A stretch of DNA of 64,000 bases from Kappaphycus alvarezii (lineage: Eukaryota > Rhodophyta > Florideophyceae > Gigartinales > Solieriaceae), in NCBI GenBank assembly GCA_002205965.3, contig NADL03000599.1, positions 2,294,001-2,358,000 of the forward strand. The letters run 5' to 3'. The notes beneath the pieces are model-generated. The model saw only the letters and a program-made list of their open reading frames with translations, was not told the DNA's origin and made no database searches. The position numbers and the translations under genes were made by a program. Below are positions 1 to 64,000 of this stretch, one piece after another (the stretch's first letter is position 1; each line of letters starts with the position of its first letter).

Positions 1-2
1 TT

Positions 3-607
3 TCGAAGTATAAAGCCATTCCGAATCATGAGCCCATTGAGAAAGACCATCTTTTCCCCCATGCCGATGATCTTGTCAGGGAAATATCAGTGGGACAAAA
101 GATGAACGCGCGAAATTTTATGAAGACTATAAACATATGGATTGATCGTTGCGATATTATGCCTCGCACTGCAGCAGGCGAAGTGCTCGGGAAGTTTACA
201 ATGCACTGTTCTCGGCAGGGTGGAGCACAGCACAATTTTATTCCTGGGGCAAACAGATGGCCACTGCATGTTGTGAAATGGTGAGGTGGGTGGGGAACTT
301 GTACACAAGGGGTAATGATTTGGAAATGAGGCCACCTGTCCAAACGTATCAGGACCTTAGTAGAGATTAGTCCAGCTTCCGGGAAGTGATGAGAGTGGCA
401 CTCAAAAAGTTGGATTTGCGTTTCTCCGTGGAATCGGATGATAATTTTGATTTTTTGAAGGGCTTTGACGCACGAATTTCAGCGCATCTTATCGGAAAGA
501 ATAACGCGAGAAGTCCATGCTCTAATGGACTAGCAAATAACGGTAGGACAACATTCGCACGACGGGGGTTGACGTGGGGAATGAAGATGGGATGGACCGG
601 GAGTTAG
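3..607 (+). pseudogene. Unidentified coding remnant at window edge
   Basis: Reading begins outside the window. One frame is open from the left edge to about 284. An overlapping frame carries 149-607 with a single stop at 368-370. The predicted peptide has a plausible protein composition (for example REVYNALFSAGWS and FLKGFDARISAHLIGK) rather than the low-complexity look of a shadow frame. I do not recognise the family. The frame change plus one internal stop suggests a decayed gene, more likely transposon-borne given the surroundings than a host gene, but that is inference. Confidence 0.25.
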
Positions 608-818
608 AGATATCTCGCAGCTGCACGTGCATCCCGAGAATTCAGAACTGGAGGGATAATTCAGCATTGAGAGGTGGGATGTTCGGAGAACAATCTCTTT
701 ATTGCTCTTCGAGACTGGCCGAGTAGAGCAAGGAAGTCTGCATTCAAGTCAAAGTATTACGGCCGCAAGATAATTGCAGAAGAATACACTCGAATGAACG
801 TCAGGCTTTGATCAGATT

Positions 819-1127
819 TTACAACACAGACCATGTTCCCCTTACAGCGTTTAAGCGGATGATACGGGCTGGTGTGGGGAATGGAGTCGAAGAAGGTGGA
901 TACGAGGGGAGGAAAGTGTAATGGGATGTGGAGGATAAGTTGGTGTTGGGATTGAGAAGGGAGTAAGGGCCGGGGGCCGGATTGGAAAGACAGGCCAGGG
1001 GGATGTGGGGTGGAAGGGCTTGGAAAGTTATGGTCAGGGTTGCAAGATTCAGGGGTCGTATTGGGGTGATGGAGAGGTTCAGTGTGAGATTCAAGACGGT
1101 AGTGTCTTCATTTGACGGGGAGGCCAT
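819..1127. other. G-rich purine-biased stretch
   Basis: The plus strand is strongly G/A-rich here, with many GGGG and GAGG runs. It leaves the minus strand open as a proline/threonine/leucine-rich frame of about 100 codons. Such a frame is expected from base skew, so I do not call a gene. Similar G-rich blocks recur at about 12440-12720 and 18120-18330. Confidence 0.4.
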
Positions 1128-1129
1128 TA

Positions 1130-4100
1130 CAAATTAATTCCCCGTTGAATTGCCCGAATGAGGAATAGAAAGCTAACCATTTTCAGAAATTGACGTAAAG
1201 ACGGTACCTTGTACGGGAGCAGGTCGATCATTCGCTGCCTAGAGAATCGATTTAACGCGTTTTGCGCGTCCACCGATACTTCGTTTCAGCTCAACATGAG
1301 CGCGGTCTGACTGAACCGTTTATAGAACCAATCAAACCGTGAAAACGGTCGTTCACTGGTGTCCAAAAGACAAGAAATTGTACCCATAAGACTACAAATA
1401 ATTGTTCAAATCAGACTACTCACCAGCATACTCCTCTTCGGAATATAGAATGGCGGAGAGGGGTAGTTGTGTAAACTCGGCAAGTTTGAAATAGAATACT
1501 TAATGTCCACATTCTACAAGACATTTTCAAAAGGGGTTTCCATTTCTTACGGAGACGGTGTCTTTAAAAATTAAACAAAATCTAACCAAGCACAAACCAT
1601 TTGATCTCTTCGCAAAATAAATTGATTGACTGAATCTCAATCTCTTTCTAATCTAGATCCAAAGAGGAGTTCCTACTCGGACGAGAGATTCCACCACGAC
1701 AATTTGAAACACTTTTATCATGTTGCTTAAATGGAAGCTCTAATTGGCATTGTGATGAAGGAGATTCCAGTGGCGAGTACAAGTACAAATATACTTGTAC
1801 AGGTTTGTGATTTACACTTCCTCTAATCGAACTGTAAGTTAGATTCAACAGTACGCTCAAGACCCTGCCGTCATTTCTTCAGACCATTCTAAGGACGCGC
1901 CCCTTGTATCTGCAGCAGTGCAATCAACTCTCTTCATCAATTAATATTGTGGGCACGGATTCGGTGCGATACTGATAACCTCATCGGTAGCAACATCATC
2001 ACGGTTCACGCGCTTTGATACCCAATACTCATCACTTCGCGATGAAAATCGGTACAAGCTTGGGTTTAATCCAACGGTTAAAAGCCCGTTCATGAGGTAC
2101 TTGATTGTCACAGATAGCCACTTGCTTCATGTTTCAGGCATCGATACACCCAGCGTTACAAATTTCCATTTTGTAACTAATTGATCCAGCACCATGTCGT
2201 TTGAGGTGCTCAGATATCAGCCCGCTGTACCTGGGTAAGTAGCGGTGTCCAATTCAAGCATATAGTGCATGAAAAATCTTTCATTGCATCTATGCGCAAG
2301 TTTTTTCGAGATTTAGATACCAAATGTATGGTCACTTAAGCAGCTTCACCAAAAAAAACATTTGCATCCACCAGCTCCAGGGCGACTCTCGAGCAAGGTA
2401 CGTTAACGTCGCCATTTTGAGACAAAATCAGTGTTACGACAGATATTTTTTCAAATTACACAATAAATGAGCCCAAATTTGATGATTATTGTCAGGAAAG
2501 CCAAGCTTTTGTAATATTTATCAAGTTTGAAAGGGAAGCTGATGCATCAGTAGTTTCTACCTACACAAGCTACAACCAATGCTCCTTGGCAGAGGCGTTA
2601 TTGTTGCTAACGCAACCTACCTCGTACAAACCTACCTGTTTGATTGTTTGCATCTTACTGAGGACCCCTCTTTCTATTAATACTCTTGTCAGGAGATTTG
2701 GTCGTCAAGAGGGACCAACATGTTGGAACAAGAGAGGACGGGGCAGGTCCTGGATGTGTCCCAGGTGAACCATTATTTTTTCCTTGAACTCTACAAGGGT
2801 CTTCTCCAAACGCGGCAATTTTCTAAGATGTTTCTACCAATGACGCGTTTTTTGGTATCATAGTGATATTGGCATCGTTAATATTCGGCTCACGGTGGTT
2901 TGGAACTGCTTGACCATCGAGTGCGGTTTTATGTCATCTCCTTCCTCTTCTTCGTCCCTAGACACGGCAGTGATTTCATTATTACCCATTTGCCTGCTGT
3001 AATTACCAACCCGATGTTCATGGGATAAGCGTCCGCACCGTCGTTAGCCCAGTCGAAGGAAAAACTTAAAGTTTGAGCTGCTTCTTCGTTAAGTTGCTCC
3101 TCACGGACTTGATCGTACTCTAGAATATCGTTTCCAGTATTGCTACCTGTATAAACTTGAGAAACCATACCGGCGCTGTAATTTTGGCTAACGGAAAAGG
3201 ATTGTGGGGCTGGAGATCGACTTGGCGGTCTAGAATTTTAATTAAAGGATAGTGATCGTGGATGCGAGGATCGGCTTGGAGTTTTGGTGCCTTGTTCTGG
3301 TTCTTCCCGCTGGCTCGATGACTTTCCAGGGGAGTTCCTCGAACGGATAAGGTAACGGACTTTTCTGGCTTTGCTCTGCATGCGTTTTGAGATGAATTTC
3401 TTGATAGTCCAATTGTCTCAGGCTTGCGTATACGCTCGAAGATGCTTATTCTTTTTGAAGGACTTTTGAAGTTCTTCTTCTAAAGGTCTCATGATCCGCC
3501 GGGGAACATCAGAAGCAGTGTTCCCTCCGTAATATGTGGATGTGTTGACGCTTCCATTTAGAAACTACAGGATCTCCTCAAGAAAATCTGTTACAAAATC
3601 CAGAGCCGCCCTTTTTCTGTCACAGTCACAAAGGTTATCACTCCGTAATACCTCATACTGCATTGCCGAATTACCCGCAGGTTCTTGATTTTGTTTGCAA
3701 ATTTAATTGAAGATGCATTCGGAAACGATGATTAATTTATTCATATCTCACGGTCCTTGCGATACGGCTGTCCCACTGCTTTGTGCAATACGCTTTGTAT
3801 TTGGAATCCCAAGTGGTTCCGTAATGATTGATTATAATAGGATGTAAGTTTGGAGGAGTTGATGATCAATTTTGGGAGCTGCCCCGAGCAGAAGTAGAGC
3901 CAAGCTGGCCCTAGAGCAAAGGCCCAACCTTCAGACGGCTACTTCAATGCCATTCTAAAATATATTTACAGTCATGGATTCTTTTCTGTTTTCGCTTCGG
4001 CAGCAAGCACTTTCTTCGCTTCGTGTTGCTTTTTTACACGAATATCGTTTGAACATTGCAACAGGTATCGAGAGATTTATCTAAGGGATGATTAGCCGCT

Positions 4101-4180
4101 GCAAAACACTTCAACAAATGCCTTGGTACTTTACGGACTTGCTTCAATTCACAGTCTTGTCATCTTGGATATTTCTCCAC
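1130..4180. other. Long stretch with no identifiable gene
   Basis: Only short scattered open frames occur here: 1648-1860 (-), 2586-2768 (+) and 2929-3168 (-). None resembles a known family. Base composition matches the flanking transposon-derived DNA. It is probably old, unrecognisable mobile DNA. Confidence 0.4.
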
Positions 4181-4187
4181 TGAACGG

Positions 4188-7076
4188 ATGGATAGATACA
4201 TTTGTTGTCCTGATTTTCAGTGTCTTTGCGTTAATTTTTCTCTCGGGAAGCAAGTATGTCGCTCTACTATGAACAATAATCGTATTGCTGCCAATGTTAG
4301 AAGTAGTAGAGAACGAAAGGGGCCCAATGCAGCTGGATTACTACACTCTGACGACAATGCCAATCTATTCAGGAATCTTTGCGCGTCAACTCGAGGTGAA
4401 ACGAGAGTTAATACCTCTGTGAATTATTTTGGAAACCACTGTGATCATACTGCGATTACGAGAAGCCTCGATGTCCATATTCAAAACGAAGCGGTGGTGA
4501 ATGAAGCTAGGGTCCCCTTATTGGGTAATCACTGTTGGAACTGGGATCTATAAGCAGGGTTGCGCGGAAGGGGGGACATTATGAGCAGTCATGAATGTAT
4601 GGCAGAAAATGAGTTGCAAAGTATGGCAGCGGGTGTTTTGTCCGAAAAACACGGCGATAGTAGCCAGTATCAACATATCATGACACTTCTAGTTCAAGAT
4701 GAATCTCCTGACGACGCAAATTAATTATCGGAATCTGAGCTGTACTGCCGTTCTGGAGATGAGCCAGAAGAAAGTGAACTGATAGGGCATCAAAAGGTTA
4801 TCCCAAAAGAGCGGTTCTTCGAGTGGGCTACTGCTAACAGGAAGTGGATTGACTTTTCCGTCAAGCTCTCCACCAAACACGCGACTATGAGGTAAATCAT
4901 GCTCAAATTGGACACTTCTTACCCAGAATGGATAAATGTATCCCGAAAATTAGTCAAGTACTCTGAACTTCGAACCATAAGGTATTTGAGCTGTCGCTCG
5001 CATATGATGTGTCCAGAAATCATATTGACCCCGCAAGGTGTTCCGAGTAGCGTGAGACCGCGGTGCAATTTGTGCTCTAAGCGCAAGAGTTATTCTCATT
5101 ATACCGTTTTTGAGTAAGTTCTGTTGCTGCCCCGCCTTCGTCAGTGGATGAAGGATCACGAGTCCATCAAATATCTCTTTCAGTATCGCTCTGAGAGATA
5201 CCTTAATCGCTCTAGAACAGATGATCATGTATTGACCGACAACTTTGACCGAACATTGTTCAAACAGGTGTTTGCGGGGATCGGTGAGGAGAGTTCATAT
5301 GTGTACGACATTTTCATAATACCTTCATGTGACTGATTTTATGTCCATAGGAATCTTAGCTACGACTGTTAGCCTATCACAGCTCTCAACTTGAATTTAG
5401 ATCCGACCCAGAGATTCTAAATGTGGAATGTCACACCTTTTGGGTTTGTGGGAGGTTCATCCCAGCCAGGCGACTTAGAGTCTTTTCTGCACCCCCTGGT
5501 CATGGAACTGAAACATATCAACGCCAATGGAGGGACTGCTTTGCGCGTGTATGATAACAGTTTATTAAGTTTCGATTGTATGCTATATGAATGACGGCAG
5601 ATATACAGGCTCATCAAAAGTTTTCTGGAAATCGCGGCCGAATCGCTAAAAATCATTTCCACTGTTGTGACGTTCCATTCTACTACTCACCGCGCTCTTG
5701 ACGATACTATCTACTGTCTTCTATCAAAACAGCCAGATCTATAGCTCGCACAAGGCACAAATTTGAGCGTTGTACAACCCTGCCTCCCCCAGATTGCGTA
5801 AACGACACGATGCGAAAGCTACACTCAGGGTGCTTCGCCCCGACTCAGAGTTGGACAAGAATATGAAACAGATCATGCGAACTGAGACTGGAATCAAAGG
5901 CAAAAATTTATTGCACCAACTACCGACCTTTGCACCGTTCAGCTTCTCTCCTCTCGACACAATGCATCTGGGCCTCAACATATCCAAGGATCTCATGGCA
6001 ATATTCAAAGGGGGACAAGTAGACATCTAATATCTAGGGAAGGGCACTATGTTGCTGCAGAGTATTGAGATGGTGGCACACTTGGCCCAGGTTCCATTTC
6101 CAAAATGAACGTGTCCTATTCCAGAGTGTTGATTATTATAGAGTAGACTTTCAATCTTTCTGGAGGGTTAGACACCCCGCATTTGTTTTTGGCGGATTGG
6201 GCATCAGATCTGAGGGTTAGTAAGTACGGACAAGTTCATCATGATGCTGTTATCAAAAGATTATTCTGGGCTGCCACCATCGGTGGCATACGGGTAATTA
6301 GCAACGCTATAGTACTTGTTGCGCATGTGTAACCATCTGTTTGTAGTTATTCATCAATGAGAGGAAGAAAGAGATTCATTTTGGATCCAAACCGAGAGGC
6401 GAACCAACTTCTTCCCAGAAATGAAGTATCACCAGGTGGGGCTGATCGTTCACTGGATGGCTTTGCTTCTTCAAAAGTCATCTCTTGACATGATATCGCC
6501 TTTGATACCGCTTTGAGTGAGCTGTGAGTTTTTAAGTGATACGGGACACGTAGAACGATGTTTAGGGGTGAATCTACAGGATCTGCTTCAGTCATGACGC
6601 CATTTGATCGCTGAAGAACGGGGATTTCAAGATGCTCCTCAGCGATTTAAATGGAAGTGCTTCATATGGTTGTTTCGCAAATATATACGAGGTGGTTCAC
6701 AGCATGAAGATTTGGTTGTAGCTAGGGTACAGCCGCACTCGAGGAAGAAATACTGAGCAAGATATTCATTTGCGACGCAGAGCAAGAAGTGAATGGTATG
6801 GTGAGCACACAGCTGATGTTCGAAAAGATTGGGTAAATGAGTGCATTGATGATTATTACAGTAGTTGCTCCTCAGCATTCCCAGAAGGACACCTGTAAAT
6901 TAATTTGCAATAGATTCATGCAAGGATTGATCACGTACACCGCGGCCCAAATTGCAGGTAAGCGTCTTAAAGGACAAGTGGCCCAACATCTAAACGCTAG
7001 GTACGGCAAAGCGCCGCATAATATACCCTTTGAGACTTTCCAAAACTTAGTCTTTGGATGCATTACGAGACATTGA
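4188..7076 (+). mobile_element. CACTA (En/Spm)-like element, decayed tnp2 transposase
   Basis: Several plus-strand pieces follow the order of a tnp2-type CACTA transposase. At about 5420-5520 a block reads like the segment before the catalytic core, with the motif GSSQPGDLESFLHPLV. At 5770-6030 the frame carries GIKGKNLLHQLP followed by SPLDTMHL. That is the hallmark of this family, in which a GIKG...LP segment precedes a D-x-MH motif. At about 6960-7070 a basic block (LKGQVAQHLNARYG) fits the C-terminal part. An N-terminal acidic segment may lie at 4190-4860. Frames change repeatedly and stops are frequent, so the element is dead. I did not find CACTA termini. The family call rests on the 5770-6030 motif. 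The limits are those of recognisable coding matter, not of the element. Confidence 0.55.
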
Positions 7077-7089
7077 TGGAGTACAGAAG

Positions 7090-7930
7090 AAGTTCGGAAC
7101 ATTTTTTTGGAGCAGTTTTGCGTTACAAATAGAGTTCCGGAGTAAAATTGGCAAACAGCCGCATTTTAATCCAAACGTACTCCATAATTGTCCATATAGC
7201 ATCCGCACAAAAAGAAAAAGTTTACTAGGGTATCCTTTGGAGAGTCGGGCGAAATCTTCGATTGTTTTGTACTTATCGTAGCCTAGATATGACAGTTTAC
7301 TTCGCAGTAGCCTATTTTAGTGGGTGAAATCACTTGTAACCCATAATTGACGCATATCTTTGCAGCAGTAGTCAGTGGGTTGTTGAAAATATCTATAAAA
7401 AGATTGAATATAAAATCTCCGATGTAAATTGTCGCAACAACAGAGCTTATTTTGTTGAACTGACCGGTATATTTGTGGTGAGTGAAACAAATCACTGGTT
7501 AAGGCCGCTACTCGGCCGAACGCCAGTATTTATTTTACTTCAGCTGGACTAAAAAGGACAAAACCACATTGGCTACGGGTAGGTGGGTGAGGTCTGTACA
7601 AGACCGAAGGCCCGTGAAGAAGAGTAGATTCTAAAGTTTTGCTACCTAGCCAAGAATGGCAACAACGGGATTTGAAAAGAAAGTAGACTTTGCCCCGAGA
7701 GAATGAGGTTAATAAGAGAGGTGCCACCAATAAGGGGAGCTTTAAAGAGAAAAAATCATTAAAATACAGATATTCTATAGTGTGGGTGGCTATGTAGCAC
7801 ATCACCACATTGATCGCTAGCATAGTGTACCTGATTCGAATCGACTAGGTCCCCTAAGATATGACTAACACTTCGTAGTCTACTAGTGGTGAGACTCCTG
7901 AGGTGCACAAAATTTATTTGGACGTATGAC
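7090..7930. other. Spacer between CACTA remnant and retroelement
   Basis: No gene seen. The part next to 7931 could hold the end of the minus-strand retroelement, since its last recognisable domain ends there. I found no matching direct repeat on the far side and so do not call a terminal repeat. Confidence 0.3.
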
Positions 7931-10900
7931 CTATTTCTCAATTGTGAGTGAGCAAGTTTGATTCTCCAGGATTGAAGTCAAGGCGGAGCAACGATTAACC
8001 TTGGGAAAGGCGCCAGCTGTGTCGTGGGCTGTGCGCACGAACCCCACGTTTGAAACATCCTCGACATCATACTCATCCTTGACTGTGGTGATGTCTATCG
8101 TGGGTCTTTTTTCGGTCATAGAATATCATTTAGTTATAACGTTGAATAGTGAGTTGGAGTCCGTTCGCATATTCAGAAGAATATCTCGGCTGAGATATGA
8201 CTGGAGATCCTTTCGAGGTATATACGTAAAGTCGGAGGCATACGCGAACGCGAAAACTTCAGCTATGAGTACAGTGCGGACAACGGGATGACTTTTCTCG
8301 ATGTAATAGTGGAGCATACGGAACTTGTGAGAAGAATCCATGAGCCGAATGATAAATACAAGCTGAGATGTGAGATATTCGTTATTGGAAGGTTCTTCTG
8401 AGAAGGCGGTGATACGGGGCAAGTAAACATCCAAGGAGAAATATGAAAGCGCTGTATGTGGATTTTTATGGAGGTACTTGAAATATTTTTCCAAATTTGA
8501 GATTTTCTCTAAAGTGAGCTAATATTAGGTACCCTGAGCGACCAAGGAGACAGCAAAGTAACTTTTCGGGCGATTGTGAGCAGCCCGAGCAAGCTTTGCG
8601 CGAATATGTCTGTATTCATCGAAAGATGCCCCTTCAGGAATAGTGCGAAGCTTAGAAATGTATGAAATTTGCCATAAAACGACATTATTGTTTGCAAAAG
8701 AGACATGAAATCCTGATTTCATCGAACTCTGTCTCTCTCTTGAGCCAAATTTCTCGATCATTTGAAAGTATAAGGAAGGCATCATTTTCGCATAAGATTG
8801 TATCGTATACATAGACGACAAAGAGCCCTTTTAATCCATCGGAAATACTTGATATCCTTTTTCCTTTTAATCTCCTGCATATGGAGGCCGTAGAGAGTTT
8901 TGACTAATTTGAGTACTTTTTCATATGGTAGTAGCAACTGAGGGGGTGATCTTAAGTAGCAATCTTGGCAGAGAGTTCCTTATGAGTGAAGGTAAGCCTA
9001 GCTGAAATCGTCGCCTCAAAATCGGAATATGTAAACTACTGTGACTAAAGAGAGGACTTGAGTTGAATACTGAATCAATTTTTTAAAGCTATGAACTAGG
9101 AGTTTTTTATCCTTGTCACGATGCCTTTGTGCTACGACGTGAGCTTTGAAGACGAGTTTTGCTGTTTCTATATTTCTTTTTCAGGACTAATCTAACTTTT
9201 AAAATTTTAGCATATTTTTGAAGATCTGACATCGAAGCAGCAGTCCAGGTTTGCATTCCAGGAGGACTTTTATTTACGTTCGATTGGCGTCCGGAAGTCG
9301 CGGGAGATTTATGTGAAGGTCCAGAAGATGGAGCGTTTCCGAGAGGTAGACCGAAAATACCCAGGAGGATTTATGAGTGAATTGATTTAACATCGAGTAC
9401 AGGATGGCATCAACATTATCATACGGCGGATAAGAGATGGTCCAAGTTTCTTGTGTACGGACGTAGGTTGGTGACCGAAAACTCTGTCTGAGTTCCATCC
9501 TTATCGATAAAAGATTTTTCACCTTCAAGAAGTAACATCTTATAAGGTCCAAGCCATTTGATACGCTCCTTTTCACGACACACTAGTACCTCTTGACCCA
9601 GTCCGAAATTTGCAGTAGAAAAGAAAGGAACATTGGCGAGGCGAACCTTTTAAATGCAGAGTCGGGAGGTAATAATTTCCATTTCTGTAATAGCAAGGGA
9701 TAGGGGGCGCATTCGTTGTGCCTGATTGGGGAAGGATTTATTGGCGGAAATGAATACATGTAAAGTCCCGAGGACAAGCAGTGAGGGGACAAGCCCATCA
9801 GCGTTCATAGTATCGTTCATAGCTTTGATATAAAGGTAGCGAATAACATGAGGGTCTAGTTTTGATTACTCTAGGTGGACTTTGAGGTAGATTCTGCGCA
9901 ATAGTTCGTGGTACTTTTCGCCAGCTCCAAGAGAATGGTGTCTTTCAAAACCTGAGATATCAAGTTTGATACCTGCAATTGAAGCAATTTCTTGGAAGCG
10001 AGCCGAAGTAATGACGGAGCCTTGACCAGTGCCCATGGTATCAGCCTAACCGGGGTAAATGGCGGCCCAAAATGGAGAAAAGTCTACCAAAATATCTTCA
10101 AAAGATTCGCCTTGTAGGAAGCAAGCTCCCTAGAAATTGATATCTAGGTCTAAAACGTGAAGTACTGGGCAAACATACATACCGGCCATGTAGAAACATG
10201 AGGTCCAGGAATACTTTGATTAGCACAATATTATCTGGAGAAGAGACTTTGAAACTCTGAAGTTTTGGCGAGAAAATCGGACAAGTTTTGAACTAATCCG
10301 TGATTTGTTGAAGAAGTATTTTTTTCGGGGTTGCCCTGCCAAGGTGTGTCCAAGGGGCATAGGTAAGGGGTAGAAGGTGTCTGACTACGACTTGTCGGAA
10401 TATCCCCGGTTAAAAGTCGGTGACTTCATCTTTAGTGTCATGTCGGGGTATAGATGATGCGGGCTGATCCTGAAGGTTGTGTCCAAGGGGAAAGGATGGA
10501 AATCATTTCCAGGATAATAGTCCTCGAAGAGGTTCGCCTTAGGATTGTCAAATAGGTGGGTACCATAGAAAATATCTACAGGAAAGTTATCATCATGGTC
10601 GGTGAAACTGGATATTTTCGAAAAGAACACTTTTCAAAACTTAAGTTTCTTAATTGGGAACTTCTGTGAGTAAAAGATAAACCAGTTACTGTGAGTTTTT
10701 GAAATTTTCTGGGTGAGGGCATTTTTTTAGGAGGTGATTTTTTGTCGTAGTTCCAGCATTGCAAAGGGGAGTTAGGGAAGTGATTGAAGTGATAGTAATG
10801 AGATTTTAGACCGAATAGATTGGTTCTAGAGTATGTATTGGGAGGAATATAACGAGAATGCGTGGGATGTTCTGAAGTAAAGTATGTGGAGGGCGATACT

Positions 10901-11714
10901 ATAGTTCTGGAGCGGCGATTGAGTGCAATTGAAGATCATTCCTCCGTTTGGATTTCCCCGTGTAGATTAGGCAGTAGGTGTTAATAATTTGTATCACCGT
11001 TCGTTGCGTGCGTGAGGACGTGCGTTGACAATGAAAATCCTGCGACTGCTCCGCGGAGCAATTCGATCTTGGTTTCTTCTACTCTTTTTTGAAGAGTAAT
11101 CCGCGGCAAATATTTGATAATAATCTAATCGACTTTATCAAGAGCAGGTGATAGCGACGGGGAAGATGCGATAAGTTCTTCAATCTGCAAGTTACGAAGA
11201 TATTGGCGGAACTGATTTTGACGCGAAATCGTATTAACTTTCTTGTCGATTGGAGCGATAATTGTGCTGCTAAAATTTGCGAAAATATCTTTTATATTGT
11301 TCTTATAGAAGAAGAATGTATCATCACGGAACAGTGGGCGTAGAAATTGCATTTTCTGTCCTTCAAATAAAGGGAGGTCTCAAGCGGTGTACTAAAGTTT
11401 TCTGTAACAGTGTACTTTCTAGCGGCCCTACTGAAGCATTGCGACATATTGTTGAAAATTGTTAGAATATCTCGGTTGCTTACATTAAAGGTGGAGGTAA
11501 ATGGTGGGAGAGCTGCTAAAGGAACAAATCTGTTTGACAATATTGCCTTGATATATTTGATGCACGCATCAGGTTCTGGGCCATGGAAAATAGCGGAGGC
11601 GATATTCTCAACAACATAATCGAGGTTCCGCGCAATGGTAAAATTACTGCTTTCAAGAAATGATTTTAATTTTCTATAAATAAGAGGACTTGAGACTATG
11701 TTACGCCCAAACAT
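7931..11714 (-). mobile_element. Broken LTR-type retroelement, Ty1/copia gene order (fossil)
   Basis: Read on the minus strand, the parts appear in this order: a possible gag-like region (about 11714-11125), the C-terminal part of an integrase (about 10060-9270, with GLGQEVLVCREKERIKWLGPY and a VTNLRPY tail), the distal part of a reverse transcriptase (about 8830-8509), and an RNase H domain (about 8494-7931, with a TDS motif). Integrase upstream of reverse transcriptase is the Ty1/copia arrangement. The subfamily resembles copia-like polyproteins known from fungi and algae. The copy is clearly broken, with many interruptions, and looks old. No terminal repeats were identified, so the true ends are unknown. 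The gag assignment is tentative. Confidence 0.6.
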
Positions 11715-11719
11715 GCGTC

Positions 11720-14700
11720 GAGTTTAGATCATATCTCGAAATTTGGCCTTTTGTTTTTCCGCGAGTTACCAGAAAAATATTTCTAACTGTAATGAAAGTT
11801 CCGCTTTGCGCAGAACTGCACTGAAGAAGGAGACTCACAATAATGCCACACTGCATAAATTTGTCTCGTCGTCCACAGATAAAGAATTGTACTGTACTGT
11901 ACTCCAGAGTTAATGAAGTTTGTATAGTGATAGCAGTGATAGCAGTGATTTAAGGCGTACAGTACGAGATGTAAGCTGTGCAGAGCTCTGTACGTTGTAC
12001 GGCAAAAGATTAGTTTAGAGAAACCTTTGATGTCTTTCGACTTTTTTGTTTTTTCCTCTCTTTTTTTGTTCTCCTTTTTTTGATTTTTGATGTTTTGAAA
12101 ATGTTTAAAATATTATTCTTATTTTAATGAAGAATAATGGTAATTCTAATTAACGACGGTCTTGCAAGTATCGGAGTTGGTGGCGAAGAGGTGTACTTTT
12201 TTCGTGACTTCGTAGGCCTTGTTGGCTTGGAAACCTGCGATCACATGGACTACAGTTTAGCACCTGGCGTTCAGATAGTCTCTGTATGGTTCCCTTGTGG
12301 GAGTCATAGTCTTGGTGGAGCTGTAATTGATTGTAATCACAACACGTAATTTTACAGATGGTACAGAGGAATGTCTTGAGATTCCTTTTGTGGACGCGCT
12401 ATTTTACGATGAGGTAGAGGTTAACGATTACCCTGACGGAAGGGGCTTTAGGGATCAGGTGCGGGGAGGGACAGAGATGGTGCGGGTCACACTGCGGCGG
12501 GCGCTGGGAACCAGTCTTTGAGGGGCGGCGTTAGTGATGGTAAATGGAGTTGGACGAGTGGGATCGGGAGCAGGGTGGGAGCGGAAGGGGGGTACACGAG
12601 GGAGGGGAAGATGGGGTGGGCAGCCAAGAATGGGTGGGGATGAGGACATTTTCGGGGGATGAGGACGGGAGCGGGTCGGGATGGGCTCGAAGAAGGAGAG
12701 GCAGGGGGGTTGTTCAGGTTGATCGCTTTTAGGGAGATTGGGGAGCTTGGCGAGGGAACAAGACAGGCGAATTCCGCCTCATTTCATACCGGCGGCCATC
12801 TTTCCAACGAGTCCTCATAGGGATTCGCGAGGGGCGAGATGGAGGTCGAAAGAGTATAAGTCGACTTCGTGGCAGATTTAGTCCCAATTGAGTACAATGC
12901 TCGAAACTTTGATTTATGTGGATTTTATGGTGCAAAAGTACCGCGCTATTTCGCCCCGTGGCGATGGAGCCTTTTCTTCTGTGGCTAAAGTCGATGAATA
13001 ATTCCGAGTTTCCCATGGGCGACTATTCGGTGAATGATGAATAGTTTTCTGTACAGAAAAGTATGACGGAGTTTTTCGACAGAATATTGGTAGGTTATTT
13101 AATATTTGAATGGAATATTTTCAACGGCATCATATCTTTATCGGAGTGATATACGGATAGATGGGGCTGTTAGCGGCTAATTGAGGATTCCAGGAGGTAT
13201 TGGTTGTCTTGGAAGATGGCGGTGGCTAATATGCGTGGTTTACCTCCAGAAATATGTGTGCACCAAACGGCAGCTCGAGAAAGGTTGGATACAAAAATAC
13301 CTTTCTTAGTTGTGACTGAAAGGAGGTTTCAGCGATTTCGAGGGGGAGCGATATCATTGGAATTTTTCAGGGTCTCATTAGCCGTCTGGATGGATACATG
13401 GCCCTTCTGGGAGATGAGAGGGATATATTCGGGGGTAGAAAAGGTGTAAGTGCGAGAAAAATCGGGGTCTTTCTAGGATGGGGATAGCCCGTGTGAATTG
13501 ATTGTTTAGGGTAATAAGTGGAGACATTTCTATCTAATGAAGGATTAAAGGGATTGTATTGAGTAGTACCGCGTTATTAAAGGTTGTTAATTGGGTAAAG
13601 AACACCTATTTAGGCATTCGTAATTGTAAATGTTTCAATAATATTTTCTTGAGATTTTGTTTTGGCCTGTTCTAGTATTTACTCTACATGAATGCACCTG
13701 GTATACCAAGGGCTTGAAGCAATCTTTCAAATTTGACCAGCTTACTGTGAGTGATAAGTCTGAGCCGGTGGGGATTATTAATGTATTCAGGGGCACAAAG
13801 TTTAGTATAAAACCACTAGGTTCCGTCGATAGTCATAAGTTAAAAGAGATATTTAGAACACGCGCGGGTGCCCGTGAAGGGATCGCATAATCTCCAGAAG
13901 GAAGGATCGAGGGAAGCGCTAGTAAAGGGAGGGGTAATTGGGGATGGGCTCACCGTTAAGGGATAAAAGAAAACTTTAAGGGTCTCGATGGATTTTAGAC
14001 CTTGTAATTGGGGGCCAAACGGTTCTTTCCTTTTTATTCTACCCTCATCCTACCGTTATCCTTATAAGGATATGTAACCCACACTAAAAGATACTGTCTA
14101 ATATGGATATTGACGAATATTCACGAATAGATGGAGGGGAAGGGCTACCACGCACAAGCTGTGCTAATAGTCTCTTATATTCCTCCTATCATTTGAAAGG
14201 TGCCGTTCAAGCTTCGTGGTGACCGGCAAACTGAAGTACAGTACAGAAACGCGTGTGACGGTGGAAGCACAGTAGATACGGATACTAAATCCAGAAACAG
14301 ATCCGTATACGAAGTCCAGATTGTGCTCGACACTAAATCAGGCTAAAAGAACTCGGATGAGTCACTTTTGCTTGTTGAAATCGGTTCGAGAACTCCTTTA
14401 TGAATGGAGCGGGTACACCACAAATCGGAATAGATAATTTAGCAAAATTGAGGATCGATGTTGATCCAAAAGATTCGAAAAGGAGCTTCGTTTTGCTCGT
14501 TGAAAATGACAGGGTAGTGGCCACGGACAACACGGATTCGGATTGACATACTTCATGCTTGTACTCAAAGTTTTCAAGTTTCCTCTTTCTCGTGTTTAGA
14601 TGGAGGAATTTTCTTCTGGTCCCCCTTTTTTGTTGGAATGGGTGCATGGTTCAGCGTTTGCCTGGAGATGTCTTTAGTTGATTATAGGCCATCTCCAGCA

Positions 14701-15290
14701 TGATGCAGGTGTATGAAAACTCTAAAACACTCCCTCTCTATTAGACTACTGAACGGGGCTGTAGTACCATGCTGTTACAATTTCACCTTGAAATTATGGA
14801 GCACTGAACAAGATGGCGGTTGTACCTTTTAATGGTGCCTCTCTGGTCCTGAGTACCGGGTCTTGGATTTCCGAAGGGCGCTTAATGCATTTCAAGAAAG
14901 GCGCTGACAAACGACTTTCAATAGAATGCTGAACGTGTCATTGCGCTGGACCAACATTTCACGCTGGACATATACGAATTGAGGGCTTTTTATACCTTTT
15001 TGAAATTCTGAAAAAATGAAAAAGTGAAACCTCATGGCATACCATTTTCAATATTACAGTCTGGATAACACCTTTCCAAGTCCATTTAAGAATGCAACAA
15101 GGAGTGTGGAATAAGATAGCCACAGCTTGTTCCACCACCCTGCCTTTTGGAAGATGATGCACCCTAATATTTTAGGCAGAGTACTACGTTGCAAGTACCG
15201 ACGTACTTTCTTGAGAATCACGAGATCGACCCCCACCCGGCTTATCAGCATAAAACTGCAATCACATAACGTCACTGTCAACATATACCC
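11720..15290. other. Gene-poor stretch with GTAC motifs and a G-rich block
   Basis: No gene recognised. At 11883-11995 there are repeated TACTGTAC/GTACAGTAC motifs. At about 12440-12720 the plus strand is a G-rich block giving opposite-strand low-complexity frames. Isolated open frames at 13204-13449, 13657-13890 (+) and 14333-14647 (-) have no recognisable family. Part of this may be the upstream end of the retroelement to the left. Confidence 0.35.
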
Positions 15291-15296
15291 CTGGAC

Positions 15297-16390
15297 CATG
15301 GGCAATCGCCTATATCCAATGATGCCTCAGCAGATGATCAGACAGAGCAAAAGGGCAACAAAAGGGGGCCGATTGCATTAGCGGCTATCGCAGCTGCCTC
15401 GACAGCAGCACAAAAAGCACTCAGCTTCCCCGATGGCAGACATCATCGCATAGTTAGGAAATTTCACACCTTTTATTTTGAGTAGCATGTTACTTTAATT
15501 GAGGAAGGCCATTCTAGGTGTTTGTACCGCGTTACAAAGGATCAGTTATATAAAATATGCCGCAGAATATATCCAAAGCTTGTCCGCAGCCTACAGAGAC
15601 AAGCAAAAAAGAATGCCACTATCTCCGTTCCAGCTATGCTGCGCATTAAATTACGCATATTAGCTGGAGTAAGCTATTTGGATGTGGGTTGGTAGCATGA
15701 TATTGGATAGATGACTATGTACGTAATATTTCATGAGACTCTTCATGCACTTGACTATTGTCTGGATACAACTGTCTTTTCAAAAGATGAAACGCAGTTC
15801 AGTGTATAGGCAGCTCTAATTTGCCGCAATCGGGGAAGTCCTTCGTGCGGAATTATATCTGGTCTTGACGGTATTGCTACTCAAATCGAACAGCCTAGAA
15901 TATCGGATACCATTGATCCCCGGAAGTATTACACCCGGAAAGGGTTCTTTGCTGTTTGCGTCCAAGCATCTGTTGCTGCTAACCACAATTTTTTGTTTTT
16001 TTCTGCAATAAAGGCAGGATATACCCATGATTTAGATGCTTTTCAGTACACGAAACTAGCAGATGTGATTGGCTCAAATGTTTTACCCCCTTGGGCTGTA
16101 ATTACCGCGGATGACACGTATAGAAATGGTTGTCCTATTCTTAGTACATACAGAGGGAGGCGTCTTACGCAAGAAGAGGCCTCATTTAATTACTACTTGT
16201 CTTCAGCAAGGATTTCCGTTGAACAGGAATTTGGTATTTTGGTGAATAGGTTTGGTATTTTATAGTATCCCCTCCACTTTGGGTTGGCAAAGCTAACGCT
16301 TATCAGTCTTTTTCATTCAGAATACACAAAAACATTATTGATAAATTTATATGTGGAGAAAATACAATAGCACCAATGGGTGACGAAAAA
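15297..16390 (+). mobile_element. PIF/Harbinger transposase (DDE_Tnp_4 type), decayed
   Basis: A plus-strand reading starts near 15297. It shows an N-terminal block (FHTFYFE, CLYRVTKDQLYKICRRIYP) at about 15459-15590, a helix-rich segment to 15680, then the catalytic half. The first-acidic-residue region (LDGIATQI) lies near 15865, followed by RKGFFAVCVQA near 15940. The longest open piece is 15993-16265, containing YRGRRLTQEEASFNYYLSSA, RISVEQEFGIL and RFGIL. This is the signature of Harbinger transposases of the DDE_Tnp_4 family just after the second acidic residue. A few in-frame stops interrupt the gene (for example near 15700 and 15810, and at 16263). Inverted ends were not located. Confidence 0.7.
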
Positions 16391-16628
16391 AGAGTGCGGG
16401 AGGACTCAATTGTGTATCTTCAAAATGTTTTGCATACAGCTCGAAAGTTTGCCAAAAATTGTAACCGCACTAAGGAGCAATCTGGACTTCGCGACAGAAT
16501 TTCATCGCGGTTCAACCAGGTAGGCTTCATACAACTGCATCAATCCGGAAACAATCATAAATATTCAAAGTTTAGGAAGCTTTTTAACTGATAATTTCAT
16601 ATAGACTACATAAAATGTCGTTATAACA

Positions 16629-17552
16629 TTAATTTTCGGCATCATCGGCCGCTAGTAGTAATGTTTCTTTCGTTGTATTAATTGAAACTAAAAGGGACAG
16701 AGAAGACTTTCCTTTTCTGTCTGTGGCCTCAAAAAGTGCTTTTTCACGTTCGACCTCTTCGGTTTGTTTCGAATATTCTGTACTGATCGGCTTAAGGGTG
16801 GTGGATAATGCATCTATCCCAACTATACTCATTTCTTGCAGCCCTTGTTTATGTCTCTTGCTCGGAGCGGTTGAGTCTTAGTATGGTCCAACCCCCCCTC
16901 CAACCCCTTGCTTCCTTTTGGCGTCAGTATGCATTGCTGTCGTAGCCAGCTTTACCAACATCGGAAATCGTTTAAGAAATAAATAGACGTACAGAACGTA
17001 GGATTTTCCCTATCTGAACTCCATAAACGATTCACTATCTCTGTCCCCTCTAGCCTCAAACCTGAACATACAGGTCCACTATATGCTCTTAAACTCTGCG
17101 AACTTTCTTCGCAGTAGCTTCCCTTCCATTTGGTGTAAACATACTTTCGGTTAAAGCACTGCGATTGCACTAATTGATACACCTCAGCTTAGTGATTGTA
17201 TCGCTTCGGGGTTAAAATTCTTGTCGTTATATAGCGGTGCATTAAACTCCGTCAATGGGTTCTCATACGTAGTATCAAGCTCCTCCCTAGACATGGATTC
17301 CATCAGCTTCATCCTAGCTACTGTCATCCAGGCATCACTAAAAAAGTGCACAAGGGGATAGTACTCTTTCGACTCAATATCTGGCTGACGTGCACAAACA
17401 GACACGTTTCCATTCACAAAAGGAGGCTTTCCAACTTTCACTTCGCCATTCTTAAACACAGGGCAGTCGCTTTGCACCCATTGGATTTGTTCAGTGAAAT
17501 TAGTAAGTTTGAGTATTTTGACAAATTTGGGCTTAACGCACTCCATTATCAT
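16629..17552 (-). pseudogene. Possible Harbinger accessory (Myb/SANT-like) gene remnant
   Basis: Three minus-strand open pieces (17552-17184, 17182-16952, 16832-16629) lie tail-to-tail with the transposase at 15.3-16.4 kb. Two-gene Harbinger elements usually have this layout. The last piece is a charged helical segment (KQTEEVEREKALFEATDRK), like the coiled C-terminus of many Myb-like Harbinger accessory proteins. The first two pieces show no diagnostic motif, and the frame changes between them. Position is the main evidence. Confidence 0.3.
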
Positions 17553-17559
17553 TGGAGAT

Positions 17560-18930
17560 TACTTCTGCTCACCACGCCTCATATAGTCCACTAAAGCAAG
17601 GGCTTGGACAATAGAAAAACCTTACTTGCGTCAGTTTGATAACAATGATGTCTATCTTTGTCGGTAAGCTGGTGTTCTTAGCTCCCGTTATTTTCCGTGC
17701 GCTAAGCATATCCGTACAAAGGTTTTTCCTAAGAGTTCCTTCTTAGCTGCATCTTGTACAGACTCAAAATCGGATTATATGACCCTCCTAGGATAAATCT
17801 AACCGTCATTATCCAGAACTTCTGCACCATTTTCGCCTTGGCGCTGTAAGACAGGAGCCCTTGGGTCAAATATATGAAGAAGAAGACCAGTCTACCCAAA
17901 TATCTGATTAACATGAGTCATGAGTTTAGGAGGCACATTTGCTACCGGATTGACTTCATCACTGCCTAGATCGATCCTCTCCGCGGTTTCCATTCAAGCA
18001 GTATCGCGAGGACACTAGAGGAGGCGTTTCGAGGAGACACTTTGGACCAAAGAAGGCTTTGCAGTGTGGGTATTGTATTTTGATAGAAGATTTCGGGTGA
18101 TTGTTGCTTTGCGATGTGTGCGTGGGGGAAAAGAAGCCTTGGGATGACTGATGATTTGTGGTGTTGGGGGCACGGCGTGGATGCAGTCGGATGACTTTGA
18201 CGCGGGCGGCGTGAGTAAAAAATGATGAGCAGCGTGGGGTAAGAGGAGTATTGGGATGACAGATGGTTTGCGGGGTGGGCAGCGTGGGTTGAATACGTCG
18301 TGGGTGTTATAGGGTCGAGAAAGCTGTGCGGGATGCAACAGTGCGTGCGGCACAGGATGAGGGATGCTTTGCGTTTAAGGAAGTTGCTGGGTTTGGCAAA
18401 TTGAAGTCTTGGTCTGTCGCCTTGCGAAAAGAGTAGTTTCTTCCAGAGGACGACGATCTGGTTTCCAGCTGGTATTAGAGCGGAAACAGAATTGAATTAG
18501 ACCTCCGGTTTTTAACGTTTCTTGGAATGCATGAATGAAAGGACAGATATCTCATCATAGGTTGGGATTCAAGTCGATATCGGCTCGTTTCTCGTTTCAA
18601 AGTGTTACCGCGAAATCCTAGATTTCCAAGTAAGGGTTTCAAACGCTGAAACATACATGGAAATCTGGTTTATGGTGATTTGTGATTCATTTTTTGACTT
18701 TTCTATTTTTCACGTTTCAATAAACGCCACTGAGGTCCAATAGAACTCTACTGTATGTACAGCATTGTAAATTACATAAATTAAAGTACCGTACAGTACT
18801 AGCGTTTTTGGGCTGCTGGCTGCGATTTGTGTTTGCACTTATTATCATCTACCCCCCTCTTGGTAAAGGTATCTAAGGGTATCTCTACCGCCACCGTTGT
18901 CAAAGTAGCAAAAAACATAATTTTGGTCAT
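17560..18930. other. Gene-poor stretch with G-rich block
   Basis: No gene recognised. 18015-18353 is a G-rich strip whose minus-strand frame is proline/serine/histidine-rich low complexity. GTAC-type motifs (GTACAGTACT) occur near 18755-18800. Confidence 0.4.
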
Positions 18931-18959
18931 CATTGCATCACGTAATTGGCTGGAGTAGA

Positions 18960-20300
18960 CTTTGCAACTTTTTACATTTTACACATTTGAGGGAGCAGCA
19001 GTCGAATTTCACCGGTTTCAGTGGGGAGATACCTCACTTCCGACTACATGGACTTCTTTCGGAAAGCGGACAGCAGCCAGCTGTACGCCATCGCTTCGAG
19101 CTTGCTCGACGCGAGCAACGACGAACAGGAACCTCGGCAGGAGCACAACTGCTCGCTAAATGGGAAGTCCGCTAACATCAACCGCAAGCGCGACAAGCTT
19201 AATGGCCTCCTCTACCGACAGTACTTTTCTACTGACCAGATCTACAACCAGGAAATATTGTAGCGACGCTAACGCCTTTCGCGCGCGATTTTCAACCGCC
19301 TTTTCGAGGCCACAAATTCCAGCGACGACTATTTTGTGCAGCGCCGGGACTATAGCGGCGGGCTTGGACTGTCGACGTTCCAGAATATCACTGCGGCGAT
19401 CCGCATCATTACCTACGGAACCGCAACCGAAGCTATGCGAGAAGCTCGGTCTGTCGGAGTCTACCGCGTTGCAGTCTATCTTGCGGTTGTTGGACATCGT
19501 AGTCGATACGTTCGAAGCGGACTACCTCCGCAGACGGACGAAAGGTGACGCCGCGCGTCTGTTCACTGCGTCGGAGAAGCGCCTCTTCCCGGGCATGGTC
19601 GGGACCATCGAATGCAGTGAGTTGCGTTGGAAGAATTGCCCTTAAGCCTTTCACTGCCACTACAAGGCCAAGGAGAAGACGCAGGCGGTGGCCTTCGAGG
19701 CGATTGTCGGCCACTTTATGTGGATACGGTAAGCCTTCTTCGGCATGCCAGGCTGCTTCAACGACATCAATATCGTCAAAACATCCCAGCTGTCGGAGAA
19801 GATCGCCTCGGGGACTAACCTGCCGTCGCGAGAGTATCATATCAACGGCGTGCCGTCACAAAAGCCGTACTGGCTGTGTGACTTGATTTACCCAAAGTAG
19901 CCAATGTTTATCGGGACAATCCTGCACGCCCTGTCGCTAAAGAACAATTATTTTGCAACAATGCAGGAGCTCGTACGCAAAGATATCGAGAAGTAGTTTG
20001 GGGTAATGCAAAGCATGTTGCACATCCTGGTCGTGCCGTTGCGCATGTGGGCGCTGGAGAAATGAAGCAGATCATGAAGTGCACGATCATTCAGCAAAAC
20101 ATTGTGGCTGAGGAGCGGATGTTCGCGGCGGGCGAGGGCGATTAGATAATGGAGGATGCGGTGGTCTGGAAGGGTCCGCCCCCAATGCGGGGCGGGCAAG
20201 TACAGCTACATGGTGCGGTGGCGGAAGCAGCAGAGAGTTCGATCGCGTCGATTTTTACTCTTCAGTAATTAAAAGACAAGGATCAGGAACACGAAATGAA
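18960..20300 (+). mobile_element. Harbinger transposase of the 'plant transposon protein' type, decayed
   Basis: Plus-strand fragments follow the order of this family. An N-terminal segment lies at 19021-19263 (RRYFS-like LYRQYFSTDQIYNQ). A helical block follows at about 19270-19500. The catalytic segment at about 19555-19640 has KRLFPGMVGTIECSELRWKN, where the family consensus is GFPGMLGSIDCMHW, so the first catalytic aspartate position reads as E here. After it come the FFGMPGCFNDINIV block (about 19735-19775) and a DLIYPK block (about 19880-19900). GC content is higher than in neighbouring elements. Several stops and frame changes make it inactive. It is convergent with the Myb/NAM-like gene at 20640-21400 and probably part of the same element. 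Confidence 0.75.
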
Positions 20301-20639
20301 CAAGCGGCTTTCGGTAGACCACCATCTCTGGATGATTTATCTTCATTTATGAGAAGTAAAAGCCAGGGCGCGTATCAACGGAGAAGTATCCTCTTTGTGC
20401 GAGAGCTCTAGCGGTATTGTAGGTCCGTTCTGAATGCTAAAAATTTTTTTAGCTCGTTTACTTCGTAAAAGAATTGGACCACTAGCTCCACTCGGAAGCC
20501 AATTTCACAATGCATTATCCGTCTACTCAACGCCGCATGCCAACTATGCTAGTGCTTCCCCGCCAGGCTTTTTCAGCGACTTTTGCAGAGTTCCCTTCAG
20601 CGCCAGGAGGCGTACTTACTGAATCTTGAAAAATCCAGC

Positions 20640-21400
20640 GCCATGTCAGACTCAGCCCTTCTAGGCCCGCTCGGGAACAACTAAATGTCGTTGTGGCGCT
20701 CGAGTGCAAGAAAATGGCGATTCTGGAGTTCAAATACGTCATTTGCCACTCTTAACTTCTTCGTGGATTGCCCCTCGAGGATGCGAAAATCCTTCGCGCA
20801 GTGACATCCCGGGGGGGCGCTCCGGCCTTTTCCGGGTATTCTCCAAGCCACCAGGCTTAGAAGACGACGACGAAGAATTCTCATCCCTGACTGTCCCAAC
20901 CCCAGACGCCTCATTGTCCTCTCCGTCGCGGCCCGCTGTCCCACCCATCGAACTGCTGACGCCGCTTGCCTGGAACTTGGACAGATCCCTGTGCACGAGC
21001 CACGACCACATAAAATTGAACTGGGTTCTCACATCCTCGCTGGGGTGCTAAAATTTCTTCTTGTTGAAGAAGGCTGCTGCCAGTCGTATCTCATCCGCAT
21101 CGTTCGTGCCGCTTCGTTTAAGTGCCTTGGTGCTCGCCTACAACGCGCTGAAGTGCGTGCAGTTCGTCGGGAAGTGCCTACACCGCGTCACAAGGGACCT
21201 GTTCGGACGTACCGCACACTCCGATGGCTTCGTTTCCTTGTACGCCTCGTAGATGAACTTACAGAATGTATGGCCATCCTGATCGGAGCCGACAATCTGT
21301 TCGGTGCGAACCGCCATGTACGCCTGCGCAACGACCTCGTCCTCTTCGGTCGTGTACGTCCAGCCCCACTTCCGGGTCGGGGTCGCGGAGGTCGCCATTT
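20640..21400 (-). pseudogene. Harbinger accessory Myb/NAM-like protein remnant
   Basis: Read from about 21400 downwards, the peptide begins with a Myb/SANT-like helix pattern (WGWTYTTEEDEVVAQAYMAV, 21398-21138). It continues with the C-rich segment RHFPTNCTHFSAL, then with FNFMWSWLVHRDLSKFQ (about 21032 onward) and a serine/glycine-rich tail. This order is typical of the DNA-binding accessory protein of Harbinger elements and of NAM-associated proteins. Accessory proteins of this kind recruit the transposase to the element ends. The frame shifts once or twice (near 21140 and 21050). The plus-strand open frame of 196 codons across the same DNA is a shadow. Confidence 0.55.
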
Positions 21401-21584
21401 GTGCGTCTTGCTCGATACCGAAAGCATCAGCTCGTCAGTGGGGACGCCGTGCCGAGAGGTCTTTGTAGTAGTACTTCTCTGGTTGGGATTTTGGCGTTAC
21501 ATTGCTTTGGGAGTTTGCTTCTTCCCGCCAAAGCTCTCAGTCCACAGTTACTACACTGTAGGTGCTCAACTGGAAATCTGAGAG

Positions 21585-21665
21585 GCAAATCTTCTCGGAT
21601 TTGCCACTGGTCTTTTCGGATTTGCCTCCAATCTTTTCGCAAATCTTTTCGGATTTGCCTCTTTA
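21585..21665. repeat. Short-period repeat, likely subterminal transposase sites
   Basis: The motif TCTTTTCGGATTTGCC and close variants occur about four times in 80 bp, just outside the Harbinger accessory gene. Clustered short motifs near an element end are typical binding sites for the accessory protein or transposase. That function is inferred from position. Confidence 0.45.
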
Positions 21666-21699
21666 ATTTGCCGTTTTGGCACCTTTGGTAATTTGCTGC

Positions 21700-22120
21700 G
21701 GCGCCGATTCGAAAGTCAAAATGGCATCAAAGCATTAAATTTTGATGTTTTGATAATTCCGCCCCCAGCCTGAGGAGATACTCTAATGTAACGTTTTTAT
21801 ATTTTTAAAAAACAGATACTGTACAGTACACTTCAATCATGGAAATAGAGAGCTTACACTAGATTCCCAATCTGTACTGTAGTGCACAAGAATCAGCCAA
21901 GAGTAGCCTCGGATTCAACAATATTTCACCCGCATATTTTCGAATCTTGACTTGACCAATGCGCAGGGAGCTCGGCCCTGGTTGAAACCTTTTTCAAAAA
22001 GCCTTCGAAAACGGCATCCGAATCGAAAGGAGAGATCTCTTTGGAGCAATCGCTTCTTGAGTCGAATTGTACTCCCAGAATCTTTGAAGCGACCAGCAAA
22101 CATCCCATCCCTGTGCGTGC
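21700..22120. other. Intergenic spacer upstream of rbfA
   Basis: No gene. It marks the left border of gene island A and contains GTAC-type motifs at 21815-21890 (ACTGTACAGTACAC). Confidence 0.4.
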
Positions 22121-22126
22121 TATTCT

Positions 22127-23113
22127 TTGACAATAACTCGTCCATCTCCTGTCCCTCCAGCATCGCACTTGAACGACATGCGTCACATCGGCATCAGCAC
22201 CACGCGCACAGCAACTTTCCAACCGCCCCCCGAGCCGACCACTGCATTCACTCGTCATATGCCTCACTCACTCGCCAGCTCATTCATGCTTGCCTTTTGC
22301 GGTCTACCCAGTAACCTGAATCTCAACACACCTTCCGCGTTTCTAGGATGCAAACGACCTGAATTGCGTGACTGGTGTAGGACTGGTGAGGTAGACACGA
22401 GGTGGGCGAGAACGGGGCGTGTGATAATTCATTGCGGTCGCCGGGGCGGTAGTCGGGGTGGAGGGACTTTCCGACCGCGTGGGGATGGTCGTCGTCCGAA
22501 TCGGGTAGCAGAGTTGATTCGACGGGAGATGTCTGGCATTATCGACAGTGAGTATTCTAGGGCGTTTTCGTGGGACGAGGCATCGTCGTCTGTGTTGGTT
22601 AGTATTGTGGATGTAAAATGTTCGGACGATTTACGGCACGCGCGCGTGAGTGTGTCGGTGTTGGGGACTGAGGATCAAAAGAAAAGGGCATTGGATTGGT
22701 TGAAGGGGGCGAAAAGGGAACTACGATTTAAATTGGCGCAATGTGTAACACTCAAGTATATACCGCAGCTTTCGTTTACAGAGAGCGAGCTGGCGCAAGC
22801 TTTGAAGACAATGACAATTTTGGACCAATTGGCTCAGGAAAGGGAGATGAAGAGAGTTGGATCGGGGGCGACGGCAAGCGTGACTCCATTTGCAGGTGAA
22901 CAAGAAGTTGGCAAGGATGATTTGATTCTCGATGACCTTGATATGGATGGGATTTTTGATGTTGCAGACGACGGGGACGACGACGACGACGACGACGACG
23001 ACATGTTCGTGGAGGTGGGTGACGGGGAGGAAGACCTAGCGGCGATGAGCGATTCGGACGTGAAACGGGCGTTGTATAAAGTGCTGGGGGATGACGAACT
23101 TGCGCGGAGATGA
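22127..23113 (+). CDS. rbfA: Ribosome-binding factor A, probably plastid-targeted
   Basis: RbfA binds the immature small ribosomal subunit and helps mature the 5' end of 16S rRNA. The core (about residues 120-225) shows RRPNRVAELIRREMSGII, then VLVSIVDVKCSDDLRHARVS (the family's V-x-V-S-x-DL-x-x-A pattern), a helix, and LKYIPQLSFTESELAQ, which matches the conserved P-x-L-x-F motif. About 120 residues precede the core. They are basic and hydroxylated, as expected of a plastid transit region. The first ATG in this frame is 22127, but ATGs at 22178 and 22259 also fit; a start at 22259 gives a more typical transit peptide. The C-terminus is extended by an acidic tail with a run of ten aspartates, encoded by GAC repeats at about 22973-23002. 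It is followed after 168 bp by the stop of the convergent Erv1-like gene. No intron is needed. Confidence 0.85.
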   Translation: MTITRPSPVPPASHLNDMRHIGISTTRTATFQPPPEPTTAFTRHMPHSLASSFMLAFCGLPSNLNLNTPSAFLGCKRPELRDWCRTGEVDTRWARTGRVIIHCGRRGGSRGGGTFRPRGDGRRPNRVAELIRREMSGIIDSEYSRAFSWDEASSSVLVSIVDVKCSDDLRHARVSVSVLGTEDQKKRALDWLKGAKRELRFKLAQCVTLKYIPQLSFTESELAQALKTMTILDQLAQEREMKRVGSGATASVTPFAGEQEVGKDDLILDDLDMDGIFDVADDGDDDDDDDDDMFVEVGDGEEDLAAMSDSDVKRALYKVLGDDELARR

Positions 23114-23280
23114 ATGGCACATGATTGTCAATAAAGTTGTGGATAACGGTAGCTCGAGCGTTTTGATGGGATAGGATCGGGAGGTTGGTGGGGGAGCATT
23201 GATCTTTTTTTCATTTTTTTGTTTTCCGGAATGGGGCGGGGGTGGCACGGGGCGAATCTCAGACAAGGATGTTGTGGTTG

Positions 23281-23766
23281 TTACTTGTTCTTGTACTTGC
23301 AACCACAGTCGCCCCACCTAGCATCGAGACTTCTCATGCGACACGGAAACTCTTGCTTTCCGATGCGATTGTTGACTGCATTATGGGCGCCGCATGCCCA
23401 CAAAACGAATTCGTCGCGGCTGGAGAGGTCGGGCGGGTTGGTTGACAGGTACTTGTCGAAATGATGACGGCAGCGCTTGCATGGATAAAGTTTGCCGAAT
23501 CCCTTGAGAAAATTCTTTGCGTAACGCTGCTCATTGTCGGAGGGATTTTGGGGATAGTTGGCGGCGATGGAGTGAATAAGGGTCCAGCCGGCATTGCCGA
23601 GCTCCTTTTTAGAAGGCGGTTTAACGGAAGACATTGTGAGTGAGCGGTAGACTTGGGTTGCGTGATTTGAGATGAATGTCAAGGGCGCAGTGAGAGGAGA
23701 GGTTAGTTGGAAAAAAACGGCTGAGTCGAGAAGAAAGGCGAAAAGTAGAAGGGACAGGGCAAGCAC
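23281..23766 (-). CDS. ERV1: Erv1/ALR family FAD-linked sulfhydryl oxidase
   Basis: Erv1/ALR oxidises thiols and, with Mia40 where present, drives disulfide-dependent import into the mitochondrial intermembrane space. The domain covers residues 57-155: LGNAGWTLIHSIAANYP, then the redox-active YPCKRC (C96, C99), then LWACGAHNAVNNRIGK with the FAD-binding HNxVN motif, and C125/C142 as the probable structural pair. The tail ends DCGCKYKNK. The longest frame begins at 23766 and would add 44 residues with a strongly hydrophobic start (MLALSLLLFAFLL). A second ATG at 23634 gives the compact MSSVKPPSKKELG form, usual for a soluble intermembrane-space protein. I consider 23634 at least as likely as 23766. 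The plus-strand open frames over this region are shadows. It is convergent with rbfA. Confidence 0.85.
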   Translation of the reverse strand: MLALSLLLFAFLLDSAVFFQLTSPLTAPLTFISNHATQVYRSLTMSSVKPPSKKELGNAGWTLIHSIAANYPQNPSDNEQRYAKNFLKGFGKLYPCKRCRHHFDKYLSTNPPDLSSRDEFVLWACGAHNAVNNRIGKQEFPCRMRSLDARWGDCGCKYKNK

Positions 23767-23769
23767 TGT

Positions 23770-24620
23770 AAGAAGGGTGGAAGAGGATGTTCTGTGGTTG
23801 GTGTCTGAATGGTAGGTGGTGAAGCGTTTAAGTAGAGTTGCGGTAGAATGGGGGTGCGGAGAGTAGCTGGTGTTGAGGGGGTTGTTATAGGCACAACCGT
23901 GGGTTTGACGAGACGAGAGGGCAGCGGCATAGCGTCGAGCGGAGGCACAGAGTGGGGTGGAATGTTATATTGGGTTTTTGTCAAGCTTTTCTGTTGTGAT
24001 TCTGATGCATGCATCATGGGTGACCAGGGGATTAGACGCACCGCTCCGAAAGGTGCCAAGGGAGGGAAAGCCTGCAAAGCACGATGTCTTGTGTCTCAGT
24101 CCTCCTGGATTCATAAAATAAAAAAATAAAATTTGTATTTTGTTTCAGTTTGGTTGAAGCAAAATCACTCGCGACCTTTACAAACTCTCGACGAATTAGA
24201 TGGCGACGTTTGGTTTTTATCATAAAGTACAGTGTACCAGGTACCGTACTGTGCTGTACAAGGCGGCAAAACCTTAATTTTAATCACATATTGCCAGCGC
24301 CGATTACCATCTCAGTACTGGTGCCGCTGCTGGCATTGGCACAAGTGGACACTTACAGAACCGTGTATTCTATTGTACTAAACCCTCCACTTCATCGTTT
24401 TCTTAACCTGCCAATATCACCCGTGTCAGGAGAAAAGAGAGAAACTAAATTGTACTGTACTGTACGGTACTGCACAGAAAATACAGTCCAGCCGTGTGTC
24501 TCCCGCTCATCTCAAAACAAGACACTTTCGTTTCATCCGTGCAACTGGCGTTTCACCACAACAATATATTCCCGTCGGCGTTAAACGCCCTGCCCATTCC
24601 GCCCGGCCCCTCCAACCCCA
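23770..24620. other. Intergenic region between ERV1 and the SANT gene
   Basis: This is a shared divergent promoter region. Open frames on both strands (23703-24077 minus, 23848-24129 plus) lack recognisable motifs. GTAC-type palindromes are dense at 24225-24475 (for example GTACTGTACTGTACGGTAC). Regulation through these motifs is only a guess. Confidence 0.35.
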
Positions 24621-24625
24621 CAACC

Positions 24626-25126
24626 ATGGACACTCATCTGCAAGTTCTACAAGCCAGACGTAAAGTCCTTGCGTCGCATTCCTCCACCACCTCACCCTTC
24701 CATCACCCACTCCATCCCCCGCAACCCGATCCCTTTTCCTTTGAAAGTCACGGCTTTTTCCTCGCCTCCATCCTCGCCTCCGACTCTTCCGCCAACTCTT
24801 CAAACCCGCGTCACACTCCCCTTGCCTCACGTCCGCATCCAGTCCGCGCTTTTCAATCTACAGCTGCCCACCGGAATAACACGACTAAACCAAACAAGAA
24901 ACGTCAACGACGTTTCGTCACAAATTGGACCCCGGAGATGGACAAGGTTGTGCGCAAGTCGTTGGCCAAATATGGATGGGGTAGTTGGACTAGGATAGCC
25001 TCTTCGGGCAAGCTGCCCAAGGAGTATACTGCAAAGTTAATTGCAAACCGCGCAAGAGCTATTGGTCTCACCAAGCAAATGTTTGGTCCACAAGTTGTTC
25101 CCACTATATCCAAGGCCAAATCATGA
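24626..25126 (+). CDS. Small SANT/Myb-like protein
   Basis: 166 residues from the ATG at 24626, which sits in a good context (CAACCATGG). A longer frame reaches back to 24494, but its first 44 codons look like leader. Residues 1-95 are proline/serine/histidine-rich and probably disordered. Residues 96-150 form one SANT/Myb-type repeat: RRFVTNWTPEMDKVVRKSLAK, GWGSWTRIASSGKLP and KEYTAKLIANRARAIGLTK. The first two tryptophans of the repeat are present; the third position is not tryptophan. A single terminal repeat suggests a DNA- or histone-tail-binding protein, but the target cannot be deduced. It lies 720 bp upstream of the STN1-like gene on the same strand. Confidence 0.65.
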   Translation: MDTHLQVLQARRKVLASHSSTTSPFHHPLHPPQPDPFSFESHGFFLASILASDSSANSSNPRHTPLASRPHPVRAFQSTAAHRNNTTKPNKKRQRRFVTNWTPEMDKVVRKSLAKYGWGSWTRIASSGKLPKEYTAKLIANRARAIGLTKQMFGPQVVPTISKAKS

Positions 25127-25848
25127 TCCCGCCAGATTTGCTCCATCTCGCTATTCTCCTACTTTAGTTAGTTGCCGTGAGACCGCAATGGATTTGCATA
25201 TTTTGACAACTTGGCATTCACTAGGGTGCATATCCTGATTCAATGCTCATATGATGCAGGATACACAGCAAACACAACTGCACAAGTGAATAGATCGACG
25301 CAGCGTTTGTGGTCTACAATGTTGCATGCCGCCGATCTATGTAGCGACATACAACCACTCGAAACTGTCTTTTCCATTCCACAAATTGTATCAATCTGTC
25401 CTATCTCCCAATGCAGCGAGTAAGATCACCCATTATGGACCACTTCCGCGAGTACGCTTACACTTCCTTTCCTTTGGAACCACATAGTGTGCGGAATGTT
25501 ACAACTGCCGATTTACACTTTAGAACATACATGCCGCAATACCTCATTTTATGATGTCCCAGATCATAGTCAACGAGGTTCACGACCTCAGTTCAGTTGG
25601 TCTTTCACAATTAAGAACGAGAAAAATCCAAAATTGGAACAAAGCTTTTCATCATTTTGTTTTCACAGTTCCTATGTCAAAAACCAATTTGAATTTGAAT
25701 CTGAACCGCAATTTCTTTGACCTAAACCATTCTCGCCTAGTTTTCGCATCCAATCACAGCACACTCAGTTCAACTCCCCAACCTGTCACAACTTAGTTCT
25801 TCCCCGCTTTCTCTGCCCTGTGCTGTTTTCCAGGCCCGTGCCAAAGTC

Positions 25849-26559
25849 ATGGCGGACGAAGAAGATGTCATAGTCCACAAGCCCCTCTTCTGGGGATTGG
25901 ACCCGTTGTTTTCTACCCATGCCAGGATTCTGGCAGGAACTCTTCGACATATGATTCCGGGTCAATGGGGAGACCGTGATTCACTTTATTTTTTCCGCTT
26001 TGTCAGTGGGCATCCTCCGCGACCCATTCGCCTTGTAACCATGGCCGGAATAATTGTGTTCCTCTCTCATTATCAAAAGGTAAGTCAATGCTTTCTCCTC
26101 ATCTATTTGTAATAAACTTTTGTGAAACAGGCGTTGGCCAAAACTTACAATCTCGTATTGAACTCCCAACTACCGTTCAAACATGTCATTGTCTCGCAAG
26201 CGCAGTTCTCGAGGTTTCTCTTAGATGACGGCAGTGGCACAGTGCGTTGCCTCATTTGGGCTGATGAAGCCGGCATCAAAACAAATGCGACAAAACTTTG
26301 CTTGGGCGATTTTATTGAGGTTTCCGGGCCCCTGGAATGGCATGACAAGACCCCAGCAGTAATTGTAAAGTCCCATGTCGTCATGAACAACGATCCAAAC
26401 CAAGAATTGTTTTGGTGGATGGACTTGGCTCTCACCTTCAAAGCCGGCTACTCCCAAAAGTACAACGTTAATATTACCCCAGAAACCGAACGGGAGCTAA
26501 CACAGTCATTTGAAGCGTCGCAAGCCCGTCAATCACAACTGCAACAATCAGGCCCGTAG
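25849..26559 (+). CDS. STN1: STN1-like OB-fold protein (CST telomere complex), two exons
   Basis: Exon 1 is 25849-26079 (77 codons) and exon 2 is 26131-26559, giving 219 residues. STN1 is the OB-fold subunit of the CST complex, which caps telomeres and supports lagging-strand fill-in. The signature is strong: HKPLFWGLDPLF near the start matches the conserved W-G-L-D-P-x-F motif. It is followed by SGHPPRPIRLVTMAGIIV (human STN1 has NGHPIKQVDVLGTVIG), then FLLDDGSGTVRCLIWAD (human DDSTGVINCICW), and LGDFIEVSGPL. There is no C-terminal winged-helix region, so it is the short form seen in plants and some algae. Splicing preserves the frame exactly and joins two beta strands of the OB fold. The first exon alone would stop within seven codons of the intron start. 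The next gene ends 174 bp away on the opposite strand. Confidence 0.8.
26080..26130 (+). other. 51-bp spliceosomal intron in STN1-like gene
   Basis: Canonical GTAAGT donor at 26080 and TGAAACAG acceptor ending at 26130. Removing it joins ...SHYQK to ALAKTY... in frame. It is the only intron I can place with confidence in the window. Confidence 0.85.
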
Positions 26560-26732
26560 TTCGTCTTGTCCGACGGAATACTGTCCACTTCTTTGTGTGT
26601 TCCCCTCTAGAAGGGTGATGAACCCATGGCACAGTCCATGTCCCTGCCTTCTTTCGAATCCTCAATTTACCATGCGTATCGCTCCACCATGATTCGTTCA
26701 TTTGCCACAAAAGGTGTTGCACGCTGTGCTCA

Positions 26733-28025
26733 TCACCCATTTCTGCTAAGATTTTTCTTACCGAAATTGGCAAGCTTCGAACTTCTCTCCGTTTTTGGCA
26801 ACTCAAAACGGAAAGGCACAAGCTCTGGGGCATCATAGTCATACTTGACCTTGAGAATGTAGTCGTTAATGGTCATCATGCGGCTCGTCAACGCTCCGTA
26901 TGCAGCAATCGGCAGCAATCGTACCTGCTCCGTCAACACTCCGATTTCGACTGCCATATCATCGTCTATTTCTTTGACAACTGTGGCTTGCACGCTGGGA
27001 TCTGTCGACGTCAAGATCCTCTGCAAGGACCTGAGCGCCGGGCTGAGCTTGTCCTTCACTTCATCCACGGTGTCACAGGCATCGGCACAGTCTCTCAATT
27101 GCTTTTGTATATCCACGTTGACCAATTCTTTGTTCTCCCGGCCCTTGTCTTCCCACGCAGCAACGGCCGCGAAAATGACGATCCAAAATGCGTTTACCTG
27201 CAACTGCCCCGAGCCGCAGTTCTTGCGGACGTCACTCTTCACATTAGTACCCTGTAAAACTGGTAACAATCGGGCCTCGGCACGCTGAATTTCAACCTTG
27301 AGCGGATAATCTATACTCCATGTATAGGCTATTAAATCTTGCCTCAATTTCCTCATGTTTTTAGCTTCCTCTTCGCGAGTGTCCATGTCTGTACGGCGAT
27401 TCTCAACCTGCAAAATGGCGCTAGTGAAGCGGTAAAGAAGCTTTTCGGTAACCAAATCCCGATTGGCGACAACAACCTCTGCCAGCGTACCGGCCTTTCT
27501 CGCATCTTCGAACAATTCAACTGTCTCGTCCAGTCCCATACGCGGCAATCTCAACTCTGCGACGCGCTCCCTTGACACGTTTGGAATAACAGCAAGCTCT
27601 CGATCCGGTTGCAGATCATCCTGCGGATTCACCATCCGCGAAGACGCCGCCTCAGGAACTAGCACTTGATGCGGTGTCTCATCCCCCGTGCCGCCGGATA
27701 TCTGTTCAACTTGGCCTTCGGCTAAAGGGGTATCTTGTGAGGCACCCGTAGAGGGTGAAGAATCGAGTGAGTTGTTGTCAAGTGGTAGTGGGGTAGGCGT
27801 GTCGGCTGGGTCAAAAGCAGTGTCTGGTGCAGGTGGGGTGGGGGTTTCGGCAGGGCCGAAGCCAGCACCCGATGGTCGCTTGCTCTTGGCGGAACGCTTG
27901 GGTCTGGCTGCACCACGTTTGGCTTTCATGCAGATGCATGGTGCAACTGAGGAGGAGGTTTGTTGGCGTGGGAGTGGGAGCGAGGGGTTGAAGCAAACCA
28001 GGGATACGAGTGAAAGGGGATTCAT
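26733..28025 (-). CDS. Plastid-type protein of unknown function
   Basis: 430 residues from the ATG at 28025. Residues 1-35 look like a transit peptide: hydroxylated, hydrophobic, few acidic residues, and a plausible cleavage near APCICMKAK. Residues 36-150 are low-complexity (basic, then threonine/proline/aspartate-rich). Residues 150-430 form a compact, mostly helical domain that looks conserved: LPRMGLDETVELFEDARKAG, LLYRFTSAILQVENR, a hydrophobic stretch NAFWIVIFAAVAAWEDKG, then a long helical region ending in ILKVKYDYDAPELVPFRFEL. I do not recognise the family. The hydrophobic stretch is short for a membrane span and is flanked by charged residues. The opposite-strand frames here are shadows. 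It is convergent with the STN1-like gene. Confidence 0.7.
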   Translation of the reverse strand: MNPLSLVSLVCFNPSLPLPRQQTSSSVAPCICMKAKRGAARPKRSAKSKRPSGAGFGPAETPTPPAPDTAFDPADTPTPLPLDNNSLDSSPSTGASQDTPLAEGQVEQISGGTGDETPHQVLVPEAASSRMVNPQDDLQPDRELAVIPNVSRERVAELRLPRMGLDETVELFEDARKAGTLAEVVVANRDLVTEKLLYRFTSAILQVENRRTDMDTREEEAKNMRKLRQDLIAYTWSIDYPLKVEIQRAEARLLPVLQGTNVKSDVRKNCGSGQLQVNAFWIVIFAAVAAWEDKGRENKELVNVDIQKQLRDCADACDTVDEVKDKLSPALRSLQRILTSTDPSVQATVVKEIDDDMAVEIGVLTEQVRLLPIAAYGALTSRMMTINDYILKVKYDYDAPELVPFRFELPKTERSSKLANFGKKNLSRNG

Positions 28026-28169
28026 GACGACGTTGCAGCTTATGGGCTTTCAGTGGCAGGTCAGTGGCGTTCGAATGGGAGAGTTGTGTCCGCCGTTCGC
28101 AACTACTCCTAGTGCGATAGCGGTCATTTTGTATGTTCACTGGCTTTTGAGATCACAGGTCAGATAAAT

Positions 28170-28822
28170 GTGGACTGAAACCACTGTACCATACATACCT
28201 AGTGCAGTATTGCAAAGAACACGGAAGTCTGCTTTCTGTAAGCCCGTGAGTAATTACAGTGGCTCTGCCTTTCCGAGTTTGTTCATACCGTACGGTGAAT
28301 TGCGTGGGGTCGTCTACTGACTACACCCACGGGTGCTGCCAGAATTCCTAAATGCCGGGGCGGCGGAGATTCTAGACAAAATCGCAGAACTGAGTCTACA
28401 ATGGTTTCCGTAGAAACCTTTTGATGTAAACTTTTCATTCATACTTGCGCCTTGGCAGTCAAATACTGTAGCTCCGGTCGGAACGGAACGCCATGGCATT
28501 GCTAGGCATTGCGTGGAGACGGCTCAAAGGCATCAAAAGCAAGCAGAAAAAGGTCCGAAATGTTACTCTAGGAGGTTCAAATCTGCATCAGTGGTGCGGA
28601 AGTACAGTACCGTACTGTACAGTACGATAAGGTATGCTCTTGGTTAGCAAAAGTACAGTTGTAAAGTTGTAACGTACAGTACTGCTATACCGTGTTGTAC
28701 AGTACTGCCATACCGTGTTGTACAGTACCGCACTGTACTGTACTGTTCGACATCTACAGTTTCGTGCAACACAGTAACCATAGGTTAATAATAATAATTT
28801 ACTGCATTACTGTACGGTACAG
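28170..28822. repeat. GTAC-rich repeat region right of island A
   Basis: Dense GTACAGTACTGTAC-type motifs occupy 28590-28822. Between about 28677 and 28740 there is a 23-bp tandem unit (GTACAGTACTGCTATACCGT plus TTG) in two near-identical copies and a partial third. A Tc1 element is inserted at the right edge of this block. Confidence 0.7.
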
Positions 28823-28824
28823 TA

Positions 28825-30375
28825 CGGTGCCGGAAATTCAAGTACGACACCCTACCCTATTTGCACTAAAAAGATAACCAACCCAGGAAAAAGCGCGAAA
28901 CTTTGCCAAACGTATTTCTTTTATATATTATTTAAAGCACCAAAGTTTCGTAAACATTTGATAATTATTTTTTTAAAATATCAAAAAAGGCTACCAGAGA
29001 GGGGGAAATTTGATTACGACAGGGAGTGTCTTTAGTACATTATCATCAAGGAAACACACGTGTTAGTACTTCGTCTTCTTTCCCCTATTCTCAAGCATCT
29101 CTCTGCACCGACTGGTCATGCTTTTGACAAGTTTGTAACGTAATTCTTGCCCCAACTGACCCTACTCAACAAGAATGCAACGTTTAAGTTCAGCGACAGT
29201 GTCAAACTGCCTTCTACCGCAGTAAACTTTCCTAGAACGCACCCTCCATATGTTCTCTATAGGATTTAGATCTGGAGAACGAGCAGGCCATTGCATAACA
29301 TTCAAATGTTTTGACGCAAACCACTCCAACGTCAACTTAGCCTTGTGTATAGATACGTTATCTTGTTGAAACTTCCAAGGCCCAGAAAATATAGAAGCTG
29401 CAAACGGCATTAAGTAGCTCTCCAGCGTTTCGCAGTACTTTGTAACGTTCTGCCGGCCTGAAAGAAACGCGATTCTCGAATAACACCCCTCGCAAAAAGC
29501 AGCCGAAACCATTATTCCTCCACCCCCATTCTGACAGCGAGATAAAATCGTTTCTTGGTGTCGCAAATCATGCCAGTATGATTGGCAACCATCGGGTCCA
29601 TCCAGATTGCACTTATTTTCATCTGAAAATACCACACGAGCCCATTAGTTCCTTGACCAGTAGTGCCTCTCCCGTGCCCACTCTAGCCGAGCTTGCATAT
29701 GGGTTGGCGTCAGCAGAAGGGACAGTTTAAGCTTCTGGAATCGAAGATGTGGAGCCTCGGACAACAAATGGCGGATGCGGTGGCTCGTAACTGGTAGGGA
29801 GAGGTCGTTCTTGATTTTTGTTGAAGTTTTCAGTGATTTGGAGGGCTCCCGGTGGAGTGTACGCAAGGCAGAATCAGTGATTTTGCGGTTGTTTGCGCCT
29901 TATTTTCGAATCCCATATTTGTTTGGGTCCTTAAGAAACAATGAAATGCAAGACCGAGACCGATTGACACGCCTCGTTATCTCTGTGACAGGTAGCTTTA
30001 GCTTGTGAAGCTCGAGGATGCCGCCCTTTTCTCGTTCAGTCAAACTGGGCTTGCGACCCATGTTGTGTGCCGTGTTTTGCGGTCACGGTCAATTCGGAAG
30101 TATGCTGCAATGGTATGCAGTATAATAAAGCGTTGATATTGGCGGGAACGTCGCAGTACTGTTGAGTATTGCTCAACTGTCGTAATCGGATTTCCCCCTT
30201 TTTGGTAGCCTTTTTTAGATTTTTTTAAGAAATAATTGGCAAGTCCCTCCGAAACTTTACTTCTTTATATATCATATAAAGAGAAGGGGTTTCCCAGAGT
30301 TTTGTTGTATTTCCTTGGTTTGTTCTCTTTTTAATGATAAAAAGAGGGGGTGTCGTAATTGAATTTCCGGTACAA
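28825..30375 (-). mobile_element. Tc1-family DNA transposon, nearly intact (copy 1)
   Basis: The inverted ends read CGGTGCCGGAAATTCAAGTA at the left and the complement of GTGTCGTAATTGAATTTCCG at the right. TA target sites flank both sides (28823-28824 and 30376-30377), and the length is 1551 bp. Inner portions of the ends also match: CAAAAAAGGCTACCAG at about 28981 and its complement at about 30205. Ends of this type belong to a DD34E Tc1-like transposon. The second copy is at 45924-47461. Confidence 0.9.
29063..30061 (-). pseudogene. Tc1-like DD34E transposase, three in-frame stops
   Basis: One continuous frame of about 332 codons runs from the ATG at 30061 (MGRKPSLTEREKGG) to a stop at 29063-29065, the usual Tc1 length. 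The N-terminal helix-turn-helix shows VTEITRRVNRSRSCISLFL. The catalytic residues are all present: D in VFSDENKCN, D in FQQDNVSIHKA, and E in SPDLNPIENIW, with exactly 34 residues between the second D and the E. The only damage I see is three internal stop codons, near 29906, 29647 and 29162, without any frameshift. One of these (near 29162) replaces a tryptophan codon kept in copy 2. This suggests a recent insertion, and possibly one still mobilised in trans. Confidence 0.85.
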
Positions 30376-30379
30376 TATT

Positions 30380-31870
30380 ATATTATATGTAGTATCGGGG
30401 GTCCAGTACAGGAACCGACTGTGTTGTAAGTGCTAACCGGGTGGTTACTACTGAACTGTACGTACACTGCCTGTAATACAATATAATACTATATCACACG
30501 AAAATTGCAAATTTATCCTGCAAAAATGTGGCTTCTTTAAAACAAATCGGCCTAAACCCATTCAATTGGATGCAAAAGACGTCCTGAAAAGTCAATTTGC
30601 ATTTGCAAAATTGCTTCTTTTATTTTTCCAAAAAAAGGCTACCAGAAAGACTATAAAAGTATAGACCCACCGAAAGAACGGACATTTTCTTGAAAAACTA
30701 GTAGTAGGTGTTATCCTCCTTCTGTCCAGGACATCTGCACACCTCTTGCGGAGGTATCCAACTAGTTTAACAAACAGCGAAATTTCCATTCCCTTCCATG
30801 AGGACTAAATACATTCTTTCGATTCACTGTCTGATCAGAACTGCTATTTGCGTAAACGCTCCGTGCAAGAACAGATCATAAATTATCGATTTAATTAATC
30901 TCAGAGGAACAGGTAGGCCAAGCTAAAAGGGTAACATTTTTACCATAGAACCAGCTTCTCGAGTAGTTTGCCGAAAACCATCCTCCTGAAACGTTTAGTC
31001 TGTATTATGGCACTGTGAAATAACTGCAATAAATTGTCCCCTGTAGTTCTATTTCAGGCTTTAGCACCTCGGCTCTTAATTTTAAAGGCCAGCTAGGTCT
31101 TCATCGAAACCGAAAAAGCATTTCAGAGCATCACGGATCCACCACTTTGCTTCCGAGTAGAAAAATCTCAGTTTTCTTTTCTTAGACGATGCCATTACCA
31201 TGCTCAGAAATCTTAGACGTCTCCATTAAATTCAATTTCTCACGAAAAACGAGTTCCTGTCATTTAAACAGATCAAATGCGATATATTCCGGAGCATAGT
31301 GCGGTCGGTGCGTCTCTATGAGCATATGCGTTCGCCTTATCTTTCAAAACTGATAGATTACATTTCGTTTCAGCACATGGTATATTATATACTCTTAAAC
31401 GAGTAGAGAGAAGTCTTTGTGGGGAGGCCGAGCTGGAACATGTTGTCCTGAGGCTTCTTTGAGCAAGCGATACGTGTGATGTTAAGCCATTTTCGGTTGC
31501 ATCCTTGACGATGTATGGCGCTTAAAGCTTTTGGTAGATCCTTATTACGTTTTGAGACCTTATCAGTTGCTTGACGATTGCCCGATTGGATTTTTTGTGC
31601 CCATGAAAGGCATCACTAATTCCATTTTCCCTTAAGGTCAAGTGGGGGCCACGCGGAATTGTAGGTGGGTGCGGAGGTGCTACCTGTAGCTTGGAAAGAG
31701 GAAATTCAACAACCTTTTTGCAGTTTTTTGCCCGTATGTATCCATAATTTGCCCAAAAGTTCTCCAAAACCGAGTGAGACTATACTTTATGCAGGTACTT
31801 AGTTAGCGTTTTTAAAAAGATTAAAAGAATTGACGAAATGCAAAATGACTTCGCCGAACGTCTTCTGCAT
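30380..31870. other. No gene; small transposon-end remnant
   Basis: No coding sequence recognised. 30395-30475 has GTAC-type motifs. At about 30625-30660 the string CAAAAAAAGGCTACCAGAAA matches the inner part of the Tc1 copy 1 ends and may be a relic end of another copy. Confidence 0.35.
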
Positions 31871-31871
31871 G

Positions 31872-33373
31872 CAGTGTGCGAAATGGCTTTAGGAAACCCC
31901 CCTTTTATACGATATTTTAAAAAGTACTGCATGGATTTAACGGAAACTTGGCAGACATCAGCTTCTGTAAGTAATATACAAAGAAGCAAAGTTTTGCATC
32001 AATCCAACAATTTTATCTTAAAAAATATTGAAAGGGGTATCAGGGAATGTGAACCCTTTATTAAACAGAGGCTACTCTTTGTATGATTACGTGAACGCAA
32101 CTCTTTTTAATGGTTTGCTTTCTTTCATACCATTGATAAGGTTGTAGATGTGTTGAAAGTCCAACTTTGACCACATCTCAACTATGGTGGCCTCAAGCTC
32201 CGAAATAGTCTCAAACTGTCGTAAATTACGAAAAAAAGCTCGCGCTAGTACTACTCATACATCTTCTAAAGGGTTTAGATCAGGGCTTTTTGTTGACCAC
32301 TGCATCACCTGGATATTTTCTTCTTTAAACCATTCCCTTGTGAGTCTATCAGTATATATGGAGGCATTTTCATGTTGTAATATGTATCCAAACTGTTGAT
32401 AAATTCTAGTAAACGGAGTTCGAAAGTCCTTCAAAGTCCATATATACTTTTCTGTGTTTTGTTTGCCTAGAATAATGAATATTTGGCTGCATATTTTCTC
32501 TGAAAACGTCTCCTAAATCATGATTAGTCCACTGCTTTGGAGAAGACTGAAAAAATCTTCTCCTTCCTTCTTCTGTCATGCTAGTAACTTTGTCAGCCCG
32601 TTCAGATTGTTTTTTCATCAGAGAAAACTATTTTGCCTCTATCACGCATCGACCACGTCTCTATGTCTCTGCAGGGTCTTAATAATAGTAAAGGTGCTTT
32701 TATAACCTTCTAAATTTCTATATGAGCGGTTACGGATATGATTGGATGCGTGCGGCGCATTAAAATGAGCAATTGGAGCTCAGTGGGCAACTAGTTGGCT
32801 GATTTTCCAGTTTTGAGACATCCTGGAGCAGCTTTCGGGTGTTCGGGGCGTTTATTCTGGAATTATTCTGTTTTTTAATCATTACCCGCCTTCGAGTGTC
32901 CGGGCGGTCATTTCGGAATATTTCCTTTTTTTAATCAGTAGTGACTGTAGGAACGTTGCGACTGTATTGCTAGACTTATTGAAGCGTTTGGTGATTTCAG
33001 AGAGAGGCAGGCTCTGTTCATGTCAGAGCAGAGTTCGACCTTGTTGAAGTTCAGCCAAACGCGGTCCTCGAGCCATTTGGAATATTTGAAGACAAAATTA
33101 GACAATTATTTGATCTTTCTGAAGGCAGAAGTGGCAGATGAGTGTCTGAGAAATAGAGAGAAGGGCTCTTTTACCTGCTATGTTCTACAACGGGTTTACT
33201 CCCCCTTGTAGCTCTTTTCAATATTTTCTAAGATAAAATTGTTGGATTGATGTGGAACATTCTTTGTATATTACTTACAGAAGCTAATATCTTTCACGTT
33301 TCAGTTAAATCCATGTCATATATTTTTTAATAACGAATAAAAGGAGGGGTGCTCTCAAGTATCTCGCCCACTG
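31872..33373 (-). mobile_element. Tc1-like transposon with long inverted ends, second family
   Basis: Long imperfect inverted repeats of roughly 150 bp bracket 1502 bp. The left end starts CAGTGTGCGA at 31872, and the complement of the right end starts CAGTGGGCGA at 33373. Inside them, the strings CTTCTGTAAGTAATATACAA and CATCAATCCAACAATTTTAT are shared by both ends in inverted orientation. A TA follows the right end; at the left the expected TA reads TG. Minus-strand coding remnants at about 32090-33010 include SPDLNPLEDV preceded by QVMQWSTK, the third catalytic block of a Tc1 transposase. The gene is broken by several frame changes. It is older than copy 1 at 28.8 kb and of a different family, since the ends differ. 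Confidence 0.8.
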
Positions 33374-33375
33374 TA

Positions 33376-34370
33376 CATTTAAATGGGTTCAGGCTGGATT
33401 GTTTTTAATGGGGAAATGTTTGGGTGGTTTACATTTGAAAGCTACGTACGGCTAAGTTCCGGAGTTATCGATATAGTTACTACGTCGTAGACATGAGCTA
33501 ACATGTGAGGCAGACCGCCACTCACTATCGCTATTTACTGAAACACCGCCTCGGCAAGGTCCAGCTACTCTGCTTGGTCAGCTGCGTCATCGACGCCGTC
33601 GCCGTCTTTAGAGTTGAAGTAAGACCAATTAATCCATGTCGAAGGCACCCAGAGGTAGAGAAGTCCATATGACCCGTTAGAGCCAGGCCGGTGGCCATCT
33701 TCGTCCTCTTAATAACTTCACCCGCGCGCCTAGTTGATGTCTACCCATAGAAGCCTTCGGGCTCACGCCTCCTCGTCGCAATTACGTCCTCGAATTCAAC
33801 GCCAAAGCCCTGTTTCCATCTCCAACCACCAGGGTTTTTGTGATAGGGGCGGCTTCTACGGGAAGATAGGGGCTGCTCATCACCAGATGGTGGCGTGTTT
33901 TAGGTAATTTTTGCGGAAAATATTTTCATTTTTCTGGTGGTACTTTACTTATTACAGGCAGTGTACTGCAGTAACCAATAGACCCCTCTATTGTATATGA
34001 GAGATACTTCGAAAGAGCCAATGTATTCCTGACAACAAGCGTCGCCCGTGATATATTTTTAATCATTCTTTAATGAGGCATTAAAAACAAATGAGAAAGA
34101 AAGTACAGTATGAGAATGTTCTTGTACAGTCACCAAACAGGATACGCGACATCAAGTCAAAAATAAATGAAGGCAAACATTTGTAACAAGCCTGCTCTTT
34201 TTGTTGTTGACCGAGTCACTGAGATAAAGCAGCATTTTGTGAGGATAAATTATGCAAATAGACACAACAAGTACTTTCAATCTCAAAACCGTCAGTTACT
34301 GTGCACCTCCTACAACAAAGTTTGCCTGCTCCTCTCCATCCTAACCAGTCTCCACCCTAGCTCCACTTGT
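33376..34370. other. No identifiable gene
   Basis: 33540-33840 is locally GC-rich, but neither strand keeps a long frame. Nothing recognised. Confidence 0.35.
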
Positions 34371-34378
34371 ATACAGCA

Positions 34379-35490
34379 ATGCCTCCAACACAACATCCTA
34401 CAATTCCTGAAACCCCCAAACCAGTCCCAACCCAGCAGCAAGCAGCAAATGCCCTGCACATTCTAACAGGCATTGCTGTAGAGCGTGAAGTGGAGCTACA
34501 GAAATTTGATGGCAGCGACAGCGAGTTCAACACTGATGATGAGACTTCATCTCCTTTCCCAGTTTTTGACATATTTAACGAAGCAAGAGGCTGTAAAGCC
34601 ATACAAGATATAACCAATTTCAATGCTTCGGAGTTCAACACCATTTGGGGTACCGTAGAGCCAGTCATCAGCGGGATTTAAGATGTAGGGCCTGGAAGAA
34701 AGGGGAACTATGCGGGCAAGGATATGTTGTTAATGCTTTTAACAACTTTAAAGTGGGATGGCAGTGCAAGATTCTAGCGAAAATTTTCAACCGGAAGGAG
34801 CCAAAATTCGAGAAAATGATGACAGAATTTATGAAATTGCTCAGCGAACCCCCTTTTGAAGCTGTCGAACAACGAAACAGGTCTCTTTTTCCTTTCAGTG
34901 AGATGCTACAGGACGGAAATAAGTTTAAGTACTATCCGACTGGTAGGTACTCCACCGACGTCACTTTTCAACAAGCAAATCGACCAAGAGGAAACATGCA
35001 AGAAGGGAACGTTTATTTCAGCGGTAAACACAAGCTGCAATTCAAAGTTGAAGTTTCCGTGCTACCAAAAGGACAGGCTCTAAATTGCTCGAATCACTAC
35101 CCTGGGTCGGTAGCTGATTTAGAAATATTTCAGCGGAAAGTTGACTTCCACAGAGGCGCGCTCAAGAAGACAAGAGTCAAGAGAGAAATCGCATATAATT
35201 GTCCGCTGTCTGGAGAGTACCCTAACCATTGAGGCATATTAACGGATAAAGTATACCAAGGGGCGATATAGCTGACTCGTGCATTTATTCCGAAGAAGAA
35301 CCCACGTAATAGTAATTTAACACGCGACGAAGAAGCTACAAACAAAAAATTGGCGTCTGATCGTATTATCGTGAAAAAATTTTTCGGACGGCTTTGCTCA
35401 CTCTGGGCAGTAGTTGGAAGTAAGTGACGCTGGAAACAAGACCAATATGATTGCGTCCTTTGCATATTGCTGTCAAACATTCAAATTCAG
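34379..35490 (+). mobile_element. Harbinger-type DDE transposase, decayed
   Basis: The plus-strand reading opens at 34379 (MPPTQHPTIPETPKPVP). It passes a helical segment (ITNFNASEFNTIWGTV), changes frame near 34678, and continues in 34645-35232. Domain evidence is DVTFQQANRPRGNMQEGNVY, FSGKHKLQFKVEVSVLPKGQ and NHYPGSVADLEIFQRK, the catalytic block of a Harbinger-type DDE endonuclease. The tail at about 35325-35410 (ASDRIIVKKFFGRLCSLWAV) is the typical C-terminal block. Only a few breaks are visible, so it is moderately young. A shorter relative of the same lineage lies at 57.7-58.5 kb. Confidence 0.75.
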
Positions 35491-35494
35491 ATGC

Positions 35495-36370
35495 ATCCGC
35501 TGCGCTCAGGAGATAATACTCACAAAACGCGTTTTAAGTAGCGGTTGTATTCTATTGGCGAGGATATTGCTAGCAGGCGCGGTAATGTTCAGGAGCGCTA
35601 CCGTAACAAGCGGCGCAGGCGGATTAAATTGAAGTTTCGTAATGTAGAGTTTACCGGTAGAGAGTATGAGTCAGATTAAAGAAAATGCACCGCGGGGAAA
35701 CTGAAGTTGAGAAATCTAGGAGGTTAGTGGGCCGAAGGTTGGTTCCAGGAATTAGCGGAGGGACCTTGAACATCTAGTACAAACCCGCAGCACTGAACAC
35801 ATACGAAGCGAAGGGTCTGTGGTCAGCGACATAGTTACTGTACAAATTCAGAGTCTGCCAGCAGTGGTTATACTTCGGCGGTAACGATTCCGCGTAAACT
35901 GAAAGACCGAGTTGAGGACGGAGATGATGCTCCAATGACAATCGGAGGCTTCGGTCGTAGTGGTCAGATGCCGTTGTAGGAAACCGGAGGCCGCGGAGTG
36001 GTGAAAGGCGAGGCCGCGTATCCGTCGGCCGGTCGCTTCGGGGCCGCGATTCGTGTGACCGTGATAACCCCTCCAGGGATCTTGCGTCCTGTAATCCTTA
36101 TTTCCAGCCTCTCGAAAGGCCCTACGGGCATGTGTTTGCAAGTTGAAAGGCACAGGAAACCCCTGTAATTCTTCTTGAAACATCCTCATCATCTTTGGGG
36201 GTAGGTGCGGCTGGATTTTTGGTAGGATCTTCTTCACTGAGTGGCGAGCCCAAGAAACGGCAAAGTGTGGCAGATGCGGCACCCAATGTCACCGATTTGT
36301 TCATCAGGACAGTGTCCGGCTCGAAAGAAGTGAGAGCAGATGGAGACGCATTTAAGCCCGCTCCTAATAT
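35495..36370. other. No identifiable gene
   Basis: Opposite-strand frames at 35848-36282 and 36122-36454 lack family motifs. They may belong with the FG-containing frame just to the right, but this is unproven. Confidence 0.3.
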
Positions 36371-36375
36371 GACCT

Positions 36376-36933
36376 GTGACATCACTATTACGTGATCAAT
36401 CGCTTTCGAGCAACCTCCATCCAAACCCTCGGGTGGACCCATCAGCAACTTCAAAGGTGAAACTATACCCTCAGACTTGCACCGGTTTCATATTTGATTA
36501 TCAAAAATCTCAACATCGGGAAGCCCCTTCAGCCCCATTTGGAGGACCGCAATTTAAGCGGAATAATGCTCCTAAACTAAGTGCTTGCATTCTTATCTTT
36601 GGTGCCAACACATTGAAAAAACCGCCCCATTCCGCAACGTATCCTCTGAGTGAAACAGGGGTAAACAGCAGCACTCAACCGACTACGTTCACACTAGATC
36701 CTCCGAAGCCCGCGATATCTTTTGGAAATCCCCAACCAAATTTCGGGGAAACTCCATTATTTAGGGCAGCACCACTTTCCTCCTACCCATTTGGCATGCG
36801 GCTCTATTCCATATCCCAACCAGGACCGACAGCTGTCAAATGTTTGACACAGCCTCAAACTAATGCAATCCTACAACCAAGTTTTAGCGCGCGGCCTCTG
36901 CATCCACTGACAACCTTGGCGCACTTCAAGTAG
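36376..36933 (+). pseudogene. FG-dipeptide-containing open frame, nucleoporin-like
   Basis: This frame of 185 codons is rich in proline, serine, threonine and asparagine. It carries spaced FG dipeptides: PFGGPQF, IFGANTL, SFGNPQPNFGETP and YPFG. Just after its stop, other frames continue with SFGEFGSAW and FGAIFGK. FG dipeptides in low-complexity sequence mark nuclear-pore FG nucleoporins. No folded domain is visible, and the first codon is GTG rather than ATG, so this is either a decayed fragment of such a gene or chance. Confidence in the functional guess is low. Confidence 0.25.
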
Positions 36934-36939
36934 TAATTT

Positions 36940-37620
36940 CGAACGGAAGCTTTGGAGAATTTGGTTCCGCTTGGAAACCAGAAACCTTCAAACTCTGGAG
37001 CCTCTCTCATAATAGGACCACAGTAGGAGCACGGCGGAGGAACCAATATCAGTTTGGCGCAATTTTCGGGAAACTTGTTTTGGGGCTCCTATTCCTCAAA
37101 GTAGATCCACTAGTGGACTCAATATGGAAGCACAACAGGCACCCCGAGGTAGTCGAACTCGAAAGGTTTTGAGAGGGAAGAGACTCAATCGACATCATGA
37201 GTGTGGCGGAGAGCGACCGCGCACCATGTTTGCAAACCCTGTGCATGAGAGGGCAAGCACATCCATCTCGTACTGTATCTCGCATAGGTGGGAGAAGTGA
37301 CCATTTATTTTAAAATGAGTAGATAGCGTCGGACTAGTTATTTTATTAAAAATTAATGATATGGTTCTGAAATAACCCAACATTCTGGTATTGCTCGCGC
37401 TGTACAATAAGAGAATACAGTTGTTTCCGTGAGGTATCGTATCAATCCTCGCAGATCAAAAAATATGTACAGCGATGATTCGATGTAAAAACAAGCAGCG
37501 GAAAGGCATCCCATATTCTTATATAGACAGTATTCTTATGTAGAAAGATGGGGTTCAATGGTACTTTCGGGGTTGTACCCAACCCATATATTGTGTTTAC
37601 TTAAAGAATGAATATAACGT
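36940..37620. other. No identifiable gene
   Basis: Intergenic or decayed DNA between the FG-containing frame and the pogo-type element. Nothing recognised. Confidence 0.35.
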
Positions 37621-37629
37621 TACTTTCCG

Positions 37630-38910
37630 TTTGCTTCTACTAATCTGCGCGGCTATATCGCGCTTCAATCGGCGGAGACAACGCAAAGCGCCGAAATTGG
37701 GAACATCTTGTGCCTCAATTACTCGCATTGCTACAGAAAGGGCTTATATCTGCTCCTTCTTAGGGGGACCACCTCTTGCTAGCCACGTGGTTCATCTGTA
37801 TCAGCTCCACCCATATCCTCACGAATTTCCCAAACGATATCCTCTGCCATGTTGGCGATAGTAGGTTCATCTTAGTAATTGACATCATCATGATAGATCC
37901 AGACAAACCGGTCGCGTCCCAACAGTCTGAGATGATGGAGGCGGGAGTAGAATCCCAAACATCACGAATAATATTTCATCGCTAAAAGTTGATCAATCTT
38001 GTACATGTTTTCTGCGTCATCATCCAAAGAATCAAGGGCCATTTCGTATTGGAGCTTTCGATATCGGTTTTTTAAAGTAGTAATTACACCAGCATCCATC
38101 GGCTGAAGTTTTGACGTCGTGTTGGGCGGTAAAAGCTCAATCTGAACATGTGATAAGACCGGGAGAGTTTAAACCGTCTCATGCGCACCGCAGTTATCTA
38201 GAAACAGCAAAGCATGCCTCCCAGTTCAGCCATTAATAAAGTTGTTGAAACGGTCTAGTTAGGGAAGAAAAAGTCCAGAGTTCATCCAGGCCTTTTTATT
38301 TTTCCAGTAGTCAAAGCCAATATCCTGTCCGGTTTTACCTCGAAATGCACGAGGACATTGGGCCTGTCCAATAATCATGAGTGGCATCTTTCCGTTTTCA
38401 CTCGCGTTCGAACAAACTAGTAGAGTTAAGCGAACTTTGGCTTTTTTCAGCCAAGCAGACGATCTTCTGAAATAGTCCTGTCAGGAGCTATAGAAACGTA
38501 AAGGCCAGTTTCATCAACATTACAAACATAACTTCTATCATACTCCAAAAGCAAAGCCCGAAGGCGTGGCAAGGCAGTTTCCACAGCGGCATAGTCTGCA
38601 TCCCCACTTTCCCGATACACTTGACGGGACCTAAGATCCAACGTTTCTGAAACTTCGACAACCACCCTGAAGTGAACTTAAAGTAAACCTGCTCACTAGA
38701 TGGAAGCATGGCATTAAATGCATCCTACAGCCTCAGCGCCTTCTCGCGATTAACGGCGCCGGTCAAGCATTGCCGAGAGTCATACTTTGCTCGGACCCAA
38801 GATGCCAGGTTTTTCTCCAAGGCCAGTTGAGCGCCGACCTTATTACATCAAATTGGTTTGTTGGATAATGTAAGTGGTTTTTTTGGGAGAGCAGTCTGGA
38901 TATGACAGGT
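37630..38910 (-). mobile_element. pogo/Tigger-type (DDE_1) DNA transposon, decayed
   Basis: Read from 38910 downwards: a CENP-B/Tc5-type helix-turn-helix (LASWVRAKYDSRQCLTG, then FTSGWLSKFQKRW, about 38840-38640), then a spacer and the DDE_1 catalytic core. The three catalytic aspartates are visible as NVDETGLY (about 38510), FLDNCGAHE (about 38190) and QPMDAGVI (about 38095), with LLPPNTTSKLQ between the last two as in all pogo/jerky proteins. The longest open piece is 38447-38665. The tail (KNRYRKLQYEMALDS) extends to about 37990. Several stops and frame changes break it. The ends were not identified; the limits given are coding limits. Confidence 0.8.
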
Positions 38911-38914
38911 CTGG

Positions 38915-40600
38915 AAGGGAGAAAAGGCAATGAAACCTTTGTCGAGCCCATGCTGCATGGTCGGCTGGGGAGGAAGCTAACCTCTCCGCTTTGCGTCATA
39001 AGAATTTCTCTTGGATGGCAGCCTTTCGATTGTGTGTTAGGGTATGGCCGTGCATGTTTGCATGAAAGAATAGAGGATGATGGTATGGGTTCAATGTTTG
39101 TAAAGCTCTGTAGGTCGCCTACAATGTACATTTGAATGCGCATTTTTAGTCGACATGTGCTTTTTCTGAGTACGGCATGGACGTGAAACGTTTACGGCGA
39201 CGTGCTTCTGTAGCATGCAGAAGTGTCTAACGGTTAATGGTCTTACAAAATGGTTAGTTCGTAAAACTACTAGCCGTTGAGATCCATTCAGATTTAAAAA
39301 TTAGCCCACAGCATGTAGTCAAAAGTACACATTTTTTGCCCTGAGGAGCAAACGGAATGCCCTATGGACATATTTATATAGGTTAGGGATAAAAATGCTC
39401 CAAAACGTACCAAAATCGCACTTCACGAATTGGGAAATGCTGTTTGCGTCCTTGTAAAGGAAAAATACATGTATTGAACATTTTTATAGAGAGAAAACAC
39501 TGTAATTACTGTAAGTCAATCATCATTTATCAAGTGGTTGCGATATTACCAAGTCTTTGGTCGAGAGACCTACCGTAATGTGAAACTCGATCGTCTCGTG
39601 CCTTAGCGCACGCACTCTGCCGGCTCTCTGCGGCCCTTATTTTTTTGCCTTCAGCGGCCTCAATCCCAACCCGACCGTGTAAGTACAGTGACAACCCTCA
39701 AGGACAACTGTCCTATACACCGCGGATACCAGGGTTCTCTAAGTACAGTAGCTACTGTACTGCACACTTCTTGTTGGTCTCTTCAGCCGGACCCGGCGTG
39801 CCCCTTCTGGGCCACTATTCTCAGAGCTATGTACCGTGGCACACGAGTCGTCCTCGAAAACCAATGCAAGAAGAATGGTCCTTGTTCTGTAAAGGGAACA
39901 AGGTTTAGGGTGTCAATAATGTTTGAAAGACGTACTGTAGTCAGATGTTTCCAGTGCCACATGAAGCAATCGCGGATTGGCCGATAGCAATGTACTGTAC
40001 ATTACCGCAGTTTTCTTGTACAGTAAACTGCTGTAATGTACATTGCAATTTTGTAATGCACTCTCTGCGGAGAACAATGGCCTCCGATGTACAGAAAAAT
40101 AAGGAAAAAAGCTCTGCTTTTTTCTCCGCAAGTTTTAAAAACATTAGGTTTTTACAAACTCTATCCTCAGGGTGGCCTAAATCGTATGCAAATCCGGATT
40201 GTAGTGATTACGTTTGGAAGATTTGATCGCAACATTCGTTTTGCCATTCATACCTTTTTGAGCCGGCGAGGCACCGATATCCGCTCGCTTTGTATCAGCG
40301 CAAATATGCCGGTCTGCATGTGAACACGCGCTTTTCCCACCTACATCATTCGACCCATTCCCATCAACAACCCCGTCACAATCGCCGTGCCCTTTGTCTC
40401 AGGCTCGTTGTTCGCACGTCCGCTTTCAGAGTGTTGCCTTACCTATTGAACTTTCATCTTAATCTGTCACCCTTCTCCACTCACAGAAGATTCCTCTTGC
40501 TCCTACCATTGCCAAAAAGCATCCTACCCGCTCCACAAACGATTGCGATCAAACTCACTAGCTCTTTGCAGTTTGCACTCTCAAAGCACTCATTGGCTCC
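38915..40600. other. No gene; GTAC motifs left of island B
   Basis: Open frames at 38902-39135 and 39688-39987 have no family resemblance. GTAC-type palindromes cluster at 39675-40045, including a stable hairpin at 39996-40042. From 40330 on this is probably the 5' flank of the SUMO protease gene. Confidence 0.35.
39996..40042. repeat. Hairpin with 18-bp stem
   Basis: TGTACATTACCGCAGTTT at 39996-40013 pairs with AAACTGCTGTAATGTACA at 40025-40042, with one mismatch and an 11-nt loop that itself reads CTTGTACAGT. It could be a miniature transposon end pair or a cruciform-prone site. No function is shown. Confidence 0.6.
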
Positions 40601-43401
40601 ATGTCCATGGACACGGATGAACCCGACGTGCAACTTGTTGAAAGATCCACGTTCCGCGACCATATCTCTTCAACAGCCAGTCCCAAAACAGAAACCTCAC
40701 GCCCGCCAAAGCGTCGACCTCCCAACAATGAACGTCCGTTTGCTCGCCCGAGAGAAATTCCTCAACAAAGAAACCGCCTATTGTCCCGCCCCACCGATCC
40801 GCCAGCGCATTCATCAAACCGCAAATGGAGGAAAGACGGTAATTTCTTTGTGCCAGGAGGCCCCCACTCAACAAATTCTCCCAAATCCACCTTTAGAGCT
40901 GCAGCTGCAACCCTAAAACCCCCTCTTGAGACTGATGGTTCAAGAGGTTGTACTCCGAAACCAGACCCTGCGAATCGCCAAACTGTGCAACCCGCAGACT
41001 CACCAAATTCCAGGGCTTGTACAGTACAACCTCGTATCCCAGTGATCAGAGAAAAAGCAGAGTACAACCCCAGAACTTTGAAAGAAGATCGAGCAAAAAG
41101 AGAGGGCTCCGCCAGCTGGCACAATTCCACAACGAATGTTGGGAGTGAGTCCAGGGCTCCTGGTCACGCTATTGACCTGGATGACGACGGTGATGATATC
41201 GGACCCACACATGCCGTCAAAAGTGTGCCACCACCCACGAAATTGGATGAGGAGCCACTACCTAGTCGACGGTCAAGACGTGAAACGGGCGTGCCTCAGA
41301 ACCAAGTCGACCAAAAAGATAATGTGGCGCGCGCTTTGGATACTAAGGAAGATGATTGTAACCGCGGGGCAAAGCCTTTCACCATCACTGAGATTAGCTA
41401 TGACGGACCAAGGGATTTGATTTTCATGTATCCACCAGGTGAGAGAGGTAATATCCGCGTCACCACAGAGGAGCGAGAACGTTTGAAGCAGCACAAGTAC
41501 CTCAATGATAGTCTCATCGACTTTTATCTCAAGTTTTTGGAAATGGATCTAAAGAGACGCCCTCCCCCCTCAATTTTGCGACAAAATTCTTCAGCTCATT
41601 TTTCTTTGGCGTGCTTCGCCGAGTGAAGACCGATGGTACCAGAAAGAAAAAGTCTGGGATGAAATCTCCCTCTATTGATTACAGTGGTGTCAAGAACTGG
41701 ACCAGAGGGTTCGATATCTTTTCAACTGATTTCGTCATCGTTCCGATATGCGATTCGTTTCATTGGAGCCTTATCATTGTCGCTAATCTTCGGAACTTGG
41801 AAAGCACGCTCAGGAATCAAGAGGTAGAGTTGAAGCAAGATGGGAAGGAGCGGGATCAATTGACCGACCCGGGACGTCCCAAGATTATCTACTTGGATTC
41901 TATGGACCCTGACCGTGGCGGTGACTTGGCCATTCCGATTAGGCATTACCTAGTTGAAGAATGGTTAGCACGAAAGAAGGGGTACAATTCCAAAGACTGC
42001 GACAATGAGAGGACTAGTACAATCAAGTCATTCAGGAGGGCCATTCCACTCTTGAAGCCGAACGTACCGGTTCAAAATAACGAGTACGACTGCGGATTAT
42101 ATCTGTTAAACAACCTCTCAATGTTCCTTAACAACACGGAGAGTTTTATGGCGAAAATGCTTCAAGGAGACCTAGACATGAAGATGGCGTATGGTAGCGG
42201 TGACATCACCAAGTTGCGGAAGAACATGACTTTCCTCATGGATTTATTTGAGGAGGAATGGAGTAAAAGGCATGCAAGATCGCCTCAGGAGCTAAAAACT
42301 AATGACCTTCAAGAAAAGGATCAAAATTTTACCGACAAGGCTCCTGCTCCCGTGGAACAGGAGGATGAAGAAAATTCCAAGGAGGTAGACAATGTCGCAT
42401 GGGCGGAGGAAGACGTTATTGAACAAGACCCGCATCCGAGCAAGGAGCACGTGCCTCATAGGGCTAATCCGCCATTCTCCGTGATTGAAGAGGTAGATCT
42501 AGATTCCGACGAAAGAGTTGAATGCGCTGTGAATTCGAAGCAGGACGACTGTAGAAGCTCAGAAGGGCATAAGAAACGATCCGCCTATGCGCCGAGGCTG
42601 GTGGTGCAAGTGCCTACGAAAACAGATGATGTTATACCTGTGAAAGGCCCTCAACACGACTGTCCCAAAGAGGTTGATGTCAATATCACCAGTCCTTCAG
42701 GGCACAGCGTTGAATCGAGGGATGAGAAGGAGCCTGTTCTGATGGAGTGTGAAAGCGACTGTATCGGATCTGAAGACGTTAGGGGCTCGGACACGAGACT
42801 GCCGGGAAACCGAGATTTGAGCAGGGATAGTGACAGAGTTACCCCGGTGGACGTGGAAGATGGGCACGACGACGCTTCCATGAGTGACCACAGTATCGAT
42901 GGGGGAGACGCTTCCAGTGTGGAGAAAGTCTGCGACTCTGAGATCATGGAAACGGGCTCAGATTATGGAGAAATGGAGATAGAAAATCACAGCAGCCATG
43001 TCAATGATGTTGATAATGCGGGTGATGTTGAGGTTGTTCCCCATGGGGGACTTGGTGCCTATGAACAAAAGCGCACTCTTGACCCCATGATGAAATGCGA
43101 AAACAGTAGAATGCTATATGAAGACGAGCACGAGGAGATTATCGAAGAAGGAAATGGGAATGATATGGAGGAACCATTGCAACTGGTGCGGAACAGTGCA
43201 GATCGCAAGATGAAAAGGAATAGGGAACGGAGGAAGATCTTAAACGAACCTGGTGCTCGAGGCACTCCGGGACGGCCGTCACCCGGGTATGCAGGAGGTG
43301 GGATAAGTTTTAGGGATGACTTACCCCTTGGAAGGAGTAGGTCGCAAGGTGGCGCGAAATTTTCAGAACGAGGTCAAGGGTCGGAAAGGAAGGCTAGGTA
43401 A
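40601..43401 (+). CDS. Ulp/SENP-type SUMO protease (SENP6/7-like), frame break at C6 run
   Basis: This cysteine protease family removes SUMO from proteins. The first frame (40601-41626) has a disordered 260-residue lead and then the start of the peptidase domain (RVTTEERERLKQHKYLNDSL, IDFYLKFLEMDL). The domain continues one frame over, with open sequence to 43401. Just past the break, the second frame reads KFFSSFFFGVLRR, the conserved FFxSFFxxxL block. The catalytic triad and oxyanion glutamine are intact: H in DSFHWSL (41761-41763), D in YLDSMDP (41896-41898), Q in VPVQNNEYDC (42073-42075) and C (42091-42093). Insertions between blocks suggest the Ulp2/SENP6-7 branch. The acidic C-terminal 400 residues look disordered. 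The frames differ by one base at CCCCCC (41564-41569), so one base may be missing from the assembly, or the gene may be truly shifted. Convergent with the HIU-hydrolase fusion gene. Confidence 0.8.
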
Positions 43402-43404
43402 GAG

Positions 43405-43800
43405 CCCATCAGATACAGGACCTTGGCCACTGGGAAAGTCAGTACTTGGGCTGAAAAGGTAATGTACGTCGCAGGTTTGAAACAAGGCTCTCATCCAAAA
43501 TTCGGCGCTCCGATGGTGCTAACTTTCTTTTGACAGCTCCGCGACGGGTTTAAATTACCGTCACTGCAGGGGGAGCCGGAAATTTATGATTGTAGATAAG
43601 ATGGCGAATCGTCAAAACAACGAGCTGGAGGTCAAGGGGTAAGGACTCTGTTATATGGGAACCGTGGGATGAGATCTATCTTTGTAGGAAAATACTTCTA
43701 ACTTGAGCATCATTATCGATGTTCCTAAATGATACCGCAGACATTCGACGTTCACATCCATAGCGCATTCATGGCAGTGATGAAAAGCTTCGTGAGAGGA
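43405..43800. other. Convergent 3' spacer
   Basis: Region between the stops of the SUMO protease and the HIU-hydrolase fusion gene. No coding sequence seen. Confidence 0.5.
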
Positions 43801-43801
43801 T

Positions 43802-45136
43802 TCAGCTTCCGCGGTACGTGGTAAATCCGAAGGGACTGATCAGCAAAGGTACGTGATAATGAGAGGAGGTGTCGCGAACAGAAAAAGTAACATCACAGTG
43901 AGGGTAAAAGCAATCTGTGTTTGCAAGCTTGAAGTATCTCTCGGTCATGAAGCGGAGCCTGTACACACCTTCCCTCCATTGATCCCTTGTAATAAGATCG
44001 GCTACACGGCCATTGACGTTGCATTGAGCATGACACAAGAACTGCTCTGTTCCATCGTCTTGTTTCCGATACAATTCCAACTCGAGACCGGCAGCAGGAC
44101 GACCTGTGGATGTATCAAGGGCATGTGTTGTGAGAGGGCTGGTCATGGAGAGTGGCAGCTGGTGCGAAAAAAGCTGTTGATTCGTGGGCACGACGGCCAA
44201 GTTAGCTGGGTCGACAGGTGGGAATTGGACGGAGGGCTGAACGAATGGAGCGGATGTCTGGGCGGGCGGAGGAAGGGGAGGGTCGACGGCAACGGGCCGG
44301 GATTGACGCCTCTTCTTGGTAATTCCGCCGCGAAGTTTGGGAATACCGGCAGTTTGCTGCAAAAGGCGGGTTATTGTTTGTGTGCTCGGAAATTTTTCCA
44401 GATTAAAATTGTCCTTAGCCCACAGGGCCATTTCCTCATATGTAGGCGCTGACCCAGCAGCGATACGACGCTTGGTCTCCTGTTGAATTTCCTTTTTTTG
44501 GGCGTGGGATAACGTTACATATTTTAATCCCATGCGACGCATGCGAATGACTTTGACATCGCCTTGCTCTTCACTTTCGGGCGGCTGTATTTGTGTGGAT
44601 GGTGATTGGGAGATTGCGGGCTGGTTGGATTTCCCTAGGATGTGCGCGACAGTGCCAGCGGTAGGCTGCTTGGCAAGTTGAAACTTGTGTTGGGCCCATT
44701 GTCTGAGGTAGGACATGTTAGGCTTCTTGCCTTTTTGGAGTAAGCGTTTGTGCTCTTCGAATATCATGTTCTTTTGCTCTGCAGTCAGAGAGGTATTTTT
44801 GTGGCGCTGCAGTTGAGGGGTTGATATCTCGGCCTGTTGCCCTGAGAAAGTCTGGTGGAGGGGATTCGGCACTTGCTGGGAATTATTTAGAATCCTAGAG
44901 ATAGAGACGCAATCAGGTGGATTTTGCAATGCGAATTGGTTCTTTGCCCATTCTGCCAGTTGTTTAACTGTTGGGCTGTTGCCGCGGGCAATTTGATGGG
45001 CATGCTCATCGTAAATCAGCCTCTTCTGAGCGTCGGAAAGTGGAACTGAGGCTTGCAGTGACTGAGACTGCGACCCCTGTTGATTGGGTGATGTCTCTCC
45101 GCTCAAAATGTGCTCTGTGAGTAAGGAATTGAGCAT
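43802..45136 (-). CDS. Triple CENP-B-type HTH fused to 5-hydroxyisourate hydrolase
   Basis: 444 residues in one exon from the first ATG at 45136. The frame stays open upstream to a stop at 45287-45289 but has no earlier ATG. Three homologous repeats of about 54 residues lie at 33-86, 116-169 and 208-261. Each has the pattern L-x-x-A/E-Q-K...E-H/T...G-x-x-P...W-A-x-x-x-F-x-L...P...T/S-I-x-R/H-I/L-L, the helix-turn-helix found at the N-terminus of CENP-B/Abp1 and pogo-family proteins. A proline-rich linker (262-330) leads to a complete transthyretin-like HIU hydrolase at about 331-444. That enzyme opens 5-hydroxyisourate, the product of urate oxidase. Its catalytic H338 (TTHALDTSTGRPAAG), R377 (NGR) and H428 (YHVPLL) and the C-terminal signature YRGS are all present. 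No peroxisomal C-terminal signal is visible. An in-frame ATG at 44146 could start a free enzyme of 114 residues. It is convergent with the SUMO protease. Confidence 0.85.
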   Translation of the reverse strand: MLNSLLTEHILSGETSPNQQGSQSQSLQASVPLSDAQKRLIYDEHAHQIARGNSPTVKQLAEWAKNQFALQNPPDCVSISRILNNSQQVPNPLHQTFSGQQAEISTPQLQRHKNTSLTAEQKNMIFEEHKRLLQKGKKPNMSYLRQWAQHKFQLAKQPTAGTVAHILGKSNQPAISQSPSTQIQPPESEEQGDVKVIRMRRMGLKYVTLSHAQKKEIQQETKRRIAAGSAPTYEEMALWAKDNFNLEKFPSTQTITRLLQQTAGIPKLRGGITKKRRQSRPVAVDPPLPPPAQTSAPFVQPSVQFPPVDPANLAVVPTNQQLFSHQLPLSMTSPLTTHALDTSTGRPAAGLELELYRKQDDGTEQFLCHAQCNVNGRVADLITRDQWREGVYRLRFMTERYFKLANTDCFYPHCDVTFSVRDTSSHYHVPLLISPFGFTTYRGS

Positions 45137-45139
45137 TGT

Positions 45140-45920
45140 CCTCTGCACAAAACGTTGAGTGGTTCCGTGGTGAACGGCGGACGAGGTTGGAGGGTCCGCG
45201 CTGGGCTGGCTGGGCTGGCTGGGCTGGCCGATTGCGCTGGTTACGGATGTTGTTTCGTGAGTGATGGCTGTTGAGATAGAGAACAGCTAGAGAACCTTAT
45301 GTACGGTATCGGGTTTGGAGAGGCAATCGTGCTTTATCGTCTCACTTTAATCCCTACGGTTCTGTCGTCTCATTTGTTCTTCGCACTCCGACTGATGACG
45401 ACAGCAGATTGGTACATTTCTCAAATTTAAAACTTGATCAGCGGGCTATAGATGGACCTGACAGATGAGTGAATCAGTTTCTCACCTAATTTAATTTCTC
45501 TCGGAAATTTTTATTTGAAAGATTTAAATAACTTCACTGTACTGTGGCTGTAACTGTACCTCGAGCCAGACTTCTAGCGACCTTGAACCGGATTAACTCC
45601 GTTTCTTGGTTCCCCCATGCCAACCACTTGTACCAATTATTTCATGCGCTTTGGACACATAGGCTAACCGATTTTTCAATCATTAAAACACCCTAATCTT
45701 TCCCCCTTTACTGTAATGTTTAGCAGAATACTGTAATGGACGAGTCCATATAATTACCGTACTGTTTGGTGTGATGAACATTTTATTTACTCCCGACGAA
45801 GAGCCATCTAGGGCTATGTTGTTGGGGAAAACTAAGATGGTACTGTAGCCATAGCGTTTTCGGTGCGGGGTCGAGTGTAATTCATGAGATCGGTCGGGTC
45901 CATGCACAGCCCAAAAAAAC
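45140..45920. other. 5' flank of the fusion gene, with short tandem repeat
   Basis: 45200-45228 is a 9-bp tandem repeat (GCTGGGCTG) encoding SQP units on the minus strand in the frame of the fusion gene, but upstream of its first ATG. TACTGTAC-type motifs occur at 45535-45550 and about 45710-45770. No other gene seen. Confidence 0.45.
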
Positions 45921-45923
45921 CTA

Positions 45924-47461
45924 CAGTGCCGGAAATTCAATTACGACACCCCCTCTTTTCACCAATAAAATGAGAACCAATGTCTCAATTAAAGCGAAAC
46001 TTTGGCAGACCTATTCTTTCTATCTATTATATAAAGAAGCTAAGTTTTGTGTTCATTCGCCAATTATTTTTTAAAAATATCTAAAAAAGGCTACCAGCGA
46101 GATGAAAATCTGATTACGAAATTTTGTAGTATTAGGGTGTTCCCGCCAATTATACCTCTATAAAGTACTGAAACTGCTTCCTGGCTGTTTTGGACTTGAC
46201 CCGAACAGCCCGCCAACATTAACAACAAGGGCCGAAAGCCCGGTTTGACGGAGAGAGAAAAAAGAGAGATTATTGAGCTTTATAAGCTCAAAATACCTGT
46301 CGTCGAGATCGCGAGACGTGTTAAACGTTCTCGATTCTGTGTTTTGTTGTTTCTCCATGACCCAGAGAACTATAAAGTGAGAAAAAAATATAAGAAACAA
46401 CTGCAAAATCAGTGATGCTGACAAGCGCCGTCTACTTCGCGAGGCTTCAAAATCGCTAACAACCTCAACCAAGCTCAAATACGACCTGTCTCTAACCGTC
46501 TCTAATCGCCTTATACGCCAGCTATTGGCCGCTGCACCCCATCTGCAGTATAAGAAGTTGAAACTGAGCCCATCCCTCACAAAATGTCACATCCAAGCTC
46601 GTCTTGATTGGGCTCGGGAGAGACACAACTAATCTCGTCAATAGTGGGCTCGTGTGGTGTTTTCCGACGGAAAAGAAGTGGAATTTAGACGTACCAGATG
46701 GATATCAATTCTACTGGCATGACCTTCGGCACGAAGAAACAATGCTCTGTGGTCGGTAGAACGACGGTGGGGGTGTGATGTTTTGGAGAGAATTTTACGG
46801 GATTGGTTACTCCGAAATCGAATTTCTTAATGGCTGTCAAAACGCTTCTGAGTATTGCGATACATTAGAGGCTTATCTTGTACCGTTTTTGGCTTCTATT
46901 TTCCAGGGATCATGGCAATTCCAACAAGATAGAGCGTCGATACGCAAAGCTATTTTGACTTTGGAGTGGTTTTAGTCGAAAAATATGATGGTTATGCCAT
47001 GGCTAGCACGCTTTTCAGATTTAAAGCCTATTGAGAACATATGTGGATGCTTTAGGAATTTTTATGCTAATGGAAAGCATTTTGACACCATCGCAGACTT
47101 AAAGAGTTGCACTCTTTCTAAATGGGGTCAGCTGGGGCGGGAGTTGCGATATAACCTAGTCAAAAGCATGACCAATCGATTCCGAGAGGTGCTCGAGAGG
47201 TTTGAAGGAAGAAAAAGTACTAAAACGCAGGTTTACTTAATGTTAATGCAGTAAAAGCACTGCCTGTCGTAATCAGATTTCCCCTCCCAGGTAGCCATTT
47301 TTAGATATTTTTAAAAAATAATTGGCGAATGAACACAAGACTTAGCTTCTTTATATAATAGATAGAAGGAATAGATCTGGCAAAGTTTCGCTTTAATTGA
47401 GTTATTGGTTCTCATTTTATTGGTGAAAAGAGGGGGTGTCGTAATTAAATTTCCAGCACCG
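45924..47461 (+). mobile_element. Tc1-family DNA transposon, decayed (copy 2)
   Basis: Same family as 28825-30375. The inverted ends are CAGTGCCGGAAATTCAATTA and the complement of GTGTCGTAATTAAATTTCCA, flanked by TA (45922-45923 and 47462-47463). Length 1538 bp. The inner strings AAAAAAGGCTACCAGCGAG (about 46083) and its counterpart near 47290 also match copy 1. The plus-strand transposase runs from about 46210 (RKPGLTEREKREIIELYKLK) to 47254. The catalytic blocks are degraded: FQQDRASIRKA keeps the second D, while the third block reads FSDLKPIENI. There are several frame changes and stops, so copy 2 is older than copy 1. Confidence 0.9.
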
Positions 47462-47464
47462 TAG

Positions 47465-49600
47465 TAGGGGAAAAAATAGGCCTTGAACTCGATGTCGATC
47501 CTCCTCGTCTATGTTTGGTGGTAAATCTTTACGAGTTGTACTGTACAGCGTGGCACAGAAGCGTGCGGAGGGTATTCAGAAACACGCTATCGTACTGTAG
47601 TGTAAAGTACTGTACACTACAGTACATCGGGTAGCATGTACCGTTCGACACTGTCAAATGGGCTAACCTATTTTTCAATCATTAAAACACCCTAATTTTT
47701 CCAAGGTTGGTCAATTTTCTTGCGCCCTCTAAGTAGGAGAGTACGTACTTTCAACCCACTCACTTCCCTCAACGCAGCCAGTTCCGCCAAGAGTAAAAGG
47801 TATGAAACCCTGCTCGCGACGGCTGCTAGAGAAAGGCTTTTGCCTATCCCAATATCAACCGTTGAAGGCTGGCACCCAGATGCGTACGCGGTGCTAACCG
47901 ATCGCGCGCGGAACGTGGCCGTTCGAGCGATGGAGACCTAAAGGAAGGTCAGAGCGGTGTTTAACCAAAGGCACGCTGCCGCCGCCGTCATGCCTAACGC
48001 GGCATGCCTGCTCGCTGGCATTAAGCCGGCCCTTTAAGGGATATTACTCAGTGTTACTCGTTAGTGACAACTTATCTCTCACAACACACTAGCGGTGTGG
48101 ATACAACCGACCACATCTCCCATACGTTAAAATAACTCAAATTTCTTCCTCGCATCATCAATTTCGCGGCTTCTACGAAAACGTAAAGTACCGTATGGTG
48201 ACATACAAAACATGAAGTAAAGATGACAGCAATCGGAAAGTGGGTTTGCTTTAGGAGAATTCCTTGGCGCCGCCCCAAAACGTAAAATAGATGGAAAAGT
48301 ATTGAAAATCTATCGGGCAGCATAAAACATAGGAATAAGGGTTACGTTTTGGTCCTTTCATTCCTAGCGGGAAGTTCCCGTGAGTTTACAACTGTAAACT
48401 CAGAATGGTGATACCGGCTGTAAAAAATGAATGGAATGCGTATATCCTAAGTAGATAGTTCTAAATAAATGAATATTAAATTACCTGAATAGGACCGAGA
48501 AGAATAATAAAAGAAAACTTATATTTATTGATCGACTGGAATAGTTCAATCGCCCAAGGCTTGGGAAAATTTTGTAACAGCCTAAGACTATTATTTTTTG
48601 TAGATCAGACTAGAAAAACTACAAAGATGATTCTACAAGATAATAATTTTGTGGACCAAAGTATTGCTCAGTAGTAATTATAGAATAATTTTCCGAATTA
48701 TCATTAGTCCAAATAATACTTTGCTGGAAATATAATGCCCGTAAATATAACTGTAGAGTTTAAAAACCAACTGTCTGACATAAAATTGCTTCACATGTAA
48801 TACAATACAAAGCGTGTGCCAGTGGAATAGATAAAATTGTTTGTCGATTATTCACAATAAATGAAAATTGTTGGCCTCTGATAAAATATTGTTCCGAAAT
48901 TTTTTATCACTGTATTCGATATGGAAAACAAATTAAATAGTTCCCAATACTTTGCAAAAATATTTTTTTAATTTTCACACCGGACTTCTTCATCCAACGC
49001 AGTAGGTCCCATATTTCTTCTCGCAAACAATTCCTGCCTCCCTTTCAAAGTGACTTTTATGCTTGTGAATTGCTTTACCTTCCCTTCCTGGGCGAAGCGA
49101 AACCATTTTTTCCTTTTTCTTTCCACTAACACGACATGATACGTCTCTACAGGGTATGTACTGTAGTGTGCAACATAGGAGATGCATCTAGAAGTTTCCA
49201 GATGCATCTCTCAGAATCTAGGGCTGCACAGTACTGTACTGGTCATACAGTAAGCTTCTTCATGCCACAGTGACCGCAATGTCTTCGAACGCCCTGCAAT
49301 TGGACTGCACTGCTTTGCTCTCCTGCATCTGCGGCGCCCAAACAAAACAAAATTGTCTACACTATTTACTGACCTACTCCGCGGCGCAATGTCTTCCAAG
49401 AGCGAGGAAGGGGACAGAATAATTGGTGCAGTTATCTCCATTGTCGCCATTGCAATTAAAGATTAGAATGTATTCGGGATGTGGGTAGCTATGCTTAAGC
49501 CAAACGCCAGGGTGGGTCAAAGACTTGTCGTCGTCCAAATAGGGATATCATGCACACAGTCGGGGCGGAGCATGTCGATCTTGACTGTTTAAAAGGAGAC
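47465..49600. other. Gene-poor stretch
   Basis: GTAC-type motifs occur at 47535-47645 and 49150-49245. At 47720-48035 a plus-strand reading (open to 47941, then one stop) gives AARERLLPIPISTVEGWHPD and later RAVFNQRHAAAAVMPNAACL. It looks like the C-terminal tail seen downstream of reverse transcriptases in some mobile elements, but I cannot confirm this. 48400-48960 is AT-rich with nothing recognised. Confidence 0.35.
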
Positions 49601-49626
49601 TATCCAGATCCACCCATCATCCCATC

Positions 49627-50125
49627 ATGTTAGAGGAGGGATTTGATGGGCGTTTCTCAGTTATAAGAGCAATATATGAAAGGATACGACGTGATATTGT
49701 TGATATTGATCCCTTCTTCAAACAAAAGGCCGACGGGCTCGTGGTATTTGGGGGCTCGACAGACCAAAAGCAAACAGCTGCGCTCCGTATGTTGAGTGGT
49801 GGAATGGCTGCTGACAAAGTCGTAGAGTATGCTCGTCTATCTGGCAGTATGATTTTGAAGTGTTTATTGCGGTTCTGTTCAGCTGTCACCACAATGTATG
49901 AGGAGAAGTGGTTACGAATGCCGGACGCAGATGAAATTAGACTGATAGAAGTAGATTACGCAGGACTTGACTTTCCGGGCTGTTTAGGTTGTGTCAACTG
50001 CTCTTCGTGGTTTTGGAATAAGTGACCCATTGTCTGGCAAGGATTTTACAAGGGGAAGGAGAAATCGCCAGCTTGTCGTATGGAGGTGATTTGTGAGGAT
50101 AAACTAAGAATTTGGCATGCAGCTT
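49627..50125 (+). mobile_element. Harbinger 'plant transposon protein' transposase, 3'-truncated
   Basis: The frame from 49627 shows the N-terminal half of the family in order: YERIRRDIVDIDPFFKQKAD, QKQTAALRMLSGGMAADKV, YARLSGSMILKCLLRFCSAV, and the first catalytic block FPGCLGCVNCSSWFWNK. A stop follows at 50023, but the reading resumes in frame (WQGFYKGKEKSPACRMEVIC, IWHAAFG) to about 50125. The normal continuation (NDINVL) is then missing. In the family the first catalytic residue lies in a G-S-I-D-C motif; here it reads GCVNC, so D is replaced by N. The copy is dead. Confidence 0.75.
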
Positions 50126-50426
50126 TCGGCATACTGGACTCAAAAAATAGAAGTCGATCCTAGCTCAATATAGCTTCTTCGACGACATTCGTACTGGCCA
50201 TTGGGACCCCTATCAGCTTTAAACAAATATCGTAGGTATGTGCCTGTCATAGTTCTAGTTTCTGGCTGATAGGATCCACCCCGCCGTGTCTTTTTCGATT
50301 TAGTTCCGTTCTGTAGCTGGGGAATATCGACCTTATTCTCTTCCACAGATGCCATGTCCACGAATACGAAGGAAAAATGTAGAAAACCATGAAAACAGCA
50401 ATTGAGGCGTCAGGACCTTGTTGGGA

Positions 50427-50590
50427 ACAGTGCTTGTATAGAAGGGGAATTTTTGGGAAGGTTGCTTGGAGAAATGGAGAGTTGATGGGATGGAGTGTTG
50501 TTAAAGAGTGCTTGAAGAGATGGAAAGGGGAGTAAGAGATATGGAACGTTACTGTGGATAGTGCTTGGAGAGATGGGGAGATATACAGGC
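50427..50590. repeat. Imperfect short tandem repeat
   Basis: Four spaced, imperfect copies of a GTGCTTGGAGAGATGGGGAG-like unit occur on the plus strand. They sit between two Harbinger elements and may be subterminal sites of the left one. Confidence 0.4.
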
Positions 50591-51492
50591 TGTGCAGGGA
50601 ATGTACTGGCGCCTTTCGTTCAGCAGTGTGTATCGGTCTCGTCGGTTGCGTGATCGTTATGTTTTCGCGCCAACGAAATACTGAATGCTGATTGGGGGCC
50701 TATAGTATGGGATCCCAGCCGAAAACTTTTGGGGGAGGGGTAAACCTAGTTCGGTCCAAAAGATTGGCTGATTTTTGTGATTTAAGAGTGTGCGGCGGGA
50801 ATGAAAATTTCCCAAACTTCCGCCGAAATCCTTTTTGACTGAAATTTTACGTTCTGGGCTGGTGGGGTGGGTTTGCCCTAACTTTACCTCAGATATATGC
50901 AGTTTCAACATGCAAAGTCCTGAATACCCCAGTTTAACTATCTTAAAGAATTAGGTTTAAATAGGGTGGCTAAACTCTGCTTGTTGTGCGGCACCGTGTT
51001 GTGGGACCCTCTGGATTACACAAATTTCATTTTTTGTTGATACAAGTCGCTGTTTTCGCGCCAAAATATACAGGAAAGTGTGCCTACAATTTGTGATTTG
51101 GGTTGACGCTCGCCCTCTATCTAGGTTGATTTGTGTGGGATACAAATTATGAATGCCCTCGAGCCTTGATAGCAACCTCGTTCATCTATGCAACATCATC
51201 TTGGATTAATCCACTTCTGAAAACCCAGCACCTTGCACAACTTCGACACCATCCCCACCGCGCATAGAATTGCTTCCTCACGGCCAGATACCTACCACTG
51301 TTTCTACACATGAGCACCGACCTGTTGCTCTGCCAATAGTTCCTTCCTAGCCCGATGGCAGATCTGTGTCAGTGCCTTTATATTTGTCCTTGAGATCATC
51401 GATTCTAACATTTCAGCCGTCCCTGTTCCGCGTGTCCAACCAAACCACACGTAACCAACGCCTGTCAGGTTTTATGCGCAAGTCTCTAAAAC

Positions 51493-52260
51493 ATGCTTCG
51501 ACCTAAGCTAGCGGCCGCAGCTATAGCTTTTCTCAGCAGAAACTTGACAGCTTTTCTTGAGATTTTAGATGATCGCCTTCCATTGGGGAGAATTGAGTTG
51601 AAATATGTGCTTCAACAGCATGATATGCGCTTTCCTGGACAGAAAAGAATGGTTGATAGCATCAAACGAAAGTTCGCATCACTGCATCGCTGTAAGATAC
51701 CGACTGGTGACCCTGTAATTCCTCCTGATGTAGAACGTGCGAAGAATACAGGGCACAAGATATCGGAAAGGTCCGATATTGGGGAGGTAGAGGGAGGTTC
51801 TGATGAAAATATATGAGTCTTCGAATCAGACGAAGACTTGGATGCTATAAATACAAATGATAATGAACATAACAACGAAAGCCTCGAATATAACGATACC
51901 ATGGCCTGAAACCACTCCATCAAGCACCGTAGCACCTTTCTTCCGTCCTTCATTCATAAAAAGGTAAAAAATACCACTGGGGGCTGTTAGTGAAATATTG
52001 GATTTTTATGAGCTTCTAAGGAATCAGGTTCAGGCAAGGGAGAGGACAAAAACAGAAAAGAGAGTTGGAGAGGCAGTAATTTTGGATTATCTAGACGACA
52101 ACAGATAGAGGAACGCTTTCAGAGTGATGCAGAACGAGAACTGGAACGTAAGGAGCGTTAAGCTGATAGAGCAGAGGAACTTCACAATGTAGGGTTGAAA
52201 GCGCGCGACATAACCTTTTTGTGGAAATGTTAGTCATTGCTATAAAAAACAGGTTAGCTA
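51493..52260 (+). pseudogene. Myb-like accessory protein of the 50.9-53.8 kb Harbinger element
   Basis: Open from 51493 to 51816 (107 residues). It carries a Myb-like trihelical DNA-binding pattern ending in RTVDS-like QKRMVDSIKRKFASLHRCKI and PTGDPVIPPDVERAK, a segment typical of Harbinger accessory proteins and related algal proteins. Downstream in the same direction, an acidic segment and a charged coiled stretch (FYELLRNQVQARERTKTEKR) read on after stops and frame changes, to about 52260. It is damaged, but the DNA-binding part is whole. Confidence 0.6.
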
Positions 52261-52294
52261 TCCTTAAAAGATGAAGTTTGCTTCTGGTCAAAGA

Positions 52295-53400
52295 TTAGAG
52301 ATATAAGAGCAAGAGATTTGGTTGATATCCCGCAAGTCTTGCACGCAGGTTGAATGAACTTGCTGTATGGAGAAGAAAAAATTTCAGCTCGCCACTTTCT
52401 TCGTAAAAATGCGATCTTTCAGACGTCGCAAACTCCCATTTTAGTAGACGCATAGCCCATTCTGATTCCTGTCCTGCCGATGTTGCTCCCTGTCGATGAA
52501 TACCATCTACGGCTGTAGAAGCCGAGTTCAAATTGTCTTGTTCTGACTTGATAAGAAATTTGTAGTTACCCTTGAAAAATGCGAAGTCCAAAACGCATTA
52601 GCCTCCATACTGTTTATATATTGATTCTAACTTTGGTAAAAGTAACATCAATCGGCAGTTGTAGAGTCATGCATAGAAACAGGGGTATTAATCGTTCAAT
52701 CAATTACATCACCATTGGGTGCAAACACGAGGACGTTTCCTACGTAATGATCGTTTTTCCAGCCATTTTAAAACATTTCATGGAAAACAGTACCTCCAGA
52801 CTGCTCCAGAATTAGCTTTAAATCATCCAAAAAAGAGTAAAAGTCCCCAAATGTTGAATATTTTGCAGCGAAAAGCAACCTGAAAAGCATTGAGCTCACT
52901 TTTTTAGTATTTTTACAGCAACTTTGGCATCACTTCTCAATGGTTTAACGATCATTCGTATTCCAAATCGTAGAAACGAATATCAAACCAAAGTCGTGAT
53001 CCCTAGCAACATACATAAGACCATTGCCGATGCGCGTGTCCTACCCCACGCAAAGAAAAGAGCAAGATATAGAAGAGCAGTAAGAGAGCATGGACGTCTT
53101 GATGGTCGTCCCAGGCGAACAATAATTCCACTTTCAGAGTATGGAGAGCAGAGCGTATATGGTTGGGTAAATCGATTGAGCATATGCTTGTAGTAATTGT
53201 GGTCTAATCCTGTCAGCGCAATAAGAGCTTTTTCTTTTGCAGAAATGAACAAAGTCATAAAAGGAATCTTATGTGATGGCTGTAATGCAGATCGCGTAAA
53301 TTGGTGGTCCCGGCGGCGTCTAGCGAGCAATTATATGCGATGTCTAGAGGCTGCATCCTTGATCTTAATTCGCTGCCTCTATTCGTTTAACAAGATTTAA
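52295..53400 (-). pseudogene. Harbinger-type transposase of the 50.9-53.8 kb element
   Basis: Minus-strand frame 53330-52983 reads FISAKEKALIALTGLDHNYY, HMLNRFTQPYTLCSPY, then GRPSRRPCSLTALLYLALFF and a LGITTLV ending. This is the N-terminal part of a Harbinger-like DDE endonuclease. Frame 52591-52295 holds the C-terminal part: SEWAMRLLKWEF (family motif Q-x-x-E-W-G-M-R), followed by FNLRARLAGYQPN. The region between has no clear catalytic block, so the middle is lost or too decayed to see. Confidence 0.7.
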
Positions 53401-53839
53401 ATAGGAGGATAGAAGTGTAAGTGGCCATTTTTCGCGTCAGGTTGGCTTAAGAAAACGGAAATGAAGGAACATAGATGGTGCAGACTGTTTTGAAATAACC
53501 AAAGAACACAAAATAGAACTTTATTCTTATCCGAAGGCGAATCCAAAACACGAACGCACAAGTATAGTTCAAGTATTGGGATATATCCTTGCTGACATAT
53601 TTTTGTGCCATAAACAAATTGCTGATCCGGAGCGTCCCAATGTCACGTTTCAATACCCAACACGCAGAGTTTAACCCTCCGCACACTTATGTGCCATTCT
53701 GTACAACTCGAAAAGATCTACCACCACGAGTTCAGCCACCCTATGTATTCAAACCTATTTTTTAGGTTTGTTACAGTAGGGTATTCAGGACTTTGCGTGT
53801 CGCACATGCATATTTCTATGGTGAAATAAAAATAGAGAG

Positions 53840-55575
53840 GTTTCAATTCAAACGTGCCGTATATGCGGGTGGTAGCGTTCAATTCCGTGGAACGTACAGA
53901 ATTTTACTGTCTATCCTCCATAGCACTAATTTCATATGAGGCCAAATCCCGTTGTCACACAAATATTCACAATGAGGCAATCTAAAATTTTTGGGCCTAT
54001 AAATATTTGCCAAACATTGATACCCTAGAAATATATCATTGCAGTTTAAAATTGTTCAGTAGCTTAACATTCTACATCTCTTTGGCTAAAGCATCCACCT
54101 GCAGGTACTGAAAGGGTTAAATATGGCCAATTAGCTCTAAAAACGAAGATTATTGAGTGGTAAGAAGTTGGACGTACTCTGACCAGCGTTAGAAATTCCC
54201 GAATTTTTTTTTGATCGAGCGTCACTGCTGTTTAAAGTAATTTTATCACATAAATTAAAAGAAATAAATTTACTTTAAAATTAGTCCTAATTTTTGCCCT
54301 CATATGAAAACAATGGTCCGATAGACAATAGATAGTGCGTCAAGTATCATAAATGGAGGGTAGTTTCTGTGGTACTGTACCCCTCTGCTATCTATATTTA
54401 ATGGTATTGACGTGGTCTCCATAACCAGAAATGTATTATTGAGTGTGTGAAACTCAGTCCTGGTCTGCACTTTGCATCTTCAATTTGAGATGGAAACATA
54501 AAGTCGACTTTTGCAAACATAGTTTGGCGAGGGTGAAGGCGGGGCTCATCAGCAAGGAAGTGGTAGATGGTTTGCATCTCGGTATGATGTCTTTCATAGT
54601 CCTCAGCAATTATCCTGCGCTTCGATTGGTCCACCACAGCTTTAAAGTCAAACCACTGCCTCTGCCTTGACGTCAGCTCTGAAAAAAAGAAAAATATGTG
54701 ATCTTCCATCACTCTGTGTCGCCTATCAGATGATACCTCTCTGTGCTTTTAACACATTCTTTTTTGCATTCGCGTCTCCTTGACTACTTGTTTGAATGCT
54801 ACCAGTTCTTCCTAGGATACCATCGTTACACCTCCTTAGTTGACCTGTACATAATGTTTCCTAGGGACTGGAGAAGACGCTTTAATTTGAATCGCATGTG
54901 GCGACACAATGTAAAACCAAGACGTGAGAGAAGTATCAACATTTACCATCTGGTTCAACTGAAGCACCGAGAGGTACTGCTGTGAATGGCATCAAATTTT
55001 TCAAATGTTACCCGTGTTGTATACATAGGCGAAGAGGTAAGTGATAATTGCTCTTAATTCAGAATGATGATGGAATCGCTATTCGTGAGAGGAATAGAGA
55101 GGACCGATTGTCTTTGATATTCGGTCAGCATAATGTAGCGTGGCGTGAATACAAGATGTAGTCGACCGATGATTGATGAGGCATGGTATGTACACGTATA
55201 AAAATGATAGTAGTGGGTCTTATCTCGGGAAGGAGGAAGGCAGAAGGCAGCTCGTATTGATCGATCCTTGCCGTAGCCTTCACACATCAGGTATCTAGGT
55301 TGAATTACAAACCTCTCGATACCTCCACACGTGCCCTATTCTCACCGATACCCTATTTTGAGATATGTACAGTAAAAACAGGAGTTCGAAACCAGATTTG
55401 ATAAATTCGTGCTAATGACCAATACCGTACGTAAACAGTTTCATGAACAAATGCCTTGCATGGATCATTTACTGTGCTTTCAGAAATAAATTATTATGTA
55501 GCATATACAATTGTATGATAAGCGAAATGTACTTTAGTGTCGCGTACAGTAGTATACTGGCATTAGCTTATTTAC
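53840..55575. other. No identifiable gene; repeat shared with 57.1 kb
   Basis: 54361-54500 is distantly similar to 57085-57215, sharing strings such as GTGGTCTCCA/CTGGTCTCCA and TTCAATTT in the same order and spacing. Open frames 54398-54712 (-), 54743-54985 (+) and 55054-55287 (-) have no recognised family. This is probably an unclassified decayed transposon. Confidence 0.3.
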
Positions 55576-55579
55576 ACTA

Positions 55580-57094
55580 CCGCTTGAGGCCATAGCTTAC
55601 CCCCCTAAATCAATGTTTCGTCTTGATGGACTTGTCAAAACAAATCTACCCATCATATTTCCTGCCCTAGAAAACCAGTAAAACTGTGATGTAAGAAGAC
55701 AAAGCGAATTGGTTTTTAACATAATGCCAAAACATATTTAAAGGGGGTTTTTGCAGTCATAACAAATTTTTGTCTTCTCAGCGCAATGCTAGGGGGAAAT
55801 ATCTACATTCAGTAATCTACTTGCTTTCCCTGGCATTCCAACACGTCTAAAGTGCGCTTATGCTTGGAAGAAACCAGCCCGTCGATAAGATACTGCCCAA
55901 TTGAGTCCCGATGAGCCGTTATACAGGTCATAAGGTCTTCTGAGGTCGTAAACTACCAGTTTCCTCCGTCAACTTCCCTTGCCAGTACCTCCCGAAAATT
56001 TTGAATCGGATTCAGGTCTGGAGAACGAGCAGGCCAGTCCATTGCTTTAATTTTATTCTCGCGAAATCAGTCTTTTGTTGATCTCGCGGCATGATCTAGA
56101 GCATTATATTGCTTTAATTTCCATGTCGGTGGCACGAAATCACCTGCCCACGGCAACAGATTTTCTTCTGAGATCTTAACATACCTGCTAGCATTGAGCC
56201 GGCGCGCTACCTTTATCAACTTCGTCTTACACTGTGACCCAAACCAGCCCAAACAATAACACCATTCCCCCATGTTAATGCCCTGATAGAACCTGTTCTT
56301 CTTTTCTTAAATCATGCCAGTAGTATTGCAGACCATCTGGATCATCACAATGAAATCACTTATCGTCGGTAAAGAGGACTGCACCCAAAAAGATTTGGTC
56401 CATTTGCTCATGCTTCCGAGCCCATTCGATGCGAGCGAGTTTGTGTCTTTCGGCCAACGGTGGGACATATTTAACTTTGCAGTACCACAACCGGAAGCTA
56501 CAAGTAAGATATGAACGCGTACGACTTACCGAGATAGGCGATTGCAAGGAATCATGGAGTCCTCAGGAGCTCAATGCTCGGTTTGAGGCCGCTCCAGGTA
56601 GCTGCATTTCATCTCTTACTGTCATTCCTCCTCGTTAGTTGCGATAGTATTGGTGTGCATAAGCGCTTGGAGCTCGTAAGAAGCTTCTGATAACTTTGCG
56701 AGACCTTTGAAGTTGACAAGCGATCGCTGAAAAAGTTTTACCTGCTCTTTGCAAATACAATGCCTGTGATCGCTCGTATTCAGTAACGTCTGTGCCACGA
56801 GGCATTTTGAGTAAAGGAAGAAGAGGTCAGGCAGTAGTTTGAAAGGATATAAGTCGCATAAAGCGACTCTCTTGCTTTGTAGGGCTTCGTTTGTCCAAAT
56901 GTGCTATGACCCCAGAAACCCCTTAAAATATGCCTAATAGAGCTTGAAAGAAAATATTTCAGTATTCTTATAGAAGTTTACTGTTTAAAGCGGTTTCTAA
57001 AGCAACAAATCCGTTAGTCAAGTCTTTTTTTATAATTAAATCGATTGTTATATAGAAAGTTTGTTTTTGGGAGGTGTTCTATGGCACAGTCTGC
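55580..57094 (-). mobile_element. Tc1-like transposon, third family, decayed
   Basis: Imperfect inverted ends are visible. GCCATAGCTTACCCCCCT at 55588 pairs with the complement of GGGAGGTGTTCTATGGC near 57086. The inner segments AACATATTTAAAGGGGGTTT (about 55731) and the complement of AAACCCCTTAAAATATG (about 56927) also match. TA precedes the left end. The minus-strand transposase remnant has the first catalytic block FTDDK (about 56356), a central block at 56273-56067 (GWFGSQCKTKLIKVARRLNA, LKQYNALDHAARS) and DWPARSPDLNPIQN (about 56000-56040). In that last block the final acidic residue reads Q, and the second catalytic D is replaced. It is inactive. Confidence 0.75.
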
Positions 57095-57099
57095 ATTTA

Positions 57100-57740
57100 G
57101 TGCCCTTCTGTGGTCTATGTAAAGTGACTCTGACCTGGTCTCCAGGATCAGAGAGGAACCAAAGATTGTGTCGACATCTGACTGGTCCTTGCTTTACAAC
57201 TTCAATTTCAAGTTGCCTCTACTATACGCTTTCAGTAGACCATTTGCTAAAATTTAGATTGCTGTAGCATGTACACCTCAATAGAGTAAAAAACACCAAT
57301 ATTATGTGAAATGAAACAGCAGTCTAGAAATTGTTGAGTAACGGCTCAAATTCCGAATATTAATTAGAATTATGTAAGTGATACGAAAAGTTTAACAAAA
57401 TGACTACGATACACTGCAAGACAATTCAAGTCGCCCAATACACAAGGTTGGCGAGTAAATACCGAAAATATACACTGTTCTCGAAAAAAGATCGTCATCC
57501 CACAGTCCATGGCCGGTCGCCAAAACGACATTTTAAAGCGTTAATTTGCCGAGAATCATACGTTAAGATGTCTGGAGTGGGTTAATGCATAAGTGAACAC
57601 CTCAATTCCATTACTCTTCCTTCATTCAAGCTTCTCACCCAATATAGCATACTCTGCAACAAAGGCATCCAAATACTTACATCTTCTGGAAGATATTGCA
57701 GTCGCATGAGACCGCGACCTCAAAGGTGAGAATTCACTTT
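57100..57740. other. No identifiable gene
   Basis: 57085-57215 shares a weak repeat with 54361-54500. Otherwise nothing recognised. Confidence 0.35.
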
Positions 57741-58510
57741 CTCTTAAAGAGGACACTGATAAATATATTAACAATACTTTCCCATTTTTTGACACTTTCT
57801 ATGAGAAAGGATCCAGTAAGCTAGTAGTCGAAATGGCAAACTTCAACCCATAGCAATTTGAAGCTATTTTGAAGGTCTTCCAGTCATTTATTGAGTTAAA
57901 AGTTCGAAATAATAGAGGAAGAAAACCACGTACGCCCCAAAATATGTCTTTTTCATGAAGGTCAACGTACTGAAAGAGGGGGACCAGTGAGATTTTATGG
58001 CCAAGATGTTTGCATGAAGACATCGTCGTTAAAAAGGCTCATTATGAACTTCATTAGATTATCTGTGACGCTGTATACGATAAATATGTTGAGTAACATG
58101 ATGAGAATAACAAAATAGGAGTTCTATCCGATGACAAAAATGTTTTTCCAAACTATTTAATGGCTTGTTGTGCGACATGTGTTACTTTTCAACCCTCAGA
58201 TCTTCAGTACGGATCTTTGAATTTGGGGATTAAGTATTTCAGCTAAAAGCATGGTCAGCACTGGTTTAAGGTTGAATTATCGGTGTGTATTAATGTAATT
58301 TCGATAGGATGCAGCGTGCGCGAATCTGGCTCCGTCTACGACTTTGCAATTTTTCAGCAAATGCCATGTTTTCGCAAGCGTAAGGTGCGTAAAACATAGG
58401 AAGAACGATCATTTGAGGATGAATGTTCACTTGCCACGATGGAATATCTTTGTTAGTAAAGGATATCGACACGGGCTGGAATTTATTCGTTGCACTCATC
58501 TTCCTAAAAA
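57740..58510 (+). mobile_element. Harbinger-type DDE transposase remnant
   Basis: Plus-strand fragments parallel the element at 34.4-35.5 kb: ANFNP...FEAILKVF (about 57830), then VTFQPSDLQYGSLN, KHGQHWFKVELSV and VYDFAIFQQM (about 58175-58365). This is the catalytic block spacing of the 34.9 kb copy. Many stops and frame changes show strong decay. It is the same lineage as the 34.4 kb element but much older. Confidence 0.6.
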
Positions 58511-58861
58511 ACCAAAGATCGGTGTGTTAAGTCCCGCTCAAGTGGCAGAAAATAGGGACATATAGAGTGAAAGAATCATTTTGAGGATTTTTTCGGACCC
58601 ATGTGCTCACTTTGGAACATTGTAAGTACGAAATTTAAGTGAGCCTGGGCAAACTATGACTCTCTTTTCCGCCTCTGTCTTAGGTTAACTAATTTTCAAG
58701 TTCTACATAACCTATTACCCTTTGGTGACAGTTGCATGTACCACATAATTAAGAATCTGTGTTAGGGTATTAGCCGGGCTCAGATAGAGAAGCTTCGAAC
58801 TTCGAAAAGCAAAGTATCGAGTGAATCGTCGCCGTCGTGTTGACATGCAGTTTCGTTCAAT

Positions 58862-59003
58862 TTTGATAAATGATTGCGGTGCCATGTAGTCACCCTTTTT
58901 CTGCATTTTCTGTATCTTCTTGTAAAATTCTGTGATAAATGACTGGGGTACCAGTAAGTCACCCTTTTTCTGTAGTTTCTGTATCTTTTTGTAAAATTGT
59001 GTC
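58862..59003. repeat. Two-copy tandem repeat of about 69 bp
   Basis: A unit containing GTCACCCTTTTTCTG and TTTCTGTATCTT is present twice in tandem with few differences. On the minus strand it encodes a repeated FYKKIQKxQKKGDxxxPQSF peptide, but the surrounding frame has no recognised domain, so I treat it as a plain duplication. Confidence 0.7.
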
Positions 59004-59004
59004 A

Positions 59005-60950
59005 TAATATTAAAAATTGCATTGCAAATGGTTTTAAATGGGCCTTTTTAGGCTTTTAATTTTTTAACTACAATAATTTCTAGGGAGCAGGAGACTTATT
59101 GGGCAATAGGTGTACAGTTGCAGAAGGGACCCAATAAAACTATGGCTGAAATTGGAAATAAAAACTTAACGTGATATTAACTGAATTCAAATAATTGTAA
59201 GGTATCAATATACCAGAGGATCAGAGCTGTGTGTGATTCATAACATATTCAAGAAAGAGTCATTTTAATTCAATCACAAGTTATTCCGTCACATAAAAAG
59301 TACATATAAAACTGTAACCAGCTCGTTGAAGACTAAATCTGCAGAAACAATTATTGCAATGCCTACAGAGAAAATTCATAACATTTTATGTAGTATTTGC
59401 CGTCCTATAGGATAAATACTTTTGCCCTTACTACTATCTTAGTCTACGCAGTCTGTAATTTCTCCTTTTCATCGATTTACACTATGGTATAAATACAGCT
59501 AGTGTCTGTTTTAGAGTAGTGGATTCCAGGATATCCGCCCTGCATAGTAGCCAGTAAAATAGTAGGTGTGCTAGAGCTCGAATTTGGCACCTACTTGCCT
59601 GTAAAAAGGCCTTGCCGCCTTGGGCGTCGAAGTACAAGGCCAACATAGACAAAATTTTCAACCGTTCTACACTATCAAGAGCGTCCATCGTTTCTTTAGG
59701 CTCGGCGCAAACGCCGCTAGCCTGCCATTTATCCCTTGAATATTCGCTACAATCCAAATTTGCCGTTTTCGGGGAATTTAAGAATTATATTCGCTGTTTG
59801 ATACTGAAAATATACCTCTGCTCTAATTACCTGTTGTGTCTTGTCAAGTAAAAGCCGGGAAATACAGAAAAATACTGAACGTTTATCCTTTTTATTCTTT
59901 TTGCACATTATCCAGTAGCTGATCACGCGGGGGTTACTAAGGCTACTTATATATTTGTGGTTGTAAAGAAGAGGACCTGTAAGCTGGTAAATGTTACTTC
60001 CAACGTGCCTAATACCTCCTTCGACTATTTACAGAGCCGCAGGCACAAAGAATCGCTTACAGGATAAGAAATATCCGGCGTACTGTCAGATGTGAACGCA
60101 GCTTCGAGATCCCGTCACATTTACTGCACTTAAAACTGGAGAAAATAATTCTGAGGTAGTTTCAAAATAGATTTAGCTAAATACAATCTGGGAATTCGAT
60201 CTTGATCTGAGTAAATTGAAATTTGAATTACCAAATTAGTCGTGATTTTGCTTGAAAAAAATTGAAAATCAAATTGAGAAAGGGCTTTACAATGAGATTG
60301 AAAGAGAGGAACCATGAACGTTAGTACTACATAAGGCCAATTTTTTAGAAGCATTAATTTGGACTTGCAAAAGGGAAAATTAATATTTTTTTCGGCCAAG
60401 GTATTAGACAAACCACAGAATTGTAACTCTCGTATGGAATGCTTTAAGGGATATTTTGCAAATATTTCTCTCTCTGGTGTTGAATTAAAGGCTCGGGTGC
60501 TTTAAAAATTCCTCATAACCATGCTTTTCTCTGGATGAATTCTGAGCAATTTATCGTTTATTCGCCATTTGATTGTATTTATCGCGGAATTAAATGTTCC
60601 AACAGTCCCCCATGAATTGTCTGTCCCTTTACAGACATTTGCATCGAATTTTTCCCGTAATCTTGACCTCAGCAAACCGTTAAACCGAATTGATACATAT
60701 TTCAACTCTATTGCATCGCCAAGTGGATCGCTGTTAAGACTAGCCCCAAACCCCGGCACGTTGCACTCTAATGTCCGTGATTTTATGACGTGGTTTCGTC
60801 TGCGATACACTACAGTGTGACGAAATCGATAAGATGACTGAAGCCAAGAGACATGTGTGATGTGGCCACGTGTGCGTAGGAATACGGATGAGTTTACAGT
60901 CGTAGATTGACATGGCGGTAAGCCGGAATCCTTTTTTGAGTGCTTAACTT
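59005..60950. other. No identifiable gene
   Basis: Open frames at 59482-59757 (-), 60502-60810 (-) and 60569-60820 (+) have no known motif. The first is of even composition (91 residues, no low complexity) and cannot be excluded as a small gene. Confidence 0.3.
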
Positions 60951-60959
60951 AAGGAAAGT

Positions 60960-61500
60960 AAAGGATTATGAGAAGCAGAATATCATCAACAACTACAGAA
61001 CAAGAAGCTGTTCAAGCTTCGAAGTTTCATCGCAGTTCTTGGTTTCATTTTCAATATTTATGGGCTCAGGGGTTTGAAATTCTGCCTAATTCGATCTCCG
61101 TTGTTTCAAGTACCTTTCGGAGAACCATCTTAACAAGCGATCTGTCGTTTGTCGGCAACAATTAAGGACGCTCTAAAGCTTATTGACAAACTTTCGGGAG
61201 AGAAATACCCCGTTTAGGAACTTCACATGAAGGCGATACTCGTCAACTAGGGAATTTAGAAAGTGAGCGAACCCTCAGAAACTGAAGACGAATCGACAGA
61301 TAGGATCAAGTCCGAAAAATCATTGACGATAATTATACTGGATTTAGGGGAAATCCAGATAGTGCACGTTGGAAGTTGCAAGGCGGCTCGCGACGCCTGG
61401 AACAAGCTTCGTGGCATTTATGACGAGTTGAGTACTGCCAATTGCTTAAAACTGTTTGAGAAGGTACTCTCCCTTTAGAATAAGAGGGTGTTCTAGCTTC
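60960..61500 (+). mobile_element. Ty1/copia-type gag remnant (fossil)
   Basis: The piece around 61263-61478 has the pattern IQIVHVGSCKAARDAWNKLR followed by a short helix. This is the characteristic segment of copia gag (UBN2-type) proteins, where a V-x-x-C-x-x-A-x-x-A-W-x-x-L core is conserved. It is a fragment only, broken, with no terminal repeats seen. Confidence 0.55.
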
Positions 61501-61899
61501 GACGTTTTGCCGCAGTTACCGGTTTAATTATTGATAATAAACCAGGTAATTGCGTATTATTTAATGCAGCTACCTATTTCAGTATCAATATTGATATGAA
61601 GTTAGCGGATATGATATTTTATGTTGATATACAGTATGAATATTGATAATGAAACCAGTAAGTGAGATTAAAAATCTAGGTTAAAACAGCCTCTTATGAG
61701 TTAGTTTTTGATTGGAGTCTTCATCTCACCATCCTTTACTTTTCTTGAGTAAAAAAATCAAGGAGGATGCCGGCTCACCGTCATGTTAATCGACGACTGT
61801 AAATTTATCCGAGTTTCAAAGAAAACGTAGCCATATCATACTAGTCTCTTGCCTTCAGTAATCCTGATGTATGTTTCTTCACAGTGAAGTGTAAGGAAG

Positions 61900-62340
61900 A
61901 TGGCACTGCGTCATGCACTCACGATTTCTCCGCCAGATGAAGTGTTGAAGACATTATCGACTTGTTGCCTGCTTGTGCACCTCCAGCGACAGAGATTTCG
62001 TGAGAATGTCTGCAGAATCTTCCACAGATGGAAAGAACCTCAAACACCTCCGTACCATCTCAAGGTAAGGCCCTACACTACATCTCCGTGCGCTTCAGTG
62101 GGTAATTAAAAAAATGTCTGGGAGGCTAGCTGAATGTTGGAACGAGTTTACAGCTGAATACAAGTATGCATACCAGGTCTATATGCTCAATGAAGAACAA
62201 AAGCTCAAGTATCTCCACCATCTTCCAATAGAAAATGCCAAACGTTTCTAGGTGACAAATGTGGAAGGTATATACGAGCATCATTCTCAGGCTCTAAAAG
62301 CGCTAGAACGCGAGCATAGTTCAATCTTTAGGAAAAATTA
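61900..62340 (+). mobile_element. Second gag-like retroelement fragment (fossil)
   Basis: A plus-strand reading around 62050-62330 (GRLAECWNEFTAEYKYAY, NEEQKLKYLHHLPIENAKRF) looks like the gag region of the copia-like subfamily represented at 7.9-11.7 kb. The match is by overall pattern and memory of the family, so it is tentative. Broken, no ends identified. Confidence 0.35.
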
Positions 62341-62344
62341 AATT

Positions 62345-64000
62345 ACCTCATTTATTCGAAACTCCTGTGAGCTATTTTATTTAAGCCGCGTGTACTGTTA
62401 ATGACGAAATAGATAAATGTCAAGAGTAAATACACAAAATCGCTCCCCAGGCACCAACCCACTGTCGTTCAGAAATCCACAGAGCTCGGTATCTCCAGTC
62501 CGCCGTTACTGGATTCTCCTGGTCGTGTGATCCTTGCAGTCTAGCAAATTCTAATGACTAAAACTATCAATCATTTTAACATTTCTGCCTCTCAATTCGA
62601 GGAAGAGGAGTACGTAGGAAAGTTGATAGATCAGAGGAACATACACATGGTATCGATCTCAGACGCAGGCCCTACACTCTGTAACCGTATTGCTGATACA
62701 AATGTATACTGGATAAACTCAACAAGGCTGTGAACTGCATTCTACCAAATTCATTCGTTACGATGGTAACTCACGTAGCAACGGCTCTTACAGCATGCGG
62801 AGAAACAAACCTCGTGATGGTAGAATTTATCAGAGTTTTGGTCAAAAGTCCCACATTCCTTCTCAATTTCTCCATTCAATGGCTAAGAATGTTGGCAGGA
62901 AGATTCAGTAATATCGGAGATATTACTGAATCCCTTTTAAAGATCCAGCCATTGCCACGAACGTATAATTTTGAACTCCGTCAGGAACTGAATCATGATG
63001 ATCAGTCAGTTGATGATAAAATAATACCTGCTCAGGATTTCTTCAGAGACATCAATAGTCACGATAAAGTTGAGGGCCGTAAAAAAGGGAGAATGGATGA
63101 AGATGACTCAACTTATGTCCTTGAATAGTTATTCTCACAACTTTCAGTTAAGGACTAACCGTGTTTGGATGATGAGGACTTTTAACAAGGGGTACATAAA
63201 CAAGCCAAAGTACTCCTAACCAAAGGAAAAATGTAATGGAACGCGACAAGCCTCCTATTCATAACGCGAAACTCGTCACTTTTCCGCAAAGCAGAGGAAG
63301 GAAGAGGTTAAAAAAGTAAAGATACATGAAGTTTTGACTTTTGGGAGCATAAAATTGCCAAAAAATTCAGTTTGGAGAAGTTCCAGGGAGTATGTCTCGA
63401 GAACAGTGCTCAAAACTCACTGATTGGAAAATCAAATGCAAAACTAAATTGTGGCCTAGATGGGATTAAAATCAAACTTAAGTACGTAACAAATGCTTGT
63501 AGGTTTGGAGGTGTAATATGTACAAGCATTGACTCGAATTTAATTCTTATTCTAAAAGCTTATTTTTAGTTTACCTTTCTACCCAGATTAAAATTCATAG
63601 TCTAACAATTTGTAGCGCTTTTACCTTTCTACTCATTGATGTAGATGACGCCAAATTCCATTTTCGATTGATCTGGGAGCTTCAGAAAATTTTGGACTGA
63701 TTGCCGCCAACGATGAAAACCTATGTTTCTGTAAAAAAACATGGATGAATTATTCCAATCATAAAAAACACCGTCATCTTTACGTCGTGTGGGATTTCTC
63801 TGAAATCCTATTCACCAAGCCTCACTTAAAGCACCTAAACTTACTCTTTTCTTATCTTTCTGCATCAAAGCTATAAAATGTGACTATTAGCAGATGATGG
63901 AACGCCTGAGAGAAGAGATTGATTACAGAAATATTCAAAAAATGCGGCACATGTCAGCACTCTGAAGCGAAAACCGGATAATTCCAGGTTAGTATACTAA
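62345..64000. other. No identified gene to window end
   Basis: The plus-strand frame 62730-63128 (132 codons; IQWLRMLAGRFSNIGDITES, then an acidic/basic tail) is the longest. I do not recognise it. It may be the distal part of the retroelement fragment to its left or an unrelated remnant. The remainder is AT-rich with no feature. Confidence 0.3.

Follow-up and report, generated by a model that had tools for sequence, protein, structure and literature searches.

The locus examined here raises the question of whether a single gene can join the DNA-binding part of a transposon to an enzyme of purine breakdown and, if so, what the joined protein might do. In a 64,000-nucleotide stretch of the Kappaphycus alvarezii genome, hereafter the window, the initial annotation had described one uninterrupted frame with three helix-turn-helix (HTH) repeats that resemble one another, followed by a proline-rich linker and an entire 5-hydroxyisourate (HIU) hydrolase, and this layout is borne out by a 444-aa protein encoded on the minus strand (Table 1). 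Between its flanking stops the frame spans 494 codons, compared with at most 271 when the 3 kb around it (43001-46000) are shuffled 200 times at the mononucleotide level, and the three repeats are 30-41% identical to one another in pairwise comparison (z 8.4-11.2, 2000 shuffles each). Structure prediction, which had been proposed as a check on the repeats, was run and places three 3-helix bundles in the HTH part.

Table 1. Features of the fusion gene and of a neighbouring transposase copy, in positions of the window
Feature	Position	Strand	Basis or remark
Fusion protein ORF, single frame, 444 aa plus stop	43802..45136	-	ATG 45136, stop 43802; full-length homologue P0001
N-terminal Q/S-rich tail, residues 1-30	45047..45136	-	Absent from P0001; pLDDT <50 for residues 1-29
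HTH repeat 1, residues 31-86	44879..45046	-	Repeat comparison, structure prediction, pogo homology
HTH repeat 2, residues 115-170	44627..44794	-	Repeat comparison, structure prediction
HTH repeat 3, residues 207-262	44351..44518	-	Repeat comparison, structure prediction, pogo homology
Basic/proline-rich linker, residues 263-330	44147..44350	-	Poorly conserved, yet open in P0001 too
Basic stretch, NLS-like, residues 271-280, KKRR at 274	44297..44326	-	P0001: KRQR at corresponding place
HIU hydrolase domain, residues 331-444, own Met331 at start	43805..44146	-	PF00576, TIGR02962, PDB matches
Pogo-type transposase copy, not part of the gene	37895..39043	-	HTH E 0.52 (weak), Tc5-type region E 3e-19, DDE core E 1.6e-44

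The enzyme part has the features characteristic of HIU hydrolases. Residues 335-443 match PF00576 from end to end, over all 109 positions (E 9.8e-34), and the match to TIGR02962 spans model positions 2-113 of 113 with 121.6 bits against a curated cut-off of 87.45. A PDB search, in which transthyretins were also matched, aligns this part to its last residue with solved HIU hydrolases. The catalytic His, Arg and His and the C-terminal YRGS are the defining residues of HIU hydrolase, and the earlier claim that they are intact holds: H338, R377, H428 and Y441-S444 are present, and the same set is found in P0001, a homologue described below. The protein thus has the full-length domain, the H/R/H set and the YRGS end in common with the HIU hydrolase/transthyretin family (PF00576, TIGR02962), and differs from that family in the three transposase-type HTHs attached to it. 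As far as general knowledge and the matches of our protein searches go, HIU hydrolases are either small single-domain proteins or fusions to OHCU decarboxylase. The OHCU decarboxylase domain (PF09349) is absent from the window protein in a Pfam scan, so this is not an allantoin synthase of the plant type. A search with the enzyme part, limited to proteins of 88 to 280 aa and by that limit excluding fusions, returned 552 relatives, 120 of which were listed. P0067 and P0068, the closest of the 12 relatives inspected, are 71-72% identical to the enzyme part, and no HTH was seen by eye in their 75 and 37 upstream residues; an HIU hydrolase of Rhodosorus marinus among the matches listed (P0089) is 48% identical. 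Together with matches to phycobiliproteins and an RbfA gene in the window, this red algal relative is consistent with a red algal source, without proving it.

The origin of the HTH can be traced within the same genome. When the HTH part was compared with the 336 Mb assembly, 137 matches were obtained at E <= 10, three of them being the gene itself and a near-copy, and the best 20 of the 134 non-self matches (E 3.2e-6 to 2.5e-4) were examined together with their 3-kb flanks. All 20 of these loci carry a pogo-type DDE core on the same strand, downstream of the HTH match, and in 18 the query segment containing the Tc5-type HTH is matched as well; the DDE queries had been taken from two of these loci themselves, L026 (the same as L011) and L031 (the same as L016), which leaves 18 independent cases. 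A Pfam scan covered ten open pieces from L010, L011, L012, L016, L017 and L018: seven contain HTH_Tnp_Tc5 or DDE_1 (six of the ten above a cut-off), one has a weak match to PF18107, and two are without any match. In a profile-profile comparison with hhalign, the six repeats of the window protein and P0001 align with seven transposase HTHs at 99.5% probability and 44% identity. The repeats of P0001 likewise match seven of the 20 loci at E <= 1e-3 and 18 at E <= 1 (best 1.7e-8), while none of 20 shuffled queries gave a match at E <= 1. By sequence comparison, then, we show that the HTH of the fusion is homologous to the N-terminal HTH of pogo-type transposases, a group abundant in this genome. 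Nothing else of the transposase was detected in the fusion: both the Tc5-type HTH (PF03221) and DDE_1 (PF03184) are absent, as judged by a Pfam scan and by tblastn at E <= 1 within the gene.

These results refine the assignment of the repeats to the CENP-B/Abp1 type. In terms of the Pfam family PF18107 (HTH_ABP1_N) the assignment stays below the cut-off of 22.5 bits, as repeat 2 of the window protein reaches 12.9 bits (E 0.09) and the whole of P0001 20.5 bits (E 3.9e-4); three of the six single repeats of the two proteins match weakly (best E 0.018), and the family has no match at E <= 0.1 in the algal genome. What stands is the direct homology to pogo transposase N-termini. The broader proposal, that a pogo-type module had been joined to a purine-breakdown enzyme, is supported by this homology, by the completeness of the HIU hydrolase and by the retention of the join in P0001.

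Several of the transposase loci keep candidate termini. Inverted pairs of 22-31 bases were found in L026, L030, L035 and L036 (four of the 20 loci), with TACAGT starting at least one arm, and L028 has a similar inverted pair that starts AGTCTTT. Two families among the terminal inverted repeats of these five loci share CGCG followed by A/T-rich letters. A TIR-like motif is not enriched within the 64-kb window. The window has a pogo-type copy of its own about 5 kb from the fusion gene, in which the Tc5-type region and the DDE core are spread over more than one frame.

Whether the fusion is more than a peculiarity of one assembly depends on its presence elsewhere. Other proteins with the same architecture, which the initial annotation had suggested looking for, were sought among 5.8 billion proteins, and one was found: among 66 matches, P0001 (418 aa, source 'lgn') spans 93% of the query, whereas every other match covers at most 39%. 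P0001 is 47% identical over the alignment and has the same domain order from end to end, with 74% identity in the enzyme and 21 of 52 aligned residues identical in the linker. By score, the best cross matches between the repeats of the two proteins pair repeat 1 with repeat 1, 2 with 2 and 3 with 3. In a tree of 26 HTHs, the first two of these pairs come out together (84/85 and 86/80); on long branches, the tree groups repeat 3 of P0001 with the transposase HTH of L032 (91/85), leaves repeat 3 of the window protein unplaced and does not unite the six fusion repeats in one clade. We still read the triplication and the fusion as probably predating the split of the two lineages. Because a second organism has the same fusion, we regard it as a real and kept invention; a transposase-derived and a host domain lie in one frame that is conserved beyond one genome, as in host-transposase fusions.

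The genome also encodes the neighbouring steps of the pathway. A uricase gene on contig C458 (298-codon frame, 295 aa ORF) ends in AKL, which we take to be a peroxisomal signal, and PF09349 has five matches on C767 and C2, which we interpret as a pair of OHCU decarboxylase-like genes per contig; uricase and OHCU decarboxylase act before and after HIU hydrolase. The ends of both OHCU decarboxylase copies that were read are without a canonical PTS1. A second OHCU decarboxylase-like protein, at 1471-2406 (minus strand) of L046, has a long Ser/Lys-rich N-terminal tail. PF00576 itself occurs at only two places in the 336 Mb, the window gene and its near-copy on contig C661, in a six-frame search that proceeds exon by exon and could for that reason miss an HIU hydrolase gene split by introns. 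Since the fusion is the sole HIU hydrolase found besides the near-copy, has the known catalytic residues and is accompanied by encoded uricase and OHCU decarboxylase, its product is most likely an active HIU hydrolase.

Regarding its location, the YRGS end of the fusion is no PTS1, and a motif scan, which is weak evidence, found no strict PTS2 and one loose match inside the enzyme. Residues 1-262 have a pI of 9.7, the net charge of the first 280 residues is +17 (+26 in P0001), and there is one KKRR motif; P0001 has KRQR after repeat 3 and one strict PTS2-like match within that repeat, and these motif matches are equally weak evidence. Because the HTH part is strongly basic and a canonical peroxisomal signal is missing, a nuclear, DNA-tethered enzyme appears most likely.

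Our preferred explanation, which we hold to be fairly probable, is that the gene is a host-transposase fusion encoding an active, tetrameric, nuclear HIU hydrolase tethered to DNA. As the homology indicates, the N-terminal HTH of a pogo-type transposase would have been captured upstream of an HIU hydrolase gene; it would then have been triplicated and the rest of the transposase lost, although the order of these events may have differed. Conservation suggests that the fusion was already in frame when the P0001 lineage diverged and has stayed so. Proteins of the transthyretin fold form tetramers whose active sites lie where the two dimers meet, and the enzyme would presumably assemble in the same way. 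With three HTHs per chain, such a tetramer would have four arms and up to twelve HTHs per particle. With its basic HTH arms and KKRR motif, the protein may enter the nucleus and stay bound to DNA, probably at several sites at once, where the tethered enzyme might destroy HIU that leaks from the peroxisomal uricase; it may also act as a regulator, and need not be one. PutA and BirA are bacterial metabolic enzymes that bind DNA, and the fusion would work like them, as an enzyme carried on a DNA-binding domain; their DNA-binding domains are, to our knowledge, not known to be transposase-derived. The two functions offered by the initial annotation, a chromatin-tethered enzyme or a regulator sensing urate-derived metabolites, would both be plausible. 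It is tempting to go further and propose a metabolite-gated, DNA-bridging tetramer, in which the binding or turnover of HIU at the dimer-dimer interface would alter the grip of the twelve HTHs and urate breakdown would control genes, or pogo elements with TIR-like sites, an elaboration that we consider unlikely.

CENP-B/Abp1 and other domesticated pogo proteins keep a second, Tc5-type HTH and DDE-derived parts. In contrast, the window protein has the first HTH only, in three copies and with an enzyme as partner. What it shares with CENP-B/Abp1 and other domesticated pogo transposases is a pogo-derived N-terminal HTH that the host has retained (PMC7325037, PMC10799480). SETMAR and other host-transposase fusions combine a transposase DNA-binding domain and an unrelated host domain in one protein (PMC6326780), and KRABINER is a further host-transposase fusion (PMC10799480); the window protein differs in that its partner is a purine-catabolic enzyme and its HTH is triplicated, without a catalytic core. 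No apparent treatment of a fusion between a transposase HTH and an HIU hydrolase was found in open-licence papers. Host-transposase fusions and domesticated pogo proteins are already known, and HIU hydrolase as the partner appears to be new. Captured transposase DNA-binding domains are known to give transcription factors and chromatin proteins; here the captured domain has been tripled and joined to apparently the only enzyme type for one step of purine breakdown. The fusion is a clean, testable case of mobile-element parts recruited to metabolism, and of whether such a capture can place a metabolic enzyme on chromatin. Binding is directly testable because relatives of the putative donor, some with recognisable terminal repeats, sit in the same genome.

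The gene could also give two products, the full fusion and a free enzyme made from Met331 by way of an internal promoter or start, an alternative that we regard as possible and hold tentatively. Met331 and the TSPLTTHALDTSTG that follows it recur unchanged in P0001, nine of the 12 relatives inspected start here or a few residues away, and in the C661 near-copy the enzyme frame is open from Met331. However, five in-frame Met codons (124, 141, 199, 202, 236) lie between Met1 and Met331, and the bases just ahead of Met331, CTCTCC, are unfavourable for initiation; these two observations make it unlikely that ribosomes scan past the HTH part.

It is more doubtful that the HTH repeats have lost DNA binding and now act as a platform for protein interaction or localisation, which would make the protein a cytosolic HIU hydrolase with an adaptor. 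A precedent is found in Caenorhabditis F-box proteins, in which a Tc1/mariner HTH was captured by a host gene, as in the fusion, and which showed no DNA binding in EMSA and no nuclear signal (PMC12062965); our caution on DNA tethering stems mainly from this published case. These proteins differ from the fusion in transposon family, in their F-box partner and in having an HTH reported as non-binding (PMC12062965). The recognition helix of repeat 2 looks the most diverged of the three by eye, and a cytosolic enzyme would be in keeping with the OHCU decarboxylase copies, which are also without a canonical PTS1. Against this reading, seven columns are invariant in all six repeats, and the HTH part is strongly basic in both the window protein and P0001 and is followed by an NLS-like motif.

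That the gene is a young or decaying chimera without function, its frame open by chance and its second copy already broken, is in our judgement very improbable. Contig C661 is collinear with much of positions 24400-53813 of the window, mostly at 85-97% identity, and its near-copy of the gene is disrupted by single-base insertions within repeat 1 and the linker, with small indels also in the neighbouring Ulp1-type protease gene. The two fusion copies differ by seven synonymous and ten non-synonymous changes, in which no strong constraint is evident and which decide nothing on constraint. However, the whole architecture is kept in P0001 at 47% identity, and a second uricase contig, C207, shows zero substitutions and nine indels in 878 aligned coding positions in the one gene checked, a pattern that resembles sequencing error. 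The broken frames of second-copy contigs are for this reason not to be taken at face value, and the C661 frameshifts are perhaps indel errors in that contig. Second copies of regions with many small indels occur in the assembly at L001, L003-L006 (C661) and L023 (C207).

An assembly join inside the linker, which the initial annotation had raised as an objection, is ruled out by the same order at the C661 locus and in P0001, and the related idea that two genes were taken for one is hardly credible, since GTAAG, GTATG, GTGAGT and GTA(A/T)GT are all missing from the coding strand of the frame and what could remain is an intron with an unusual 5' site, for which no other support was found.

The surroundings of the fusion gene hold further features. 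The Ulp1-type protease gene lies at 40601-43401 (plus strand), with PF02902 in 41512-43398, and is convergent with the fusion gene. An upstream frame at 40601-41626 overlaps the protease frame and may hold the first part of the protease; for this reason, an intron or a frameshift near 41611 is possible. DDE_3 and DDE_Tnp_4 matches at 29165-29644 (minus strand) and 34597-35229 (plus strand) mark the remains of two other DNA transposons, and a gene with an RbfA domain, perhaps for a plastid protein, lies at 22088-23110 (plus strand).
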